From: Mesorhizobium tianshanense
GTDB lineage: Bacteria; Pseudomonadota; Alphaproteobacteria; Rhizobiales; Rhizobiaceae
Assembly (NCBI RefSeq): GCF_007830515.1
Contig: NZ_VLKT01000041.1
Span: forward strand, 1-64,000
DNA: 64,000 bases
Direction: 5' to 3'
Part shown: positions 1 to 64,000 of the stretch, piece by piece
How the letters are laid out: each line of letters opens with the position of its first letter
Position numbering within the stretch: the first letter of the stretch is position 1
Translations under genes and position numbers: made by a program
The notes under the pieces: generated by a model
Seen by the model: the letters and a program-made list of their open reading frames with translations, nothing else
The model's database searches: none
Told to the model about the DNA's origin: nothing

Positions 1-2
1 TG

Positions 3-248
3 CGCAGCCTCGACCAGTGGATCAGGCGAAGGCTTCGATCCATTGCATGGAAGCAATGGAAGCGCGGGCGCACCCGCTTTGCGGAGCTGCGTCGCCGGGG
101 CGTCGGGCACGAGCTGGCGGCACAAACCGCCGGCAGCGCGCATGGTCCCTGGCGCATCAGCAACAGCCCAGCGCTCGCCATTGCCCTGCCGAACGCTTTC
201 CTCGCAAGCATCGGCCTCGCTTTCCTCGCCCCTGCCAATGCCGCATAA
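3..248 (+). CDS. ltrA: Group II intron reverse transcriptase/maturase, C-terminal fragment
   Basis: The window opens inside a reading frame whose last 81 codons resemble the C-terminus of group II intron-encoded reverse transcriptase/maturases: WIRRRLRSIAWKQWKRGRTR, then a basic stretch, then HGPWRISNSPALAIALPNAF. These proteins splice their own intron RNA and copy it into DNA. The stop (TAA) is followed at once by intron RNA domains V and VI, the expected order in a mobile intron. The reverse transcriptase core lies outside the window, so integrity cannot be judged. The identity is recognised by eye from the typical tail of the family. Confidence 0.85.
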   Translation, partial: RSLDQWIRRRLRSIAWKQWKRGRTRFAELRRRGVGHELAAQTAGSAHGPWRISNSPALAIALPNAFLASIGLAFLAPANAA

Positions 249-254
249 CCAACC

Positions 255-328
255 GAACCGCCTTGTACGGGCCCGTACGCAGGGTGGTGTGGGAGGGGAG
301 GAACCGCAAGGTTCCCCCCTATCCCGAT
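255..328 (+). ncRNA. Group II intron domains V-VI and 3' splice boundary
   Basis: Positions 255-288 can fold as a 34-nt domain V-like hairpin (GAACCGCC...GGTGGT, inner stem GTACG/CGTAC). Positions 290-328 form a long second hairpin closed by a GCAA tetraloop, with an unpaired A at 321 seven bases before the end, as expected for the branch-point adenosine of domain VI. The intron should therefore end near 328, directly before the last bases of acoR. The element is on the plus strand, opposite to acoR. Confidence 0.7.
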
Positions 329-330
329 TG

Positions 331-2418
331 TCAGGAAAAACGACGGCGGATGCCGTACTGGTCGAGTTTGCGATAGAGCGTCGGCCGGGAGATACCGAGC
401 CGCCGTGCGACCCGGCTAAGATTGCCGCCTTCGGCTGCCAATGCGTTTTTCATCGCCTGGCGTTCCGCTTCGGCAAGTGTGCCTTCAGGCGCCTCTGATG
501 CGAGAGTTGTATCGTTGTCGGGCGTGGCGCTCGATTCAGTGCTGGGCGCCGTGATCTCTTCGGGCAGGTCGTGAAGTCCGATATCGCGGCCGCGCGCCAG
601 AACATACAGCCGGCCGATGAGATTCTTCAGTTCGCGCACATTACCCGGCCACCGATAAACACGCAGGGCATCCAGCGCTTCGTGCGAGAATTCCAGTGGC
701 TCCCCGTCAGCCGCAGCCGCGATCTGCCGGTTGAAATGTTCGGTCAGCAAAAGCACGTCCTCGCCGCGCTCGCGCAGCGGTGGGACCGTAATCGAGACTG
801 CGCCAATTCGATAGTAGAGATCGCGGCGGAAGCGACCGGCAGCAACCTCCTGCTTGAGATCGCGATTGGTCGAGGCGACCAGTCGCACGTCCACAGGTCG
901 GCCGCGGCTGTCGCCGATCCGGTGGACCACGCGCTCTTCCAGGACACGCAGCAGAAACGGCTGGATCTCGAGCGGCAATTCGCCGATCTCGTCGAGACTG
1001 AGCACGCCGCCGCTGGCGAGCTCGAAAACACCCGGCTTGCCTTCACGCGAGGCGCCCGTAAATGCGCCGGCGACATGGCCGAACAATTCGCTGCCAAACA
1101 GGTCCCTGGTGATCGCTCCGCAATTCATCGCTATGAACGGATCATTCGCCGTGCGTCGGCTGCCGGCATGAACAAGCCGCGCAAACAGCTCTTTCCCGAC
1201 ACCCGTCTCGCCTTCGACCAATAGCGATGCGACGCTGTTCGACCGGGCGACACGGCAGGCGACGTCGATGGCGGCCAGCAGCGCTTCGCTTTCGCCAACA
1301 ATCATGGCGACAGCATCCCGAAGATGCTTGTCTACTTCCCCATGGACTACCGTCATGCTGGAGACTGCTGGCGCCGACGGGAACACCAGCGCTGCGCCGC
1401 GGAGGTCGCCGTCAAGCTTGAGCGGTGTGATCTGGCAGGATCGCAGATGGGCCGGTAGCGCCTTGGCGAGATCTCCTTCGTCCCCCGACGAAGGAAGATT
1501 CATCAGCCAGCGGCCACGGCCTGGCTCCATCGGCCCGTCCATCATCTCAGTCGTTTCGCCATCGGGGACATTGTTGCAGAAGATGGCGCGGCCGCGATGG
1601 TCGACGATCACCAGCCCGTCCTTTCGACGGTAGCTGGGGGCAGACGAAATGAAGGCCTCGAGCAGGCGCGTGCGCTGTTCCTGCTGCTGTTCGGCCAATG
1701 CCTTTTCGATCTGCCGGGCTGTGGCGGCGACGAGCGCGGTATTGTGCGGCCGGAAGATCGGCGAATAGCCAGACAGGTCGACGACACCGATGATCCTGCC
1801 GTCCAGAGGATCGCGGATCGGCGCGCCGGCGCAAGTCCAGGATTTGATGCCGGCGCAGAAATGCTCGGCCGCATGGACAAAAGTCGGCTGGCCGGTCCAC
1901 AGCGCCGTACCGATGCCGTTGGTTCCGACGGCATCCTCGTTCCATTTGCCGCCGATGGCCAGGTGGATATCCATGCCGTCATGCAACGTCTTCTTGTCGC
2001 CGATGGCGTCGATCAGTACGCCGTCGCTGTCGGCCAGAACCAGCATCGCGCCTGTCCCGTCCAGTAACTGGCCAAGCGAGGCGAACGATCGCTGCGCCGC
2101 CGAGAGCAATTCGGCATTGGCCCGCGTCAGATATTCGATCTCATCGCGATCATTGCTTAGCGGCGCTTCAATACCTTCAGCGTTGATGCCGCCCGTGACG
2201 CTGCGATACCAGGAATCGTGAATGAGAGAGCGGACGGGGCTTGGCTGGATCGGATCGCGGGCACATTTGCGCTCGTCGGCCAGAAAGTTCTCCCAAGCGC
2301 GCATGGTGGCGCGCTCATCATAGTCGATGTTGCCCAGAACCATTTGCCCAGTAGCTGGCGACGCACGCACCGGAAGAGCATCGATCTTCATCTGATTGAG
2401 GCCTATCTCGCGTTTCAT
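331..2418 (-). CDS. acoR: Sigma-54-dependent activator, AcoR type (GAF-AAA-Fis)
   Basis: This 695-aa protein is an enhancer-binding activator of sigma-54 RNA polymerase. An N-terminal GAF-type sensor (about 105-245) is followed by an AAA+ domain with Walker A GETGVGKE (403-410), the sigma-54 contact loop GAFTGA (451-456) and Walker B GGVLSLDEIGE (about 470-480), then a Fis-type helix-turn-helix near the C-terminus (LSRVARRLGISRPTLYRKLD). This is the layout of AcoR, which activates acetoin or alcohol/aldehyde catabolic genes. No such target lies next to it here, so the inducer is unknown. Translation could also start at Met10. Its stop codon lies two bases from the group II intron end. Confidence 0.85.
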   Translation of the reverse strand: MKREIGLNQMKIDALPVRASPATGQMVLGNIDYDERATMRAWENFLADERKCARDPIQPSPVRSLIHDSWYRSVTGGINAEGIEAPLSNDRDEIEYLTRANAELLSAAQRSFASLGQLLDGTGAMLVLADSDGVLIDAIGDKKTLHDGMDIHLAIGGKWNEDAVGTNGIGTALWTGQPTFVHAAEHFCAGIKSWTCAGAPIRDPLDGRIIGVVDLSGYSPIFRPHNTALVAATARQIEKALAEQQQEQRTRLLEAFISSAPSYRRKDGLVIVDHRGRAIFCNNVPDGETTEMMDGPMEPGRGRWLMNLPSSGDEGDLAKALPAHLRSCQITPLKLDGDLRGAALVFPSAPAVSSMTVVHGEVDKHLRDAVAMIVGESEALLAAIDVACRVARSNSVASLLVEGETGVGKELFARLVHAGSRRTANDPFIAMNCGAITRDLFGSELFGHVAGAFTGASREGKPGVFELASGGVLSLDEIGELPLEIQPFLLRVLEERVVHRIGDSRGRPVDVRLVASTNRDLKQEVAAGRFRRDLYYRIGAVSITVPPLRERGEDVLLLTEHFNRQIAAAADGEPLEFSHEALDALRVYRWPGNVRELKNLIGRLYVLARGRDIGLHDLPEEITAPSTESSATPDNDTTLASEAPEGTLAEAERQAMKNALAAEGGNLSRVARRLGISRPTLYRKLDQYGIRRRFS

Positions 2419-2517
2419 CCAGTCATCACAGAACCTTTGAGGTATGCCACTGCTGTATGCGGTTATATTCGAATGCTATCGCGGATTTGGACGTGCACAC
2501 GTGCGAGCGTCTGCTCG

Positions 2518-2991
2518 TCAGTTGATGCCGAGTTTCGCGCCGATGTCGGAGGCAAGCTGTTCTTCGGTATAGGCGGCGGCGAGGCGGGACCCGTCCAGAT
2601 CGGCGAGCGCCTCGGCTATGCTTTCGTCGACCGGCGAGAAGAAGCCGTTCTGCTTCGTCGCCAGGACGAAGATCTGGTCCTCGCCTCGATTGCGGATGTC
2701 GCCGATATGGTGAAGCTGGCGGCCTGTGTTCTGGTCCTTTGAGATCACCCGGCCGTTCATGGTGACTTGGATGGATGGCTTGGCGTCGGCCGCAGGTGCC
2801 GTGCTGCCGCCAACATGGATGATCAGGCCTTCCGCCTTCGGTTGCTGGCGTGGCTTCCTGGAAGCCGAATAGCCGCCGCCACTGATCTGGTCGGCAAGGC
2901 GAACGATGGTCGAGCGGTTCTGCTCGATCAGTCTTTTGACTTGTAGGTCCTCGCGCCGCGGGCCATCCCGCTTGGAGATGATCTCAACCAT
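2518..2991 (-). CDS. Hypothetical protein, 157 aa
   Basis: I do not recognise a family. The protein is hydrophilic, with no signal peptide or membrane segment. The N-terminal half is basic (SKRDGPRREDLQVKRLIEQN) and the C-terminal half is acidic and helical (ESIAEALADLDGSRLAAAYT). A strong Shine-Dalgarno sequence (GGGAGG, six bases before ATG) supports both the gene and its start. It stands alone, transcribed in the same direction as acoR but separated from it by about 100 bp. Function unknown. Confidence 0.6.
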   Translation of the reverse strand: MVEIISKRDGPRREDLQVKRLIEQNRSTIVRLADQISGGGYSASRKPRQQPKAEGLIIHVGGSTAPAADAKPSIQVTMNGRVISKDQNTGRQLHHIGDIRNRGEDQIFVLATKQNGFFSPVDESIAEALADLDGSRLAAAYTEEQLASDIGAKLGIN

Positions 2992-3445
2992 GAATCCTCC
3001 CAGATTCGCTCAGCGTTGCCGTTGATATGGCTCATTCTTCTTCTTGTTAGACGAAGCCTACACCGCCTCAGTCAAATCCGCCATTCATATTGGATAGCGC
3101 CAAAGTTCGTGCCGTTGGTAGCAGGTGGCTGCTACAATAATGCTCGCCAACAGCACGAGGAAACGCACTTCTTCCGGTGACCTTTTGACGGCGCTTTCGA
3201 TCTCGGATCGCAAGCCGTTCACGCAATTCTTCGCGGCGTGCCTGAAGGTTCGCCAAACGCTGCGTCCGATTGAGGCTTTCATGACGCTGGTCAGGGATCA
3301 CTAGATGTGGCAGCCACTTTCCCGGGGAACAGGCGCTCATTTCAACGGCCAGGGTTCTGATTGATTGCTCCCTGTTTGTTTCCGCCTGTACTGTAGGTTG
3401 GCTGTGTTATCCCCTTGGTGCGGCTGCAGATTCTGGGATCAACAT
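2992..3445. other. 450-bp gap with one doubtful small ORF
   Basis: No convincing gene is present. A 65-codon minus-strand frame at 3085-3282 encodes a basic peptide with a hydrophobic stretch near its end (VRFLVLLASIIVAATCY) and could be a small membrane protein. It lacks a clear ribosome-binding site, so I do not call it. Confidence 0.3.
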
Positions 3446-4744
3446 CTAGCGCGGTGTCAGGCGAGTCCCGAGCTCGTAGACCCGGATAATTCGCTCGCAG
3501 CGTTGGGCGAGTCGATCCACCATCTCGTTCAAAATCGGATGATCTAGGCCCTCGACAAGGCATCGATCACGTACAGAGGCCATTTCATCGGGGATAGCGC
3601 GTGCGAACTCTTTGAGGACGGCGATGATTTGATCAGGATTCTTGCGAAGCAAGCCAGATAGAGCTTCCCAGTGGCGCGGCATCAGGTTCTCAAATTCGTA
3701 ATGCTTGATCTTCATCGCCATTTTGAGTGACCTGAACTCGGCCTCGTCGCCCACATATGGATCATAGCTGATGAGGTCATAGAGCGGTGCCATGAAAGAT
3801 CTCCTGCCTGGTAGATGGATCAAGGAAAAGTTCTTCGCGTGGGCATCGGTACCGCCGATCAGGAAATTGAAAACCAACGCCCGAAGGAACCTGTCCAAGG
3901 CATCGGCAGGATCAGTTGTTTGCGCCAAGACCCTGGCGATCGCCTCTGGCGACGGGCCGCCATCCTTCTGGTATTTCCTTTCCGGATGGATGCCGAGCGC
4001 TTGGCAAAGGTCTTCTTGATGGTAGCGCCTGACGGTACCGACCTCGTCCCGCTCGCGGTCATAGCGCGCCAGTACTATGGCCACTTGGTCCCCAAAGTGG
4101 CCGACGGCCGATTCCGCAGCCGTCAGACCAAGTCGTGAGGCAAGTTGCAGACAGGCATGTTCATTTTCCGTGGAGCCGTTGAGATGGGCGAGCGGCGGTT
4201 TCAAGATGTGGGTGGTGGCGACCCTCCCGCTCGGTACGCCCCAGCGGCTCCCTTCGAGAAGCAGTGCCATTTTTGGCTGAGCGCCAGGCAAGCTGAAATG
4301 CCCACGATCGCTCGGACGACGCCCAGTCCAAGTGCGATCCTCGTTGAGGCGCTTGAGGCGCGCTTCAACTTCTTGCTCGTCGATCCAGGTGATCTCACCA
4401 CCGCTAACGTTGTTTGATAGCCATTCGTCAGTAACGAACTGAACTGCGCCTGCGCAGTCTTCTCCGACCTTCTCCAGGAGCGCAAAAGCATCGCGGTGGG
4501 AGACCCCGTATTCGTGCCCCCAGGCCTTCAGAGTTTCTGTATTGTCCGGCAACAGGTTCCAAAGAAAGTTCTCGAACGTCTTGCCAGCATGCTCCCGCGC
4601 TGTGAGGGGAAGGGAAAACGAAAGAGCAACAGCCTGTGGCGAGTGTGTCCAACTCCCGAGATATTCGAGCGTCAGCCTTCCAGTTCGGGTTCGGGTCATC
4701 CGCCCCATCGGGATGCCGCCCATGAGGACGTGAAGAGATTTCAT
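3446..4744 (-). CDS. hipA: HipA-family serine/threonine kinase toxin
   Basis: At 432 aa this matches the HipA family in length and order: an N-terminal HipA_1 subdomain (SFSLPLTAREHAGKTFENFL), a nucleotide-contact segment (FSLPGAQPKMALL), and a kinase core with TDAHAKNFS (catalytic Asp) and PLYDLISYDPYV (metal-binding Asp). HipA toxins phosphorylate a translation component (glutamyl-tRNA synthetase in E. coli) and induce dormancy, and they are neutralised by HipB. The gene starts nine bases after hipB ends, so the two are co-transcribed from the operator-bearing promoter at 5074-5116. All visible key residues are present, so the toxin is probably functional. Confidence 0.9.
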   Translation of the reverse strand: MKSLHVLMGGIPMGRMTRTRTGRLTLEYLGSWTHSPQAVALSFSLPLTAREHAGKTFENFLWNLLPDNTETLKAWGHEYGVSHRDAFALLEKVGEDCAGAVQFVTDEWLSNNVSGGEITWIDEQEVEARLKRLNEDRTWTGRRPSDRGHFSLPGAQPKMALLLEGSRWGVPSGRVATTHILKPPLAHLNGSTENEHACLQLASRLGLTAAESAVGHFGDQVAIVLARYDRERDEVGTVRRYHQEDLCQALGIHPERKYQKDGGPSPEAIARVLAQTTDPADALDRFLRALVFNFLIGGTDAHAKNFSLIHLPGRRSFMAPLYDLISYDPYVGDEAEFRSLKMAMKIKHYEFENLMPRHWEALSGLLRKNPDQIIAVLKEFARAIPDEMASVRDRCLVEGLDHPILNEMVDRLAQRCERIIRVYELGTRLTPR

Positions 4745-4753
4745 TGGAGCCTT

Positions 4754-5047
4754 TTACGGCCGTTTCAAAAAGGATGGAGTGCTGAGTGCAAGGTCGCTGG
4801 GCTGCTCGTCAGCCACATCAATTTCGGGCTGAAAATCATCGGCTCCCACTGAGATTCCGAGACCGACGACAGAGCAGGCTTGCATGACGTTGGCGAACCC
4901 TGGATTTGGCAGGCGGCCGTTCTCCAGGCGGGAGATCCACTCTTGCGTCGCGCCAATGGCTTGTGCGAGATCTGACTGGCTAAGGCCTTTCGTGCCTCTC
5001 GCGCTTCGTATTGCAGCGCCTAGCTCGGTAAGGTTGAAAACACGCAT
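4754..5047 (-). CDS. hipB: HipB-like Xre antitoxin
   Basis: This small protein has an Xre/Cro helix-turn-helix (AAIRSARGTKGLSQSDLAQA, then TQEWISRLENG) and an acidic tail, as expected for HipB, which binds and inhibits HipA and represses its own operon. I place the start at the ATG giving MRVFNLTELG (97 aa), typical of the family. An upstream in-frame ATG at 5071 would add eight residues but sits against the operator and has no visible ribosome-binding site. hipA follows at once. Confidence 0.85.
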   Translation of the reverse strand: MRVFNLTELGAAIRSARGTKGLSQSDLAQAIGATQEWISRLENGRLPNPGFANVMQACSVVGLGISVGADDFQPEIDVADEQPSDLALSTPSFLKRP

Positions 5048-5073
5048 TTTCAGATTCCGGCGGATAAGCATTC

Positions 5074-5116
5074 ATGATGTATATAGCATAATCTGATTTA
5101 TGATGTAAATAGCATA
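5074..5116. promoter_or_regulatory. Paired HipB operator candidates
   Basis: Two 17-bp direct repeats, ATGATGTATATAGCATA (5074-5090) and ATGATGTAAATAGCATA (5100-5116), differ at one base and start 26 bp apart. Each is an imperfect palindrome (ATG...CAT). They lie immediately upstream of hipB in unusually AT-rich sequence, where autoregulatory operators of hipBA modules occur. Confidence 0.7.
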
Positions 5117-5254
5117 CTTCGGAATATGCGACAAATATCATAATCTGGGGCCCGAGGATGCCATCTCGTTGCGACGGGCCAGTCAGCGCTTGACCAGTTG
5201 GCGGCACCGCACGGCTGCCGGCTCCACCCGCCCGGCTCCGCTGCGTGTCCTTGC

Positions 5255-5989
5255 TCATGCGGCGGGCGAGGGCGCGTAGCGGCTGCCCAGCGAATAGCGG
5301 CTGCCGACATAGGTGAGCTTGTTGACGGTGGCGACCACCGCGCCCGACCAGGTCCGCCGATGCAGGAGCAGGCAGGGGTCACCCGGCCGGATCATCAACC
5401 GGCGGGCGGCCACCTCGTCGGCGGCGACGGCCGAAATCACGTGCTCCACTTCCGTCAGCGGTGTCGCCCGCTGCAGATAGTCGTAGGTGGTGGTCGCAAC
5501 GAAATCCTGCCGGTGATAGTCCGGTGCGAGAGCCGGATTGACGAAGCGCTCCTCGAGCTGCACGGGCACCTCGTCCTCGAAATGCACGATGATCGAATGG
5601 GCGACCGGTCTGCGGCGCATGAACTCGAAGGCGACGACGAGCTCCAGCGCCGGGTTGCGGATCTTCTCGACGACGACGACCTCGGCCCGGTGGCGTCCGC
5701 CGCGCGCGGCGATCTCGCCGGCAATGTTCCTGATTTCGATGAGGGCGGATTGCGGTTTCGGCGGCGCCACGAAGGTGCCTACGCCCTGGATGCGCAGGAG
5801 GTGGCCTTCCGAAGTCAGCTCCCTCAGCGCCCGGTGCACGGTCATCCGCGAGACGCCGAGCGAGGCGACCAGCTCGTTTTCGGAAGGCAGCCTCCGGTCC
5901 TTCGGCCATTTGCCGCTGCCGATGTTGCCGAGCACGTAGTCCTTGACCTTTTCGTAGAGCGGCCCGGCGGTTTCGGGAAGCTTGATCAT
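5255..5989 (-). CDS. GntR/HutC-family transcriptional regulator
   Basis: The 244-aa protein has an N-terminal winged helix-turn-helix of GntR type (RLPSENELVASLGVSRMTVH) and a C-terminal UTRA ligand-binding domain (about 95-235), placing it in the HutC subfamily of small-molecule-responsive repressors. It is the last gene of the catabolic operon running leftward from 12452, and its ATG overlaps the stop of the alcohol dehydrogenase gene by four bases. HutC-type proteins often bind TGTATATACA-like palindromes, and such sites lie before the ABC operon and before the SDR gene, so it probably represses both. The ligand is probably the transported substrate or a product. Confidence 0.85.
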   Translation of the reverse strand: MIKLPETAGPLYEKVKDYVLGNIGSGKWPKDRRLPSENELVASLGVSRMTVHRALRELTSEGHLLRIQGVGTFVAPPKPQSALIEIRNIAGEIAARGGRHRAEVVVVEKIRNPALELVVAFEFMRRRPVAHSIIVHFEDEVPVQLEERFVNPALAPDYHRQDFVATTTYDYLQRATPLTEVEHVISAVAADEVAARRLMIRPGDPCLLLHRRTWSGAVVATVNKLTYVGSRYSLGSRYAPSPAA

Positions 5990-6990
5990 CGTCCTGTCTC
6001 CATTCGAACGATGGTCTTCAGGCCGCTGCCCGCGCCCACGATCAGGCGCTGGTAGGCGGCGGGAATCTCGTCGATCGCGATCTCTTCGGCCACGAAGCGC
6101 GACAGCGCGGGCGCGAGATCACCAAGCATCGCGACGGCCGGCGCAAGCTCGTCGGCAAAGGCGTGGCAGCCGACCAGCGCGATCTCGCGCTCGACCAGCA
6201 GGTTGGGGTCGAGGTCGAGGCGGCCATGCGAAATGCCGACCAGCGCCAGCGTGCCGCCGCCGGCCAGAAGATCGAGCAGCCGCGCCATCACCGCCACGTT
6301 TCCCGTCGCGTCGATGGCATGGCGCAGGATGGGATCGCCGGGCAGGGCGCCCAGGTCGACAATGGTCGCGCCTGTAACCTCGGCCACAAGACCCGCACGC
6401 GCCGCATTGCGGTCGGCGACGAGGACCGGTCTCTCGCCGGACCGCGACAGGATGAGCGCAGCCAGCCCGCCGATCGGGCCGCAGCCGGCGACAAGCACCG
6501 GCGCCCCGGCCGGCGCCGAAAGTCGCCGCACTGCGTGCAGGGCGACCGCCAGCGGCTCCGCCATGGCGGCGATTGCGGGATCGAGCGCTGGGTCGTGGCG
6601 CAGGAGCAGCCGCGCCGGCAGCTCCGTCTCTTCCGCGAAGCCGCCGTCGCAGACCTCGCCCACAAAGCCCAGCCTGGCACAGACATTGTGCAGGCCGGCC
6701 CGGCAGGCAGGACATTCGCTGCACCAGAAACGCGAATCGGCGACGACCCGGTCTCCGATGGCCAACTGGGACACCCCGCCCCCCACGGCGGTCACTTCGC
6801 CGGCGAACTCGTGCCCGGCGACACTCGGCGCGCGGCTGATCCACTGACCGGTGCGGAAGTTGTGGAGGTCGGAGCCGCAGATGCCGGCCGCCGTCACCCT
6901 GAGCCGCACCCAGTCAGGCGCCGGTTCGCCAGGAGATGGCACATCCTCAACCCGCAGATCGCCCGCCGCATGGAGTCTGGCCGCCTTCAT
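5986..6990 (-). CDS. Zinc-dependent alcohol dehydrogenase (MDR family)
   Basis: This 334-aa medium-chain dehydrogenase carries catalytic-zinc motifs (GICGSDLHNF and GHEFAGE), the four-cysteine structural zinc lobe CSECPACRAGLHNVC, and a Rossmann region (LVAGCGPIGGLAALI). Such enzymes oxidise secondary alcohols with NAD(P)+. It lies between an HpsN-like dehydrogenase and the GntR gene, and an SDR is at the far end of the cluster. Known 2,3-dihydroxypropane-1-sulfonate (DHPS) loci pair HpsN with accessory dehydrogenases (HpsO, HpsP) that interconvert the substrate enantiomers at C2, so this gene may fill one such role. I cannot tell which of the two it would be. Confidence 0.8.
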   Translation of the reverse strand: MKAARLHAAGDLRVEDVPSPGEPAPDWVRLRVTAAGICGSDLHNFRTGQWISRAPSVAGHEFAGEVTAVGGGVSQLAIGDRVVADSRFWCSECPACRAGLHNVCARLGFVGEVCDGGFAEETELPARLLLRHDPALDPAIAAMAEPLAVALHAVRRLSAPAGAPVLVAGCGPIGGLAALILSRSGERPVLVADRNAARAGLVAEVTGATIVDLGALPGDPILRHAIDATGNVAVMARLLDLLAGGGTLALVGISHGRLDLDPNLLVEREIALVGCHAFADELAPAVAMLGDLAPALSRFVAEEIAIDEIPAAYQRLIVGAGSGLKTIVRMETGR

Positions 6991-6996
6991 CGTCGG

Positions 6997-8319
6997 CTAC
7001 CGCACCAGATATTGGTCGCGCACGTCGGACACAGCGTGTTCGTGCGAGGAGAAGCCTTCGTAACGGGCAAGCGTACGCGCATGGCGCGCGAATTCCGGAT
7101 AGGCCGCGGCCGTCACGTAGCCGATGGAAGAGCGCTTGACGAAATCCGTGACCGAGAGCGGCCCGCAGGTACGCGCCCAGCGGCTGGTCGGCAGGACGGC
7201 GTTAGGACCCAGCCCGAAATTGCCGATCGAGACCGGCGTGTGCGGCCCCATCAGGATCTCGGCGGCTTCGGTGATCTGGCCAAGGTGCGCGAAGGGATCG
7301 GTGGAGAGGATCTCCAGATGCTCCGGTGCGTAGTCGTTGATGAAGCGGTAGCTCTCCTCGATCGAGCCCGTCAGCACGATGCCGCCACAGGCGCCGGTCA
7401 GCACCGCGGTAGAGAACGCTACCCGCTGCTCGCTCATACGCGCCCAGTGCTCGGGCAATGCCGCCAGCGCCTCCTCAGCCACGCGGCGGCTGTGGGTCAC
7501 CAGATAGGCCGATGAGTCCGGCCCGTGCTCCGCCTCGATGAGGAGGTCGAGCGCGGCCAGCCCGCCATGCACGCTGTCGTCGGCGAGGATGATCGCTTCG
7601 GACGGGCCGGCGGGGAGGCCTGGATCGATCACTCCGGCAAGCAGCCGCTTGGCCGCAACGACCCAGGGGCTGCCTGGACCGACGATCTTGAGCGCGGGCT
7701 TGACCGTCTCCGTGCCGTAGGCGACCGCGGCGACCGCCTGCGCGCCGCCGCATTTGTAGACCGTTTCGACGCCGGCGAGGCGCGCCGCGACCAGTGTCGC
7801 TGCGTCCACCGAACCGTCGGGCGCCGGCGGCGTGATGATGGCGAGCTCCGGCACGCCCGCCACCACGGCGGGCACCGCGGTCATCATCGTGACCGAAGGG
7901 AACGCCCCCTTGCCGCGCGGGACATAGAGCGCCACCGAGCGGATCGGCGTGAAGCGGTCCCCGGCATAGGCGCCGGGCCGCATTTCCTTGAGCCACATGG
8001 CTTCCGGTTTCTGCTCTTCGTGGAAGTGCCGGATGTTATCGATGCCGAAGCGAATGGCCGCGACCACGTCCTCGTCCACCATGCCGAAGGCGGCGTCGAA
8101 CTCGGGGGGGCTGACTTTGAGCCGCGAGGCATCGAGATCTGCCTTGTCCAGATCACGGGCGAAGCGGACGAGCGCGGCGTCGCCTTCCGTTCGGACCGCC
8201 TCGATGATCGGTGCGGCCTTCTCCATAAAGCCGGAGAGATCCGTCTCGGAGCGCCGCATCAATGCCGCGCGACCGGCAGCATCGAGCTGGCTCAAGTCAT
8301 GGAACGATACGTTTGGCAT
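6997..8319 (-). CDS. hpsN: HpsN-like sulfopropanediol 3-dehydrogenase (HisD superfamily)
   Basis: The protein (440 aa from the ATG preceded by GGAAGGGG) belongs to the histidinol dehydrogenase superfamily: YVPRGKGAFPSVTMMTAVPA, GPGSPWVVAAKRLLAG, GPSEAIILADD, HGPDSSAYLVTHS, NDYAPEHLEI. No other histidine biosynthesis genes are nearby, and the neighbours are an ABC importer, other alcohol dehydrogenases and a GntR repressor. This context fits HpsN, which performs two successive NAD+-dependent oxidations of (R)-2,3-dihydroxypropane-1-sulfonate to sulfolactate. The superfamily is certain. The substrate is inferred from context, and another polyol cannot be excluded. No sulfolactate sulfo-lyase (suyAB) is in the window. 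Confidence 0.75.
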   Translation of the reverse strand: MPNVSFHDLSQLDAAGRAALMRRSETDLSGFMEKAAPIIEAVRTEGDAALVRFARDLDKADLDASRLKVSPPEFDAAFGMVDEDVVAAIRFGIDNIRHFHEEQKPEAMWLKEMRPGAYAGDRFTPIRSVALYVPRGKGAFPSVTMMTAVPAVVAGVPELAIITPPAPDGSVDAATLVAARLAGVETVYKCGGAQAVAAVAYGTETVKPALKIVGPGSPWVVAAKRLLAGVIDPGLPAGPSEAIILADDSVHGGLAALDLLIEAEHGPDSSAYLVTHSRRVAEEALAALPEHWARMSEQRVAFSTAVLTGACGGIVLTGSIEESYRFINDYAPEHLEILSTDPFAHLGQITEAAEILMGPHTPVSIGNFGLGPNAVLPTSRWARTCGPLSVTDFVKRSSIGYVTAAAYPEFARHARTLARYEGFSSHEHAVSDVRDQYLVR

Positions 8320-8355
8320 AGGATTTCCCCTTCCGGCCCGGCAGGCCGGCATTCC

Positions 8356-9156
8356 TCATTTTGATTTCAGGAAGATGTCGAGCCCGACCAGCCTGTCGAG
8401 CAGATAGATGGCGACAGCCGAACAGGCGATGAAGACCACCGAGATCGCGGCAAGGTCCGGCGTGATGATCGAGCGGATGGAATTGTAGATCAGCACCGGC
8501 AGCGTCACGATGCGCGCATCGACAAGCAGCAGGCTGACCAGGAACTCGTTGAGCGCAAGGATGAACATCAGCAGCGAGCCGGTGATCACCCCCGGCATCA
8601 CCGCCGGCAAGGTGACGGAGAAGAACACCTGGAGCGGCGGCGCGCCGCAGTTGGCGGCGGCCAGTTCCAGGTCCGGGTCGAGCCCGGTGGCACTCGCCGT
8701 GACCGCCCAGATCATGAAGGGCAGGTTGATGACGCAGCAGGCGATGCCGACCGGCCAGAGCTGGCCGAGAAAGCCGGCCTTGCCGAAGACCAGCATGAGG
8801 CCGATGCCCGATCCGATCAGCGGGATGGTGAAGGGCAAGAGCAGATAGATCTGGATCGCCTTCTCGAAACGCACCGCATATTTCGCCAGCGCGATGCCGG
8901 CCAGCGTGCCCACGGGAATGGCAACGATCGTACAGACCGTCGCCACCTGCAGCGTGCGCAGGAAAGCGTTGCGCAGGTCGGAGGCCTGCGAGATGCGCGC
9001 GTACCACCGCAGCGACAGCCCGTCCGGCGGAAAGGTGATGATGTTGCCGCCGGTAAACGATGCGCCGAGCACCACGATCGTCGGCGCCGACAGCGTCACC
9101 AGGGCGATCGTCACCAGCGTCCACAGGACGACGGATTTGCTGCGCGAATGGCTCAC
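8356..9156 (-). CDS. ABC transporter permease, PotC type
   Basis: A 266-aa inner-membrane permease with about six transmembrane helices and the cytoplasmic EAA loop (DLELAAANCGAPPLQVFFSV), as in PotC-like permeases of polyamine/opine/compatible-solute importers. Translation starts at GTG (9156), which overlaps the upstream permease stop by four bases. It pairs with the preceding permease, and with the ATPase and binding protein upstream forms one complete importer. Confidence 0.88.
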   Translation of the reverse strand: MSHSRSKSVVLWTLVTIALVTLSAPTIVVLGASFTGGNIITFPPDGLSLRWYARISQASDLRNAFLRTLQVATVCTIVAIPVGTLAGIALAKYAVRFEKAIQIYLLLPFTIPLIGSGIGLMLVFGKAGFLGQLWPVGIACCVINLPFMIWAVTASATGLDPDLELAAANCGAPPLQVFFSVTLPAVMPGVITGSLLMFILALNEFLVSLLLVDARIVTLPVLIYNSIRSIITPDLAAISVVFIACSAVAIYLLDRLVGLDIFLKSK

Positions 9157-10097
9157 GCCCGCGACCTCCCCATGGCGAGCGTTCCGGCTCCGAACAGCGC
9201 AAACACGATGCCGACAAGAATTGACCCGAGCGCGACCAGCATAAGCGCCAGCGTCGCGCCGAGGCCCTGGTCGGACGTTCGGAAGAACTGGTCGTAGATG
9301 GCGATGGCGACGAAGTCCTGCGAGCCGCCGCCAAGAATCGCGGGGACCGCGAAATCGGTGAGCGAAAGCGTCAGCACCACGACGCCGGCGCCGATGAAGC
9401 CCGGACGAGCGAGCGGCAACACGACATGGATGAACGTGCGGACCCAGTTCGCGCCGAGCGATCCGGCGGCCGCCTCCAGCTCCTCGGGAATGGCGGTGAG
9501 CGCCGGCGCAAGCATCAGCACGGCGAAGGGCAGCATGTACTGGACGAGGCCGAACAGCACGGCGGGATAGTTGTAGATAAGCCGCATCGGAGCGACCCCG
9601 ACAAGGCCGAGCGCCTCGTTGACCATGCCCTGGTTGCCGAGGATGATCAGCCAGCCATAGGCACGCACCACCTGGCCGATGAAGAAGGGCAGGAACAGCG
9701 CAATCAGCAGGAACTTGCGCAGTCCTGGCGAAGCCGTGCGCACCATCAGATAGGCGTAGGGAAAGGCGAAGATGAGCGTCACCGCCGTGACGATCAGGGC
9801 GGCGATGAGGCTGCGCCGCGCGACGACGAGGAACAGCGGCTCGGTCAGCGCCCGCCGGAAATTGGCGATGGAATAGTCGTCGGAGAACTGGAAGGTGGTG
9901 GTGTCGAGCGTGCGCAGGCTCGCATCCGCGATCTGGATGAGACCAAGCACGAGCAGTCCGACAAGCAGCACCGCCGGAAGCAGCATCAGATAGGGCGTGG
10001 CGCGCCTGAACCGCGCCGGCCAGATGGCGGCGGCAACGCCTTCTAGGGCATCCATGATGCGCCATTTCAGGGGATAGGCTGTCCTGGCTGCCTGCAT
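9153..10097 (-). CDS. ABC transporter permease, PotB type
   Basis: A 314-aa permease with an N-terminal membrane anchor (LMLLPAVLLVGLLVLGLI), about six membrane helices and the EAA motif (EELEAAAGSLGANWVRTF). It matches the PotB side of spermidine/putrescine-type importers. It is separated by 67 bp containing a GC-rich hairpin from the binding-protein gene and is translationally coupled to the next permease. Confidence 0.88.
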   Translation of the reverse strand: MQAARTAYPLKWRIMDALEGVAAAIWPARFRRATPYLMLLPAVLLVGLLVLGLIQIADASLRTLDTTTFQFSDDYSIANFRRALTEPLFLVVARRSLIAALIVTAVTLIFAFPYAYLMVRTASPGLRKFLLIALFLPFFIGQVVRAYGWLIILGNQGMVNEALGLVGVAPMRLIYNYPAVLFGLVQYMLPFAVLMLAPALTAIPEELEAAAGSLGANWVRTFIHVVLPLARPGFIGAGVVVLTLSLTDFAVPAILGGGSQDFVAIAIYDQFFRTSDQGLGATLALMLVALGSILVGIVFALFGAGTLAMGRSRA

Positions 10098-10128
10098 GAA
10101 AAAATCCGTATCCGACGTCGTGAAGGAG

Positions 10129-10154
10129 CCGGTGCTGCGCTAGCGCGGCACCGG
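10129..10154. terminator. GC-rich hairpin after binding-protein gene
   Basis: An inverted repeat (CCGGTGCTGCGC-TA-GCGCGGCACCGG, one G-T type mismatch) lies between the solute-binding-protein gene and the first permease gene. There is no T-run, so it is more likely an mRNA-stabilising or attenuating hairpin that raises binding-protein levels above the permeases than a full terminator. Confidence 0.5.
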
Positions 10155-10164
10155 CCGACCGGCG

Positions 10165-11271
10165 TCAGCCCTGCATGATCGCCTTGAACTTGGAAAACCA
10201 TTCGCTCTCATTCTCGACCTGGACCTTCGACGAGATGCGGATGAGGTGCTGGAAATCCTCTTCGGTGGTCGGATAGGACGGATCGTCCACCAGATCCTTG
10301 GGCGGTGTGAGGCCCGGCACCACGCCTGGCAGACCGAGGCCGTCCAGCCAGACCTGCTGGGCTTCCTTGGTCAGTGCATGGTTGATGTACTGCTTGGCCC
10401 AGTAGAGTTCGTTTTCCGGCAGGCCCTTGGGAATCCACAGACCGTCCGTATCGAACTTCGCACCCTCTTCCGGCACGACCCATTCGATTTCCACACCGTT
10501 CTTGCGAGCCTCGCGCGCGTTGGTCGAAATGGTGCAGGCGGCGTCGATCTCGCCGTTCTGGAACCACGTGGTGAAGTCCGGATCCTCGCCGAGCAGCGGC
10601 TGCTGCGCCTTCATCTTGGTGATGAAATCCCAGGCCGGCTGCATGTTGGAGGGTATGTCTTCCAGCTTGCCGCCACCGGCGACCTGGGCGGGGAAATGGA
10701 AGCCGATGCCGTCATTGTAAAAGGCAAGCCGGCCCTTGAACTTCGGGTCGAGCAGATCCTTCCAGGACTTCGGCGGTCCGTCCGGGAACGCCGCGGGCCG
10801 ATAGGCAAGCACATAGACATAGCCGTACGTATTGACGATCGGGAAGCCTTCCAGGCCGGCCGGCTTGGCAAGGTCCGTCACATGGGCGAGGTTCGGCAGG
10901 TCGGATAGGTCTTCCGTCACGCCGCGCAATGCCGACTTCGTCGCATTGGTGGTGGTGTCCCAGTTGATGTGGATCGGCGGGACCCGGTTCTGCGCCACGG
11001 CAGCCCAGACCTTGGGCTGGATCTCGTTGTCTTCGGTCAGGTCGTGACGGACAGCAATCCCCGTCATTTTGGTGAAGCCGTCGGACACGCCGGCCTTGAG
11101 ACTATCCACCCAGCTGCCGCCCCAGGCGCGCACGATGATCTCCGCCGGCTTTTCCGGTTCCTGCGCATGGGCGCCGCGCAGGCCGAGCGCCGAGGCGCCG
11201 CCGAGCGCGGCGGTGGCCTGAAGGAAGGTTCTGCGGGAAAGCTGGGATAATGTCGGTCTGAAGCGCTTCAT
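10165..11271 (-). CDS. Extracellular solute-binding protein (PotD/Fe-sulfonate-like), Tat-exported
   Basis: The periplasmic receptor of the adjoining ABC importer (368 aa). The N-terminus has a twin-arginine motif (SRRTFLQ), a hydrophobic stretch and a cleavage region near AHAQEP. The mature part is of family-1/PotD type (VRAWGGSWVDSLKAG..., DPKFKGRLAFYNDG). I place the start at the ATG giving MKRFRPTL because AGGAG lies eight bases upstream of it. In this context the ligand is probably the compound oxidised by the HpsN-like enzyme. Sulfonate or polyamine-like ligands are possible. Confidence 0.85.
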   Translation of the reverse strand: MKRFRPTLSQLSRRTFLQATAALGGASALGLRGAHAQEPEKPAEIIVRAWGGSWVDSLKAGVSDGFTKMTGIAVRHDLTEDNEIQPKVWAAVAQNRVPPIHINWDTTTNATKSALRGVTEDLSDLPNLAHVTDLAKPAGLEGFPIVNTYGYVYVLAYRPAAFPDGPPKSWKDLLDPKFKGRLAFYNDGIGFHFPAQVAGGGKLEDIPSNMQPAWDFITKMKAQQPLLGEDPDFTTWFQNGEIDAACTISTNAREARKNGVEIEWVVPEEGAKFDTDGLWIPKGLPENELYWAKQYINHALTKEAQQVWLDGLGLPGVVPGLTPPKDLVDDPSYPTTEEDFQHLIRISSKVQVENESEWFSKFKAIMQG

Positions 11272-11306
11272 CTGCATTCTCCTCTGGGTTTGACCGGTTT
11301 CCGGTT

Positions 11307-12452
11307 CTATCGAAAAACAAGCATATCCCTGGCATTCCACCCCAGGAACACGCTTTCGCCTATCTCGAACTGCGTGTGCGTGGCGGGATCATGGTCGAAA
11401 ACGCGAATGACCTCGTCGCCAATCGCGGCGCAGGCCACCTCGTAGACCATGCGCTCGCCTTCGAAGATCGTGTCGGTGACAGTCCCGGCCAGCACGCAAT
11501 CGAGCTTCGACAGCTGAGCAGCATCGCCGGCGAGACGAATCTGCTCGGCGCGGATCGCTCCCGACGCCTTGCCGCCTTCAGCGGGTGGATTGACCGGATC
11601 GCCGATCTTTCCGGCAAGCACCAGATCACCCCGAAGGATGGACACGTCGCCCTCTTCCGAGATGGACCGTACCGTGCCGGCAATGAAGTTGGTGACGCCG
11701 ATGAAGTTGGCGACGAAGGCGTTGCGGGGCTGGCGGTAGGCGTGGATCGGCCGCGCCTTCTGCTGGATCTCGCCCTGATCCATGACGACGATGTCGTCGG
11801 AAACCACCAGCGCCTCGCGCTGGTCGTGAGTGACGTTGATCGTGGTGACGCCGAGCTCGCGCTGGATGCGGCGGAATTCGAGCTGCATTTCTTCGCGCAG
11901 CTTTCGGTCGAGCGCAGCCAGCGGCTCGTCGAGAAGCAGCAGGTCGGGCTCGAACACCAATGCGCGCGCGATCGCGACGCGCTGCTGCTGGCCGCCGGAA
12001 AGCTCGTGAATGCGCCTGCCGCCATAGCCCCCGAGCCTGACCAGCGCGAGATAGCGCTCGACGCGGTCGGGAATGGTGCGCGCGTCGCGCCGACGCATCT
12101 TCAGCGGGAAGGCGACATTCTCGGCCGCCGTCATGTGCGGAAACAATGCAAGCCTCTGAAAGACCATGCCGATCGAGCGCTTGTGCGGCGGCACCGCGCT
12201 CACCGCTTCGCCATTGATGAAGATCTCGCCGCTGCTCGGCGTCTGGAACCCGGCGATCATTCGCAGGAGGGTCGTCTTGCCGGACCCCGAAGGCCCCAGA
12301 ATGGTGAGGAACCGGCCCTTCGGCAGATCGAAGGACGCATTCTTGACGGCATGAATCCCGTCGAAATCCATCCCGACGTTGCGTACCGCGACCGCGATTT
12401 CCCTGCCGCCTTCCGCTTCGTGCGAAGCCACGGTCCGGAAAGGCTCCTGCAT
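11307..12452 (-). CDS. ABC transporter ATP-binding protein, PotA type
   Basis: This 381-aa ATPase has Walker A GPSGSGKTT, Q-loop, signature LSGGQQQRVAIARAL, Walker B LLLDEPLAALD and a C-terminal TOBE regulatory domain, as in PotA/CysA-like proteins. It energises the two permeases downstream. The start is the ATG with AAGGGGAA just upstream. A longer frame would begin 11 codons earlier without a better signal. It is the first gene after the paired operator sites at 12506-12525. Confidence 0.9.
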   Translation of the reverse strand: MQEPFRTVASHEAEGGREIAVAVRNVGMDFDGIHAVKNASFDLPKGRFLTILGPSGSGKTTLLRMIAGFQTPSSGEIFINGEAVSAVPPHKRSIGMVFQRLALFPHMTAAENVAFPLKMRRRDARTIPDRVERYLALVRLGGYGGRRIHELSGGQQQRVAIARALVFEPDLLLLDEPLAALDRKLREEMQLEFRRIQRELGVTTINVTHDQREALVVSDDIVVMDQGEIQQKARPIHAYRQPRNAFVANFIGVTNFIAGTVRSISEEGDVSILRGDLVLAGKIGDPVNPPAEGGKASGAIRAEQIRLAGDAAQLSKLDCVLAGTVTDTIFEGERMVYEVACAAIGDEVIRVFDHDPATHTQFEIGESVFLGWNARDMLVFR

Positions 12453-12505
12453 TGTGGTTCCCCTTTCGTCGCCGGTCGCATGCAAGAACGCCCAGCGTGT
12501 GAGGT

Positions 12506-12525
12506 GGTATATACAACCATATACA
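12506..12525. promoter_or_regulatory. Candidate GntR/HutC operators before the ABC operon
   Basis: GGTATATACA (12506-12515) and CCATATACA (12517-12525) form two TATACA-containing half-matches to the HutC-type palindrome TGTATATACA. They lie 54-73 bp upstream of the ATPase start, between it and the SDR gene. The regulator encoded at the end of the operon is of the matching family. Confidence 0.55.
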
Positions 12526-12567
12526 AGTCGGGTCTACATGGTTCTTGTTGCACCGTACCTAGATCGC

Positions 12568-13341
12568 TCAGATGGATGCGAGGTAGCCGCCGTCGACAGG
12601 CAGGCAGTGCCCGGTGACATAGGCGGATGCCCCGCTCGCCAGGAACACGACGGCTCCAGCCAGATCCTGCATCGTGCCGAAGCGCCGCTGCGGGATCTTG
12701 GCCAGCATCGCCGCCTGCCAGTCGGGATCCTCATAGAAGACATCCGTCATTGCCGTATGGAAATACCCCGGAGCGATGGCGTTGACGCGGATGCCGAGCG
12801 ATGCCCATTCCGCGGCGAGCGCGCGCGTCATGCCCAGAAGCCCGGATTTGGACGAGCCGTAGGGTACCGCGGCCGGAATGCCGACATAGGAGGTCAGCGA
12901 GCAAAGATTGATGATCGCGCCGCCGCTCTTGCCGGCGGCCATCCGTCGCGCCGCAGCCTGCGCGCAGAAGAAAGCGCCCTTCAGATTGGTCGATATGATG
13001 CGGTCCCACACCGCTTCGTCCACGTCGAGCGCGGGCCGGACTTCCTCGTAGCCGGCGTTGTTGACCAGAATGTCGAGCCCGCCAAAGGCTTCCGCGACCT
13101 CGTCGACCACCACGCGGATGCGACCGGTGTCGAGCACGTCGAGAGACCGGCAAAGCGACCTTCGCCCGACAGCGCCAATTCGGTCCGCCGTCTCACGAAG
13201 CGACGTCTCGTCGCGGGCGGTCACCGCGACGTCGGCACCAGCGGCGGAGAGCGCCTCTGCCATAGCCTGGCCGATGCCGCGGCTGGCGCCCGTCACCAGC
13301 GCCTTCTTTCCCGTCAGGTCGAACAAGCCAGTGGCGTCCAT
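12568..13341 (-). CDS. SDR-family oxidoreductase
   Basis: A 257-aa classical short-chain dehydrogenase: cofactor motif TGASRGIGQ, NNAG, active-site Ser followed by YGSSK (Tyr-x-x-x-Lys), and the terminal motif VTGHCLPVDGGY. It oxidises or reduces an alcohol or ketone with NAD(P). I start at ATG 13341 (MDATGLFDL). An upstream frame extension has no family similarity. It precedes the ABC operon in the same direction, with an operator-like site before each, so it is probably co-regulated. In a DHPS pathway it would be one of the enantiomer-converting dehydrogenases. Confidence 0.85.
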   Translation of the reverse strand: MDATGLFDLTGKKALVTGASRGIGQAMAEALSAAGADVAVTARDETSLRETADRIGAVGRRSLCRSLDVLDTGRIRVVVDEVAEAFGGLDILVNNAGYEEVRPALDVDEAVWDRIISTNLKGAFFCAQAAARRMAAGKSGGAIINLCSLTSYVGIPAAVPYGSSKSGLLGMTRALAAEWASLGIRVNAIAPGYFHTAMTDVFYEDPDWQAAMLAKIPQRRFGTMQDLAGAVVFLASGASAYVTGHCLPVDGGYLASI

Positions 13342-13412
13342 GCCGTTACGGTTCCTGCATTCCCAAAAGTTGCATGCGGTCGGCTTGGAAACGAACACCA
13401 GTTGTGGCCGGT

Positions 13413-13422
13413 TGTCTATACA
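13413..13422. promoter_or_regulatory. Candidate GntR/HutC operator before the SDR gene
   Basis: TGTCTATACA differs by one base from the palindrome TGTATATACA and lies about 72 bp upstream of the SDR start. It matches the operator candidates at 12506-12525, suggesting common control. Confidence 0.5.
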
Positions 13423-13584
13423 TCTCGCTGCTGCTGGGACGGTCGCCAACAAAACAATACGGCGCTGATCTCCCTTCGCCACTGCCAAACGGATCCAAGG
13501 CAATCAGTGTCTCAATGCCCATCGACACGATACACTATTGAAATTTCCGGGCTGGCGGGGCGACCCTGTAGCCCCGTTTCACAC

Positions 13585-14643
13585 TCAGGCTACATCCTTC
13601 AAAGTGTCGAGCGGCCCTTTCAAAGCAGACCTGGGCTGGATCAACTCTGGCGCAATCAGGAAGATCTGCGGTGCCCTCGGCGGTTCATCGATCAGCTCGA
13701 ACGCCTTCGTGATCATCGCCTCAACATTCTGCCGCACCATGATTACCGGGAAGGGCAGGAACGAGCCGAATGGATCATAGTCGTAGCAACCGACGACAAG
13801 TTCGCTAAACATCTCCGCCGGCCGGCCCGCCATGAAACGCAGCAGGCCTTCCATATTGATCGACGAATTGATGAACAGAGCGCGCGGCAGCTTGCCCTCG
13901 CGTTGGTAAAACGCCTCGAAAGCACGCAAAGTAATATCAGGCGAATACCCGGAGGACTGCACACCATCGTCAGGGTCGGCGCCCAGCAGTGCCTTCTTGG
14001 TGGCATGGAAAGCGGAGATGCGCTCGCGGCTAGCGTGGTCGTTGCGGCCGCCAAACAGAAACAGTTCGTCCGGCCGCAGAGGATCGTCATTGCCGAACTG
14101 TCGGATGATTGCCTCCGTCAGCATCCGCGCGCCCGCATAATTGTCACTGATCACCGAATGCGCCTTCGCTCCCGGCAGGTCGATGTTGATATGTCTCAGC
14201 CCCGCCGCCTCGCAAACCTCGTGCACGCCGTCCGGATCTGTGGCGCCGACGATGAAGAGCTGGTCGATTGAATAGGAGATCAGCGTCTCCGCGGTCCGCC
14301 GTTCCTCTTCCGGGTCGCGGCTTGCACTAACCACGACCGGGCATTGACCGCGGCTGCGCACATGCCCCTCAAACGTCTGCGCCATGGAGGAGAAGTAGCG
14401 ATTGTCGTGGACGGGCAGCATCAGGCCGACCAGGCCTGATCGCGAGCGTCGCAAGCCCCGCGCCTGCAGATTGGTCGTGTACTGGTGTAGTTCGGCGAGG
14501 CCGATAATCGTTTGCGCCGTACTTTCCTTGATGCGGCGCTTGCGCCAAGTCCCGTTCAGCACGGCGCTTACGGTCGACGGCGAACTGCCCGACAGCACGG
14601 ACAGGTCATAGATCGTCGCCTTCTTCTTGACCTGCTGATCCAT
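13585..14643 (-). CDS. LacI-family transcriptional regulator
   Basis: The protein has an N-terminal LacI helix-turn-helix (ATIYDLSVLSGSSPSTVSAV), hinge, and periplasmic-binding-protein-like sensor domain. I choose Met8 of the longer frame (MDQQVKKKATI, 352 aa) because GGAGAG lies just before it and nothing precedes the earlier ATG. It is divergent from the sugar ABC operon starting at 14857, and an 18-bp palindrome lies between them, so it most likely represses that operon and responds to the sugar or a phosphorylated intermediate. Confidence 0.88.
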   Translation of the reverse strand: MDQQVKKKATIYDLSVLSGSSPSTVSAVLNGTWRKRRIKESTAQTIIGLAELHQYTTNLQARGLRRSRSGLVGLMLPVHDNRYFSSMAQTFEGHVRSRGQCPVVVSASRDPEEERRTAETLISYSIDQLFIVGATDPDGVHEVCEAAGLRHINIDLPGAKAHSVISDNYAGARMLTEAIIRQFGNDDPLRPDELFLFGGRNDHASRERISAFHATKKALLGADPDDGVQSSGYSPDITLRAFEAFYQREGKLPRALFINSSINMEGLLRFMAGRPAEMFSELVVGCYDYDPFGSFLPFPVIMVRQNVEAMITKAFELIDEPPRAPQIFLIAPELIQPRSALKGPLDTLKDVA

Positions 14644-14713
14644 CTGGCTCTCCGGCGCGTCCATTTAGAGCAATATCCCGCTTGACGAAAGCTTCTTGAT
14701 GCACAATAGTTTC

Positions 14714-14731
14714 TGCACCATCGATTGTGCA
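14714..14731. promoter_or_regulatory. LacI-type operator palindrome
   Basis: TGCACCATCGATTGTGCA is an 18-bp palindrome with one mismatched pair and a central CG, the usual form of LacI/PurR-family operators. It lies between the divergent LacI gene and the ABC operon. A partial copy of its arm (TGCACAAT) occurs just upstream near 14699. Confidence 0.65.
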
Positions 14732-14856
14732 AGCGCAAATCGTCGGTGGACGATCGATGGGGAAGTGCCCGTCTTTGTCGGGGAGGTTTTCTAACGGCCG
14801 CCGTCGTTCGACGGCTCGAGTGTGTTCCCACTAGGAACGTTATGGGAGGAGTACAG

Positions 14857-15846
14857 ATGAAAAAGCTCATGATCGCGGCGCTTGCTGCGACCCTTATGCT
14901 TGGCGGATCATTCGCTGCGATGGCACAGCAGGCCGGCAAGGTCGGCGTCGTCGTAAAGATCGGCGGCATTCCGTGGTTCAACGCAATGGAGGCGGGTATC
15001 AAGGAGCGCGGCCAGAAGCTCGGCGTCGACGCATTCATGGTTGGCCCGACCAGCGCCGATCCGGCACTGCAAGTTCGCGCCATCGAGGATCTGATCGCAC
15101 AGGGGGTCAAGGTCATCGGCGTGGTGCCGAACGACGCCAAAGTGCTTGAACCAGTGCTGCAGAAGGCCAAGGACGCCGGCATCATCGTCATCACGCATGA
15201 ATCGCCCGGCCAGAAGGGCGCAGACTGGGACTTCGAACTCGCATCCGCGACCGGCTTCGGCGAGGCTCACGCCAAGCTCCTTGCGGAGAAGATGGGCGGC
15301 AAGGGTGAGTATGCAGTGTTCGTCGGCTCGCTGACGGTGCCGCTGCACAATGCCTGGGCCGATGCGGCAATCGAGTATCTGAAGAAGAATAATCCGGACA
15401 TGAAGCTTGTCGGTGAACGGTATGGCGTCGCCGAGGATGCGGACAAGAGCCGCAGCACTGCGCTGGACTTGATCTCCGCCAATCCCGGCTTGAAGGGCTT
15501 TCTCGCCTTCGGCAGCCAAGGACCGATCGGCGCTGGCCGCGCAATCGAAGAGCGCCGCAAGGTGGGCGAAATATTCGTGCTCGGTCCATTTTCGCCAGGC
15601 CAGGGCCAGAAGCTCATCAAGAGCGATGCGATCTCCGGCGGCTTCATGTGGAATCCGAAGCAAGCGGGCGAGGTTTTCGTCACGATGGCCGACCATCTCA
15701 TGAAGGGCAACGAGATCAAGGATGGCGATACGATCGAAGGGCTAGGAACAGTTAAGCCCGACTTCGAAAACCGTAACATCATCGTTGATCAGCTGGTCCC
15801 GATCAACAAGGATACTGTCGACGATCTCGCGGCGATGGGACTGTAA
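14857..15846 (+). CDS. Sugar ABC transporter substrate-binding protein (RhaS/AI-2 type)
   Basis: A 329-aa periplasmic binding protein with a signal peptide (MKKLMIAALAATLMLGG, cleavage near AMAQ) and the family-4 sugar-binding fold (FNAMEAGIKERGQKLGVDAF, QVRAIEDLIAQGVKVIGVVP). It resembles rhamnose/autoinducer-2 binding proteins. The start is fixed by GGGAGGA seven bases before the ATG. It is the first gene of an operon with an ATPase, two permeases, an epimerase, a kinase and an aldolase, so its ligand is the sugar they degrade. Confidence 0.88.
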   Translation: MKKLMIAALAATLMLGGSFAAMAQQAGKVGVVVKIGGIPWFNAMEAGIKERGQKLGVDAFMVGPTSADPALQVRAIEDLIAQGVKVIGVVPNDAKVLEPVLQKAKDAGIIVITHESPGQKGADWDFELASATGFGEAHAKLLAEKMGGKGEYAVFVGSLTVPLHNAWADAAIEYLKKNNPDMKLVGERYGVAEDADKSRSTALDLISANPGLKGFLAFGSQGPIGAGRAIEERRKVGEIFVLGPFSPGQGQKLIKSDAISGGFMWNPKQAGEVFVTMADHLMKGNEIKDGDTIEGLGTVKPDFENRNIIVDQLVPINKDTVDDLAAMGL

Positions 15847-15863
15847 AACCTCCCAAGGCCATG

Positions 15864-15896
15864 GCAGCCGGGCCGGCCTCGAGCCGGCCCGGCTGC
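15864..15896. terminator. Perfect 14-bp hairpin after binding-protein gene
   Basis: GCAGCCGGGCCGGC and its exact reverse complement are separated by a five-base loop, 18 bp after the binding-protein stop and 38 bp before the ATPase start. No T-run follows, so partial termination or 3'-end protection of the binding-protein mRNA is more likely than full termination. Confidence 0.65.
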
Positions 15897-15933
15897 AGCA
15901 CTGCAAACGCGATTGGGTCCAGGGTTCAACTCG

Positions 15934-17448
15934 ATGGCTGATCAGGCACTCGATGGCGCCGCGTCACGGCCGCTGCTGTCGCTCCGCAACATCAACATGA
16001 CGTTTGGCGGCGTGAAGGCGCTGAAGAATGTGAGTTTTGAGGTGCTGCCGGGCGAGGTGCATTGTCTCGCCGGCGAGAACGGCTCTGGCAAGAGCACGCT
16101 GATCAAGGTCATTACGGGCGTATATAAGCCCGAGGCGGGCGCAATGATCGACTATGATGGCCAAAGCTATTCCCAAATGTCGCCGGTAACGGCGCAGGCC
16201 GGCGGGATTCAGGTCATCTGGCAGGACCTCGCCCTGTTTCCCGAGATGACCGTTGCCGAGAACATCGCATTCCAGACTGTCATCGGCCGCTGGCCGCGGC
16301 TGGTGAACTATGCCGAAATGCGCCGTGTCGCGACCAGCGCCTTGCAACGCCTTGGTGTTACCCTCGATGTCGATCTTGCACTCCACCATTTTCCCATCGC
16401 GCAGCGGCAGATCGTAGCAATCGCGCGCGCCCTCGTCGGCGAGGCGAAGCTCGTCTTCATGGACGAGCCGACCGCGTCGCTCACCCAATCCGAAACCGAC
16501 TATCTGCTCGACATTGTGCGCAATCTGTCGGCGTCGGGCGTCGCCGTTGTGTTCGTCAGTCATCGCCTGGCGGAGGTGCTCGAAATCTCCAGCCGCGTGA
16601 CCGTGCTGCGCGACGGTGGCCTGGTTGGCGTCTATCCAACCAAAGGCCTGACCCAATCGCGCATCACCGAGCTGATGACCGGCAAGACCTTCGACCATTC
16701 CGTCCTGCGCCGCGACTTGGCCAAGAGCCCGGTCGTGCTTGAGGTTGAGGGGCTGTCGCGGCCCGGCGAATTCGAAGATGTGTCATTGACGGTCAGGCGC
16801 GGTGAGACGCTCGGCATCACCGGACTGCTCGGGGCAGGGCGCACCGAGTTGGCGCTGACATTGTTTGGCATGCGCAAGCCGAAATCGGGCTCTATCGTCC
16901 TCAATGGCAATCTCGTTCGCTTCGGTTCCAACCGTGACGCGGTCGCCGCCGGCGTCGCCTATCTTTCGGAAGACCGGCTGTCGCTCGGTCTCATTCAGCC
17001 CCAGGCAATCGCCGACAACATGGTCATCGCCTCGCTGGACAAGATTCTTGCGGGCGGCTTCATTTCGAGCGATCGCAAGCGATCTCTGGTCAATGGCTGG
17101 ATAAGGGATCTCGGCATCAGGATTGGAAGGCAGGACGACGCGATCTCGACCCTGTCGGGGGGGAATCAGCAACGTGTCGCCATTGCAAAATGGCTGGCGA
17201 CCGATCCGAGGCTGCTTATCCTCGACGCACCGACGGTCGGCGTCGACGTCGGCGCACGCGCCGGCATTTTCGATATTGTTTCCAAGCTGGCCGACAGCGG
17301 CCTGGCGATTATCCTGATCTCGGACGAGGTGCCTGAAGTCTATTATAACGCGGACCGTGTGCTGCACATGGCTCAGGGGCGCATTGTCGGCCAATATGCG
17401 CCGGGCGCTGCGACCCTCCAGGCGATCGAGGAGGCGGTCTATGCGTAG
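15934..17448 (+). CDS. Sugar ABC transporter ATP-binding protein, duplicated
   Basis: A 504-aa protein with two fused ABC domains. The first has Walker A GENGSGKST and a degenerate signature (PIAQRQIVAIARAL). The second has a divergent Walker A (GLLGAGRTEL) and signature LSGGNQQRVAIAKWL. This asymmetric pattern is typical of RbsA/RhaT/XylG-type sugar ATPases. The ATG at 15934 is preferred over a TTG 21 bases upstream. The gene overlaps the next permease by eight bases. Confidence 0.9.
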   Translation: MADQALDGAASRPLLSLRNINMTFGGVKALKNVSFEVLPGEVHCLAGENGSGKSTLIKVITGVYKPEAGAMIDYDGQSYSQMSPVTAQAGGIQVIWQDLALFPEMTVAENIAFQTVIGRWPRLVNYAEMRRVATSALQRLGVTLDVDLALHHFPIAQRQIVAIARALVGEAKLVFMDEPTASLTQSETDYLLDIVRNLSASGVAVVFVSHRLAEVLEISSRVTVLRDGGLVGVYPTKGLTQSRITELMTGKTFDHSVLRRDLAKSPVVLEVEGLSRPGEFEDVSLTVRRGETLGITGLLGAGRTELALTLFGMRKPKSGSIVLNGNLVRFGSNRDAVAAGVAYLSEDRLSLGLIQPQAIADNMVIASLDKILAGGFISSDRKRSLVNGWIRDLGIRIGRQDDAISTLSGGNQQRVAIAKWLATDPRLLILDAPTVGVDVGARAGIFDIVSKLADSGLAIILISDEVPEVYYNADRVLHMAQGRIVGQYAPGAATLQAIEEAVYA

Positions 17449-18442
17449 GTTTGTCCGCTCCCACGCAACGGAACTGGCCTTGCTCGCCGTTATCGCAGTC
17501 ATCTGCGTCTTCCTCTCGTTTGCGTCACAGCGGTTCTTCACCCTCGGCAACGCGTTCGACCTTCTCAACACCAGCTCGGTCAACATCATCTTCGCCGTCG
17601 GCCTGCTCGTCGTGCTGATTGCCGGCGGCATTGACATCTCCTTCGCGGTTGCCGCCTCCGTTGTGCAATATCTGACGGCAACCGTTCTCGGCTGGATCGG
17701 TGGCGGGAATTGGACTGTCGGCCTCATCATCGCTGGCGCATTGGGCGTCGCGTTGGGCTGCATCAACGCCTTGCTGATCCACAGGTTCAGGATCATCTCG
17801 ATCGTCGCCACGATTTCGACCTTCAACATTTTCTTCGGCTTGCTGATGTTCTTCACAGGCGGCGTGTCGATCTACAATCTGCCGGACTGGCTCACGACCC
17901 GCGTCGTGCTGTTCGAGCGAGAGATGGCTGACGGCACCTGGGCGGAGATCACCCTGCCTGTGCTCATTATGGCCATATGCGTGTTCGCGACCTGGGCGTT
18001 GATCACGCGCACCACCACTGGTCGCCAACTCTACGCATTTGGCGACAATCCGGAGGGCGCGCGCCGCTTCGGCATCAACATCGGCGCCATGCAATTTATC
18101 GCCTTCGGCTGGCTTGGCCTGATGGCGGGCATCGCCGGTCTCGTCCAAGCGCATTACGCGCAGGAAGTGGTGCCGAACGCCCTTTATGGGCGCGAACTCG
18201 ACGTCCTGGCAGCCGTGGTCCTTGGCGGTGCGCGGCTTGGCGGCGGCAAAGGCAGCGTATTCGGCTGCATTCTGGGCGTTCTGTTGGTCTCGATCACCCA
18301 GAACGGACTCAATTTGATGGGTGTGTCGCCTTTCGCGTTCAAGATGATCGTCGGCGCCATCATTCTTGCCGCCATCACCCTATCGAACACCAGCATCGAA
18401 CGTCTGCTGCCGTTCCTGAAAAGCCGGCGGGCGCCGTCATGA
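17441..18442 (+). CDS. Sugar ABC transporter permease (RbsC/RhaP type)
   Basis: A 333-aa integral membrane protein with eight to ten hydrophobic segments and the family's conserved loop (VVLGGARLGGGKGSVFGCIL). The ATG lies inside the last codons of the ATPase gene. It forms one half of the membrane channel with the next gene, which overlaps it by ATGA. Confidence 0.9.
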   Translation: MRRFVRSHATELALLAVIAVICVFLSFASQRFFTLGNAFDLLNTSSVNIIFAVGLLVVLIAGGIDISFAVAASVVQYLTATVLGWIGGGNWTVGLIIAGALGVALGCINALLIHRFRIISIVATISTFNIFFGLLMFFTGGVSIYNLPDWLTTRVVLFEREMADGTWAEITLPVLIMAICVFATWALITRTTTGRQLYAFGDNPEGARRFGINIGAMQFIAFGWLGLMAGIAGLVQAHYAQEVVPNALYGRELDVLAAVVLGGARLGGGKGSVFGCILGVLLVSITQNGLNLMGVSPFAFKMIVGAIILAAITLSNTSIERLLPFLKSRRAPS

Positions 18443-19434
18443 CGGTTTGGATTGAACGCGCCCGCAACGCGCTCGGCCCCGAGCTGGCAGGTCCGCTTGC
18501 CGCGTTCGTGATGGTCATGATCGTGTTCGGCATTGCCGCGCCAAACTTTCTTTCCCGCGCTACCTTTGGATCCGTCGCCTTCCAGCTGCCGGAGCTCGGT
18601 CTGCTCACACTCGCCATGCTGCTGCCGATCCTGACTGGCGGCTTGAACCTGGCCATCACCTTCACCGCCAACATGGCCGGCCTGACGCTGGCCTGGGTAC
18701 TGCAAAGTCAGGGAGGCGTCGACGCGGGCATCGGCGCCTTTGTCCTTGGCTCGATCCTTGCCATCGCGGTCGGAGCACTGAGTGGACTGATCATGGGGCT
18801 CGTTATCGCCTACACCAAGGCTCACCCGATCCTGGTCTCGCTGTCGATGATGATCTTCCTGCGCGGTCTCGGTGAATTCCTGACGCGCGGCGGCGACGTG
18901 TCCGGCATTCCCGGCTTCCTCGCCCGGATCGGTTACGGTTCGATTCTTGGCATCCCGGTGCCGTTGCTCATTTTTGTCGCGTGCGTGCTGATCTGGCACA
19001 TCCTGCTGACGCGCATGAAGCTAGGCTTCAACACCTATATGATCGGCTCCAACATCGAGGCCACGCGCTATTCCGGTATCAATACGCGCAAGGTGCAGGT
19101 TCTGGTCTACACATTGTCCGGCGCGATGTGCGCAGTCGCCGGCATCATCATGCTGGCGCGCTTCAATTCGGTGCGTGTCGGCCACGGCGAATCTTACCTG
19201 CTGATCACCGTGCTTGCCTGCTTCCTCGGCGGGGTCAATCCGTTCGGCGGCTTCGGTCGGGTGATCCCCGTCTTCGTTGCGCTGGTCGTGCTCCAGCTTC
19301 TGTCCTCGGGGCTCAATCTGATGGGAGCCAACCAGCATCTTGCGACGGCGGTCTGGGGCATCCTGATGATCACGGTGATGATCCTGCGCTGGCTTGCCGG
19401 GCGCCTCAAATTCCTAAACACAAACAGAAGGTGA
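18439..19434 (+). CDS. Sugar ABC transporter permease (RbsC/RhaQ type)
   Basis: A 331-aa paralogue of the preceding permease (LLTLAMLLPILTGGLNLAIT, ITVLACFLGGVNPFGGFGRV). Two different permeases per importer is the rhamnose/AI-2 arrangement rather than the single-permease ribose one. The start overlaps the upstream stop (ATGA), indicating translational coupling. Confidence 0.9.
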   Translation: MTVWIERARNALGPELAGPLAAFVMVMIVFGIAAPNFLSRATFGSVAFQLPELGLLTLAMLLPILTGGLNLAITFTANMAGLTLAWVLQSQGGVDAGIGAFVLGSILAIAVGALSGLIMGLVIAYTKAHPILVSLSMMIFLRGLGEFLTRGGDVSGIPGFLARIGYGSILGIPVPLLIFVACVLIWHILLTRMKLGFNTYMIGSNIEATRYSGINTRKVQVLVYTLSGAMCAVAGIIMLARFNSVRVGHGESYLLITVLACFLGGVNPFGGFGRVIPVFVALVVLQLLSSGLNLMGANQHLATAVWGILMITVMILRWLAGRLKFLNTNRR

Positions 19435-19439
19435 GTTAG

Positions 19440-20288
19440 ATGCATGGTTTTGGAGTCCACACCTCGATGTGGACGATGAACTGGGACCGGGCCGGTGCCG
19501 AGAAGGCGATTGCGGCTTCCGTCAAATACGGGATGGACTTTATCGAGATCGCGCTTCTGAATGCGCCGGCGGTCGATGCCGCGCATACCCGCGCCTTGCT
19601 CGAAAAGCACAATCTTCCTGCCGTTTGCTCGCTTGGCCTGCCGGAGCGCGCCTGGGCCTCGGTGCGGCCGGATGCCGCCATCGAACATCTCGAAGTGGCC
19701 ATCGACAAGACGGCGGAAATGGGCGCGCTGGCGCTTTCCGGCGTGATTTTCGGTGGTATCGGCGAACGCACCGGCGTGCCACCGACCGAGAAGGAATACG
19801 ACAACATCGCGCATGTGCTGACGGTCGCCGCCAAGCACGCCAAGAAGCGCGGCATAGAACTTGGAATAGAGGCCGTGAACCGCTACGAGAATCATTTGAT
19901 CAACACCGGCGCGCAGGCCGTGTGGATGGTCGAAAAGGTCGGGGCCGACAACATCTTTGTTCATCTCGACACCTATCACATGAACATCGAGGAGAAGGGG
20001 GCGGCCAATGGCATTCTGGCCGCCCGCGACCATCTGAAGTATATTCACTTGTCTGAGAGCGATCGCGGCACACCTGGCACCGGCAACTGCCCCTGGGACG
20101 AGATCTACGCGACGCTGGCGGCGATCGGCTTCACCGGCGGACTTGCCATGGAAAGCTTCATCAACATGCCGCCGGAAGTCTCCTACGGCCTCTCAGTCTG
20201 GCGGCCAGTCGCAAAGGACGAGGCCGAAGTGATGGGCAATGGCTTGCCGTTCCTGCGCAACAAGGCTCGCCAATACGGTCTGATCTGA
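19440..20288 (+). CDS. Sugar 3-epimerase, D-tagatose/D-psicose epimerase family
   Basis: This 282-aa TIM-barrel protein matches ketose 3-epimerases in length and metal-site pattern: a glutamate in GIEAVNRYENH, Asp and His in HLDTYHMNIEE, His in YIHLSESDRGTPG and the catalytic glutamate in GLAMESFIN. These enzymes invert C3 of free ketoses such as tagatose, psicose or ribulose. It begins five bases after the permease gene and is followed by a kinase, so it probably converts the imported ketose, or the keto form of it, into the kinase substrate. The exact sugar cannot be read from sequence. Confidence 0.85.
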   Translation: MHGFGVHTSMWTMNWDRAGAEKAIAASVKYGMDFIEIALLNAPAVDAAHTRALLEKHNLPAVCSLGLPERAWASVRPDAAIEHLEVAIDKTAEMGALALSGVIFGGIGERTGVPPTEKEYDNIAHVLTVAAKHAKKRGIELGIEAVNRYENHLINTGAQAVWMVEKVGADNIFVHLDTYHMNIEEKGAANGILAARDHLKYIHLSESDRGTPGTGNCPWDEIYATLAAIGFTGGLAMESFINMPPEVSYGLSVWRPVAKDEAEVMGNGLPFLRNKARQYGLI

Positions 20289-20292
20289 CACA

Positions 20293-21759
20293 ATGGATGA
20301 CGGGCAGAAGGTCAACGGCGCGAGGATCGCCGTCCTCGATGTCGGCAAGACCAACATAAAGCTTTCCGCGATGACGTGCGACGGCATTTTCGTGGAAAGC
20401 CTCTCGGTCCGCAACGAAGTGCGCTCCGGCCCACCTTGGCAGCATCACGATCTCGATGGCATTGGCGACTGGCTGTTCGGTTCGCTCGCCACGTTGTGCC
20501 GACACCATCCGCTGGAAAAAGTGGTTGGCACCGGACATGGCTCTGCGGGCGTTCTGGTCAACGCGGATCCCGACGATACTTCCGCTTTGCCGATGATTGA
20601 TTATGAACAGGATCTGCCGCCTGCAATTCGCGATGGCTACGTGCCGCTTTCGGGCGATTTCTTCGATCGTGGCAGCACCATCATGCTGAAGGCCGCCCAC
20701 CAGGCGCGCCAGCTGTACTGGATGCAGCAGGTTGATCCCGAACGCGTCGCTCAGGCCCGTTGGTATCTGGGCTTGCCCCAATATTGGGCCTGGCGGCTGT
20801 CGGGCGTGCCATCGGCCGAAACGACGGTCCTGTCGGCGCAGTCACATCTGTGGAACAACGTGCGCAAGAAGTGGGCGCCCATTGTGGCGGGGCAGGGATG
20901 GAAGCGCCTCATGCCACCGGTCCGTTCAGCCTGGGAGACGCTGGGGCCAATCCGCAAGGATCTGGCGCGCCGGCACGGCATACCGGAAAGACTGTCCGTT
21001 CTGACCGGCGGCCACGACAGCAGCCTCAACCTCTACCGCTACCAGGCGGCAGGCATGCCCGATGCCTGTGTGATCTCTACCGGAACCTGGATCGTTGGAA
21101 TGTGCGCGGCGACACCGCTCCACCAACTCGATGAAAATCGCGCAATGGTGTTGAACAGCGACGTGGCAGGACGCCCTGTCGGCGGCGTCCTGACGATGGG
21201 CGGACGAGAGTTCAGCCATGTGGCGGGGCAGGGGCAGGAAGGCAATGCGGCCGACGGCGCGCTGGTCAGCTTGTTGATTGAGCGGGGCACTTTCGCACTG
21301 CCGTCGTTCGGCGACGATGACGGCCTCTTTCCCGGCAGCGCCGGGCTCGGCCGGTTTGAAGGGCCGCCTGCAGAAACCCCTGCGCAGCGCAAGGCGCTCG
21401 CGGTGCTCTATGCTGCGCTGCTGACGTGGGAATGTATCGATGCGCTGAACGAAAACGGGCTGGTTGCATTGGATGGCACCTTCCTGCGGGACCCGCTCTA
21501 CGCCACGCTGGTTGCCGCGCTGCGGCCAACCGCCGAAACGGTCTACAACCTCGACTCCTATGGTACCGCTTCGGGTGCGGCGTTACTTGGCGAACATGAA
21601 ACTCGTCACACCCCGGCTCCGATCGCGCTCAGCCTGCCGGCCCCCTTCGCTGGCGATCGTGAGGCGCTGAGGGCCTATGCACGGCGGTGGCGCGAACTGG
21701 CAAACAGACACGTTCTTGCGAAGACAAGACCAGCAAAAGGACCGACCGATGACCGATGA
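20293..21759 (+). CDS. FGGY-family carbohydrate kinase (fuculokinase-like)
   Basis: A 488-aa kinase of the FGGY/actin-like ATPase fold, with the N-terminal phosphate loop VLDVGKTNIKL, the mid-protein TGGHDSSLNLYRYQ, an ISTGTWIVG adenosine-site segment and a C-terminal helix region. It probably phosphorylates a ketose at C1, which prepares it for the class II aldolase encoded next. The gene overlaps the aldolase start by 11 bases. L-fuculose/L-rhamnulose-type substrates are the closest families. The substrate remains open. Confidence 0.85.
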   Translation: MDDGQKVNGARIAVLDVGKTNIKLSAMTCDGIFVESLSVRNEVRSGPPWQHHDLDGIGDWLFGSLATLCRHHPLEKVVGTGHGSAGVLVNADPDDTSALPMIDYEQDLPPAIRDGYVPLSGDFFDRGSTIMLKAAHQARQLYWMQQVDPERVAQARWYLGLPQYWAWRLSGVPSAETTVLSAQSHLWNNVRKKWAPIVAGQGWKRLMPPVRSAWETLGPIRKDLARRHGIPERLSVLTGGHDSSLNLYRYQAAGMPDACVISTGTWIVGMCAATPLHQLDENRAMVLNSDVAGRPVGGVLTMGGREFSHVAGQGQEGNAADGALVSLLIERGTFALPSFGDDDGLFPGSAGLGRFEGPPAETPAQRKALAVLYAALLTWECIDALNENGLVALDGTFLRDPLYATLVAALRPTAETVYNLDSYGTASGAALLGEHETRHTPAPIALSLPAPFAGDREALRAYARRWRELANRHVLAKTRPAKGPTDDR

Positions 21760-22441
21760 CAATGCTCTGCGCCGCGAGATGGTGGATATTTGCCGGCGGA
21801 TGAACTCCAGCGGCATCAACCAGGGCAATGCCGGAAACCTGTCGGTGCGCTCCAGCGACGGTTTCCTGATCACGCCCTCATCGCTGCCCTACGAAACGAT
21901 GACGCCCGAGGACATCGTCGAGATGAGCTTTGATGGCACCTATGTCGGCCGAAGACCCTCCTCGGAGTGGCGCTTCCACCGTGACATTTTGAGGGAGCGG
22001 CAGGAGATCAACGTCGTACTGCATTGCCACTCGCTCTACGCCACGACGCTGGCCTGCCACCATAAGACGATCCCGAGCTTCCACTATATGACAGGAGTGG
22101 CGGGCGGTACGACCATCCGCTGCGCGCGCTACGCGACCTTTGGCACGCAGGCCCTGTCCGACAATGCCTTGGTTGCGCTCAAGGACCGCTTCGCCTGCCT
22201 GCTCGGCCAGCACGGCCAGATTTCGCTCGGCAAGACGCCGGAAGCAGCGTTATGGCTGGCGATCGAGGTCGAAACCCTGTCTCGCATGTACGTCCAGGCG
22301 CTTACCCTTGGCGAGCCGCCGGTCCTTTCCGACGAGGAGATGGCGCGGGTGATCGAGCGGATGCAGAAGATGAGTTATGGCCAGGCGCCGGATCCAGAGG
22401 GGACGAACGATCTGGCGCGGCCGCGCGGCGCTGCGGCCTAG
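21749..22441 (+). CDS. Class II aldolase (FucA/AraD family)
   Basis: This 230-aa protein has the zinc-binding HCHS pair, a further His in GQHGQISLG, and a catalytic Glu in SSEWRFHRDI. FucA-type enzymes cleave a ketose 1-phosphate into dihydroxyacetone phosphate and an aldehyde. Translation is taken from ATG 21749, which sits inside the kinase gene. An earlier frame start has no similarity. It is the last gene of the operon and completes an import, epimerise, phosphorylate and cleave route. Confidence 0.85.
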   Translation: MTDDNALRREMVDICRRMNSSGINQGNAGNLSVRSSDGFLITPSSLPYETMTPEDIVEMSFDGTYVGRRPSSEWRFHRDILRERQEINVVLHCHSLYATTLACHHKTIPSFHYMTGVAGGTTIRCARYATFGTQALSDNALVALKDRFACLLGQHGQISLGKTPEAALWLAIEVETLSRMYVQALTLGEPPVLSDEEMARVIERMQKMSYGQAPDPEGTNDLARPRGAAA

Positions 22442-22573
22442 ACACCGCAGTGGGCGGGCGCTGCTTGAGCTATCCTCACCCGGGATATTAAAACAGTTCA
22501 GTATCAATTGGTTAGGCAAGCTTCCTCAGAGCTATGTTAAAATGACTAGGTCGACCGTGAACAATCTTGACCG

Positions 22574-22830
22574 CTAAGCGGCAAGCTGCTTCGGCCGGTT
22601 CAGGAACGCGGCGATCAAGAGCCACAAAAACGCCTTCAGCCTTGAGCAAGAGGGAGAAGTTGTAGCCGGCTGCGGCCAGGATGGCGTTGATCGCATCGCC
22701 TTGGGTGTGAGCGAGGTAATTGCGGCCCATTCTGTGTTCGTTCTTGATGTGGCCGATCGCCGTCTCGACGGCCGATCGCCGCCGCATCTAGCGCTTGACG
22801 GCCGGTGTCACGCGGCGCTTCTGACGGGCG
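22574..22830 (-). pseudogene. IS5-family transposase C-terminal remnant
   Basis: The minus strand encodes the conserved C-terminus of IS5-type transposases (RRRSAVETAIGHIKNEHRMG, RNYLAHTQGDAINAILAAAG) but the frame is broken. A stop codon separates KRRVTPAVKR from MRRRSAVE, and a shift separates YNFSLLL from the normal terminal IAAFLNRPKQLAA. The N-terminal two thirds are absent. It is a fossil insertion sequence between the aldolase operon and the RES toxin-antitoxin pair. Confidence 0.75.
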
Positions 22831-22976
22831 GTCGTTGTCGGCGGGCTCGGGCTTGGCTACACGGCCGTCGCCGCGCTCCAGAATCTGAACGTGCGCTCGA
22901 TGGCCCCTGCATAGTGATAGGTTGACGTTGGCAATAGAGCATCCATATACTCCCCAAGACAACCAACGAGGTTTTT

Positions 22977-23582
22977 ATGGTCCGCACCGCGCCAAACCCG
23001 AGCAGCACACGTTCTGATTCCCTGCAGGCAGCCTTTCTTCGTCGCGCAACGTCGGCGCTCGAGCGCATGGCAGCCACTGCTTCGCCGAAGACCCTATCCG
23101 ACGCCTTGGCTGCCCCAACCGACGCGGGTTCTCTCGCATGGCTCCTCAGTCGGTCCGAGGTTGTCGGTCCGGCCGTCATCGAGCTCGACCCACTCGTTCC
23201 CGCCTTGGCAAGGAACCTCGAACACCGCAAGCGGCTGATTGAGCGCGCTGGCGGCACTTTGTCGGCCGAGGATACAGGTCGACTTCTCGGCATCTCGCGT
23301 CAAGCTGTCGACAAGCGCCGGCGGGCCGGAGCGTTGCTTGCTGTTCGCGAGGGAAGCGACTGGCGCTATCCCGCCTGTCAATTCGGTGAGACGGACGTCG
23401 TCGCCGGTATCGCGGATGTCATTCGAGCCTACGCTTCGGCCGGGCCGTGGGTGGCGCTCGATTTCCTGCTCGCGCCCGACTCGGCGCTTGGAGGGCGATC
23501 GGCCCTTGAAGCGCTGAAGTCCGGCGATCGAGACTCGGTCCTGCGCCTCCTTCGCAGTGAGGCGCAGGACGGGTTTGCATGA
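22977..23582 (+). CDS. Antitoxin of RES/Xre system, Xre-MbcA-ParS type
   Basis: A 201-aa protein with a central helix-turn-helix (LSAEDTGRLLGISRQAVDKR) followed by a C-terminal toxin-binding domain of MbcA/ParS/Xre type (LLAPDSALGGRSALEALKSG). The stop overlaps the start of a RES-domain gene by ATGA. In known RES-Xre modules the antitoxin blocks the NAD+-degrading toxin and represses the operon. The N-terminal 60 residues (arginine- and alanine-rich) are longer than in minimal antitoxins. Confidence 0.8.
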   Translation: MVRTAPNPSSTRSDSLQAAFLRRATSALERMAATASPKTLSDALAAPTDAGSLAWLLSRSEVVGPAVIELDPLVPALARNLEHRKRLIERAGGTLSAEDTGRLLGISRQAVDKRRRAGALLAVREGSDWRYPACQFGETDVVAGIADVIRAYASAGPWVALDFLLAPDSALGGRSALEALKSGDRDSVLRLLRSEAQDGFA

Positions 23583-24214
23583 GGTTGAGGAAACGGGCCG
23601 CGCCCCGCGGTCCATCCGGGCTTGCGCCACCTCCTCCCGAATGGCTCGCTGACATATCGCTGCCGATCGACGAGATACAGGTGTTGCACCGTGTCCACCG
23701 TTCGTCGCTCGACCCGATCTTCTTCGGCCCGGGGCCCAACGTGCCGCCGACGAACCGCTTTGACAGTGCCAGCGGACGGTTCGGAGTCCTTTATGCCGGT
23801 CTCACCCTTCGCGGCGCCCTGGCCGAAACCCTCGTGCGCAATCCGCAACGTCTCATGGTGGCCATGACCGATATCGTTGGGCGCTCCGTATCCGGGCTTG
23901 TCTCTGACCGTTCCTTGCGCATTGTACGCCTGTATGGAGCGGGACTGCAGACGGTCGGGACGGATAACTCGATTTCGACCGGACCCTATGAGCCTTGCGG
24001 CCTCTGGTCGGACGCCCTATGGGATCACCCAGACCGTCCGGATGGATTAGCCTACCAGTCGCGCCATGACTCAAGCGAGATCTGTCTCGCCATCTTTGAA
24101 AAGGCCGACGTCCGTCCTAAAGCTAAAGGAACTCACGCGTTGTCCAGCATGCTTGGAGACGTGGCCGCAGTGCTCGACAGCTACGGCAAATCCGTCTCCC
24201 CGCCCCTCGAATAA
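23579..24214 (+). CDS. RES-domain toxin (NAD+-degrading)
   Basis: The 211-aa protein contains the RES domain: an arginine near the start of the fold (VLHRVHRSSLDPIFFGPG), the family glutamate and Ser region (RFGVLYAGLTLRGALAETLV) and the second conserved Arg/Glu part. Characterised RES toxins deplete NAD+ by phosphorolysis or hydrolysis. It is translationally coupled to the antitoxin. The domain appears complete. Confidence 0.85.
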   Translation: MRLRKRAAPRGPSGLAPPPPEWLADISLPIDEIQVLHRVHRSSLDPIFFGPGPNVPPTNRFDSASGRFGVLYAGLTLRGALAETLVRNPQRLMVAMTDIVGRSVSGLVSDRSLRIVRLYGAGLQTVGTDNSISTGPYEPCGLWSDALWDHPDRPDGLAYQSRHDSSEICLAIFEKADVRPKAKGTHALSSMLGDVAAVLDSYGKSVSPPLE

Positions 24215-24342
24215 TTCGATGCCCAGCCGCACGTTGATTCCGCAGGCACAGATCGCGGGCATCTCGCTTTGGCGCATCGCCTGAGGCCAACCTGCACATG
24301 GTCTGTGTCGAGGGGAGCTGCCACGCCTCCCCACCACGATAG

Positions 24343-24528
24343 ACGAGGTGGTGGGAGGACAAGCTCGATGAGAACCATCGGTTGGAGCCGGTCATCGCGC
24401 AGGCGCAGTTCCAGGCCAGGAGCGCCCATGTGAAGCTCGAGACGCATGTCGTTGCGGGCCATGCGGTGCCTGCCATCATCGACTTCGTCGAGCGCGAAGG
24501 ATTCGACCCGAACATCGGCCAGCCATGA
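24343..24528 (+). pseudogene. Universal stress protein fragment
   Basis: Sixty-one codons resemble the middle of a UspA-type protein (ENHRLEPVIAQAQFQARSAH, AGHAVPAIIDFVEREGFD). The sequence stops exactly where the ATP-binding GxxGH/GS(T) motif should begin and runs into transposase sequence on the opposite strand. There is no start codon. I read it as the remnant of a gene cut by a transposon. Confidence 0.5.
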
Positions 24529-24825
24529 TCGATTTTGCGCGCGGCGAGCCAGGCCCCTTCGGGCACAATGCCTGCGCGAGGCAAAACGCAATGGACAGAG
24601 CCGATGGCCTCTCGAGGGTAAGGCAGACGCCAAGGATGCAGCGCGACGCCACATCGGTGACGATCCTCAGGTACGCTCGGCCGACGAATGTCCCTCCGCC
24701 CTCGATCACCGCCACGAAATTGATGTCGGTGGGCGTATGATCGATCTGGCAGATATCGAGCGGGCGCACGGCGTGGATGTAGCCCGGTCGAGGTTTGAGC
24801 CGCTGTAGATGCCTTGGTTTGCTGA
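24520..24825 (-). pseudogene. Mu/TnsB-type transposase catalytic-domain remnant
   Basis: The minus strand shows an integrase-core fragment (RPLDICQIDHTPTDINFVAV, GRAYLRIVTDVASRCILGVC) ending at IDHGWPMFG after a frameshift around CPKGPGSP/PEGAWLAARK. The QIDHTPTDI block with the first catalytic Asp is characteristic of TniA/TnsB/Mu-like transposases. Both ends are missing, so this is debris. It abuts the Usp fragment at about 24520. Confidence 0.6.
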
Positions 24826-25066
24826 CCGCTTCCTGGCGATCTCCTTCGGCGAGAACAGTATCGGGATGCGACGGTCAGGTAGGAGGGCTCACACCGGCCG
24901 CGCTCCTCCGTTCCTCCCGGAGCGGGCGCAGGTTTTCGGGTGAAATCGTTAGCGGGAAATCATGCCCATCTTAACGCCCAATCCTAACGAGCACATGACG
25001 TTCCGAGCATTTGAAAATCGAGAAGTAAAAGCGACACTTGTCTTCAGGTGTGAGCCCGTTGTCCAG

Positions 25067-25312
25067 TTATCCCCCAACAAGACGCGGCAGTAGGAAGATT
25101 TCCGCGCCTTGTGGCAATTCCTTCGACCAGGTGTCACGATAGATCGTCCCGTCGATGGCGACTGCGATGCCGCGGTTGATATAGGGCTCGAGGCCGGGAT
25201 ACTGCTCAGCCAGCTTCCTGAACAGCTCCCGAATATCCTTGGCCTCGATCTCGATCTTGCTCTTGCCTCCGGCGGCCGCGCCGAGCGATCCCCAGAGCGT
25301 GACTTCGACCAT
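25067..25312 (-). CDS. MoaD/ThiS-like small beta-grasp protein
   Basis: An 81-aa protein with MoaD/ThiS character: a beta-grasp pattern (VTLWGSL...ELFRKLAEQYPGLEPYI, VAIDGTIYRDTWSKELPQGA, EIFLLPRLVGG) and the C-terminal Gly-Gly that becomes a thiocarboxylate in sulfur carriers. The ATG overlaps the stop of the molybdenum subunit gene (TGATG), so it belongs to that operon. It may donate sulfur for maturation of the enzyme's molybdenum cofactor or have a dedicated role. No MoaE partner is adjacent. Confidence 0.75.
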   Translation of the reverse strand: MVEVTLWGSLGAAAGGKSKIEIEAKDIRELFRKLAEQYPGLEPYINRGIAVAIDGTIYRDTWSKELPQGAEIFLLPRLVGG

Positions 25313-27576
25313 CAGCCTGCCTGTTCCGCCTCGATCGCCGCCAGAATCCGTGGCGGTGACATAGGGATATGCGTCATCCGCACGCCCGCGGCGTTCGACA
25401 CCGCATTGGCGATCGCCGCCAGCGGCGGCACGATCGATGTCTCGCCGACGCCACGCACCCCGTAAGGATGGTTGGGATTGGGGATCTCGAGGATCTGCGT
25501 GTCGATCATCGGCAGGTCCGAGCAGACCGGGATGCGGTAGTCGAGGAAGCCCGGGTTCTGCAGCCGCCCGTCTTTGCCGTAGATGTATTCCTCGTTGAGC
25601 GCCCAGCCGATGCCTTGCGCAGCGCCCCCCTGGTACTGCCCCTCGACATAGGTCGGGTGCACCGCCTTGCCCGCATCTTGCACGACCGTGTAGCGCACGA
25701 CCCTCGTGGCGCCGGTCTCCGGATCGACCTCGATATCGCAGATATGGGTGGCGAAGGAGACGCCGGCGCCGTCGGCGACGAGCTCGCTGTGGCCGGCGAT
25801 CGGCCCTCCCGTTTTTCCTGACGCGGCCGCGATCTCCTTCAGCGACAGCGCCGCAAGGTTGCCGTACTTGTCGCCTTTGGCAATCGCATGGCCCTTTTCC
25901 CAGACCACGTCGTCGACCGGGATGTCCCACGTCTGCGCGGCGCGTTCGCGCAGGATCTTGATGGCGTTGCGGGCAGCCGAGATCGTCGCCATGGAGGAGG
26001 AAAAGGTGCCGCGGCTGCCGTCCGTCATGTCGTTGTAGCCGAGGCTGGAGGTGTCGGCGACCACGGCCTTGACCTGTTCATAGGCGATGCCGAGTTCCTC
26101 GGCCGCCACCAGCGACAGCGAGGCGCGCGAGCCGCCGACATCCACGGTTCCGACGGCAAGCGAGACCGAGCCGTCCATGCCGATGTTGAGGTCGGTACAG
26201 GTCTGGCCGCCGAAGTTGAACCAGAAGCCGCAAGCCATGCCACGGCCCTGATTCTTGCCCAGCGGTGCCTTCATATGCGGATGGTTCTTCGCCGCTTCCA
26301 GCGTCGGGCCGATGCCGATCGGGCCGTATACCGGGCCGTAGGATGATCTGGTGCCTTCCTGGGCGGCGTTCCTGATCCGGAACTCGACCGGGTCCATGCC
26401 GACCTCCTTGGCCAGCTCGTCGACGGCACTTTCGACCGCAAAGGCCGCCATCGGCGCCGATGGCGCGCGATAGGCCGCCGTCTTCGGCCGATTGACCAGC
26501 ACCTCGTAGCCGACCGTCTTGACGTTCTCCAGCTTGTAGCAGGCGAACGCGGTCATGGCGCCGAGCTCGGCCCACATGCCGGCATAGGGGCCGCAGGAAT
26601 AGCGCAGCGTCGCCTCGGCTGCGGCGATCGTGCCGTCCTTGCGGGCGCCGATCCTGACGTCGATCGAGGTGGCGCTTGTTGGCCCCGAGGCGCGGAACAC
26701 CTCCTCGCGCGTCATGACCAGCTTGACCGGCCGGCCGGCCTTGCGCGACAGCGCCAGCGCCACCGGCTCGGCCCAGACATGGGTTTTGCCGCCGAAACCG
26801 CCGCCGATCTCCGAGGAGGTGACGCGCAGCTTGGAGACATCCATTCCGAGAAGTTGGGCGCAGTGCTGGCGGTAGACGAAATGGCCCTGCGTGCAGACCC
26901 AAAGGTCGGCGGTGCCGTCGGAGCTGACGCTCGCCACGCAGGCATGCGGCTCGATATAGCCCTGGTGCGTCTGCTCGGTCCTGTAGGAGCGTTCGACGAT
27001 GTAATCGGCCTGCGCAAAACCCTCATGGACATCGCCATGGCCGTACTGGCTGCGCTTGGTGACGTTGGACGGCTTGGCGGGCTTCTCCTCAAGGCCTTCG
27101 GTGAAGATGGTGTCGTTGAGCACGGGCGCTGAGTGCTTCATCGCCTCGTCGACATCGGTCACATGCGGCAGCACCTCGTAGTCGACCTCGATCAGCTTCA
27201 GTGCCTGCCTGGCCGTGCGGGCGTCGACCGCGGCCACCGCGGCCACCGCATGGCCGTCATAGAAGGCCGTCTTGCGCGCCATGCAGTTGTCAAGGATGTC
27301 GTACATGGCGGCATCGCCGTCGGTGAGGTCGGGCAGGTCGGCGGCGGTGATCACCGCCTTCACGCCGGTGAGCTTCTCCGCCTTCGAGGTGTCGATCTTC
27401 CTGATCACCGCGTGCGCGTGCGGGCTTCTCAGAACACGCCCGACCAGTTGGCCGGCCATGTTGAAGTCGGCGCCGTAGCGGGCACGGCCCGTCACCTTGT
27501 CGACGCCGTCGGGACGGATGGGACGCGTGCCGACGGATGTGAAATTGCGAGTGGAGTAACGCGGATCGAAATTCAT
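25312..27576 (-). CDS. Molybdenum hydroxylase large subunit (xanthine dehydrogenase/CoxL family)
   Basis: A 754-aa molybdopterin-binding subunit with the family's order of motifs: GRARYGADF, EIGGGFGGKTHVW, AYRAPSAPMA (active-site loop) and the catalytic glutamate in GVRGVGETSIVPPLAA. The loop is not that of CO dehydrogenase form I (AYxCSFR), so CO is an unlikely substrate. An aldehyde, N-heterocycle or aromatic acyl compound is more likely. No signal peptide is visible, so it acts in the cytoplasm. It assembles with the FeS and FAD subunits encoded upstream. Confidence 0.88.
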   Translation of the reverse strand: MNFDPRYSTRNFTSVGTRPIRPDGVDKVTGRARYGADFNMAGQLVGRVLRSPHAHAVIRKIDTSKAEKLTGVKAVITAADLPDLTDGDAAMYDILDNCMARKTAFYDGHAVAAVAAVDARTARQALKLIEVDYEVLPHVTDVDEAMKHSAPVLNDTIFTEGLEEKPAKPSNVTKRSQYGHGDVHEGFAQADYIVERSYRTEQTHQGYIEPHACVASVSSDGTADLWVCTQGHFVYRQHCAQLLGMDVSKLRVTSSEIGGGFGGKTHVWAEPVALALSRKAGRPVKLVMTREEVFRASGPTSATSIDVRIGARKDGTIAAAEATLRYSCGPYAGMWAELGAMTAFACYKLENVKTVGYEVLVNRPKTAAYRAPSAPMAAFAVESAVDELAKEVGMDPVEFRIRNAAQEGTRSSYGPVYGPIGIGPTLEAAKNHPHMKAPLGKNQGRGMACGFWFNFGGQTCTDLNIGMDGSVSLAVGTVDVGGSRASLSLVAAEELGIAYEQVKAVVADTSSLGYNDMTDGSRGTFSSSMATISAARNAIKILRERAAQTWDIPVDDVVWEKGHAIAKGDKYGNLAALSLKEIAAASGKTGGPIAGHSELVADGAGVSFATHICDIEVDPETGATRVVRYTVVQDAGKAVHPTYVEGQYQGGAAQGIGWALNEEYIYGKDGRLQNPGFLDYRIPVCSDLPMIDTQILEIPNPNHPYGVRGVGETSIVPPLAAIANAVSNAAGVRMTHIPMSPPRILAAIEAEQAG

Positions 27577-27578
27577 CG

Positions 27579-28055
27579 TCAGGCTCCCTTCATCACGCTT
27601 GCGGCGTCCTGAACCGCTCGCACGATCTTGTCATAGCCGGTGCAGCGGCAGAGGTTTCCGGCGAGGCCGAAGCGGATTTCCTCCTCGGTCGGATCGGGAT
27701 TCTTGGCCAAGAGGTCCTTCGCCGCGATCAGGAAGCCTGGCGTGCAGACGCCGCATTGCAGGGCCGCGTGCTCGAGGAACTTCTGCTGCAGCGGATGCAG
27801 CCTGTCGCCATGCGCCATGCCCTCGACGGTCTCGACACGCCGGCCCTCGGCCTCCGCGCCAAGCACCAGGCACGAGCACACCAGCCGGTCGTCGAGGATG
27901 ATGCTGCAGGCACCGCAGTCGCCGGTCCCGCAGCCTTCCTTGGCGCCCGTCAGCCCGAGGCGGTCGCGCAGCACATCGAGCAGCGTCTCGTCCGGTTGGC
28001 AAAGGTACTCGACATTGTCGCCGTTGATTGTCGTTGAGACTGCTACACCAGCCAT
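27579..28055 (-). CDS. Molybdenum hydroxylase [2Fe-2S] subunit
   Basis: A small iron-sulfur subunit of about 158 aa with both cluster sites: GCGTGDCGACSI with a distal Cys for the plant-type cluster, and QCGVCTPGF with NLCRCTGY for the second. It passes electrons from the molybdenum site to FAD. I take the second of two tandem ATGs, which gives a six-base spacing to AGGAGG and a TGATG overlap with the FAD gene. The first ATG (28058) is possible. Confidence 0.9.
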   Translation of the reverse strand: MAGVAVSTTINGDNVEYLCQPDETLLDVLRDRLGLTGAKEGCGTGDCGACSIILDDRLVCSCLVLGAEAEGRRVETVEGMAHGDRLHPLQQKFLEHAALQCGVCTPGFLIAAKDLLAKNPDPTEEEIRFGLAGNLCRCTGYDKIVRAVQDAASVMKGA

Positions 28056-28915
28056 CATTTGCCTCCTGCACGCGCATAGGCGGTCGTGGCGGCCCGCCTG
28101 GCCAGCACGCCCGCAACTTTCCTTCTGAATTCGACGGTGCCCCGCTTGTCGTCGATGGGGCGGCAGGCGCCCGAGCAGACCTTGGCGAGCCGCTCCAACG
28201 TCGCATCGTCCAGCTTGGAGCCGATGAGAACCTCGGCGGCCTCCTCGACCAGAAGCACGGTCGGCGCTGCGGCGCCCACAGCAACGCGGGCCGATTCGAC
28301 GGCACCTTGCTCATCAAGCGTCAGGTTCACCCCGGCGCTGACCACGGCGATGTCCATCTCCGTGCGTGGAATGAAACGCAGATAGGCATCGCCCGAGCGC
28401 GGCGCGCGCCTGTCGAGCAGGATCGCCTCGATGATCTCACCCTTGGCGAGCGACGTCTTGCCCGGCGCGGTCGGCACGGCCTCCACGGGAATCGTGCGCC
28501 TGCCTCCTGGCCCGATAATCAATGCCCTGGCGCCGGCGGCCACCAGCGCCGGCACACTGTCGGCCGCCGGCGAGGCGTTGCAAAGATTGCCGACGATTGT
28601 GCAGCGTCCCTGAACCTGCTTCGAGCCAATCAGCCTGGCCGCTTCGACGACGCCCGGCCATTCCCTCTTCAAGGCCGCGCTCTCTCCCATCAGGGCGCAA
28701 GGGACCGCAGCACCGATGCTGAAGCCCTCGGCTGTTTCCCTGATCTCGCCCAGCCCGTCGATCGCCTTGATGTCGACGATCAGGTCGGGTTCGATAAATC
28801 CGCCTTTCATCCTCACCAAGAGGTCGCTGCCTCCGGCGAGAATGGCGGCCGTACCGGTCGAGCCGGCCAACAGGCCAGCGGCCTCTTCTAGTGAATGCGG
28901 ACGTATGTAGCGCAT
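28055..28915 (-). CDS. Molybdenum hydroxylase FAD-binding subunit (CoxM family)
   Basis: This 286-aa subunit has FAD contact motifs AILAGGSDLLV and TIVGNLCNASPAADS and a C-terminal CO-dehydrogenase flavoprotein domain. It is the first gene of the operon FAD - FeS - Mo - MoaD-like. It hands electrons to NAD+ or another acceptor. No regulator is adjacent, and the upstream 300 bp show no motif I can name. Confidence 0.88.
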   Translation of the reverse strand: MRYIRPHSLEEAAGLLAGSTGTAAILAGGSDLLVRMKGGFIEPDLIVDIKAIDGLGEIRETAEGFSIGAAVPCALMGESAALKREWPGVVEAARLIGSKQVQGRCTIVGNLCNASPAADSVPALVAAGARALIIGPGGRRTIPVEAVPTAPGKTSLAKGEIIEAILLDRRAPRSGDAYLRFIPRTEMDIAVVSAGVNLTLDEQGAVESARVAVGAAAPTVLLVEEAAEVLIGSKLDDATLERLAKVCSGACRPIDDKRGTVEFRRKVAGVLARRAATTAYARAGGK

Positions 28916-29233
28916 CGTCTCCCCTTGGTCATCACAATCCCATCAATCTGTTATAAAGCGTCCCTTCAGAATGGCCATCCGGTTCCTGGCTGCAGGTTTT
29001 TGCGATGCTCAATATTGCACCCGGCTTCAATCCAAACGCCGCGCGTCACCAACGGGTATTCGGATCTCATCCTGGAGGAGCAGACGTGGGTACGCACGCG
29101 CACTCATCAGTTGGCATGATGATCCCGCTGAACGTCCAGTAACTTGTGAAGCCAGATAGACGGTGGACGACAGGTCCGCAAGTCTACCGCATCAGCGACC
29201 ATTTGTCCGCCGAAACGGAATTCGCCAGGCCGG
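28916..29233. other. Intergenic stretch
   Basis: About 320 bp without a supportable gene. It must contain the promoter of the molybdenum hydroxylase operon on the minus strand, but I see no clear sigma-70 or operator motif. Confidence 0.4.
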
Positions 29234-29259
29234 GGAACATTGTCGATAGCCGCGACGTT
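29234..29259 (+). promoter_or_regulatory. EcfG-type promoter
   Basis: GGAAC - 17 bases - CGTT, an exact match to the alphaproteobacterial general-stress sigma factor consensus, 37 bp upstream of the ATG at 29296. Confidence 0.7.
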
Positions 29260-29295
29260 CATAGCGGGAAGGGACGCTGTTTGCGGAGGCCTGTG

Positions 29296-29544
29296 ATGGG
29301 CCAGTTCGAAATGATCGATCTCGTTACCGTCATCAACGACTGCACGACCGGCCGCGCCGCAGGGCGATTGGTGTCGATGGCCAAAGCCGTGGAAGAATTG
29401 CGGGTGCTGACCGGGGACTTCATCTCGCCGGACGAAATCGTGGCCAACGCCCTGTCGCCGGTGGCGCTGCAGCGCGGCTGCGCGGTTCTGTTCGACGAGC
29501 AGCCAGGCGCCGATATCCTGCGCACGCCAGGGCAGGACGCCTGA
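29296..29544 (+). CDS. Hypothetical protein, 82 aa, likely stress-induced
   Basis: I do not recognise a family. The sequence is soluble and mildly acidic (MIDLVTVINDCTTGRAAGRL, LTGDFISPDEIVANALSPVA). The start is supported by GGAGG seven bases upstream and by an EcfG-type promoter in front. A longer in-frame start at 29146 would place the promoter inside the gene and is rejected. Confidence 0.6.
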   Translation: MGQFEMIDLVTVINDCTTGRAAGRLVSMAKAVEELRVLTGDFISPDEIVANALSPVALQRGCAVLFDEQPGADILRTPGQDA

Positions 29545-29628
29545 CTGGCGGAGGACGCCTGAGCGTTACGGAACATCGACAGCCGCGCCAACGGGCGCTG
29601 CGTACGTTGGACGGCGCGGTGCTTCACG

Positions 29629-30099
29629 CTATCCACGTGAGTGAGCCAATAGGAGAAACTCGAATACACCGCCCAACTGGCGGTCGGGGTCAACGGCAAC
29701 AGAGCTGTCGGCAGCGGCATCGTAATGCAGGTCGATAAAGTACTGCGACAACGGGCCGGCCTGCACGGCCACACGCACGGCAAGCTCCTTGTAGCTTTCC
29801 TCCATGCGCGTTAGCGTCTCGATGAGGGTTGCAACCGGCGTCGACTGCGGTGCGGGCTGTTGATAGAACACCGACAGGTCTCCGCCGAAGGCCAACTCCT
29901 CGCCCCTGACCCAGTCAAGCGCCGTACCCGGCGCCACCTCGAGATTGCCCGTTGCAGCATCCCTGACCAAACCCGGCGCGCCGCCGACCCTCGTGATCTC
30001 GCCGTCATCCAGCCCGAACAAGTGTGAGGACGAAACCCGGCTTCCCCTGAAAGGTCTCGCGGTGCTACCTATGCGCGAGAAGGTCTTTGGGGGGCACAT
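29629..30099 (-). CDS. Doubtful hypothetical ORF
   Basis: A 156-codon frame with protein-like composition in its C-terminal two thirds (LIETLTRMEESYKELAVRVA) but no recognised domain and no convincing start. Its first codons overlap the cyclase remnant. It could be the distal piece of a broken gene. Confidence 0.3.
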   Translation of the reverse strand: MCPPKTFSRIGSTARPFRGSRVSSSHLFGLDDGEITRVGGAPGLVRDAATGNLEVAPGTALDWVRGEELAFGGDLSVFYQQPAPQSTPVATLIETLTRMEESYKELAVRVAVQAGPLSQYFIDLHYDAAADSSVAVDPDRQLGGVFEFLLLAHSRG

Positions 30100-30109
30100 G
30101 ATCCTTAAT

Positions 30110-30451
30110 CGCCCTCGAAAGCGTCGAGCGGATTCGAATCAACAGTGACGATGATGTCGCCAAGATTGATCCCGATGCGGAACTTGATGTGCCGATCCTC
30201 AGGAACCCCATATTGCGCTCGACCATGCCGCGCTGGATTTCAACCGCGCAACGCGCCGCGTTGATAACGCTGCCGAACTCGACCAGGAAACCGTCGCCCA
30301 TCACCTTGAACATTCGCCCGCCATGCTTGACTACGGTTGGATCGAAGAACTCGTGGCGAAGCGCGACCAGCGTGCTTTCCTCATTGGCCTCCACGAGCCG
30401 GCTGTAGCCAACAACGTCGGTCGCCACAAGGCCGCCAGCCGGCGCTCAACC
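30110..30451 (-). pseudogene. Class III adenylate/guanylate cyclase remnant
   Basis: The minus strand encodes the N-terminal half of a class III cyclase catalytic domain: ATDVVGYSRLVEANEESTLV, KVMGDGFLVEFGSV, then, after a frameshift, RIGINLGDIIV. The remaining catalytic part is missing, and a further shift separates VERRLAA from VATDVVG. The upstream end runs directly into the inverted repeat of an IS3-family element at 30452. It is not functional. Confidence 0.75.
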
Positions 30452-30772
30452 TGAACCGCGCCGGGTTTTCCGGAGGCCGTTTCGTTTGAGTCACGCGGCC
30501 ATGGCTGGTTCTTCCAGCATGGCATAGTAGCGTTCCTCGGCTTCGGCCAGCGGGATGTTGCCGATGGGCTCCAGCAGCCGGCGATTGTTGAACCAGTCCA
30601 CCCACTCCAACGTCGCGAACTCGACGGCCTCGAACGAGCGCCATGGTCCGCGTCGATGGATCACCTCGGCCTTGTAGAGGCCGTTGATCGTTTCGGCGAG
30701 AGCATTGTCGTAGCTATCGCCGACACTGCCCACCGAAGGCTCGACGCCGGCAGCGGCCCGACGGGCGCTCAA
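30452..30772 (-). mobile_element. IS3-family element remnant (OrfB C-terminus and right end)
   Basis: TGAACCGCGCCGGGTTTTCC starting at 30452 resembles the terminal inverted repeat of IS3-family elements. Just inside it lies the OrfB transposase C-terminus (30491-30772): VGSVGDSYDNALAETINGLY, KAEVIHRRGPWRS, ATLEWVDWFNNRRL, which includes the last catalytic Glu region. The rest of the element is gone. It interrupts the cyclase remnant. Confidence 0.8.
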
Positions 30773-30857
30773 GGATCACGAGAGGCCGCCGGGCCCGACC
30801 GGCTGTCGGTTTGGGGTTGCGGTCGCCGGCTGGGCAGTTATAGGCGCTCCATGCGTG

Positions 30858-30874
30858 TTTACTAATTTAGTAAA
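30858..30874. repeat. Perfect short palindrome in AT-rich gap
   Basis: TTTACTAA-T-TTAGTAAA is an 8-bp perfect inverted repeat with a one-base centre, in a 215-bp gap between the IS3 remnant and the next gene. It could be a regulator site. No nearby gene clearly uses it. Confidence 0.4.
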
Positions 30875-30988
30875 ATTGTCATGTTCCTTAACCATGGCCG
30901 TCAAATCGGATGAGCCTGGAGGCGACTCCATGGCTAAACGGGTGTGGGTAGCGCGCTCTGTGGTCCGCGAATGCGAGCAGTATCGTTT

Positions 30989-31282
30989 TTAGTCTGCGCG
31001 ATCCCTAAGCACTGTCCGTTCGCGCTTCCAATTCGTGATAGAGTCCTGGTCGACCGTGACCAGGTCGCCAATCTTCACGGTCACCTTGCCGTCTTCATCA
31101 TCGACGCGCGTGGCGTAGCCAATTAGCTCAACCTTGATGCCGGGCTTTGCCTTCTTTGGCGCGTCGATGGAGTAGGGAAAGTTGTAGGTCGGGATGCTAA
31201 CGCTCGCGAGGCCGTCCGGGAGTATCTTCAGAATTGTTGCCGTCAGCGTGATTTCATCGCCGATCAGGATATCCCGCGCCAT
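30989..31282 (-). CDS. Hypothetical protein, 97 aa
   Basis: I do not recognise a family with certainty. The sequence reads as a compact beta-rich domain (GDEITLTATILKILPDGLAS, VELIGYATRVDDEDGKVTVK), somewhat like KOW/OB-type small folds. It stands alone with no recognised promoter. Confidence 0.55.
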   Translation of the reverse strand: MARDILIGDEITLTATILKILPDGLASVSIPTYNFPYSIDAPKKAKPGIKVELIGYATRVDDEDGKVTVKIGDLVTVDQDSITNWKRERTVLRDRAD

Positions 31283-31579
31283 CCCATGATTCTGGTGTGG
31301 CTTTGGCTGTCGTCAAGCGGAACATTAGCCCTTCCTAACAGTTTGATACAGGCAGTGGGCTGTATGTGCCCCCCTCTGTCCACTGCAGATGCCGGTGAAG
31401 CCCGCGCTCGGTATGGGGCGCGGGCCTTACCATGGGCGGGCGCTCAATGTATTGAACGGCCGACCGGCGGACTTTGAGGAGCTGCACGCGGCGCCGATGT
31501 CTCGGGGATAGCGCAGTGCTGCTCGGGTTGCCTGGTGCCGCGTCAAATCAGTTCAGCCCTTGCACGCGGGGCGTTGTTC

Positions 31580-32116
31580 TCAGCCTTTGCGCCGCTTGGA
31601 CACATCTTCTTCCGACGTGGGCTTTCCTTGTCCGGCGTTCTCGCCAATCCCGGACTTGGCGGCAAAACTATAAAGAAGGCCTGCCACGACAAGCACCAAA
31701 AGCGTGCCGAGCACCGCCACCTGCCACAGACCTAGCCCGCACGCCACGCCAATTGCGCCAGACAGCCACATGCCTGCACCGGTCGTCAGCCCGTGGATCT
31801 CTCCTCTCGAAAACAAAATCGATCCGGCAGCAAGGAACGCGACACCAGCGGTAACCGCTTCGACAACACGAATCGGATCGACCTTCACGGATTCCTGCAG
31901 AAACATCGGCGCGTGAACGATTTCAATCGTCAGAATACCGAAAGTAGCCGCTGCCACGCAGACCAGGATATGGGTGCGAAGCCCGGCGGGCCGATTTCGC
32001 CACTCGCGTTCGAAACCGATCGCAGCACCGAAGATCGTCGCCAGTAGAAGCCTCGCCGCAATAACTGGAAACGGGACGTATGTCGGATGGCCGAATTCTT
32101 GGAAAAGATATTGCAT
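31580..32116 (-). CDS. MgtC/SapB-family membrane protein
   Basis: A 178-aa inner-membrane protein with four to five hydrophobic helices and the family signature GAAIGFEREWRNRPAGLRTH. MgtC proteins modulate F-type ATP synthase and are linked to magnesium and acid stress. The start is the ATG giving MQYLFQEF, because the longer frame upstream lacks family similarity and would span the EcfG-type promoter at 32141-32165. A second, frame-damaged family member lies at 45686. Confidence 0.85.
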   Translation of the reverse strand: MQYLFQEFGHPTYVPFPVIAARLLLATIFGAAIGFEREWRNRPAGLRTHILVCVAAATFGILTIEIVHAPMFLQESVKVDPIRVVEAVTAGVAFLAAGSILFSRGEIHGLTTGAGMWLSGAIGVACGLGLWQVAVLGTLLVLVVAGLLYSFAAKSGIGENAGQGKPTSEEDVSKRRKG

Positions 32117-32140
32117 GAGCAGCCCAGGGTGACCGGCCAC

Positions 32141-32165
32141 AACGTGCTCGGGCCGGCCAGGTTCC
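32141..32165 (-). promoter_or_regulatory. EcfG-type promoter for MgtC gene
   Basis: On the minus strand GGAAC - 16 bases - CGTT, exact consensus, with the -10 element 24 bp upstream of the mgtC-like ATG. Confidence 0.7.
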
Positions 32166-32366
32166 CCATGGTCTGCCGGAGGGAGCGCCGGCCTCCACCT
32201 GCGAAGTTCACCCCGAACACCTTCCCAGGTTTGTCGGGGGGCGGCCGGCACTAGTTGGGCGGGGGGCTTGATAAGGCGCCGGCCTAACGGATTGGGGATC
32301 CGCTGCCGCTGGATAGTACCGCGTATGGCAATTCGGGCAATTCCGTGATCGCGGAGGGCCCAGCAG

Positions 32367-32813
32367 CTATGACGGCGCCCTGACGGCGCACTTGGGAAAC
32401 TGGCCATTGGCTCTGTCCTTCATCGCCTGATTTACCTCCGACTGAGTGGCGCAAGCACGGCCGTCAAACTTCACCCCGAAGCCTTTCGCTTCAAGACACC
32501 GGACTATGTAACGGTCTCTCAGCCCCTGGTTGACGTCGTAGGTTGTCGTTGATCCCGGAATATTAACCGCCCCTATCGTGTTGCAGGAGACCACGGTCCC
32601 GTACGTGTTGCACTGGACCGTGCCGGGGTTGCTGTAACCAGGGTGGTAATCAGTTGCGATCGATTGCGGAATATCCCTGAAAGAGGCGATTTTGCACTGG
32701 TCGACCGCCGCAACTGTGGAGCGCAAGTCGACGCCTGGCTTGAAAACGATAGGCGTTGGCCCGGTCTGACAGCCTGCAAGTATGACGACAGCAAGTAAAA
32801 ACGGTTTGCGCAT
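32367..32813 (-). CDS. Putative lipoprotein, 148 aa
   Basis: The N-terminus MRKPFLLAVVILAGCQ is a lipoprotein signal with lipobox LAGC (lipidated Cys15). The mature part has several cysteines (VQCNTYGTVVSCNT, YIVRCLEAKGFGVKF, ACATQ) that may pair. GGAGGGGGG lies before the ATG. The fold is not recognised. It is a stand-alone gene. Confidence 0.7.
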   Translation of the reverse strand: MRKPFLLAVVILAGCQTGPTPIVFKPGVDLRSTVAAVDQCKIASFRDIPQSIATDYHPGYSNPGTVQCNTYGTVVSCNTIGAVNIPGSTTTYDVNQGLRDRYIVRCLEAKGFGVKFDGRACATQSEVNQAMKDRANGQFPKCAVRAPS

Positions 32814-33096
32814 GAGTGATTCCCCCCTCCGCGCAATGGACGTCAAAAGCTTCGCCCTCGCAAGGTCGCGTTTGACGTTTTCAGCATGGGCAGTAACGGA
32901 GAGCGCATCACATCCACTCTGCCGCCGGATACTCAAAAAATCGTCGGCCTTCAGATTTCCAGTGCCTCCCTCAGTGGATGGCAATCGCGACCGAACTGCA
33001 CGAGAAATTTCTAGCGGAACGCCATTCCCCTACGGCTGGCCGTCCGGGAATCGACAGGTTGACTAAGCGCTGATGGATTGGGCATAGAGGCCCCAA

Positions 33097-33170
33097 GGTC
33101 TGAGGGCGGGACGGTGACGCATCGGTCTGCAAAACCGACGTAGTGGGTTCAATTCCCACTCAGACCTCCA
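33097..33170 (+). tRNA. tRNA-Cys (GCA), unusual D-arm region
   Basis: A 74-nt sequence folds as a tRNA: acceptor GGTCTGA/TCAGACC, anticodon stem TCGGT/ACCGA with loop CTGCAAA (anticodon GCA), T-arm GTGGG-TTCAATT-CCCAC, discriminator T73 and encoded CCA. U73 and GCA are cysteine identity elements. The D-arm has only three base pairs and position 8 is G instead of the nearly universal U. It may be an accessory tRNA copy or a pseudo-tRNA. Confidence 0.8.
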
Positions 33171-33408
33171 GCTCCTGGCGCTGATTTTCCGCTGTAATCG
33201 ATTATAGACGCAAAACGTTGTGCCGGCCTGCCACCGTTGATGCTCCCCCATGTTGCGTCCATGTCGCGTGGACCTGCCGATAGTGGCAGGAAACCAAGCC
33301 AAATCAACCGTGCGCAAGTTTGTACGCAAGATCACTCAAAGGGCTGTGGCGGAGATAGCGGAACCCGAGCTATCATATCCCCGGCTCCGTGGATCGGCAA
33401 TAAAAGGA

Positions 33409-33769
33409 CTACGCGGCTTCTTGAAGGGCACGTTGATTGACGCCGCCCTCGCCGAGGCCCGGACAGCGCTTCGTCCGTAGCGAGCTCCTCCTTGAGCGTC
33501 GCGTTGAGAAGGGCGACAACGTCGCTCTTTCCCATCTGTTCCGCCCAGGCGATCAGAGTGCCATACCGGGCGATCTCGTAGTGCTCGACGGCTTGCGCCG
33601 CCGCTACCAGTCCGGCATCAAGCGCCGGAGCGCCCTGATATTCCTCAAGGATTTCGGAGCCTTCCTCGAGGATGCCGTCGATCGCCGGGCAAGTCTTGCC
33701 GCGCGCTTGTTTGCCGAACGCTTCGAACACCTCCTCTAGGCGCCGATCGGGGAATATCCGGTCGACCAT
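33409..33769 (-). pseudogene. YciE/YciF-like ferritin-like protein (DUF892), truncated and frameshifted
   Basis: The frame encodes the C-terminal helices of a DUF892 ferritin-like stress protein (FEAFGKQARGKTCPAIDGIL, LVAAAQAVEHYEIARYGTLI). The first helix pair, about 60 residues, is missing. Near ALSG the frame shifts, and the normal ending LGEGGVNQRALQEAA is read only in the next frame, ending at 33409. It is therefore probably non-functional. Confidence 0.75.
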
Positions 33770-33964
33770 GGCTCCAGTGAAGGACGCAGTTTAGTCGCGG
33801 CCGTTTTTTTTGTGCCGGCAATGGAACCTTCAGCGGTCGCTAATCTTCATTCCGAGAACTGATATCGCACTCGGTGTCTGTACAAGATCGGGTCCTTCGA
33901 GGCGGGAAGGTGGAAGAATGCGCTTCGGGAAGTGCCCGGCAAAGCACTAACAAAGGAGGAAGCC

Positions 33965-34165
33965 ATGAATTGGGATCAAATCAAGGGAAAATGGACGCAG
34001 TTCAAAGGCAAGGCCAAGGAGCAATGGGGTGACCTCACCGACGATGACCTCGATCGCATCGAGGGCAATCGAGATCAACTCGTAGGACGCATTCAGGAGC
34101 GATATGGGATCGCCAAAGAAGAGGCAGAACGGCAGATAGATGACTGGTCTACAAGGATAAGCTGA
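33965..34165 (+). CDS. CsbD-family stress protein
   Basis: A 66-aa hydrophilic protein of the CsbD family (MNWDQIKGKWTQFKGKAKEQ, DDLDRIEGNRDQLVGRIQER), expressed in the general stress response of many bacteria. Function unknown at the molecular level. AAAGGAGGAAGCC directly before ATG 33965 fixes the start. The upstream region has GGAAC (33823) but only a poor -10, so EcfG control is uncertain. Confidence 0.9.
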   Translation: MNWDQIKGKWTQFKGKAKEQWGDLTDDDLDRIEGNRDQLVGRIQERYGIAKEEAERQIDDWSTRIS

Positions 34166-34399
34166 ATGTCCCAACGCGACGTTGCCTCAGCCCGATTAGG
34201 AGGGAATTCGTAAAGAGGTTTCGCAACGCCGTCTACCTCGATACGCAAAACAGAATACGTTCCGGAGCGCCGGCATCTTTTCGGTGTGGTTCGTCGCCAG
34301 CGGCAAACAATACGAGTTGAGGACGTGCCGCCGGAGACTTTTTGCCGCGTTCAAAGCCGCCTTTGCCAAGCGCCGCTATTTCAACGACCGCATCCGCAA

Positions 34400-34765
34400 T
34401 TAGCCCCCGACTTCCTCGACCTGGGAGCAGGCATAGGCTTCGGCGACGCAATAGTGGTATTTTCCCTTCTTCGAGCAGCCGTACTGGGCGTATTGCGCCT
34501 TTCTCCAATCGTTGTATTTGCCGCCGAAATTCCTCCAGGCCTGGAATTCCCAGTTGCCGCGTGCCTTCTGCTTGGCCCTGTCGATCTTGGTCGCCTTCTG
34601 GGTGTGCGAAGCGATGTAACTGGCCTTGCAGCTCTTTCCCGGCGTCGCGCCGTTGGGCGCGCGGGCATCGGCGGGGATCGTGAGGCCCGCGAGGCAGACG
34701 GCGGCTAGCGAAGCGAGCGCGAACCGTCTGCTGCGTGACACGGTGAGGCTAAATTCTCTAGACAT
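34400..34765 (-). CDS. Secreted hypothetical protein, 121 aa
   Basis: A signal peptide (RRFALASLAAVCLAGLTIPA, cleavage near ADARA) is followed by a basic, aromatic, cysteine-containing mature domain (WEFQAWRNFGGKYNDWRKAQ, YGCSKKGKYHYCVAEAYAC). A ribosome-binding site AAGGAG precedes the ATG. I know no function. Likely periplasmic, possibly disulfide-bonded. Confidence 0.7.
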   Translation of the reverse strand: MSREFSLTVSRSRRFALASLAAVCLAGLTIPADARAPNGATPGKSCKASYIASHTQKATKIDRAKQKARGNWEFQAWRNFGGKYNDWRKAQYAQYGCSKKGKYHYCVAEAYACSQVEEVGG

Positions 34766-34984
34766 GACATATCTCCTTTTGACTGCCGGCCGACGGTGCG
34801 AGGGTGCCGCAATTCCACGGCAATTCGGGCTCGTCCGGCTCCGTCGTCCTGGTGACGATGGTGCGGAGAATTGTCCGCCCGTGCTTCGGGCGAATGTCGT
34901 CCTGGGGAGCCGATTATTTCATTTGTTTCAGGGCGAGCCGCGAACCTGTCGGGGCGGCTTCCCGAGCGACACGGCGGGGATGGT

Positions 34985-35020
34985 CAAGGGCAAGGGCAAG
35001 GGCAAGGGCAAGGGCAAGGG
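34985..35020. repeat. Six tandem CAAGGG hexamers
   Basis: Six uninterrupted copies of CAAGGG. In frame they would encode a Gly-Gln or Gly-Lys run fused to the start of the IS5 transposase remnant, replacing its normal N-terminus. A slippage-prone microsatellite at an insertion sequence junction. Confidence 0.85.
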
Positions 35021-35670
35021 GTCTTCCTCGCCGACCATCTTTTCGAAGCGGTCCTATGGGTGGTGCGCACAGGCAGCCCGTGGCGGAACCTGCCCGCCTT
35101 CTTCGGCAACTGGAACACCGTCTTCAAGCGATACAGCGACAGGGTCAAAGCCGATGTTTTCATTGCCTGCTCGGACGCGCCCGACATGGAATACGCCATG
35201 GTCGACGCCACCATCGTCAAGGTCCATCGCCACGGCCAGGGCGCAAAAAGGGGGACTCAGAGCCAGGCCATCGGCCGCTCCAAGGGCGGCATGACCACCA
35301 CGATCCTCGCGCTCACCGACGCGCTCGGCAATCTGGTCCGTTTCGTTCTCCTGCCCGGTCATCGCTTCGACACCGTCGGCGTGCCACCGCTGATAGATGG
35401 CCTCTGCTGAGATGCCCTCATCGCCGACAGGGCCTTCGACAGCTACGCCATCATCGCCGATCTCAACGAGCGCGGCGCCAAGATCGTCATCTCGCAGCAT
35501 CCGCGCCGGACCAAGCCTCTGCCACTCGACGCCGAGATCTACAAATGGCGTCATCTGATCGTGAACTTCTTCTGCAAGCTCAAGGAGTTCAAGCGCATCG
35601 CTATACGCGCCGACAAAACCGACATCAGCTTCAACGCAATCTCGCCGCAGCCGTCATAAACTCTCGATGA
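35021..35670 (+). pseudogene. IS5-family (IS427-like) transposase, broken
   Basis: The frame encodes an IS5-type DDE transposase ([54 protein letters not shown]) but the N-terminus is replaced by a hexamer repeat, an in-frame TGA sits at 35408-35410, and the final segment LAAAVINSR is in another frame ending at 35670. At least one small internal deletion lies near the first catalytic region. The element is inactive. Confidence 0.8.
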
Positions 35671-35869
35671 ATCTCAACAGGCCCTAGGCCAGCGCGAGAA
35701 AACCCGCCGCCGATTTTCCCTAAATTTTCAGCCGATAGGGCACCTTGGCCCGCCCTCACTTGCGAAGTCGCGTCGAAATTCAGAAATCGCTCTGGCCGAA
35801 GCGACGCTGCCGGAGCGGGTGTGCCTTCTCAGGGAGGGTTCGGGAGGTAGCGCGCCTTTCCGTCGCTGC

Positions 35870-36942
35870 TCAGGCGGCCCACTCGATGTCGGTGTCAGGG
35901 AAGTTGAGGATAAACTCGCGGCCAAACGCTTGGCTAGCGGTCGCAAAGCCGCATGGCACCTGGCGGGCAATTGAGAGTTGCAATGCCGCGACGGCCGTCA
36001 GCGTAGTGAGATGATACCCGCTGAGCGTTTCAAGGGTCGCCGAAACGGACTTGCCCGATGCGTTCGTGACACGTCCCCACAAAGACGAGCGCGCTGTGGT
36101 GCGGACTTCGTCCGAGGGTCCCTTCACGTTGCGGTCGACCCACTCCATGGCCAGGGTTTTCAACGGCCAACTACCGAGCAAGGGTAGGGCGAAGCGGATT
36201 CGACGCATGCGAGCGATTTGCGTGGGCGGCGCCGAGGTATAGACCTCGATGTTGGGAATTCCGGTCGAGTAATAGGCGCTGGCGACGTCGCCCCACGGAA
36301 TCGACATGGCCATTAGCTTGCCGTGGCGAAACGGCACCTCCATTGTCTTCCAGGCGGTGGGAACTCGGCGAATTACGCCGTTGATCCGGGCGCGGCCACC
36401 TGATGGGAGTGCCTCAATCATCGTTTTGGTAGTGCCCGGGCTCATGCCGCCCAAGGCGATGAATGCCAATTCGAGTCGCTGCGCGGCGGGCAAGCGCTGG
36501 GCGAGCATGGCGGCCAGACAATCGCTGGGAACGACATCGAATCCCACGGCCGGAATCAATGCCACGCCAGCTTGCTTCGCCCGGTCACTCAATGACGCAG
36601 CGCGTCGATGACGTCGATCTCGCCGGTGATGTCCAGATAATCGGCCCCGGCAGCAATACACGCTTCCATCATGGGTCCGGCGGTCTGCGAGAACGGGCCG
36701 GCACAGTTCAGCACCGTTGAGAAGCCGCGCAGGCAATCGGTCAATTGGCTGGCCGAGGCGACGGGGAACGTTAGCGAAGGACAGTTCAACTCGCTGGCCA
36801 GCGTCGCAACCCGCTCTTCATTCCGGCCAGCCAGCGTAGGTTGAAGTCCCAGCGTCACAGCGTGCCGCGCGATCAGACGGCCTGTGTAGCCGGTGGCGCC
36901 GTAGATAGTGATTCCCGCGGACAGGGGATCGGAACTGTTCAT
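35870..36942 (-). pseudogene. Saccharopine dehydrogenase-like oxidoreductase, frameshifted
   Basis: The N-terminal Rossmann part (ITIYGATGYTGRLIARHAVT, VLNCAGPFSQTAGPMMEACI, GADYLDITGEIDVI) and the C-terminal part (AGVALIPAVGFDVVPSDCLA to the end) belong to one saccharopine dehydrogenase/trans-acting enoyl reductase-like protein of about 357 aa. They are in different frames. One shift near 36600, just after GEIDVI, ends the first part early. The rest is intact, so the damage is recent or a sequencing indel. Confidence 0.8.
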
Positions 36943-37227
36943 CACAATGCTACGACAAAATCCCGCGCGCCGGCTCAAGTAATCCGACACGACATAGCGC
37001 TGCAGGGTCGCGACCGGACGCTATCGAAGTATAGCGAATTCTTAGCGGGCCGCATCCCCGAAGGCCTTACAATTGAGAAATTGCTAATGTGAGGCTGGCC
37101 TGTCGCGACGCTCGTCGAACCTGGTTGATCGGGCACAATGGTGTCACTTTATGCGCTGCGTACGGCGAACGTCAGCAGCCTCGCTCGGATTTTTCCTTGG
37201 TCTATATTAGTGGATCCCTACAGCAGG

Positions 37228-37395
37228 TTATAGATCGAGCCGCCCTTGACGTTTATATGCTGCCCAAGCCTCGGCGGGCACTGCCGAATCTGCCCGGGCC
37301 AGCCAGTCCGCGCGCTCAGCCTCGGTAAGCGAATTCCACCACTACATACCGGCCATTTCGTCAGCAGTCGGATTCCGGTTCGGTTCGTCTGCCAT
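37228..37395 (-). pseudogene. Small protein interrupted by an in-frame TAG
   Basis: The frame reads MADEPNRNPTADEMAGM, then TAG, then WWNSLTEAERADWLARADSA and a short basic tail. Small proteins with WWNSLTEAERAxWL and a similar leader are, from memory, common in Rhizobiales, so the amber codon seems to split one 55-codon gene. It may be a pseudogene, or a suppressed or misread stop. Confidence 0.55.
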
Positions 37396-37441
37396 TTTCT
37401 TATCCTTGCATAAGACTCGAGTGCCCAAAGGCCCGGGACTA

Positions 37442-37648
37442 TCAGAACGGCCATAAGCCGGCCAAAAAAGCCAGCATTTCGCTGCTCCAATGCATGGAGT
37501 TTTGGTACCAGCCAGACACCGTTTCATAAGCAACCTGCAGTGCACCCAGGAAGAAAACGAAACAGATGACGATAGCAAATAACTTGCCAAACCCCTCGTC
37601 ACCCTTCGGGTCGCTGCTCTGGTAAACGTAATCCTGTCGATTAAACAT
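37442..37648 (-). CDS. Small single-pass membrane protein, 68 aa
   Basis: The peptide has one clear transmembrane helix ([20 protein letters not shown]) after a short polar N-terminus ([20 protein letters not shown]). AGAGG lies before the ATG. No family recognised. A charged 42-codon frame (37655-37783, ERD-rich, start weak) lies just upstream and could be a partner. Confidence 0.5.
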
Positions 37649-37778
37649 GATCCTCTAACGGTCCCGGTCGTCGCGGTCGCGTTCCCTTCTTTCCAATTCC
37701 TCGCGCTCCAACTCCTCGAGGCGAGGAATATGCTGTTGCGCCGGATCGGTCCGGGTTGTCTCGCCGCCGCGTTGTGCG

Positions 37779-37991
37779 GCCATATTCGGAATGGCCCGGC
37801 GCGCCGATCTTGCGCACAAGCAGCACGTCGAGCCGGGCACGGAGCGCGTTCGCCACCTCGAAGCCAACCGGTACCCCGCCACGCGGCAGCGCCAGCACCG
37901 GTGGACCGGAGCCTGCGAACCCGGCCTATGCGGCGGCAAGCTGGCGCCCCGCATCCGTTCGACCTCTGAATCTCGGCACGTCAAGGATCAT
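37779..37991 (-). pseudogene. Phosphoribosyltransferase remnant
   Basis: MILDVPRFRGRTDAGRQLAA is followed by an in-frame TAG and then [20 protein letters not shown] and [15 protein letters not shown], the N-terminal third of a phosphoribosyltransferase-domain protein. The rest, including the PRPP-binding motif, is absent. It is a degraded fragment. The 340 bp between it and the Ku start hold only the EcfG-type promoter at 38274. Confidence 0.65.
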
Positions 37992-38273
37992 CGCCTTCGC
38001 CTTCCCAGGGATGAGTTTGCGAAACGGCGATCGAAGGCAATTGTTTCGTCATCCGTCGATATTTAGCGGAATGGGGCGATTGGCCGGTTCTGCCTCTCGG
38101 CGGTTTTTCCTATGCTGAAATCCGACATTGAAATGGTTCTTGCTGCCTTCTGTCTGTTCCGAATTGCGCTTGCGCTCATCGGTTCCACGGCATCAGCCGA
38201 CAGTCGGGTCCTCCTGACTGTGGAAGGCGAGCGATCTTGCCGGCGAGCGTTGGGCGCGCGACGAAACGCTGCT

Positions 38274-38299
38274 GGAACAATCGATCACCCCTGCGCGTT
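38274..38299 (+). promoter_or_regulatory. EcfG-type promoter for the first Ku gene
   Basis: GGAAC - 17 bases - CGTT, exact match, 31 bp before the Ku start codon at 38331. Confidence 0.7.
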
Positions 38300-38330
38300 C
38301 GACTGTTTTGCACCTTCCCGGGGATCCTTG

Positions 38331-39179
38331 ATGGCGCCGCGTCCTTTCTGGAAAGGCTATTTGAAGCTCTCGCTCGTGACCTGTCCGGTCGCAATGACGC
38401 CCGCTAGCACCGAGAGCGAAAAGGTTCGCTTCCATACGCTCAATCGCAAGAGCGGGCATCGCGTCGTCAGCCAATATGTCGATGCCGTCAGCGGCAAGCC
38501 CGTTGCTGAACATGACGAGGTGAAGGGATATCAGCGCGGCGAGGACGAATACGTCCTCCTCGAGGATGATGAGCTCGACGCGGTCGCGCTGGAGAGCACG
38601 CGTACCATCGACATCGACATGTTCGTCGATGCCGACAGCATCGGCTGGATCTGGTACGACAAGCCCCACTATCTCACCCCGGACGATCCGGTCGGGGAGG
38701 AGGCATTCTCGGTTATTCGCGACGCCATGCAGAAGACAGGGACAGTCGGAATATCGCGACTGGTCATGTACCGCCGCGAGCGCGCCGTCATGCTCGAGCC
38801 GCGGGGCAAGGGCATCGTGCTGTGGACACTGCGCTATGGCGACGAGATTCGCGATCCCGAGGACTATTTCGGCAAGATCGACGATACCAAACCCGACCCG
38901 AAAATGATGAATATGGTCTCGACCTTGATCGATGAGCGAACCAGGCAATGGGATCCAGGCATGACCGGAGATCCCGTCCAGGCACGGCTGCTGGAGATCA
39001 TTGCCTTGAAAAAGAAGGGCAGGAAGCGTCCAGCCAGGGCGAGGGCCAAGGCCGAGCAGCCGCCCAGCAACGTCATCAATATCATGGAGGCGCTGCGCAA
39101 GAGCATCAACTCGGAGGCTGGAAAGCGAAAAAATAGGCGCCTGGAAGCGGCCGGGTCGGGGACAAAGGCAACGCAATGA
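38331..39179 (+). CDS. ku: Ku protein, NHEJ end-binding (first copy)
   Basis: A 282-aa bacterial Ku homologue (FWKGYLKLSLVTCPVAMTPA, EKVRFHTLNRKSGHRV, DVVxG-like KGYQRGEDEYVLLEDDEL) with a basic C-terminal tail (KKKGRKRPARARAKAEQ) like those that recruit the ligase. Ku binds double-strand break ends for non-homologous end joining. I start at ATG 38331, giving the conserved MAPRPFWKGYL. The stop overlaps the ligase start (ATGA). A second Ku is convergent, 1.1 kb away. Confidence 0.92.
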   Translation: MAPRPFWKGYLKLSLVTCPVAMTPASTESEKVRFHTLNRKSGHRVVSQYVDAVSGKPVAEHDEVKGYQRGEDEYVLLEDDELDAVALESTRTIDIDMFVDADSIGWIWYDKPHYLTPDDPVGEEAFSVIRDAMQKTGTVGISRLVMYRRERAVMLEPRGKGIVLWTLRYGDEIRDPEDYFGKIDDTKPDPKMMNMVSTLIDERTRQWDPGMTGDPVQARLLEIIALKKKGRKRPARARAKAEQPPSNVINIMEALRKSINSEAGKRKNRRLEAAGSGTKATQ

Positions 39180-40218
39180 AAGTCATTCCCTGCGATCCTG
39201 CTTTCGACAACATGGCGCTGCTTCGCGAAGGCTTCCTCCTGCCGCTCGATACGCCGCCGATGGAAGCCAGGGCGGCCGACGCGATTCCCGAAGGCGACGA
39301 GTGGCAATATGAGCGCAAATGGGACGGCTTTCGCTGCCTGGCGTTCGGCAGGACGACGCGGTGGAGCTGCGCGCAAAATCGGGCAAGCCGCTCGGACGGT
39401 ATTTTCCCGAACTCGTCGCGACATTGAAGGAACTGCCATCGCCCTGCTTTATCGTCGACGGCGAAATCGTCGTCTCGCTCGATGGCAAGCTGTCATTCGA
39501 CGCCCTCCAGATGCGGCTTCATCCCGCCGAGAGCAGGATCGGCAAGCTGTCTGCGGAAACCCCGGCGCACATCGTCCTCTTCGACATGCTCTGCGACCAG
39601 CACGGAACCGTCCTGTTGGCCCGGACACTGAAAGAACGGCGAGCGGCCCTCGAGACGTTCGTCGCTTCGGCAAACCGCAGGAACATCATGCTCTCGCACT
39701 GTACGCGCGACGTGAAGGAAGCCCGCTCCTGGCTAGGCGACGCTGGACATGGGGCGACGGACGGCGTCGTCGCCAAGCGGCTGGACGATCCATACCAGCC
39801 GGGCGTGCGCGCAATGGTGAAGGTGAAGCGGTTGCGGTCGGCCGATTGCGTGGTCGGGCGGCTTTCGCTATCTCAGCAACAGCCGGCAGGTCGGCTCACT
39901 GTTGCTGGGCCTCTATAACGATGCCGGCAAGCTCGATCACGTCGGCTTCACCTCGACCATCGCCAAGGATGACAGGGGCGAGCTTACCCGCAAACTCGAA
40001 GCGATGCGCAAACCGCCGGGCTTCACCGGAAAAGCACCGGGTGGGCCAGCCGCTGGAGCACCGAGCGCAGTGGCGAATGGGAGCCGGTTCGGCCCGAATT
40101 GGTGGTCGAAGTGCGGTTCGATCATGTCACCGGCGATCGTTTCCGGCATGGCACCAAGTTCCTGCGCTGGCGGCCGGACAAGGCCCCGGAACAATGCACG
40201 TTCGAGCAGATCGCCTAG
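39176..40218 (+). pseudogene. ATP-dependent DNA ligase (LigC/LigD type), multiply frameshifted
   Basis: All parts of an ATP-dependent ligase are visible: adenylation motif I in YERKWDGFRCLAF (KWDG lysine), VDGEIVV, TDGVVAKRLDDPYQPG, and an OB domain (GGFRYLSNSRQVGSLLLGLY, ELVVEVRFDHVTGDRFRH). They lie in different frames. Shifts occur near 39345, 39860 and 40040, so three indels break the gene. It is fused by ATGA overlap to Ku. If the sequence is right, this strand-joining partner is lost. Confidence 0.85.
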
Positions 40219-40313
40219 AAAGATGGCGGTCAGGCGGAAACTCGGCGTCGCAGAAATGCGGTTAAAACAAATAGATAGTTGCGTTTCTTGCGGTAGGTCT
40301 CAATCGCCATCTG

Positions 40314-41183
40314 TCAGCCGGCCTTCCGGCGCGCCCCAGTCTCCTTCGCCTTTGCGCGGCGCGCCGGCTTTGACTTTACCGGGGGCTTTCTTGTCGAAGG
40401 CGGCTTGCCGCCAACGCCGGCACTTTGGCGCAGCGCTTCCATAAGATCGACGACCTTCTCCCGCTTGGGCTGCTTCGGAATTGCGATCTTCCTGCCTTCG
40501 AGCTTTGCCTTTACAAGCTCGGCAAGCGCCGTCTCATAGCGGTCGTCGAATTTGGTTGGATCGAACTTGCCTTTCTTGGTGTTGATGATGTGTTCGGCCA
40601 GTTCGAGCATCTCGCCCTTGATCTTCAGGTCCGGGACGTCGTCGAAGGCCTCGTCCGCCGAGCGCACTTCGTAGTCGAAGTTCAGCGTCGTCGCGACCAG
40701 CCCTTCGTCATAAGCCCGAATGAGCAGGGTGCGGACACGCCGGAACAGGACGGCCTGGGCGATCGCGGCGACTTTCTTCCTGCGCATGCCTTCGCGGATC
40801 AGCCCAAACGCTTCTTGCGCATGTTTGTCCGGCGGGGCGAGGTAATACGGCTTGTCGAAATACACGTCGTCGACCTCCGAACAGCCGATGAAGGCCGAGA
40901 CCGACAGCGTCTTGTCGCTCTCGGGGACAGCGTCTGCGACCTCGTCGGGTTCTAGCATGACGTAGTCACCCGAGCTGATCTCATAGCCTTTGACCTGATC
41001 GTCCTTCTCGACGGGTTTGCCGGTATCGCTGTCGACGAATGCGCGATGCACCCTATGTCCCGTGGCGCGGTTTATCGTGTGGAAGGCGATCCGCTCGGAG
41101 GTCGAAGCTGCGGTATAGAGCGCCACCGGACAGCCAAGCTCGCCAATCTTCAGGAAGCCCTTCCAATTTGCTCTCGGCGCCAA
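40314..41183 (-). CDS. ku: Ku protein, NHEJ end-binding (second copy)
   Basis: A 289-aa Ku homologue (ANWKGFLKIGELGCPVALYT, RIAFHTINRATGHRV, VKGYEISSGDYVMLEPDE), with a lysine/arginine-rich C-terminus (PVKSKPARRAKAKE). It differs clearly from the first copy, so the two are old paralogues or separately acquired. Rhizobia often carry several ku genes. Its own EcfG-type promoter is 43 bp upstream. No intact ligase gene is nearby. Confidence 0.92.
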   Translation of the reverse strand: MAPRANWKGFLKIGELGCPVALYTAASTSERIAFHTINRATGHRVHRAFVDSDTGKPVEKDDQVKGYEISSGDYVMLEPDEVADAVPESDKTLSVSAFIGCSEVDDVYFDKPYYLAPPDKHAQEAFGLIREGMRRKKVAAIAQAVLFRRVRTLLIRAYDEGLVATTLNFDYEVRSADEAFDDVPDLKIKGEMLELAEHIINTKKGKFDPTKFDDRYETALAELVKAKLEGRKIAIPKQPKREKVVDLMEALRQSAGVGGKPPSTRKPPVKSKPARRAKAKETGARRKAG

Positions 41184-41225
41184 AAGACAACATCCTCACG
41201 GTCACAAGCGTTGCACTGGAAATGC

Positions 41226-41251
41226 AACGTGGCGGCGCCAGGATTAGTTCC
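41226..41251 (-). promoter_or_regulatory. EcfG-type promoter for the second Ku gene
   Basis: On the minus strand GGAAC - 17 bases - CGTT, exact match, ending 42 bp before ATG 41183. Confidence 0.7.
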
Positions 41252-41424
41252 TTTGACGCTTCTTTGTCCTTAAACGTCAATTGAGCTCATTCAATTGAAG
41301 TGCGGCTCGCTATGACGCAGTAAGACTAAGCGCCCGCACAAGAAGCTCGCTCTGCGCCAAGCCGCATGACCACCACCATGGCCGCCCCTTTTTGCAGAGT
41401 TTGACGCACACAACCCGTGATTTT

Positions 41425-43899
41425 CTAACGGGTAGCGCGCAACGCAGGTCGCCGGGTCGAGGCTGCACTCTCATGCCGGCCGATCTTGCTGGCATATCGC
41501 TCGATGGGGTAAGGCCGGCCGACCAGATAGCCCTGCACCGCATTGCAATCTTCTGCACGCAGGAAATCAAGTTGCGCCGATGTTTCCACGCCTTCCGCGA
41601 CGATATTCATGGAGAGCCCGCGTCCCAATCCGACGATGGCGCGGATGATGGCGCCGGATTGAGGTGTGTTCTTGAGCTTGGCGACGAAGGATTGATCGAT
41701 CTTGATCTTATCGAACGGGAAGGATTGCAGGTAGGAAAGGGACGAGTAACCGGTGCCAAAATCGTCCATGGCTATTTTCACGCCAAGCGTTTTCAGCCGC
41801 CTGAGGATCGAACTCGCGCGTGAAAAGTCGTCAAACAGCACGCCCTCGGTAATTTCGAGCTCCAGCCGGCCAGGATTAAGGCCGGTCTCGAGCAGGATTG
41901 TGTGCACCAAAGCCGGAAGATTGCCGTGACGGAACTGGACCGGCGAAAGATTGACCGCGATCTGGATGGGATTCGCCCAGGATGCAGCTTCCCGACAGGC
42001 CTCACGCAGAATCCATTCGCCGATCGGAATGATCAATCCGCTTTCTTCAGCCAGCGGGATGAACTTGGATGGTGAAACCATGCCATGCACTGCATGTCGC
42101 CAGCGAGCCAAGGCCTCAAAGCCGATGATCTCGCCGGAGACCAGGGCCTGTGGCTGATAGTACAACATCAGCTCCTTGCGAAGCATCGCCGACCGGAGAT
42201 CCTGCTGAAGGACGCGTCGTTCACGCAACCGCCTGTCCATATCGGCTTCGAATACGCGAAACACGCCGCGACCCGCAGCCTTTGCACGATAAAGCGCGGC
42301 GTCCGCATTGCTGAGGAGCGTGGCCGCGGTCGTGCCGTCGTTTGGGAAGAAAGCAATCCCGATGCTCAGGCCGACGCGCAGATTATGACCCTCGATGTCG
42401 AAATCTTCCGCCACCGTTTCCAGGAGACGATCGGCAAGCGCCACCGCGGTCGCGGGCTGCGGGTCGTCGGTGACAATGAGGGTGAATTCGTCGCCGCCAA
42501 TGCGGGCCAGGAATGCGCCGTTCGCCGCCGCGGCAAGACGGTTCGACATTTTGCGCAGAAGTTCGTCCCCGGCCGAGTGACCAAACACGTCGTTGATATC
42601 CTTGAACCCGTCCAGGTCGAGACACAGCACCGCGAAGCGCTCGCTGTTCGATGACGCCCGCTCGATGGTGAAATTCAAACGCTCCGCAAAGGCGGGACGG
42701 TTTGGAAGATCGGTAAGCGCGTCGTGGTTTGCCAGATGGGCAATGCGCGCCGCGGCGCGCTTGCGCTCGGTTATGTCTTCGGCAACGCCGAGCAGGTATT
42801 TGTTTTTTCCGTCGTCGCTATCGACTGCCAGTCTCTTCATCATGAGGTCGCGCATTCCATTGGCGCGCGTGCGGACAGTCTCCTCCTCCGCGATCTGCAG
42901 ACGATCGGCGCGCAACACTTGCTGGTCGCGAATGAAGAACGAATCCGCCTCATCCCTTGGAAAGAGGTCGTAATCCGTCTTGCCGATCAGTTCCTCGCGG
43001 GGAATGCCGAGCAATTCCTCGCCCGCGCGGTTCATCAGGATGTAGCTGTGATTTCGAGCTTCCTTGACGAAAAGCATGGCGGGGACGTTTTCAATGATCG
43101 TGTCGAGAAATTCGCGGGTGCGGCGCAGTTCGTCATTTGCCCGCTTACGTTCAGTCACATCGACGACCGCCACCATTGCCGCCGCGCGGCCTTCGTACTG
43201 GAACCTCTGAGAGTAGACGATGACGTCGACAAGGCTTCCGTCCACCTTCAGGTGACGCCATGTCTGGCCAGTGTCATAACTGTCCCTTTTCGTTCCCGCC
43301 ATCTTGCGGACTGCGTCGGCGTCCTCAGCCGGCCTGATGTCGAGCAATGTCATCGCCAGGAACTGCTCTCGAGTGTAGCCGTAACTCTCGACCGCAGCAT
43401 CGTTGACAGCCAGAAACCGCAAGCTGCCCCTCTCGTACACCCACATCGGGATAGGATTGCTGTCGAATAGAAGTCGCGACGAGGCCTCACGCTGTTTCAG
43501 TTCGGTGATGTCGGACAAAGAACCGATGACGAGGCGGGTGCCGTTGGCAAGGCAGGCCCGTTTCTTTCGGGTCAGGATGGTGCGAATCTCTCCGTGATTG
43601 CCGGGGATGAACTCCTCGTTTTCGTTGATGTCGTCTGTCTCCAGCACCAGCCGGTCGATCCGCCGAAAGACGTCTGCAATCTCCTTTGGCAGGAAGTCGT
43701 GATCGGTCTTGCCGACCAGGTGCTCGTGTCGATGCCCCATGAGCTTGCACATGCTTTGATTCAGCACGACAAAACGGTGCTGGTCGTCCTTGATGAATAT
43801 CGGATGTGGCACAGCGTCGAGCACACGCCGCAGAGCATCAAGATCTTCTGCCGGAAATGTCGCGGCCGGCGTTTCAGCCATAGATTTTGAAGGTGGCAT
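41425..43899 (-). CDS. PAS-PAS-PAS-GGDEF-EAL cyclic-di-GMP enzyme
   Basis: An 824-aa signalling protein with three PAS sensor domains (about 25-145, 150-270, 280-395), a GGDEF diguanylate cyclase domain with intact RIGGDEF, and an EAL phosphodiesterase domain with intact GFEALARW, DDFGTGYSS and AEGVET. No membrane segment is visible, so it is cytosolic. Both catalytic signatures look complete, and the balance between making and breaking cyclic-di-GMP cannot be told. The start at 43899 has GGGAGG six bases upstream. Confidence 0.9.
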   Translation of the reverse strand: MPPSKSMAETPAATFPAEDLDALRRVLDAVPHPIFIKDDQHRFVVLNQSMCKLMGHRHEHLVGKTDHDFLPKEIADVFRRIDRLVLETDDINENEEFIPGNHGEIRTILTRKKRACLANGTRLVIGSLSDITELKQREASSRLLFDSNPIPMWVYERGSLRFLAVNDAAVESYGYTREQFLAMTLLDIRPAEDADAVRKMAGTKRDSYDTGQTWRHLKVDGSLVDVIVYSQRFQYEGRAAAMVAVVDVTERKRANDELRRTREFLDTIIENVPAMLFVKEARNHSYILMNRAGEELLGIPREELIGKTDYDLFPRDEADSFFIRDQQVLRADRLQIAEEETVRTRANGMRDLMMKRLAVDSDDGKNKYLLGVAEDITERKRAAARIAHLANHDALTDLPNRPAFAERLNFTIERASSNSERFAVLCLDLDGFKDINDVFGHSAGDELLRKMSNRLAAAANGAFLARIGGDEFTLIVTDDPQPATAVALADRLLETVAEDFDIEGHNLRVGLSIGIAFFPNDGTTAATLLSNADAALYRAKAAGRGVFRVFEADMDRRLRERRVLQQDLRSAMLRKELMLYYQPQALVSGEIIGFEALARWRHAVHGMVSPSKFIPLAEESGLIIPIGEWILREACREAASWANPIQIAVNLSPVQFRHGNLPALVHTILLETGLNPGRLELEITEGVLFDDFSRASSILRRLKTLGVKIAMDDFGTGYSSLSYLQSFPFDKIKIDQSFVAKLKNTPQSGAIIRAIVGLGRGLSMNIVAEGVETSAQLDFLRAEDCNAVQGYLVGRPYPIERYASKIGRHESAASTRRPALRATR

Positions 43900-44590
43900 G
43901 TCTGAGCCTCCCGGCGGCAATCGTTGCAGCAAGGTCTTTAGAAATCCTTCAGGGGCCGTCGAGACTTGGATGTATTCTTCACGAAGGACCTTGGTGCCGT
44001 TTCTTGCCTGAAGCTTCTTGGATTGGACTTATGGCGACTGGTCCGTAGCCCTGTCGGCAGGACTGGCGCCCGCCGGACGTTGCGGTGACTGCCACGCTGA
44101 ACGGTCCTCACAGCACTGAACCGACACAGAGCAACACCAACACCGTCGAGCAAGATCCCGCGGTCGACAAGGATCCTCAGCCCAAGACGACCACGGGCGG
44201 CGATCAGCCCGGTACGACGCCGGCGCAATGAAGGATCGGCCGGCCGGCCCGAGTCTCCCGGATTCGATTGGACAGGGGCGCCGGCTCTCAGCTGATGGTA
44301 GCTGTACCGATTTCGAATGAACGCATTGGAGAACCGGCCTCTTGACGAGGCTTTGCCGAATGCAGCCTAGGTCTGCGGCGGCACGGCGTCGTAATCATAG
44401 CGATGTCCGCTTGGGACGAACCACACGGAGAGGGTTCTGGTCGCTTGACCGTAATTCATGCTTTGGATGGCGGTTGACGGCATTTCCCAACACTCGGTTC
44501 CGTCTCGTGCGGGAAATGGAAGTGCTGATCCGGCCGGCTTCGCGCCTCCAAGGCCTTGCCGCCGCCGGCCACCTTCACCAATTAGGGTTG
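43900..44590. other. 690-bp gap with a possible gene tail
   Basis: No complete gene is supportable. On the plus strand about 44070-44231 reads as the Thr/Gln/Pro-rich C-terminus of a small exported protein (ending KTTTGGDQPGTTPAQ), but no start or signal peptide is in frame, so it may be a remnant. The region must include the promoters of the GGDEF-EAL gene and of alkB. Confidence 0.35.
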
Positions 44591-45223
44591 ATGCCATCGA
44601 TCAAAACCAGGCAGCCGGAATTTGCCGGCCAAGGCGACCTGTTTCGTGCGCCCGACTTTCGCGTGCTTGACGATCTGCCGGAAGGATTTCGCTACCGGCC
44701 GGAGCTGATTACGGCGCAGGAAGAGGCTGAATTGGTGCGGCAGCTCGAAAGTCTACCCTTCCAGCCCTTCGACTTCCATGGCCACCTGGCAAACCGGCGC
44801 GTCGCTGGTTTTGGCCTGCGCTATGATTTCGACCAACGCAAAGTCGTCGAGGCGCTGGCGATCCCTGCTTTTCTGATGCCGCTCAGGCAGAAGGTGGCGG
44901 CATTTGCGCAATTGCCCGTCGACGCTTTCGTGCAGGTTTTGATCAACGAGTACCGACCCGGCGCGGGTATCGGCTGGCATCGCGACAAGCCGCATTTCGA
45001 TGCCGTGGCCGGCGTCTCTCTTCTTGCGCCATGCAGCTTTCGGCTCCGCCGGAAGAACGGCACGAGGTGGGATCGCCAGACCATCGTCATCGAGCCAAGG
45101 TCGGCTTACCTGATGACAGGCCCGGCGCGCAACGAATGGGAGCACAGCATCCCCCCGGTTGCTGCGCATCGCTATTCGATCACCCTGCGGACCTTGCGGT
45201 CATCAAAACTGGTGGCCCGATGA
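44591..45223 (+). CDS. alkB: AlkB-like 2-oxoglutarate/Fe(II) dioxygenase
   Basis: A 210-aa AlkB-family DNA/RNA demethylase: INEYRPGAGIGWHRDKPHFD carries the iron-binding HxD, SAYLMTGPARNEWEHSIPPV the distal His, and HRYSITLRTLR the 2-oxoglutarate-binding arginines. It removes alkyl lesions oxidatively. The ATG giving MPSIKTRQPEF is chosen because the longer frame upstream has no similarity. The stop overlaps the next gene (ATGA), suggesting an operon with the GFA protein. Confidence 0.9.
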   Translation: MPSIKTRQPEFAGQGDLFRAPDFRVLDDLPEGFRYRPELITAQEEAELVRQLESLPFQPFDFHGHLANRRVAGFGLRYDFDQRKVVEALAIPAFLMPLRQKVAAFAQLPVDAFVQVLINEYRPGAGIGWHRDKPHFDAVAGVSLLAPCSFRLRRKNGTRWDRQTIVIEPRSAYLMTGPARNEWEHSIPPVAAHRYSITLRTLRSSKLVAR

Positions 45224-45657
45224 CCAGGATCGAGACCGGCTCCTGCTTTTGCGGTTGCATAAGGGCTGAGATGCATGGTGACCCGTTCTGGATTTGCTCC
45301 GATCACGATGACGATTGCCGCAAGGCCATAGGGAGCCCGCTGACCGTCTGGGTCGGCTATCGACCGGCCCAATTCAGATTGCTGACCGGCACGCCGAAAA
45401 CGTTCTCAAGGACCCCAGGCGTGCTCCGCACCTTCTGCGCCGATTGCGGGACATCCATAGCCTATCTCGACCAGGGGCTTCGCGAAGAACTCTATGTGAC
45501 GATCGGTTTCTTCGACCACCCCGAACGCTTTGCGCCGCAGGCTCATGCCTATTGGGACATGAAGCTGCCGTGGGTGGAATTTCACGACGATCTACCGCGT
45601 GTCGAAAAATACTCAAGACGCCGCGATCCGGCGGTCGGAAATCCAGCCGATCGGTAA
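45220..45657 (+). CDS. GFA/CENP-V-domain zinc protein
   Basis: A 145-aa protein of the glutathione-dependent formaldehyde-activating (GFA) superfamily: SCFCGCIRAEM, CSDHDDDCRKAIGSP and FCADCGTSI supply the zinc cysteines. The second site is CSDHDDDC rather than the usual CHCxxC. Many GFA-domain proteins have no proven formaldehyde role. Since AlkB releases formaldehyde from methylated bases, coupling to a formaldehyde-handling fold is suggestive, but this is inference. Confidence 0.8.
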   Translation: MTRIETGSCFCGCIRAEMHGDPFWICSDHDDDCRKAIGSPLTVWVGYRPAQFRLLTGTPKTFSRTPGVLRTFCADCGTSIAYLDQGLREELYVTIGFFDHPERFAPQAHAYWDMKLPWVEFHDDLPRVEKYSRRRDPAVGNPADR

Positions 45658-45685
45658 CCGGCAACCCGCCGCCGATGGAACCCGG

Positions 45686-46210
45686 ATGGCCCTGGCTGAA
45701 TTGAGTTGCGATCAATCAGCTCGTAATCCAAACGCCAGCGGTCAGGGTTTGCTGGTGTCTCTCATCCCGGTTTGGCAGGACATTGCGGCACGCCTGCTTC
45801 TGACCGTGCTCGCCGGTTCATTGATCGGCCTCGACCGGGAGGCGCGGACACGCGGCAGGCCTCAGGACGACAATCCTGGTCGGGCTGGCCGCCGCGATGC
45901 GATGACGAAGGCCACTATTCTGCTGGAGTTTGTCGGCACTGATCCGGATTCCTTTGCCCGTATGGACGTTTTGCGCTTTCCCCTGGGCGTGTTGACAGGC
46001 GTCGGCTTCATCGGCGGTGGCGCCATGCTTCGCCGGGGCAGTCTTGTCAGCGGCGTTACCACGGCAGCGACCTTGTGGATGATGACGATGATCGGATTGG
46101 CGTTCGGCGGTGGCCAATATGCCCTGGGCGCGGCCGGGACAGCGCTGACGCTGATCATTCTGCTCGTGTTGAAATGGGCGCAACTCGAAACGGGTATCAT
46201 CGCTTCTTGA
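45686..46210 (+). CDS. MgtC/SapB-family membrane protein with locally shifted frame
   Basis: The frame encodes an MgtC-like protein (AARLLLTVLAGSLIGLDREA, FPLGVLTGVGFIGGGAMLRR, VTTAATLWMMTMIGLAFGGG) of about 174 aa. The family-defining segment is absent from this frame. At about 45850-45903 the neighbouring frame reads AGLRTTILVGLAAAMR, exactly what the family has there. Two opposite indels flank it. The start is uncertain. It follows the GFA gene by 28 bp. Confidence 0.7.
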   Translation: MALAELSCDQSARNPNASGQGLLVSLIPVWQDIAARLLLTVLAGSLIGLDREARTRGRPQDDNPGRAGRRDAMTKATILLEFVGTDPDSFARMDVLRFPLGVLTGVGFIGGGAMLRRGSLVSGVTTAATLWMMTMIGLAFGGGQYALGAAGTALTLIILLVLKWAQLETGIIAS

Positions 46211-46245
46211 CGCCGCATTCGATACCTATCTGTCGAACGCAAGGC

Positions 46246-47592
46246 ATGCATCGGAAACAGGGCAGCGAGACTTTGGCGCAGCGATCGGGAAGTGCTGATC
46301 TTCCACTTCATGGCGGACGGGTGCCGAAATGGCTCGGCGACCGCATGACGCGCCTTGGCGCGGTCATGTGCGAGGCGATCATTCACCATTACGGTCGCGA
46401 AGAGCTGCTGCGCCGGCTGGCGCATCCCTTCTGGTTCCAGTCGCTTGGCGCGGTCATGGGAATGGACTGGCATTCATCCGGCATCACGACCAGCGTCATC
46501 GGCGCCTTGAAACGCGGGTTGGCTCCGCTCTCCGGCGAACTCGGTATTCACGTATGCGGCGGCCGCGGCGCGCATTCAAGAAAGACCCCGCACGAGCTTG
46601 CCGTCATCGGCGAGCGTGTCGGCTTCGACGGAACCAGCCTGGCAACGGCCAGCCGGCTCGTCGCCAAGGTTGATAGCGCCGCCGTTCAGGACGGCTTCGA
46701 TCTCTATCTGCATGGCTTCATCGTGACCGACGACGGCGACTGGGTCGTGGTGCAGCAGGGCATGAACGGCGACAGCAAAGTGGCGCGCCGCTACCATTGG
46801 CTGTCCGAAGGCCTGAAGAGCTTCGTCGACCAGCCGCATGCCGCCATCGAGGGCGCCAACCAGGGCGAGATCGTCAACCTGACCGACCGCCGCGCCGACG
46901 CGTCGCGCAAGGGGCAACTTGAACTCCTGCAGCAGCTTGGGCCGGATCGCATTCTGAGGGAATTCGCCGCGCTGGAACGCGGCACGGCCGAGGCTTCAGA
47001 GCAGGCGCTCGACCAGCAGCCGATGCTGCCGCATTTGGTCATGCCGGCGCACCATGACGTTCGCGAAAGCGATGTCGTCATGCGCCGTCTTCACGGGAAC
47101 ATGGCGGCGGCCGCAGAGCGCGGCCCCGCCGATTTCTCCGAGCTTCTTCTCGTGCCCGGCGTTGGCGCGCGCACGGTGCGGGCATTGGCGCTGGTTGCCG
47201 AGGTGCTGCACGGCGCGCCATGCCGTTTTTCCGATCCCGGCCGCTTCTCGCTGGCGCATGGCGGCAAGGACAGGCATCCATTCCCCGTGCCGCTCAAGGT
47301 CTATGACGAGACGATCGGTGTACTGAAGTCGGCCGTCCAAAAGGCCAGGCTCGGCCACGATGAACAAATCGGTGCCTTGAAGCGGCTGGACGACCAGTCA
47401 CGGCAGGTCGAACGCTATGTAACAGGCCCCAGTTTGAAGGAAATCGTCGCTGGAGAGTTCGATCAATCGCATCTGCTTGGTGGTCGCAGCGTGTTCGGCT
47501 GGGAGCCCGCACCCAAGGCTCCGGGGCAAGTCAAACAAGTCAACAAAAAGCATAATCGGGACCCGGATCGCAATTCAGCAAACCGCGCCTGA
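46246..47592 (+). CDS. DUF763 protein with helix-hairpin-helix
   Basis: A 448-aa DUF763-family protein (LPLHGGRVPKWLGDRMTRLG, FGYDWHSSG-like GMDWHSSGITTSVIGALKRG, HVCGGRGAHSRKTPHEL). The middle contains SELLLVPGVGARTVRALALV, a clear helix-hairpin-helix DNA-binding motif. The conserved charged residues (VQQGMN, RRYHW) hint at a nucleic-acid enzyme, and I recall no characterised function. It follows MgtC-2 by 35 bp, after AlkB and GFA, so a repair-linked operon is plausible. The start follows AAGGC. Confidence 0.8.
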   Translation: MHRKQGSETLAQRSGSADLPLHGGRVPKWLGDRMTRLGAVMCEAIIHHYGREELLRRLAHPFWFQSLGAVMGMDWHSSGITTSVIGALKRGLAPLSGELGIHVCGGRGAHSRKTPHELAVIGERVGFDGTSLATASRLVAKVDSAAVQDGFDLYLHGFIVTDDGDWVVVQQGMNGDSKVARRYHWLSEGLKSFVDQPHAAIEGANQGEIVNLTDRRADASRKGQLELLQQLGPDRILREFAALERGTAEASEQALDQQPMLPHLVMPAHHDVRESDVVMRRLHGNMAAAAERGPADFSELLLVPGVGARTVRALALVAEVLHGAPCRFSDPGRFSLAHGGKDRHPFPVPLKVYDETIGVLKSAVQKARLGHDEQIGALKRLDDQSRQVERYVTGPSLKEIVAGEFDQSHLLGGRSVFGWEPAPKAPGQVKQVNKKHNRDPDRNSANRA

Positions 47593-47605
47593 TCCGCATT
47601 CGGCT

Positions 47606-48049
47606 TCAGGCGCCAAGATCGATCAAGGCGATGCCGAGTTCGGGATGTTTCCTGCGCCGCAGGTGGCCTGGCGCTTCCACTAATATGACTTCGAGTGTCG
47701 GCCGAACAACGCCTTCCAGCAGATGTCCGCCCTTCGTGCTACCGTCGCTCAATCCGAGCACCGCATGGAGGTGAAGGCTGGGCTTGCCGTCGTCTCCCAT
47801 CGCAACATCGCCGATCGCGCTGAGCACCTCGCACTGTTCCAGGACCGGGATTTTGCGAAAGATCTTTTCACCAAAGTCGAACCAGCCGACAGTCGCCGTT
47901 TCGAAGGCGCCGAGCGCGGTCAGCGAGGCGCTGCCAATGTCTTGGTCGACCGCGAAAGACGTAAGCGCCGCGAACGCTTCCTCGCCTGGATCAAGCACCA
48001 CCACGAACGTCCTTTGTCCGGCGCTCTCGGCGACGATCTGCGATTTCAT
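47606..48049 (-). CDS. PPC/DUF296-domain protein
   Basis: A 147-aa single-domain PPC (DUF296) protein: RTFVVVLDPGEEAFAALTSF, SASLTALGAFETATVGWFDF, LHLHAVLGLSDGSTKGGHLL. In bacteria the domain forms trimers and some members bind DNA or nucleotides; function is unknown. GGAGTG lies before ATG 48049. It is 34 bp downstream of the HAD-HerA gene, same strand. Confidence 0.8.
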   Translation of the reverse strand: MKSQIVAESAGQRTFVVVLDPGEEAFAALTSFAVDQDIGSASLTALGAFETATVGWFDFGEKIFRKIPVLEQCEVLSAIGDVAMGDDGKPSLHLHAVLGLSDGSTKGGHLLEGVVRPTLEVILVEAPGHLRRRKHPELGIALIDLGA

Positions 48050-48083
48050 GATTTCACTCCACACACCCAGGTCTATCTTTGCG

Positions 48084-49796
48084 TTACTCCTGCGGGGCCG
48101 TCGCGGGAGCCGTATACCGGCGGCGTACTGCATCCAGAACGTGCTTGCGGCTTTCCCGCGCCGAGAGCATTTCGTCCTTTTCCGCCGCGGCGGTTTCGCG
48201 CGCCAGCACCTTGTCCCTGATCTGATGGCGAAACCATTCGGAATAGTCGCCGGCGCGCAGGTGATGCTCCCAGGTCCTGTCGTCGATGCCTTCAGCGATC
48301 TGGGCGAAAATCATCAGGTTGTGGGCCCGGAGGTTCATCGCCTTGTCGGGGCCCCTGAAATAGAAACTGCCGGCCTCGTCGAGATGACCTTCTGCATATT
48401 TGCGGCTGTGACGCTTGAGTGACTGGCGCGGCTCAATTGCTTTGACCATGGCAATTTTCTTGCGAGCTTGCGGCCGCCAAAACAACACGCGCTCTCCTTT
48501 GGGCGACGGAACATCCTTTGGCGGCTTGGTGTCCGTCTCACGACAAAAGGCCTTGATGACATTCTTGGCCTTGGGACCGAGCGCAATGACGGCAGTGACC
48601 AGACGTAAGGCATCGGTCGAGATCGCTTCCGGATGAACGGTGATCAGGACAGTGCCCGGCAATTCCAACGACAGGACGGCGCGCGTGTCGTCGCGCCTCT
48701 TGGGCAGAAGATGATGTGCCTCGTCGATGACCAGCCAATGTGGCCTCGCTGTATGGAAGCGGAGATTGCCAAGGCCGGGGAGCAGGTCAGCAAAGAAGTC
48801 TGGTCGCTCATTGACCTGCAACGCCAGCCCATTCACGACCACGTTCGTGTCCGGCTTGCCGATCAGGTCGAGCACTTGTGCCTTTGTCGGCGGGCTCGAG
48901 CCATCACCTATCCGGACCGCACCTTCGAGGCCATCATAGTCGCCTTCGGGGTCGAAAATGCAGAACTGAAATCCGGCCTCGACGAAGCGTTCCGTCAACG
49001 CGGTGGCCAAGGTGGATTTGCCGATGCCGGAGCTCCCGGCGATCAGAACCGTGTCGGTCGGCGCCAGGTAGACTTCGTCGCCGCTGACCGAGCCGAGAAG
49101 GATGCCGTCACGGCGTTTTCGCACAAGTTTCCTGTCGTGCTTTACCAGTTTTTCGATCAATTGCTCGACGCCTTTTCCACGCGCGCCGCGCGTTACAAGG
49201 TCTGCGGTATTTTTGACCGCCGCAAGGGCGTTGTCGACGGCGACGCTGTAGCCGCAGGCCTGCAGGAAGGCATGATCGTTTTCGGCATCGCCAACGCCGA
49301 CCACATTGTGTGGCGACAGCCGCAGATCCTCAAGTGCAGCAGCCAGCCCGGTTGCCTTGTTGATACCGCTCGGCAGGACCATCACCGCGCCCTTGTTGAA
49401 GATGATTTCCAGTTCCAGCCCCAATTTCTTGATGACCTCTAGAACTGTTGTCTCGTGTGGTTCCCAGGTCGCCACGATCGATCGTCCAACGGAAAGCGGC
49501 TTGACGCCGTGTTTCTTCAGCTTGGCGACGAACTTGGCTGCCGGTGCCGATGAAATCGCACGTTCTTCCTCGCTGGCAGGCGTGTAGATCAATGCCCCGT
49601 TTTCGGCGACGACCTTGTCGAACACGCCTAGCTCGGGAAAAGCGCGCTTGAGGTCGGGCAGTTCTCGCCCGGTGACGAGGATGAGCTTGCGGCCGGTTTT
49701 CTTCAGCCGTTCGAGGGCTGCAAGCGTCTTTTCAGCTACGATCCCATCTTGCGCCAGCGTGCCGTCATAGTCCGTCGCCAAGGCAATAAAATACAT
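48084..49796 (-). CDS. HAD phosphatase fused to a HerA/DUF87-like ATPase
   Basis: A 570-aa fusion. Residues 1-225 form a HAD-IIB phosphatase (DYDGTLAQDG with nucleophile Asp, VTGRELPD, GDAENDHAF). From about 245 a P-loop ATPase follows (GSSGIGKST Walker A, FCIFDPEGDYDG, PHWLVIDEAHHLLPK Walker B, TVLITVHPEA), like HerA/FtsK-type DUF87 motors. The C-terminus is basic and helical. Substrates are unknown. It is cytosolic. Transcription may begin at the EcfG-type promoter 280 bp upstream. Confidence 0.85.
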   Translation of the reverse strand: MYFIALATDYDGTLAQDGIVAEKTLAALERLKKTGRKLILVTGRELPDLKRAFPELGVFDKVVAENGALIYTPASEEERAISSAPAAKFVAKLKKHGVKPLSVGRSIVATWEPHETTVLEVIKKLGLELEIIFNKGAVMVLPSGINKATGLAAALEDLRLSPHNVVGVGDAENDHAFLQACGYSVAVDNALAAVKNTADLVTRGARGKGVEQLIEKLVKHDRKLVRKRRDGILLGSVSGDEVYLAPTDTVLIAGSSGIGKSTLATALTERFVEAGFQFCIFDPEGDYDGLEGAVRIGDGSSPPTKAQVLDLIGKPDTNVVVNGLALQVNERPDFFADLLPGLGNLRFHTARPHWLVIDEAHHLLPKRRDDTRAVLSLELPGTVLITVHPEAISTDALRLVTAVIALGPKAKNVIKAFCRETDTKPPKDVPSPKGERVLFWRPQARKKIAMVKAIEPRQSLKRHSRKYAEGHLDEAGSFYFRGPDKAMNLRAHNLMIFAQIAEGIDDRTWEHHLRAGDYSEWFRHQIRDKVLARETAAAEKDEMLSARESRKHVLDAVRRRYTAPATAPQE

Positions 49797-50074
49797 CTGT
49801 CGACCATGTCCTATCTGGCGTCGCGGCCATACCGTCCCATGCGAGAGGTCACACGACCAAATATGCCGTTTCGCAAAGGTGACAAGCGTTGCGGGCTATG
49901 GCGCAGGATTTCCCCCTCAGTAGCCGCTGATGGTCACCTGCATAGTTGTCTCCTTGGCCTGGAGAATGAACAACGCATGTCCGGCGAAAAAGTTTACACG
50001 ACGGCGCCATTCCTTCAGCCCGGCGACGCGCTCGAGAAGGAGCAATGGTGAGTTGCGGCCAGTTGGCTGTCGGC
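49797..50074. other. Leader region with an eight-codon ORF
   Basis: Between the minus-strand EcfG-type promoter at 50075 and the HAD-HerA start, no gene longer than 30 codons is convincing. A minus-strand ORF MQVTISGY (49917-49943) has a strong AAGGAG seven bases before its ATG and could be a leader peptide or the stump of a lost gene. Confidence 0.4.
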
Positions 50075-50100
50075 AACGCGCGATGACTATCATGAGTTCC
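50075..50100 (-). promoter_or_regulatory. EcfG-type promoter, leftward
   Basis: On the minus strand GGAAC - 17 bases - CGTT, exact match, directed at the eight-codon ORF and the HAD-HerA gene. It lies 11 bp from the rightward promoter. Confidence 0.6.
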
Positions 50101-50111
50101 AGCCAACTGGG

Positions 50112-50136
50112 GGAACGAGATATGGCGCTTCGCGTT
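50112..50136 (+). promoter_or_regulatory. EcfG-type promoter, rightward
   Basis: GGAAC - 16 bases - CGTT, exact match, 113 bp upstream of the cysteine hydrolase gene at 50250. It is divergent from the promoter at 50075-50100. Confidence 0.65.
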
Positions 50137-50249
50137 TGTTGGGGCAGGGCGTTCGAGCAGGTTGAATTCATGCACAAGGGACCCTCCTTTATTCTATGGC
50201 GCCAATTCCGCGTGGGCGATGAAATGACCCCGCAATTGTCGATATCCTG

Positions 50250-50858
50250 ATGTCGACGCCGGGACTGGCGTATGGGCCCTTGGGCGACACATGCGTGCAC
50301 CTGTGCGTCGATATGCAACGCTTGTTCGCATCGCCATCGCCTTGGGCGACGCCGTGGATTGAGCGCGTCCTGCCTCTGATCGAAAGCCTTGTCGAAAGGC
50401 GGGCCCGGCAAACCGTCTTTACCCGGTTCCTGCCCGCACGAGAACCTGGGCAAGGGGTTGGTGCGTGGAAGCGATACTACGAGCGCTGGGCGTCGATGAC
50501 GATGGAAAATCTCGACCCCGAAATGGTTGACCTCTTGCCCTCCCTGGCACGACATTGTCCGCCGGCAGCCGTCATCGACAAACACATCTATTCACCGTGG
50601 CTGGAGGGCAGGCTCCAGGCATTCCTGTCCAAGCACCACGTCGACACGCTGGTTGTTACCGGTGGGGAAACCGATGTCTGCGTGTTGGCCACCGTTTTGG
50701 GGGCTATCGATCTCGGCTATCGCGTCGTTCTGGTCACCGACGCGCTGTGCAGTTCCTCGGACACGACGCATGACGCGCTCCTGACGGTCTACCATCAACG
50801 GTTCGCCCAGCAGGTCGAAACAGTCGAAATGGAGACCATCCTGTCGTCCTGGACTTGA
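50250..50858 (+). CDS. Isochorismatase-like cysteine hydrolase
   Basis: A 202-aa member of the isochorismatase/nicotinamidase fold: catalytic Asp in HLCVDMQRLF, Lys in VIDKHIYSP, and the nucleophile Cys in GGETDVCVLATV. Members hydrolyse amides such as nicotinamide, N-carbamoyl compounds or ureas. The substrate cannot be called. It is a single gene behind an EcfG-type promoter. Confidence 0.85.
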   Translation: MSTPGLAYGPLGDTCVHLCVDMQRLFASPSPWATPWIERVLPLIESLVERRARQTVFTRFLPAREPGQGVGAWKRYYERWASMTMENLDPEMVDLLPSLARHCPPAAVIDKHIYSPWLEGRLQAFLSKHHVDTLVVTGGETDVCVLATVLGAIDLGYRVVLVTDALCSSSDTTHDALLTVYHQRFAQQVETVEMETILSSWT

Positions 50859-51080
50859 GACAGGTCCGCTTGCCCGGCAAACTGCCGACCTGAGCCGAAG
50901 TGAATTGCCGGCTTTTGATGGTTTGTTGATCGCCCGACTTTTCCAGGCTGCTTAAAACTCCCACATCTGGCGAGACTTAGTGTAGTGCATGTCGCCCAGA
51001 GTGCGCAGCGGTTTTGGACGACATGCATAAAACAAGAACTTGACGCCGCGTCGCATCAATCCCTTCAGACGCGACACGCT

Positions 51081-51311
51081 TTAGTCGCTTCCATTGACCA
51101 TCTCTGAAGTGGGCAGAATTCCAAACTCCTGTGACTTGGCGCCTTGTGCTGCCGTCAAAAATCCATCCGCATCGAGGCCGCGTCGCAGCAACTCTCTCAC
51201 GGCCGCCGATCGGCTTGGCATGCGCTTTTCGAAGCGCCAGTTTTCCAATGCAGCCAATTCCTCAGCAGTCAGCATGATCTGCAGACGTTCGGGTCTTTCC
51301 AGTTCGGCCAT
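51081..51311 (-). CDS. Ribbon-helix-helix DNA-binding protein
   Basis: A 76-aa protein with a ribbon-helix-helix fold (ERLQIMLTAEELAALENWRF, SRSAAVRELLRRGLD). Such proteins are often antitoxins or autorepressors. No toxin gene lies beside it. AT-rich palindromes upstream (51347-51362) are a likely autoregulatory site. Confidence 0.75.
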   Translation of the reverse strand: MAELERPERLQIMLTAEELAALENWRFEKRMPSRSAAVRELLRRGLDADGFLTAAQGAKSQEFGILPTSEMVNGSD

Positions 51312-51346
51312 ATCTGCCTCCAGCCGCTCAAAGTTAGTATTTTGCT

Positions 51347-51362
51347 AATTCTAGTTAGAATT
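51347..51362. promoter_or_regulatory. Palindromic operator upstream of RHH gene
   Basis: AATTCTA-GT-TAGAATT is a perfect 7-bp inverted repeat. TTAGTATTTTGCTAA just before it (51334-51348) is a second, looser one. Both are in a locally AT-rich spacer 22-50 bp upstream of the RHH start. Confidence 0.6.
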
Positions 51363-51572
51363 AGGAAAACGCTCACCGGACGTCAAGGGCGGTTCATACG
51401 CCGTCGACGTGGAACACTCACAATTATCGCAAGGCGTCGACTGTGCAGTCTACGGCATATGCTAACTTTTTGATTTTATACAATAATTTTTCAGATTCCG
51501 CTTGCCATTCGGGCCGATTTGGCGCATGCTGGTTATGAGGGACAAACCGCTCCTGCATATGAGAGGTTTTCC

Positions 51573-51914
51573 ATGAGACACGGTTATTCGGCTCCTTTAT
51601 GTCACGACGTTGACCTGCAGGTTCGGGCCGCCGCCCGCTCCCAGGGCATAATCAATGTCACTGCGGTGGCGGAGGCCGTTCGGCTGCGAAACCTCGCGGA
51701 CAACGTCGCGCTTGAAGACATCGAGTGCCTTGTGCTGCATGCAGCCCAGTTCTGCGGGGCGCCCATGGAATTCGACAGCCTCATCATTTTTGAATCAGGC
51801 AACATCGCTCGGCTCTCAGGCAATTGCTATGCTCTGCCTGGGGGCGGCAATCTCGATGTTCTGGAGGAAAGAGCCGTTTCGCCCTTTCTTCACCAACTGG
51901 GCCAAACGCAGTAG
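51573..51914 (+). CDS. Hypothetical protein, 113 aa
   Basis: A small soluble protein (ARSQGIINVTAVAEAVRLRN, VALEDIECLVLHAAQFCGAP). No known domain recognised. GAGAGG before ATG 51573 supports the start, and the earlier in-frame start lacks one. It is convergent with the HWE kinase gene. Confidence 0.6.
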   Translation: MRHGYSAPLCHDVDLQVRAAARSQGIINVTAVAEAVRLRNLADNVALEDIECLVLHAAQFCGAPMEFDSLIIFESGNIARLSGNCYALPGGGNLDVLEERAVSPFLHQLGQTQ

Positions 51915-51977
51915 ATCTGGCCCAGCGGCAGCCTCGCTCGGGAAAGGGCTCAGCTTCACTGCTGCGACGAAATTCCT

Positions 51978-53384
51978 TCAGTCGACCGCGATATCCGTCA
52001 TTGATGCCTGGACGAAGTACAGCGGCGCCTCGAGCGTCCAGGTGACGCCTTGCTCGTGGAACTCCAGCCGCCCGCTGCCGCTGAGTGCCTGCGGCGCCAC
52101 TCTCTCGAGGACGACGGATCCGAATCCGCGCCTCCTGACAGCGTCCAGGATCGGCCCCCCCAACTCACGCCAGACCAGTCGAAAGATATCAGCGCCGTCA
52201 CCGGCAGGAACCACGTCCCAATCGATTTCGACGCGTCCGCCACCGCAGCACAGCGCTCCATACTTTGCCGAATTGGTGGCGAGCTCGTGGAACGCGATGC
52301 CGAGATATTGCACGGCGTTTGGCTGCAGCAGCACCATCGGCCCGGCCATCGACACGAGGGGTTGTGCCGCGAACGCCTTGAGCTGTGCCTGGGCCAGATC
52401 GCCGACCGTCGCGCCGCGCCAGTCGGCATTGACCAGGAGATCATGGGATTCCGAAAGCGCCGTGATGCGCTCCCGAACCTGGTCGAGGAATGCCTCGGGC
52501 GTGCTCGTCAGCTTGCTGGTCTCGCGGATCATCGAAATGATCACCGAATATTGGTTCTTCACGCGATGGTTGACCTCGCGCATGAGTAGCCGAATGCGCC
52601 GTTCGCTCTCCTTGTGGGAACTGATGTCGCGCGCGATCTTGGAGGCGCCGACGGCCCGCCCGATGGCGTCGCGGATCGGGGAGATGGTGAGCGAAACCGG
52701 AACGAGGGTGCCGTCCTTGCGCAGGCGCATCGTCTCATAGGAGGGGACGCGTTCGCCTATGCGGATGCGACTGATGATCGAGGCTTCCTCGTCCAGACGG
52801 TCGGGCGGAATGAGGATCGTCACCGGGCGGCCGATCGCCTCGGCGGGCGTGTAGCCGAACAAGCGTTCTGCCGCATCGTTCCAACTGGTGATGATGCCGT
52901 TCATGTCCTTCGAGACGATGGCGTCCATCGACGACTCGACAATGGCGGCAAGACGCATGCGGGCTTCGTCGCCCAGCGTCTGCGTGCGCAGGTCGAGCAG
53001 TGTGTTGATGGCGCCGATAACATTGCCCGCACCGTCGCGGAGCAGGCGTGGGTGAGCCCTGAACGGAACGAGTTCGCCATCCGGCCGCTCCGCGATAGCC
53101 TGGTCCCACGAGACATCACGTCCTTCGCGCAGCGCCACGGCCATCGGGCATTCGCCATGCGCCATTGGCCGGCCGTCGAGCTGGCGAAGCTTCCACGAGC
53201 CGCACCACTGATCCTGGCCGATGACGGGACGACGGCCCCACATCTCAGCCGCGGCTTCGTTGAAGTAGGTGATGCGGCCCTGCTTGTCGACGGTGTAGAT
53301 GGCAACAGGCAGCGACTGCAGCAGATCGGCCGAGGGAACACCCGGATCTCCGAGGCCTATATCGGCTTGTTGAACGAAGTCCAC
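51978..53384 (-). CDS. PAS-PAS HWE-type sensor histidine kinase
   Basis: A 468-aa cytosolic kinase with two PAS domains (about 20-130 and 140-260) followed by an HWE/HisKA_2 kinase core: phospho-His in REVNHRVKNQYSVI, then AFHELATNSAKYGAL and VWRELGGP, the residues that define HWE kinases. In alphaproteobacteria several HWE kinases feed the PhyR-NepR-EcfG general stress cascade, which fits the EcfG-type promoters around it, but the link is inferred. No response regulator is adjacent. Confidence 0.9.
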   Translation of the reverse strand: MDFVQQADIGLGDPGVPSADLLQSLPVAIYTVDKQGRITYFNEAAAEMWGRRPVIGQDQWCGSWKLRQLDGRPMAHGECPMAVALREGRDVSWDQAIAERPDGELVPFRAHPRLLRDGAGNVIGAINTLLDLRTQTLGDEARMRLAAIVESSMDAIVSKDMNGIITSWNDAAERLFGYTPAEAIGRPVTILIPPDRLDEEASIISRIRIGERVPSYETMRLRKDGTLVPVSLTISPIRDAIGRAVGASKIARDISSHKESERRIRLLMREVNHRVKNQYSVIISMIRETSKLTSTPEAFLDQVRERITALSESHDLLVNADWRGATVGDLAQAQLKAFAAQPLVSMAGPMVLLQPNAVQYLGIAFHELATNSAKYGALCCGGGRVEIDWDVVPAGDGADIFRLVWRELGGPILDAVRRRGFGSVVLERVAPQALSGSGRLEFHEQGVTWTLEAPLYFVQASMTDIAVD

Positions 53385-53538
53385 GTATTGCCTGCGCCAT
53401 TCTGGTGGAATTGTGCGGACATAGAATGCGTCTGAGCGATTTCGGTTCCCGTCGGCTCATTGCGTGCGCCGCCTTCTGCCCCGCCGATGCCGCGATATTG
53501 CTCGACGCGGTAACGGAGCGGCAACTGTGCGGGCGGCG

Positions 53539-53703
53539 CTAGATGCGCCCGAGAAGGACCAGGACAATGACGATGAGCAACACAAGACCTAGGCCGCCGC
53601 CGCCATAGTAGCCGGTGCCATAGAACGGCCCGCCACCCAGGCCGCTAAACCCGCCAAGCAACGCTATGATCAGAATGATGATGAGAATGGTGCCGAGGCT
53701 CAT
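53539..53703 (-). CDS. DUF3309 small membrane protein
   Basis: A 54-aa hydrophobic peptide with two membrane stretches around a Gly/Tyr-rich loop (MSLGTILIIILIIALLGGFS, GLGGGPFYGTGYYGGGG), the DUF3309 pattern. AGGGAGAACC lies before the ATG. Expression is probably stress-related (weak EcfG-like site upstream). Confidence 0.85.
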   Translation of the reverse strand: MSLGTILIIILIIALLGGFSGLGGGPFYGTGYYGGGGLGLVLLIVIVLVLLGRI

Positions 53704-53772
53704 GGTGGTTCTCCCTGTTTGCACACACACGCCATTTACAAGGGCACGTCCATGCGCCCGGCGATGAATATG

Positions 53773-53798
53773 AACTCGCAACAGGGCGTTCCTGTTCC
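53773..53798 (-). promoter_or_regulatory. Weak EcfG-like site before DUF3309 gene
   Basis: On the minus strand GGAAC - 17 bases - AGTT, one mismatch in the -10 element, 70 bp upstream of ATG 53703 and divergent from the exact site at 53824. Confidence 0.4.
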
Positions 53799-53823
53799 AC
53801 TAGCCGAAGCCAACAGGCCCTGG

Positions 53824-53848
53824 GGAACCAAGAGACCGGGACCGCGTT
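53824..53848 (+). promoter_or_regulatory. EcfG-type promoter for small membrane protein
   Basis: GGAAC - 16 bases - CGTT, exact match, 85 bp upstream of ATG 53934. Confidence 0.65.
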
Positions 53849-53933
53849 GGCCATTCGAGTTTCAGTCGCTTCATCGGCGGCCATGGGTCGCCTATCTCTT
53901 TCGCGCGTAAGGCGTTGCCGGGGGGAGGTTTTC

Positions 53934-54170
53934 ATGCGGTATGGAGAGATGTTCGCCAATCTTGCGGCGCTCCTGCTGCTGGCACTGACGGTTGGCGGTA
54001 TCTTCCTTCTGTTCGGCGAACCGCTATGGCCACGGCGGCACGCAAACATGGTCCTGGTGTCGGAACTTGATGTCGTCACGACCGCATCGACACGCAAGAT
54101 TTGCGACCCCGCGCCGTGCCTGCCCGACACCTTCGAGGCAGACATGCTGCCTTCCCGTCCCATGGAATGA
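53934..54170 (+). CDS. Small membrane protein, 78 aa
   Basis: MRYGEMFANLAALLLLALTV gives a single N-terminal membrane helix, followed by a short periplasmic or cytosolic tail with two Cys (RKICDPAPC). GGGGGAGG precedes the ATG. No known family. It is probably stress-induced because of the exact EcfG-type promoter upstream. Confidence 0.6.
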   Translation: MRYGEMFANLAALLLLALTVGGIFLLFGEPLWPRRHANMVLVSELDVVTTASTRKICDPAPCLPDTFEADMLPSRPME

Positions 54171-54287
54171 CCGTGTGGCGCCCCGTGTGGCGCATGGGTT
54201 GGCCGTGACCCGCGGCCGGCTCGTGGTTTCGATCGAAAACTTTGTTCCAGCCCAATGAACGAACCGGCACGTGAGCAGTTTTCGCTT

Positions 54288-54312
54288 GGAACAAGCCACA
54301 GCCGATGGCGTT
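54288..54312 (+). promoter_or_regulatory. EcfG-type promoter for DUF1236 gene
   Basis: GGAAC - 16 bases - CGTT, exact match, 79 bp upstream of ATG 54392. Confidence 0.7.
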
Positions 54313-54391
54313 TACCGAATATGCGACCCCGCTGCGCATGGCGTGAGGCAGCGTAGCGTAAGAGGTGAATCTATCGTGAAAGGAGGCAATC

Positions 54392-54691
54392 ATGAGAATG
54401 CATTTTTCAACTGCAGCCGCCGGATTTATGCTGCTGGCAGGTGTCGGCGCCGCTGCCGCTCAGGACGTGATCATCGCGCCTGAACAGGAGACCGTCATCA
54501 GGGAATATGTGGAAAAGCAGCCGCTCGCATCGGTGAAGATCCCCGGGGTGGAGCTCAATATCGGCTCAACGCTGCCCGACACGGTCGAGCTTCATGAAGT
54601 CCCAGACACCGAATACCGCTACGTGGTGGTCGACAACCGGACCGTTGTCGTTGATCCAGGCACGCGCAAGATCGTCAAAATCATTCAGTGA
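54392..54691 (+). CDS. DUF1236 exported protein
   Basis: A 99-aa protein with a signal peptide (FSTAAAGFMLLAGVGAAAAQ, cleavage at AAAQ-D) and one DUF1236 module (VELHEVPDTEYRYVVVDNRT, VVDPGTRKIVKII). The family is periplasmic and common in Rhizobiales. Molecular role unknown. AAAGGAGG lies before the ATG. Confidence 0.88.
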   Translation: MRMHFSTAAAGFMLLAGVGAAAAQDVIIAPEQETVIREYVEKQPLASVKIPGVELNIGSTLPDTVELHEVPDTEYRYVVVDNRTVVVDPGTRKIVKIIQ

Positions 54692-54866
54692 CCGTTGCCG
54701 CTGAAAGGCCCGTCACTTTGGCAAGCGGCGGGCTGCAGCGGGACAACGCGTGCGTTAATGGTGACCTCGGCCTTGGATGACGTGAAACAGCAGCCGCTTT
54801 GCCAATGCAGGGCCAATGACGATTGCGAGGCGATAATCGCGGAATTTGAAACCGCGAGCGGAAACC

Positions 54867-55409
54867 ATGTGCGTGTCGTCCGTTTCCGGAAAACCTGAAC
54901 CGGAGCGGAGAGCGACGAACGCGGCAGGCCTCGATGTCTTCGACAAGACGCTTCAGACAACCCATACCTGGCTCGATGAGCTGATGGATGAGCTCGGCCC
55001 TGATCGGCAGCTCTCCTGGAAGGTGCTCTCGGTCGTGCTGCAGATGCTGCGTGATCGGCTGCCTCTGGGACTTGCCATGCATCTCGGTGCCGAATTGCCG
55101 CTTCTGGTGCGGGGCGCCTACTACGATCAATTCCAGCCGGCAAAGCAGCCAGGCGACTCGGATCGGGACGAATTTGTCGCCGAAGTCGCGGACCGCTTGT
55201 CCGACACGCGGCCCATCGACGCTCATGATGCGATCTGTTTGGTCTTTGCGACGCTGTCGCGGCATGTCTCGCGCGGTCAGGTCGCGAAGATCCAGGCCAC
55301 GTTGCCCGAAAAGCTGCGCGCGATGTGGCGCGCGGCTGAAGAACGGGTCGTCGTCCCGCCCGATCGAGGCGCAGCCGGAATGGGCCGGACGCCAAGGTGC
55401 GTGACGTGA
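54867..55409 (+). CDS. DUF2267 protein
   Basis: A 180-aa DUF2267 protein (GLDVFDKTLQTTHTWLDELM, SWKVLSVVLQMLRDRLPLGL, VRGAYYDQFQPAKQP). The family has two related helical repeats and is often found in stress islands of rhizobia; function unknown. The last ten residues read into the broken CBS gene, so the C-terminus may not be the original one. The TTG start seven codons upstream is less likely. Confidence 0.82.
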   Translation: MCVSSVSGKPEPERRATNAAGLDVFDKTLQTTHTWLDELMDELGPDRQLSWKVLSVVLQMLRDRLPLGLAMHLGAELPLLVRGAYYDQFQPAKQPGDSDRDEFVAEVADRLSDTRPIDAHDAICLVFATLSRHVSRGQVAKIQATLPEKLRAMWRAAEERVVVPPDRGAAGMGRTPRCVT

Positions 55410-55633
55410 TGTCGGCGGAAGTCAAATACTGTTTCTCCGATCAGGATGTCGATGAGGTTTCGCGCAACATGGGCAATATCCAGGTTCGCCGTCTGCCGGT
55501 CGTCGATCGCGACAAGCGCCTGGTCGGGATCCTGTCGCTCGGTGACGTTGCCATGACGGGCGACGACGTTACCGCCGGCGAAGCCCTGAGCGCTATCTCG
55601 CAACCCGGCGGTGCTCACAACCAGACGGCCTGA
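55379..55633 (+). pseudogene. CBS-domain protein lacking its first domain
   Basis: The frame encodes only the second CBS motif of a two-CBS protein (DAKVRDVMSAEVKYCFSDQD, VRRLPVVDRDKRLVGILSLG). The first about 70 residues, and with them half of the nucleotide-binding pair, are missing, and the frame starts inside the end of the DUF2267 gene. A deletion has fused the two genes. A GTG at 55397 could still start a short product. Confidence 0.7.
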
Positions 55634-55810
55634 CGGCGTTTCTCGCTCGCGCAGGGAAGGGTCACCTGGCCTGTTCGATGGCTCGCCAGCCGGTGCCGGC
55701 CGCAGGCGGGCGAGTTCTTCATATTGCCCGTCCCGGCCTTGTCGGCGCGTCACGGCGCGATAATTTTTTCCCAGGGCGTGGGCGCATTGACTTATTGAAA
55801 GGAGCCGACC

Positions 55811-56242
55811 ATGAAACACCAGACACTCGACCAACTGCAGACAATCGCGGAGGTCAAGCTCTCGGCGACATACCCGACCATGACTCGAAGGCAGCGGATC
55901 GAGCGTTGGGCAGAGCTTCTCGAACAAAATCCACAGCGCTGCCTCGGAGCGCTGACAGGCACCGAATATCTCGCTCCCGAAGCCCGTGCCGTGGCGCGTG
56001 GCGCGGGGTCGCCGATCACCGTTGCCTATGAGGACCCGGTGCTACGCGCCGAGGGCTTGAAAGACGACACCTACGGGGAGGCGAAGCGCTTCTTCGAGGT
56101 GAGTGACTGGCAGTTGCACGACATCGTCTGCCATTGCCATGTCGGTGCGACGATGCAAGCGCGATGGGCTGCCGCCAGGGTTCGCCGGACAATCAACGGG
56201 AACAGATTCCTCGCTTGGCTAAGGGCGGCGCTAGCGCATTGA
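55811..56242 (+). CDS. Hypothetical protein, 143 aa
   Basis: A soluble, helix-rich protein (QLQTIAEVKLSATYPTMTRR, RIERWAELLEQNPQRCLGAL, LHDIVCHCHVGATMQARW). I do not recognise a named domain. AAAGGAGCC precedes the ATG. It lies between the CBS remnant and htrA in the same direction and looks like another member of the stress region. Confidence 0.65.
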   Translation: MKHQTLDQLQTIAEVKLSATYPTMTRRQRIERWAELLEQNPQRCLGALTGTEYLAPEARAVARGAGSPITVAYEDPVLRAEGLKDDTYGEAKRFFEVSDWQLHDIVCHCHVGATMQARWAAARVRRTINGNRFLAWLRAALAH

Positions 56243-56492
56243 CGCCCGCGCAGTATGGCGACAAGTCGTGCTCTCGAAAGTGGGCGTCGGGCAGACGGCG
56301 TCGTAATCGCCGAGCAGGTCCGGCATTGACGAGGTTTTTGGGGCCAACCTTGCTGGCATAGAAGCAGCAGGAGGTGCCCCGATCGAAAGCCGCAAACCGG
56401 ACGGGATCGACGCCCTCGAGCTCGCTAACGGGAATGAGAGGGTTGTGAAACGGTCGTATGGTGATCACTGATCATTGAAGGAGTCGCGGACC

Positions 56493-57887
56493 ATGTTTCT
56501 GGGTTTGAACAAAAAGCTCTGCGCCGGCCTGATTGCCGCAATTCTGATCTTCCCGGCGGGCGGTCTTGCTCCGGTCGCAGCCCAGGAGATCCCGAATGAT
56601 TTCACGGCGATCGTGCGCCAGAAAATACCGGCCGTGGTCGCAATAACCACCCGACAAATCATCCAGGGCCAGACGACGTTGGACGATTTTTTCAGCCCTT
56701 TTGGAAACCCCGGACCGGCGCAACCACAGGTGCGCGAGGCTCTTGGCTCCGGCTTCGTCATCAACCCACAGGGCTATATCGTCACCAACAACCATGTTGT
56801 TGCCGACGCCACCGAGATCCACGTTGTTTTTTCGGACAAGGAAACGCTGCCCGCCCGACTGGTTGGCCGCGATCCGGGAACCGACATCGCCGTGCTTAAG
56901 GTCGATCCGCGGCCCAACATGACCACGACTGCCTGGGGCGACTCCGACGCAGTGCAACCAGGCGCATGGACGATCGCGATCGGCAGTCCGTTCGGCCTCG
57001 GTGGGAGCGTCACCGTCGGCGTGCTTTCAGCCCGTTCGCGCGACATTCAGGCCGGCCCCTATGACGACTTTCTCCAGACGGATGCCTCAATCAATCGGGG
57101 CAATTCCGGCGGTCCCCTGTTCAATGCGCGCGGCGAAGTGATCGGGGTCAATACGGCCATCGTATCTCCCTCAGGCGGCAGCATAGGGATTGGCTTTGCC
57201 ATACCATCCCGCACTGCTCGGAACGTCGTCGACCAGTTGATCCGCACCGGCAGGATCGAGCGGGGCTTCATCGGCGTGCGTCTCCAGGAGATAACCCCGC
57301 CGATCGCCGAAGCGCTTGGCGTATCCGGCAGCAAGGGAGCGCTGGTCGCGTCTGTCGAACCTGGCGGTCCGGCCGACAAGGCAGGCATCCAGGCAGGAGA
57401 CGTGATTACGCGCTTTAACGGCAAGGACATCCAGAGCGTCCATGATCTGACGCTCGCGGCTGCGAGCCAAAAGCCGGGGACAAAGACGACGCTCACAAGG
57501 AACCGCCGGGGCAGCCAACAGGAAATAGCCCTGACCGTCGGTCAGCGCGACGACGAGGAGGTACAGACCGGCGCCGTTCCAAACCCGCAAGCAGCGGACG
57601 CACGCCTTGGATTGTCGCTGAGCCCGATTCCCGATGAAGCGCGTCAGCAATTGCGACTACAGCCGGGCACTACAGGCGTGTTCGTGCAAGATGTGGCTCC
57701 CAACAGCCTCGCCGCCACAAACGGCTTTCGGCCCGGCGACGTAATCGTTTCGGCCAACAACCGGAATGTTACACAGCCATCTGATGTCCAAGAGGAATGG
57801 GCGAAATCACGCCAGCGCAACAAGCCCCTATTGTTGCGCATCGACAGGCAAGGGCAATCGCTTTTCGTTGCCGTAGCCAGATCTTGA
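56493..57887 (+). CDS. degP: HtrA/DegP-type periplasmic serine protease
   Basis: A 464-aa periplasmic protease/chaperone: signal peptide (LCAGLIAAILIFPAGGLAPV, cleavage near AAQE), trypsin-like domain with NNHVV (His), GTDIAVLK (Asp) and GNSGGPL (Ser), then two PDZ domains (about 265-355 and 375-460). It degrades misfolded envelope proteins. I use ATG 56493 with GAAGGAG upstream; a TTG six codons earlier is weaker. All three catalytic residues are present. Confidence 0.93.
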   Translation: MFLGLNKKLCAGLIAAILIFPAGGLAPVAAQEIPNDFTAIVRQKIPAVVAITTRQIIQGQTTLDDFFSPFGNPGPAQPQVREALGSGFVINPQGYIVTNNHVVADATEIHVVFSDKETLPARLVGRDPGTDIAVLKVDPRPNMTTTAWGDSDAVQPGAWTIAIGSPFGLGGSVTVGVLSARSRDIQAGPYDDFLQTDASINRGNSGGPLFNARGEVIGVNTAIVSPSGGSIGIGFAIPSRTARNVVDQLIRTGRIERGFIGVRLQEITPPIAEALGVSGSKGALVASVEPGGPADKAGIQAGDVITRFNGKDIQSVHDLTLAAASQKPGTKTTLTRNRRGSQQEIALTVGQRDDEEVQTGAVPNPQAADARLGLSLSPIPDEARQQLRLQPGTTGVFVQDVAPNSLAATNGFRPGDVIVSANNRNVTQPSDVQEEWAKSRQRNKPLLLRIDRQGQSLFVAVARS

Positions 57888-58021
57888 AGGCGGGCGTGCG
57901 TGTAAGCCTTCATCGGATTGACGGCCTGCCGCCGCGAGAGACCGCCTCTTAGGCCTGGCAACGGGAACAACAGCCTGCCACCGTCGTTTCGTGGCGCCGG
58001 GCCTTGTCAGTCGCCGAGCCT

Positions 58022-59497
58022 CTATAGTGTCGCCGGCGCAAGCGGCGTCCGAGCCGGACCGTGGATGACCGAACCGTCGGCGGCGAAGATCGATCCATGG
58101 CATGGACAATCCCAGGTGTTGTCGGCGTTGTTCCAGGTCACGGTGCAGCCTTTGTGGGTGCATGTCGCCGAAACGCAGTGGAGTTCGCCTTCAGCGTCTC
58201 TCCTGGCCGCGATCTTTTCGTCACCCCTGACGATCACGCCGCCCGCGCCGGGAGCAATCTCGTCGACGCTTGAGACGATCGATTGGCTGCGGCCATTCTT
58301 GTGGAAGTCCTTGGGATAAGAGCGCGCCGGATCGTAGAGCTTTTGCCATGGGCTTGGCCGAGCACGGATCAAATCCGCGACCATCGTGCCCGCGGCCGTT
58401 CCGTTGGTGATGCCCCAGGCGTTGAACCCGGTGGCGATGTGGAAGCCGGGAGCTTTGTCGGGATCGGGTTCGCCGGCATACGGAACCCGGTCCGCCGTAT
58501 CGTAGTCCTCGTTACACCAGCGCCACGCAATGTCGCCGATCGGAAGGTTCTTTCTTGCCCAGTTTTCCAGCTCGACGAACCGCTTTGCCACGTCGCCGTC
58601 TTGGCCGGTGTCGAATTTGGGACCGAGCGTGACCAGCAGCGGACCCTCAGTGTCGCGGCCTGTGCGAATGGAATGCGTCGGATCGTCGATGCCGATGAAC
58701 ATGCCCTCGATGGCAAGAGGGTCCTCGATCCGAAACGCCATGGCGGTATGGCAGCGCGGCTGGGTCCGGTTCGCCATGCCGACGGGGCTCTTCACTGTCA
58801 TATTGGTGGCGACGACCAAATGCTCGGCGTGAACGGTGCCGCTGCCGGTGACGACGCGCCAGCGGCTCGCCTCGCCGATCGAGACGGCACGGCTGTTCTC
58901 GAAAATCCGTCCGCCACGGCCCGTAACCGCTTGAGCCAGGCCAACCAGATACATCGCCGGATTGAACTGCGCCTGGTCGGAAAATCGCAGAGCGGCGGCC
59001 GTTTCGAAAGGGAGCGGCGCACGATCGAGAACATCGGCTTTCAGCCCGAGCTGACGCGCAGCCTCTGCCTCGGCCACGATCTTTGCGCGCCGGCTTGTAT
59101 GGCAGGTGTAGGTATAGGCGTCCTTGTCCTCGAGATCGCAGGGGATGGCATAGTTGCGAACCCATTCGCGGATCTGCATGGCGCCGGCGCAATTCGCATC
59201 GGCGTAGGCCTGGGCCAGGTCCCGGCCAAGGGTGTCGATAAGATGACGATAGATCAGCGCGTGCTGCGTCGTGATCTTGGCCGTCGAGCGGCCGGTTACC
59301 TGGCCGCCTGTTCGCAGGCCTTCGATGACGATCACCGACCGACCGGCCTCGCAAAGGCGAAGCGCGGTGGTGAGCCCGACAATGCCAGCACCCACAACAA
59401 CGGCCTCCGCATGGATCGAGCCCTCGAGCGGGGGATAGTTCGTAGCGGTGGCGGCTGCCGTCCAACAGCTTCCCGGTTTTCCCAAAAGAATGGTCAT
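58022..59497 (-). CDS. FAD-dependent oxidoreductase with C-terminal Rieske domain
   Basis: A 491-aa protein with an N-terminal DAO-type FAD domain (AVVVGAGIVGLTTALRLCEA, the GxGxxG; GFNAWGITNGTAAG near the FAD ribityl site) and a C-terminal Rieske [2Fe-2S] domain (CTHKGC...CPCHGS, two Cys-His pairs). Substrate unknown, possibly an amine or amino acid. No signal peptide. A loose EcfG-like site (GGAAC-N16-AGTT) lies about 50 bp upstream. It stands alone and is convergent with htrA. Confidence 0.88.
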   Translation of the reverse strand: MTILLGKPGSCWTAAATATNYPPLEGSIHAEAVVVGAGIVGLTTALRLCEAGRSVIVIEGLRTGGQVTGRSTAKITTQHALIYRHLIDTLGRDLAQAYADANCAGAMQIREWVRNYAIPCDLEDKDAYTYTCHTSRRAKIVAEAEAARQLGLKADVLDRAPLPFETAAALRFSDQAQFNPAMYLVGLAQAVTGRGGRIFENSRAVSIGEASRWRVVTGSGTVHAEHLVVATNMTVKSPVGMANRTQPRCHTAMAFRIEDPLAIEGMFIGIDDPTHSIRTGRDTEGPLLVTLGPKFDTGQDGDVAKRFVELENWARKNLPIGDIAWRWCNEDYDTADRVPYAGEPDPDKAPGFHIATGFNAWGITNGTAAGTMVADLIRARPSPWQKLYDPARSYPKDFHKNGRSQSIVSSVDEIAPGAGGVIVRGDEKIAARRDAEGELHCVSATCTHKGCTVTWNNADNTWDCPCHGSIFAADGSVIHGPARTPLAPATL

Positions 59498-59545
59498 TTC
59501 AACCGCGTTCCTTGTGTTTCGACCCACTGACGCTGACATTTCGAT

Positions 59546-59570
59546 AACTGCGTCTGCACGGGAACGTTCC
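59546..59570 (-). promoter_or_regulatory. Weak EcfG-like site before FAD-Rieske gene
   Basis: On the minus strand GGAAC - 16 bases - AGTT, one mismatch, 49 bp upstream of ATG 59497. Confidence 0.4.
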
Positions 59571-59771
59571 CTGGATCACCGATCCGGGGGTGATCGGGGC
59601 TTCTAAAGCAGCCGGTTGTTGGATTGGGGCCTTCATTCGGGTGATGACAGCCGTAGAGTGTCGGCTCGCCACCGTAGCCTTAAATTGTGCGTCGGCTGCG
59701 TTGATGTGCTCATGAAAAGATGGTAACGCGAGATTAAAGAATGTTTCTGGTCGTTACCTTGGGCGGGGCGA

Positions 59772-60398
59772 ATGGGATTTGGGATACCGCGGGCGTGGTT
59801 GTGTGCTGGCCTGCTGACAGGCTTGATGTTGTCCGTCACGCCGATGCAGAAAGCTTCGGCTGACGGAGTGCTTGGTGCCATGGCCATCGGGCAGCGGACC
59901 TCCGCCCCTGTCGGCTACATTGAATTCTGCCGAAGGCATGCCGCGGAATGCAGGATACGATCAGGCAAGGTTCCTCCAGCCGTTATGAGTGCAGGACTGG
60001 AAGATAAGCTCGCGTCCGTCACCAGGCTCGTGAACAGATCGATCAAGCCCGCGAGCGATCTTGCCGTTCATGGAGCGATGGAATTCTGGTCCTATCCTGA
60101 CAACGCACGGGGCGACTGCGAGGACTACGTCCTGCTTAAGCGCCAGATGCTCGAGCTGCAGGGCATATCGCTTTCAAACCTGCTGATCACCGTCGTCAAA
60201 AAGAAGGACGGCGAGGGACACGCAGTGCTGACGGTCAAGACCGACAAGGGCGACTACGTGCTCGACAACCTTAACAACGACGTGAAGCTTTGGTCGGAAA
60301 CTGGATATAGGTTTCTGAAAAGGCAATCGTCCACGGATACCGGGCGCTGGGTCGCGATACGTGGACATCCCGATGTTCTGGTCGGGGCAGTCGACTGA
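59772..60398 (+). CDS. Transglutaminase-like cysteine protease (BTLCP family)
   Basis: A 208-aa exported protein: signal peptide (WLCAGLLTGLMLSVTPMQKA, cleavage near ASADG) followed by a papain/transglutaminase-like core with catalytic Cys in RGDCEDYVLLK, His in EGHAVLTV and Asp in YVLDNL. BTLCP proteins act in the periplasm; the LapG member releases biofilm adhesins under cyclic-di-GMP control. No LapD-like partner is adjacent, so that role is only a possibility. Confidence 0.85.
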   Translation: MGFGIPRAWLCAGLLTGLMLSVTPMQKASADGVLGAMAIGQRTSAPVGYIEFCRRHAAECRIRSGKVPPAVMSAGLEDKLASVTRLVNRSIKPASDLAVHGAMEFWSYPDNARGDCEDYVLLKRQMLELQGISLSNLLITVVKKKDGEGHAVLTVKTDKGDYVLDNLNNDVKLWSETGYRFLKRQSSTDTGRWVAIRGHPDVLVGAVD

Positions 60399-60565
60399 AC
60401 CTTTCGAATTTGCGACTGGACAACGCTTGGCGCTCCCGCGCCATGCCCGGAATGTCAAGGTTCGACACAGGTCGCGTGAACGCGATTGGCGTGGCTGGCT
60501 TAGACGGTCTCCGGTCGCCGCTAAAGCTCTGTGCCAGGATGTGGGGTTGCAGTCGAGCACAGACC

Positions 60566-61792
60566 TCATGCCACAAGTCGCACGGGCAACCCTGCGAGAG
60601 CGCGGATGCCTGGGCGCTTGCGCCACTCGATTTTCCGCGCCTTGTCGTCCAGACGCATGTTTGGAAAGCGCGTGAAAAGGCGTTCGAAAGCGACCGCGGC
60701 CTCCGCCCGGGCGAGTTGGAAGCCAAGGCAGAATGTGCGCCCGTGCCGAAGGAGATGTGGGTTCGGGTGGCGCGTAATGTCGAAACGGTGCGGATCTTCA
60801 AACTTGGCCGGGTCGCTGTTTGCCGCCGTGAGGAATGCCGCGAACATGTCGCCGCGGCGAAATTGCCGTTCCTGCCAGACCATGTCGCGGGTCGCAAAGC
60901 GCGGCTTGGTCATTTGAACCGGTGATACGTAGCGCAGACACTCCTCGATGCAGGTGGGCATCAGCTTGGGTTCGCTCTGCAGCCTGGCGCGTTGGTCCTC
61001 ATGCGATAGTAGTGCGAGCAGTCCGCCGGAAATCAGATGGGTCGTGGTTTCCTGCCCGGCGCCGAAGAGCAGGAAAATCATCGAGACCAGCTCGTCCTGG
61101 CTGAGTTTCTGCCCGTCGGTTTCGGCATCGCGGAGCGCGGTGATCAATCCGGCAGGCAGCGCACCGCCTCCCGCTTGCGAGACGCGGCGAAGATACCGGA
61201 CAACCCGGATCACGCCGGGAACGGCGCGGATGACCGCTCCGATATTGGCCGTGTCCTGCAGCCCTCCCAGCCAGTTCTTGAATCGATTGTGATCCTGCTC
61301 CGGCAGGCCGAGCATCGCGCAGATGACCGAAAGCGGCAGATCGCGGCAAAGTTCGGCCATGAGATCGACCTCGGTTCTTCCCTCCAGCTTGTCGAGAAGC
61401 CGATCGGCAATTTCGGTGATCATCGGCTTCATGGCCTCGATCGTCCGGCGCTGGAACGCCTGATCGACCAGGCTGCGCAGGCGGCGGTGCTCTGGGTCGT
61501 CGTGGCCGAGCATGTTCAGCGCCAGAACGCTGATCGTCCTCGGCAGGACACGCAGTATCCGCGCCTGCGTCCTGCTCCCTGCGTTGGCGGGATCGCGCGC
61601 GAAGTTGTCATGGTCTTTCAACAGCATTGCGCAGGCGTCATGTGTGACCGCGAGCCATGTGTGGCCGACAATCGGCAGCTTCATGCGGATAACCGCGCCT
61701 TCGGCTCGCATGCGGTCAGCCGTGGGGAAGGGGTTTGCATGGAAGCTCGGTGACAGGATGTCGAAATCATGCGTCTGGCCCATGGCTCTCAC
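60566..61792 (-). CDS. Cytochrome P450 with an altered heme-binding loop
   Basis: A 408-aa bacterial P450: FGAGQETTTHL (I-helix, Thr for oxygen activation), the ExxR motif in EECLRYVSP-RFATRDM region, and heme cysteine in TFCLGFQLARAEA. Just before the cysteine the consensus FGxGxH is missing, giving HLLRHGRT, one residue short. The next frame reads HISFGTGAH, a perfect consensus, so two nearby indels shift about eight residues. Heme binding is doubtful if the sequence is right. No ferredoxin partner is adjacent. Confidence 0.88.
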   Translation of the reverse strand: MRAMGQTHDFDILSPSFHANPFPTADRMRAEGAVIRMKLPIVGHTWLAVTHDACAMLLKDHDNFARDPANAGSRTQARILRVLPRTISVLALNMLGHDDPEHRRLRSLVDQAFQRRTIEAMKPMITEIADRLLDKLEGRTEVDLMAELCRDLPLSVICAMLGLPEQDHNRFKNWLGGLQDTANIGAVIRAVPGVIRVVRYLRRVSQAGGGALPAGLITALRDAETDGQKLSQDELVSMIFLLFGAGQETTTHLISGGLLALLSHEDQRARLQSEPKLMPTCIEECLRYVSPVQMTKPRFATRDMVWQERQFRRGDMFAAFLTAANSDPAKFEDPHRFDITRHPNPHLLRHGRTFCLGFQLARAEAAVAFERLFTRFPNMRLDDKARKIEWRKRPGIRALAGLPVRLVA

Positions 61793-62019
61793 TCCAGTAC
61801 CGGCAGCCGTGTACGTGTATTATGAGGCGCTGCAGTGTCTCTCCGGTCAACCCGTCCGACTGTTTCGGCGGCCGGAATGTCCACGACACCGCCCGCGCCA
61901 AGCACAACGAGCATGAGCCCCACACCGCCGCAAGGATGGAGCATTCGGGTTCTTGAAAATCCCTGTGTCTCTGTTATGTTAGACGAAATCGCGAAATGTC
62001 CGACATTGGAGTCTGCTTC

Positions 62020-62391
62020 ATGGCTAAGGCAGCGACGAAGAAACCCACAGCTAGCGCAGGTATGGCTGACATGGCTTCGAAGGTGGGTGAGCCGCTTTCG
62101 AAGGTCGGTCGGGTAAAGAAGACTGGTACCTCTGTCCCGATCAGCGCAACCCGTTTCGAAGCTGTCATGAGGGCGGCAGAACTTTCTGGTCTCCTGGGCG
62201 AAAAGAGCACGAGGATCGGCGGCCGCATCAGCCCGGTGCTGATTGATAAAGCAAAGAAGCAGACTGGGATTAAGACTGATACCGACTTGATCGAATTCGC
62301 CCTTGCCAGTGTCGCGCTCGACGATAATTTCGCAAAAACATTCAGAAAGACGAGGCGAACCGTCGATCCGTCCCTTAAGCTTGGGTTCTGA
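62020..62391 (+). CDS. Putative antitoxin, RHH-like, 123 aa
   Basis: The C-terminal half resembles a VapB-type ribbon-helix-helix (RISPVLIDKAKKQTGIKTDT, DLIEFALASVAL) followed by a toxin-binding tail (RTVDPSLKLGF). The N-terminal half is Lys/Ala-rich and disordered in appearance. The stop (TGA) is directly followed by the ATG of a PIN-domain gene. TTGGAG eight bases before ATG 62020 favours this start over one eight codons upstream. Confidence 0.65.
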   Translation: MAKAATKKPTASAGMADMASKVGEPLSKVGRVKKTGTSVPISATRFEAVMRAAELSGLLGEKSTRIGGRISPVLIDKAKKQTGIKTDTDLIEFALASVALDDNFAKTFRKTRRTVDPSLKLGF

Positions 62392-62958
62392 ATGACGGAT
62401 TTCGATTTCGCCGGGTCTGTCCGCTGGGCACGGTTCGATCCGCAAAAGACGCTGTCGCGTCGCAAGGATGACGAACTGCCTTTCCTCGGCGATACCGCCG
62501 AGGCGGGACAGGAGCTTATGCTTGATACCTGTGTCTATATCGACGGTTTGCAGGGACGCGCCCCAGATGTCGTGGCCGATCTGCTCGATCTCAGGCTCAG
62601 CAATCATTCGACGATTGCCATCCAAGAACTTATGCATACCGTCGGCGTGCTAGACCCCAAACATCCCGGCACAAAGACGGCAATCAGGCAGATTGGCACG
62701 ACCGTTGGCGAGATGCACCCGCATCGTGTGTTCGCACCAGATCCCGACGTGCTTGGAAAAGGTGCTCTATTGTCAGGCATCCTATGTCGCCTTCAGGGTT
62801 ACCGGAAAGATGCCCGGCTTCGTGCCCTTCAGGATTGTGTTTTGTTCCTGCAGGCGCAGAAGCTAGGGTTTACGGTCCTTACTGGGAACATCGGCGACTT
62901 CGATTATCTTCTTCAACTAATCCCGACCGGGCGGGCGCTATTTTATCGTCGAACGTGA
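62392..62958 (+). CDS. PIN-domain toxin (VapC-like)
   Basis: The 188-aa protein has a PIN-type nuclease core: ELMLDTCVYIDGLQG (first Asp at about 45), a middle glutamate (IQELMHTVG), and QDCVLFLQAQKLGFTVLTGN followed by IGDFDYL (C-terminal acidic residues). The N-terminal 40 residues are an extension that resembles no known domain. PIN toxins cleave RNA. With its antitoxin it forms a type II module. Confidence 0.75.
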   Translation: MTDFDFAGSVRWARFDPQKTLSRRKDDELPFLGDTAEAGQELMLDTCVYIDGLQGRAPDVVADLLDLRLSNHSTIAIQELMHTVGVLDPKHPGTKTAIRQIGTTVGEMHPHRVFAPDPDVLGKGALLSGILCRLQGYRKDARLRALQDCVLFLQAQKLGFTVLTGNIGDFDYLLQLIPTGRALFYRRT

Positions 62959-63059
62959 TCATCGCTCCATGGCGAGGAGAGCATCATGTCAACGAGCCCA
63001 CCCGCGCGATCAGACTCATGGATCATCACACCAACTTCGTCCGTCGCGTCGCTGGTGCG

Positions 63060-63600
63060 CGGGCGAACGCAGGAGCGGCCTTCGTCACGCCGATCACGAC
63101 GCGCATAACGGCCGGGCAGCTGCCCGACATGGCGGCTGAAGCGCTGCTGAATGTGCTTGCCGAACCATAGCCTACCCGCCGCACAACTTCGTCGAGCGCG
63201 GCGCCCCTGCTCAGCATTCTTCGCAACAGCCATGCGCCAGCCGAGGAGGTGCTCCATCGGTCGGAGCCCCACGGTGCGCGTGAAGCGGTCGCTGTGCAAT
63301 TGCCGTAACGCTTCGGCGACATGCGCGTCGGCCAGCCCGCGCAGCAGCCCGGGCGGTGCGTGTTTCCCCTGAGTTGCCCGCAGCGCTTCCGCGCGATCTG
63401 GCCGACGACCCCCAGCGGCGATCGGCTCGATGCGCTTTTCTGCGCGATCCAGACGGCCTGGGCGTGAACGATGCGAAGCGATACGGCGCGCCGGAACATC
63501 TCGATCCGCTCGAGGGATGGACCGCCGGTCCATCCCTCCGCGAGATCCAGGAACCCGCCGGTCCGGCCTTCAGCCTGAACCCGGCGCCTCATCGGCTCGG
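63060..63600 (-). pseudogene. AraC-family regulator, frame-damaged
   Basis: An AraC DNA-binding domain is spread over two frames: ADAHVAEALRQLHSDRFTRT and GLRPMEHLLGWRMAVAKN in one, ALDEVVRRVGYGSASTFSS in the other, and RFSRHVGQLPGRYARR back in the first. Two opposite indels bracket about 25 codons. The N-terminal ligand-binding half is incomplete. It is convergent with the PIN toxin gene. Confidence 0.7.
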
Positions 63601-63603
63601 CGT

Positions 63604-64000
63604 CTACTCGGCTGCGCCGCTCTCGGAAGCCAGGTTAGGGCCGGCTTCAGGCCGCCTGCGCCGGAATGTCGTGCGCAGAGCAACGTAGAAGACCGGCGTC
63701 AGAAACAGGCCGAACAACGTCACGCCCAGCATGCCGGAGAACACGGCCGTGCCGAGCGATTGGCGCATTTCCGCGCCAGGCCCGCTGGCGATCACCAGCG
63801 GCACCACGCCCAGGATGAAGGCGAATGCCGTCATCAGGATCGGCCGCAGCCGCAGCCGGCAGGCCTCGACAGCCGCCTCGACGGCGTCAAGGCCGCGCTC
63901 CTCACCTTGGCGCGCGAACTCGACGATCAGGATCGCGTTCTTCGCCGCCAGGCCGATGAGCACGATCAGCCCGATCTGCACGAGGATGTTGTTGTCGAGA
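63604..64000 (-). CDS. RND efflux pump permease, C-terminal part
   Basis: The last 132 codons of an AcrB/MexF-type inner-membrane transporter continue past the window edge. The final membrane helices (IGLIVLIGLAAKNAILIVEF) with the AKNAIL signature and VEAAVEACRLRLRPILMTAF are the family hallmarks. The C-terminal tail ends in RRRRPEAGPNLASESGAAE. It stops three bases from the AraC remnant, so AraC may have been its regulator. Confidence 0.85.
   Translation of the reverse strand, partial: LDNNILVQIGLIVLIGLAAKNAILIVEFARQGEERGLDAVEAAVEACRLRLRPILMTAFAFILGVVPLVIASGPGAEMRQSLGTAVFSGMLGVTLFGLFLTPVFYVALRTTFRRRRPEAGPNLASESGAAE

Follow-up and report, generated by a model that had tools for sequence, protein, structure and literature searches.

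The 64-kb stretch of the Mesorhizobium tianshanense genome that we analyzed (hereinafter, the window) contains a locus that is probably a degenerate alphaproteobacterial end-joining cassette, in which the Ku pair would now be served by a trans-encoded LigD, with the stand-alone LigD of contig C49 as the likeliest candidate. The observations behind this interpretation are the gene content of the locus, the orthology of the Ku proteins, the conserved promoter-type sites, the deletion of the cassette LigD, the purifying selection on both Ku genes, and the fact that the three genomes without the cassette LigD all retain an intact stand-alone LigD. The locus includes the following features.

38274..38299, plus strand: EcfG-type site GGAAC-N17-CGTT before KuA, exact, beginning 57 bp before the KuA start
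38331..39179, plus strand: KuA gene, 282 aa, ortholog of the second Ku in the S. meliloti pSymB pair
39176..39233 (end approximate), plus strand: probable remnant of the N-terminus of a CYP152-like P450, to which the LigC start is fused, recognized by similarity to the frame of relatives
39176..40218, plus strand: pseudogene of a LigC-like ATP-dependent ligase, with three one-base indels
40226..40278, no strand assigned: short repeat, dispersed in the genome, at the junction left by the LigD deletion; 7 further copies are 84-92% identical across 37-55 bases
40278..40310, minus strand: remnant of the cassette LigD, 11 codons in all including the start codon (MAIETYRKKRN), the rest being deleted
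40314..41183, minus strand: KuB gene, orthologous to the first Ku in the S. meliloti pSymB pair; the 289-aa product has a basic C-terminal tail
41226..41251, minus strand: EcfG-type site GGAAC-N17-CGTT before KuB, exact, beginning 68 bp before the KuB start

The Ku pair, its promoter-type sites and the common layout

Both predicted proteins belong to the bacterial Ku family: in a profile search, they match Pfam PF02735 (E 1.7e-43 for KuA and 2.7e-43 for KuB), and over the whole Ku core they score 293 and 281 bits, respectively, against the cut-off of 150 of the NCBIfam model TIGR02772 (Ku_bact). The two proteins are 36% identical to each other, and their genes are convergent. A preliminary description of this DNA had claimed two Ku genes facing each other, each with an exact EcfG-type promoter; the Pfam and NCBIfam matches, at coordinates 38331-39179 on the plus strand and 41183-40314 on the minus strand, bear out the first of these claims, and the two sites, both exact and recurring in relatives, bear out the second. 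In a midpoint-rooted tree of Ku proteins from 22 chosen loci together with three M. tianshanense proteins, KuA and KuB fall into two separate clades of 22 rows (support 100/100 and 100/99), each of which contains one Ku of the S. meliloti pSymB pair, which we take to be Ku3/Ku4; by this measure, the M. tianshanense proteins are a pair of the Ku3/Ku4 type. The genomic neighbourhood of the locus is common to G074, G097 and G037; G074 and G097 are the closest genomes compared, with 93-94% identity.

The motif GGAAC-N17-CGTT, which is presumably that of EcfG according to the RpoE2/EcfG literature, occurs 4 times in the window compared to 0.52 occurrences expected from shuffling, and the chance to find it on a given strand of a random 100-bp stretch is 0.0025. 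Among the Mesorhizobium cassettes, M. tianshanense counted, the site precedes KuA in 16 of the 16 that show this gene (with a spacer of 16 in L052; KuA is not visible in L053) and KuB in 17 of 17. In the three loci of the genus with a tandem KuB>KuA> layout (L057-L059), the exact site was not found before KuA, and before KuB there is just a less strict match, GGAAC-N19-TT, at 65-68 bp upstream. Two proteins encoded in the M. tianshanense genome match a PhyR-type model above the cut-off, a threshold that the same model passed in 2 of 14 control genomes. With exact sites at both genes that recur in relatives, the promoters are, at the sequence level, of the EcfG/RpoE2 type expected of a Ku3/Ku4-type pair, and we infer from the motif that KuA and KuB are under EcfG control.

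The layout of the cassette was surveyed in a collection that represents each species by one genome, using the best 80 of 201 relatives with KuA. KuA and KuB are linked in 73 of these 80 loci, and in 60 of the 73 the order is KuA>(LigC>)LigD<KuB<; seven have the tandem Rhizobium layout with LigDs, three have other orders, and in three (L066, which is the locus of G097; L087, Plastoroseomonas hellenica; and L126, a MAG) there is no LigD match. KuB was not seen in 7 of the 80 loci; in L102, L122 and L125, KuA stands alone with more than 5 kb on both sides, and a contig end is not the cause. The intact KuA>LigD<KuB< cassette of Rhizobiales and other Alphaproteobacteria resembles the M. tianshanense locus in the Ku clades, in orientation and, where examined, in the EcfG-type sites; the differences are that LigD is deleted in M. 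tianshanense and that the Mesorhizobium clade adds a LigC-like gene, which in M. tianshanense is broken.

Loss of the cassette LigD and apparent damage to the LigC-like gene

In 14 relatives, the gene located 3' of KuB is an open frame of 848-850 aa that encodes LigD. In M. tianshanense, 11 codons are all that remains of this gene, a deletion that the preliminary description had overlooked, and no LigD with LIG, POL and PE domains is encoded beside Ku. Encoded in the KuB operon, this LigD is the expected original partner of the Ku pair. The cassettes of G074 and G097 lack both ligases, and the stop codons of KuA and KuB are about 80 bp apart. These two genomes and M. tianshanense form one clade with 100% support in the KuA plus KuB tree. 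A single common deletion fits this clade, but the scars differ, with about 16 LigD codons and no repeat in G074 and G097 as opposed to 11 codons and the repeat in M. tianshanense, so that we did not retain it in this simple form: either one deletion was later reshaped or there were two deletions.

In the preliminary description, the ligase gene that follows KuA was taken for the partner of Ku, broken by three frameshifts and coupled to KuA by ATGA. The damage was located in the assembled sequence as three single-base indels: a base is lacking after 39345 and again after 40047, and there is an additional base at 39856. The role of partner, in contrast, more likely belonged to the LigD of the KuB operon. 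An intact relative of the broken ligase scores 458 bits with NF006078 (cut-off 296) and 167 bits with the NHEJ ligase model TIGR02779 (cut-off 227.75); because it passes the former and fails the latter, we call the ligase LigC-like, on the assumption that LigC is the proper name for the model NF006078/PRK08224. As judged from these matches, the enzyme was probably an accessory rather than the main Ku partner. The coupling is present as an overlap at 39176-39179 but is derived: all 16 aligned relatives have a KuA of 265-268 aa, compared to 282 aa in M. tianshanense, that stops before the LigC start. Additional A residues at the stop of KuA, which none of the 16 aligned relatives has, account for both the longer KuA and the overlap.

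The LigC-like reading frame itself probably starts on a P450 relic, which the preliminary description had likewise overlooked. Its first 19 or so codons resemble the beginning of a longer frame that occupies the same place in L054, L055 and L073; in L054 and L055, the two that were scanned, this frame matches Pfam p450 above the cut-off and the CYP152 model NF053744 below it. The LigC-like gene is present in 9 of the best 80 of 201 KuA loci, in the Mesorhizobium clade. Among the 17 Mesorhizobium cassettes, the LigC core is a single frame in 12 (the match starting at codon 8-10 in L040, L041, L053 and L055), is frame-broken in three (M. tianshanense, L049 and L054), and is absent in two (L051 and L052).

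Despite its indels, the M. tianshanense LigC-like gene shows no excess of missense changes in the dN/dS comparison, which implies that the indels are either very recent or sequencing errors; relaxed selection on an old pseudogene, which we also considered, is weakened by the same result. It is conceivable, though we doubt it, that errors of sequencing or assembly account for the three indels as well as for the additional A residues at the stop of KuA, and that an intact LigC serves the Ku pair. Once the indels are removed, the frame contains no stop codon other than the natural one, its dN/dS against intact relatives (0.08-0.14) lies inside the range for pairs of intact relatives (0.08-0.17), and four length changes of one or two bases are crowded into about 0.9 kb. 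Indels at such a density are not matched elsewhere in the window: 16 of 25 other frames are single frames by comparison with G074 and 17 of 21 by comparison with G097 (about 6,000-6,500 codons; reference frames with GC3 <0.68 or <100 aa and matches with <75% identity were excluded), and the remaining 9 and 4 frames, respectively, which are partial, split or contain a stop, represent background damage below three indels per kb. Furthermore, L049 and L054 each carry a LigC that was broken independently, and both sister genomes lack LigC. Even if the LigC indels are errors, the deletion of the cassette LigD stands; this loss is solid and independent of the state of LigC.

Retention of the Ku genes and candidate partner ligases

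The dN/dS values of M. tianshanense against G074 and G097 are 0.16 and 0.12 for KuA and 0.14 and 0.14 for KuB, at or slightly above the range of 0.04-0.13 between intact relatives; in these estimates, gapped codons were excluded, and the time covered is all that has elapsed since the split from the sister genomes, which is longer than the time since ligase loss. In alignments of 99 and 93 rows, from which matches with <52% identity were excluded, KuA departs from columns conserved at more than 90% at two positions and KuB at none. Both Kus are thus under purifying selection, which supports their continued function. Co-adaptation of the Ku tails, suggested by E in place of D in the M-[D/E]-ALR motif of both proteins, was considered and rejected given that neither position departs from a column conserved at more than 90%. 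The two genes and both EcfG-type sites are also retained in G074 and G097, so that the contention of the preliminary description that the Kus were kept behind stress-type promoters while the local ligase was lost holds for all three genomes.

The loss of both local LigD and LigC, together with Ku dN/dS values slightly above those of intact relatives and with damage to other nearby genes, such as an MgtC-like gene shortened at 46179, could also mean that the Ku pair is vestigial, end joining having ended with the loss of LigD and decay being yet to come. We regard this as quite unlikely: the reading frames, C-terminal tails and promoter sites are kept in three genomes that are 0.16-0.21 dS apart, with dN/dS of 0.09-0.16, and each of the three encodes a full-length stand-alone LigD. 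Still more improbable is a ligase-independent role of KuA and KuB as end protectors or blockers under stress. No cassette ligase remains and Ku-only genomes do exist, described in passages of PMC7719229 as rare, with about 90% in Firmicutes; however, both Ku tails are kept, the C-terminal region of bacterial Ku is reported, in a part of PMC12784961, to be involved in the interaction with LigD, and full LigDs are present in the M. tianshanense genome.

Altogether, the M. tianshanense genome yields six ligase-domain matches, namely, the Ku2-linked LigD2 (contig C19), the stand-alone LigD (C49, protein P0001), an ATP ligase (C28) with a longer frame of 573 aa, the fragment in the window, and two small ones (C11 and C4). 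A search for other ligD genes had been proposed at the outset, and it returned two full LigDs, those of C19 and C49, each with PE, LIG and POL domains above the cut-off; at the level of the genome, therefore, two-component NHEJ consisting of Ku and a three-domain LigD is present. The proposal that the Kus must use a ligase encoded elsewhere agrees with these additional ligases and with the precedent of S. meliloti; the partner itself we infer.

The likeliest current partner appears to be P0001. Its gene follows a DUF892 gene that is preceded by an EcfG-type site; because this site is 771 bp before the LigD start and M. tianshanense lacks a second site near that start, P0001 would be co-transcribed with the DUF892 gene. 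An EcfG-type site (spacer 16-17) is present within 1.5 kb upstream of the stand-alone LigD in 31 of the 31 loci examined (the best-matching ones plus the loci of an earlier P0001 comparison), with a chance expectation of about 0.07 per 1.5 kb, the 31 loci being related; in 7 of the 31, M. tianshanense not among them, a site lies within 110 bp of the LigD start. P0001 is 53-54% identical to cassette LigDs and 45-46% identical to the LigD2-type proteins of relatives.

An unlikely alternative is that the Ku pair works mainly with LigD2 of the Ku2-LigD2 locus, which is complete on C19. However, a cassette-type LigD encoded on an Aminobacter plasmid is closer to the stand-alone LigD (49% identity) than to LigD2 (41%); there is no GGAAC-N16/17-CGTT in the 16 kb examined around LigD2 (L060), and a passage in PMC12844678 gives Ku2-LigD2 and Ku3/Ku4-LigD4 of S. 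meliloti as separate pathways, both induced by RpoE2.

The phyletic distribution of P0001 is compatible with service in trans. At a threshold of E <= 1e-200, a hand count of the table of matches gave full-length orthologs in 121 of the 146 Mesorhizobium genomes, M. tianshanense included (among the matches listed, for 30 of which the locus was available). P0001 is full-length in all three genomes that lost the cassette LigD (M. tianshanense, G074 and G097) and in 6 of 14 that keep it (G032, G037, G083, G088, G090 and G098), again among the matches listed; in the other keepers, it is cut to the POL end (six genomes: G014, G034, G040, G087, G143 and G145) or broken (two: G054 and G141). None of these 17 genomes is without both the cassette LigD and P0001. 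Within the 17-genome clade, the association between the loss of the cassette LigD and a full-length P0001 is not significant (Fisher's test, P = 0.21). Across the 146 genomes, with G012 assigned to the cassette group and every remaining genome, even where other loci of this Ku type occur, to the comparison group, P = 8e-5, a value that ignores relatedness and that we do not lean on. Few independent events underlie this complementarity, and they cluster in the tree, where the three LigD-losing genomes form one clade.

Relation to known end-joining systems and implications

Multiplicity of these genes is familiar in rhizobia: according to a passage in PMC10932983, S. meliloti has four ku and five ligD copies, and R. 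etli has four ku copies, two of them adjacent. The M. tianshanense Kus are 61% and 66% identical to the orthologous pair of the S. meliloti Ku3/Ku4-LigD4 system. As in M. tianshanense, a promoter-type site, GGAAC-N17-GGTT, is found about 60 bp before the first Ku on pSymB, and three LigD queries produced no match in the 22 kb examined around the pair. Unlike the tandem S. meliloti pair, the M. tianshanense genes are convergent, have their own promoter sites and are separated by the debris of two ligases. The canonical Ku2-LigD2 arrangement, a single Ku beside its LigD with no GGAAC-N16/17-CGTT in 16 kb, differs from the KuA/KuB cassette. Mycobacterial LigC, which a part of PMC5663958 places in base excision repair while noting an earlier proposal that it backs up LigD, shares with the broken gene the ligase-domain-only family NF006078/PRK08224, whereas the M. 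tianshanense gene is located behind a Ku gene. The system thus resembles a known kind, stress-type Ku3/Ku4 end joining, in a form in which both local ligases were lost. We found no report on the decay of the KuA/LigD/KuB cassette in Mesorhizobium in the titles and abstract openings of the open-licence literature that our searches covered.

The preferred reading, under which the Ku pair now relies on a LigD in trans, can be outlined as follows. The ancestral cassette, EcfG>KuA ... LigD<KuB<EcfG, would be the one that is widespread in Alphaproteobacteria. KuA and KuB, made during the general stress response, would load as a heterodimer onto double-strand ends. In the lineage of M. tianshanense, the cassette LigD was deleted and the accessory LigC-like gene is apparently broken, and ligation would have passed to a trans-encoded LigD, most likely the stand-alone LigD of C49 with the EcfG-type site upstream. 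The heterodimer is probable by analogy: Dupuy et al. reportedly described in 2019 a Ku3/Ku4 heterodimer in S. meliloti. The scenario is weakened by the slightly elevated dN/dS of the Kus, by the three loci with KuA and no KuB, and by a possible alternative partner, LigD2, which is encoded on C19 together with a Ku of its own.

To our knowledge, the pairing of multiple Ku and LigD copies in bacteria has been little tested. In a clade of three genomes, the Ku pair has survived the loss of both neighbouring ligases, with the stress-type sites conserved, while the stand-alone LigD lost its ligase domain or was broken in 8 of the 14 genomes that keep the cassette LigD. We tentatively suggest, as a possibility short of a probable one, that this reflects partner exchange, with one stress-induced Ku heterodimer served by either of two LigDs that are about 54% identical, neither being lost or truncated unless the other is still present. 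If so, Mesorhizobium would represent a natural experiment demonstrating that recognition between Ku and LigD is not tied to operon partners. The strains delineated here form a defined set for direct tests of the rules of Ku-LigD pairing.

Surroundings of the Ku genes

Besides the exact GGAAC-N17-CGTT (EcfG-type promoter) sites that precede the convergent Ku genes, KuA and KuB, the window contains two further exact copies, which are listed here together with other features of the region:

29234, + strand: exact GGAAC-N17-CGTT site
40226-40278: short dispersed repeat
41425-43932, - strand: PAS-GGDEF-EAL gene, adjoining KuB
45599-46210, + strand: MgtC-family gene, deletion point 46178-46180
50100, - strand: exact GGAAC-N17-CGTT site

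The PAS-GGDEF-EAL gene also aligns beside KuB in the nearest relatives compared, G074 and G097, and is not aligned there in the G037 alignment. The repeat has seven further copies (84-92% identity), and the match between two copies compared with each other spans about 63 bp. The MgtC-family gene has lost approximately 325-335 bp at its deletion point and is therefore shorter than in G037 and G074. Relative to the G074 and G097 frames, a frame change near 55266 (within 55051-56239) and an in-frame stop (within 55727-56239) are possible.

P450 sequence upstream of LigC

In three of the compared loci, a CYP152-like P450 sequence, broken into two frames in L054 and L055, is located between KuA and the LigC-like ligase:

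L054, 1974-3244
L055, about 6161-7431, reverse strand
L073, 6841-7323

The LigC start in other strains seems to consist of the surviving first codons of this sequence.

Reduction and absence of LigD in other genomes

In six Mesorhizobium-genus genomes (G014, G034, G040, G087, G143 and G145), only the polymerase end of the stand-alone LigD is left; these remnants begin around residue 496-509 and are 87-90% identical to P0001, the M. tianshanense stand-alone LigD, with a stop codon within the matched region in two of the six. In Plastoroseomonas hellenica, KuA and KuB are likewise convergent:

L087, 6789-7062: KuA-KuB interval

These approximately 270 bp contain no LigD match, and this locus is possibly an independent instance of the same loss of LigD between facing Ku genes.
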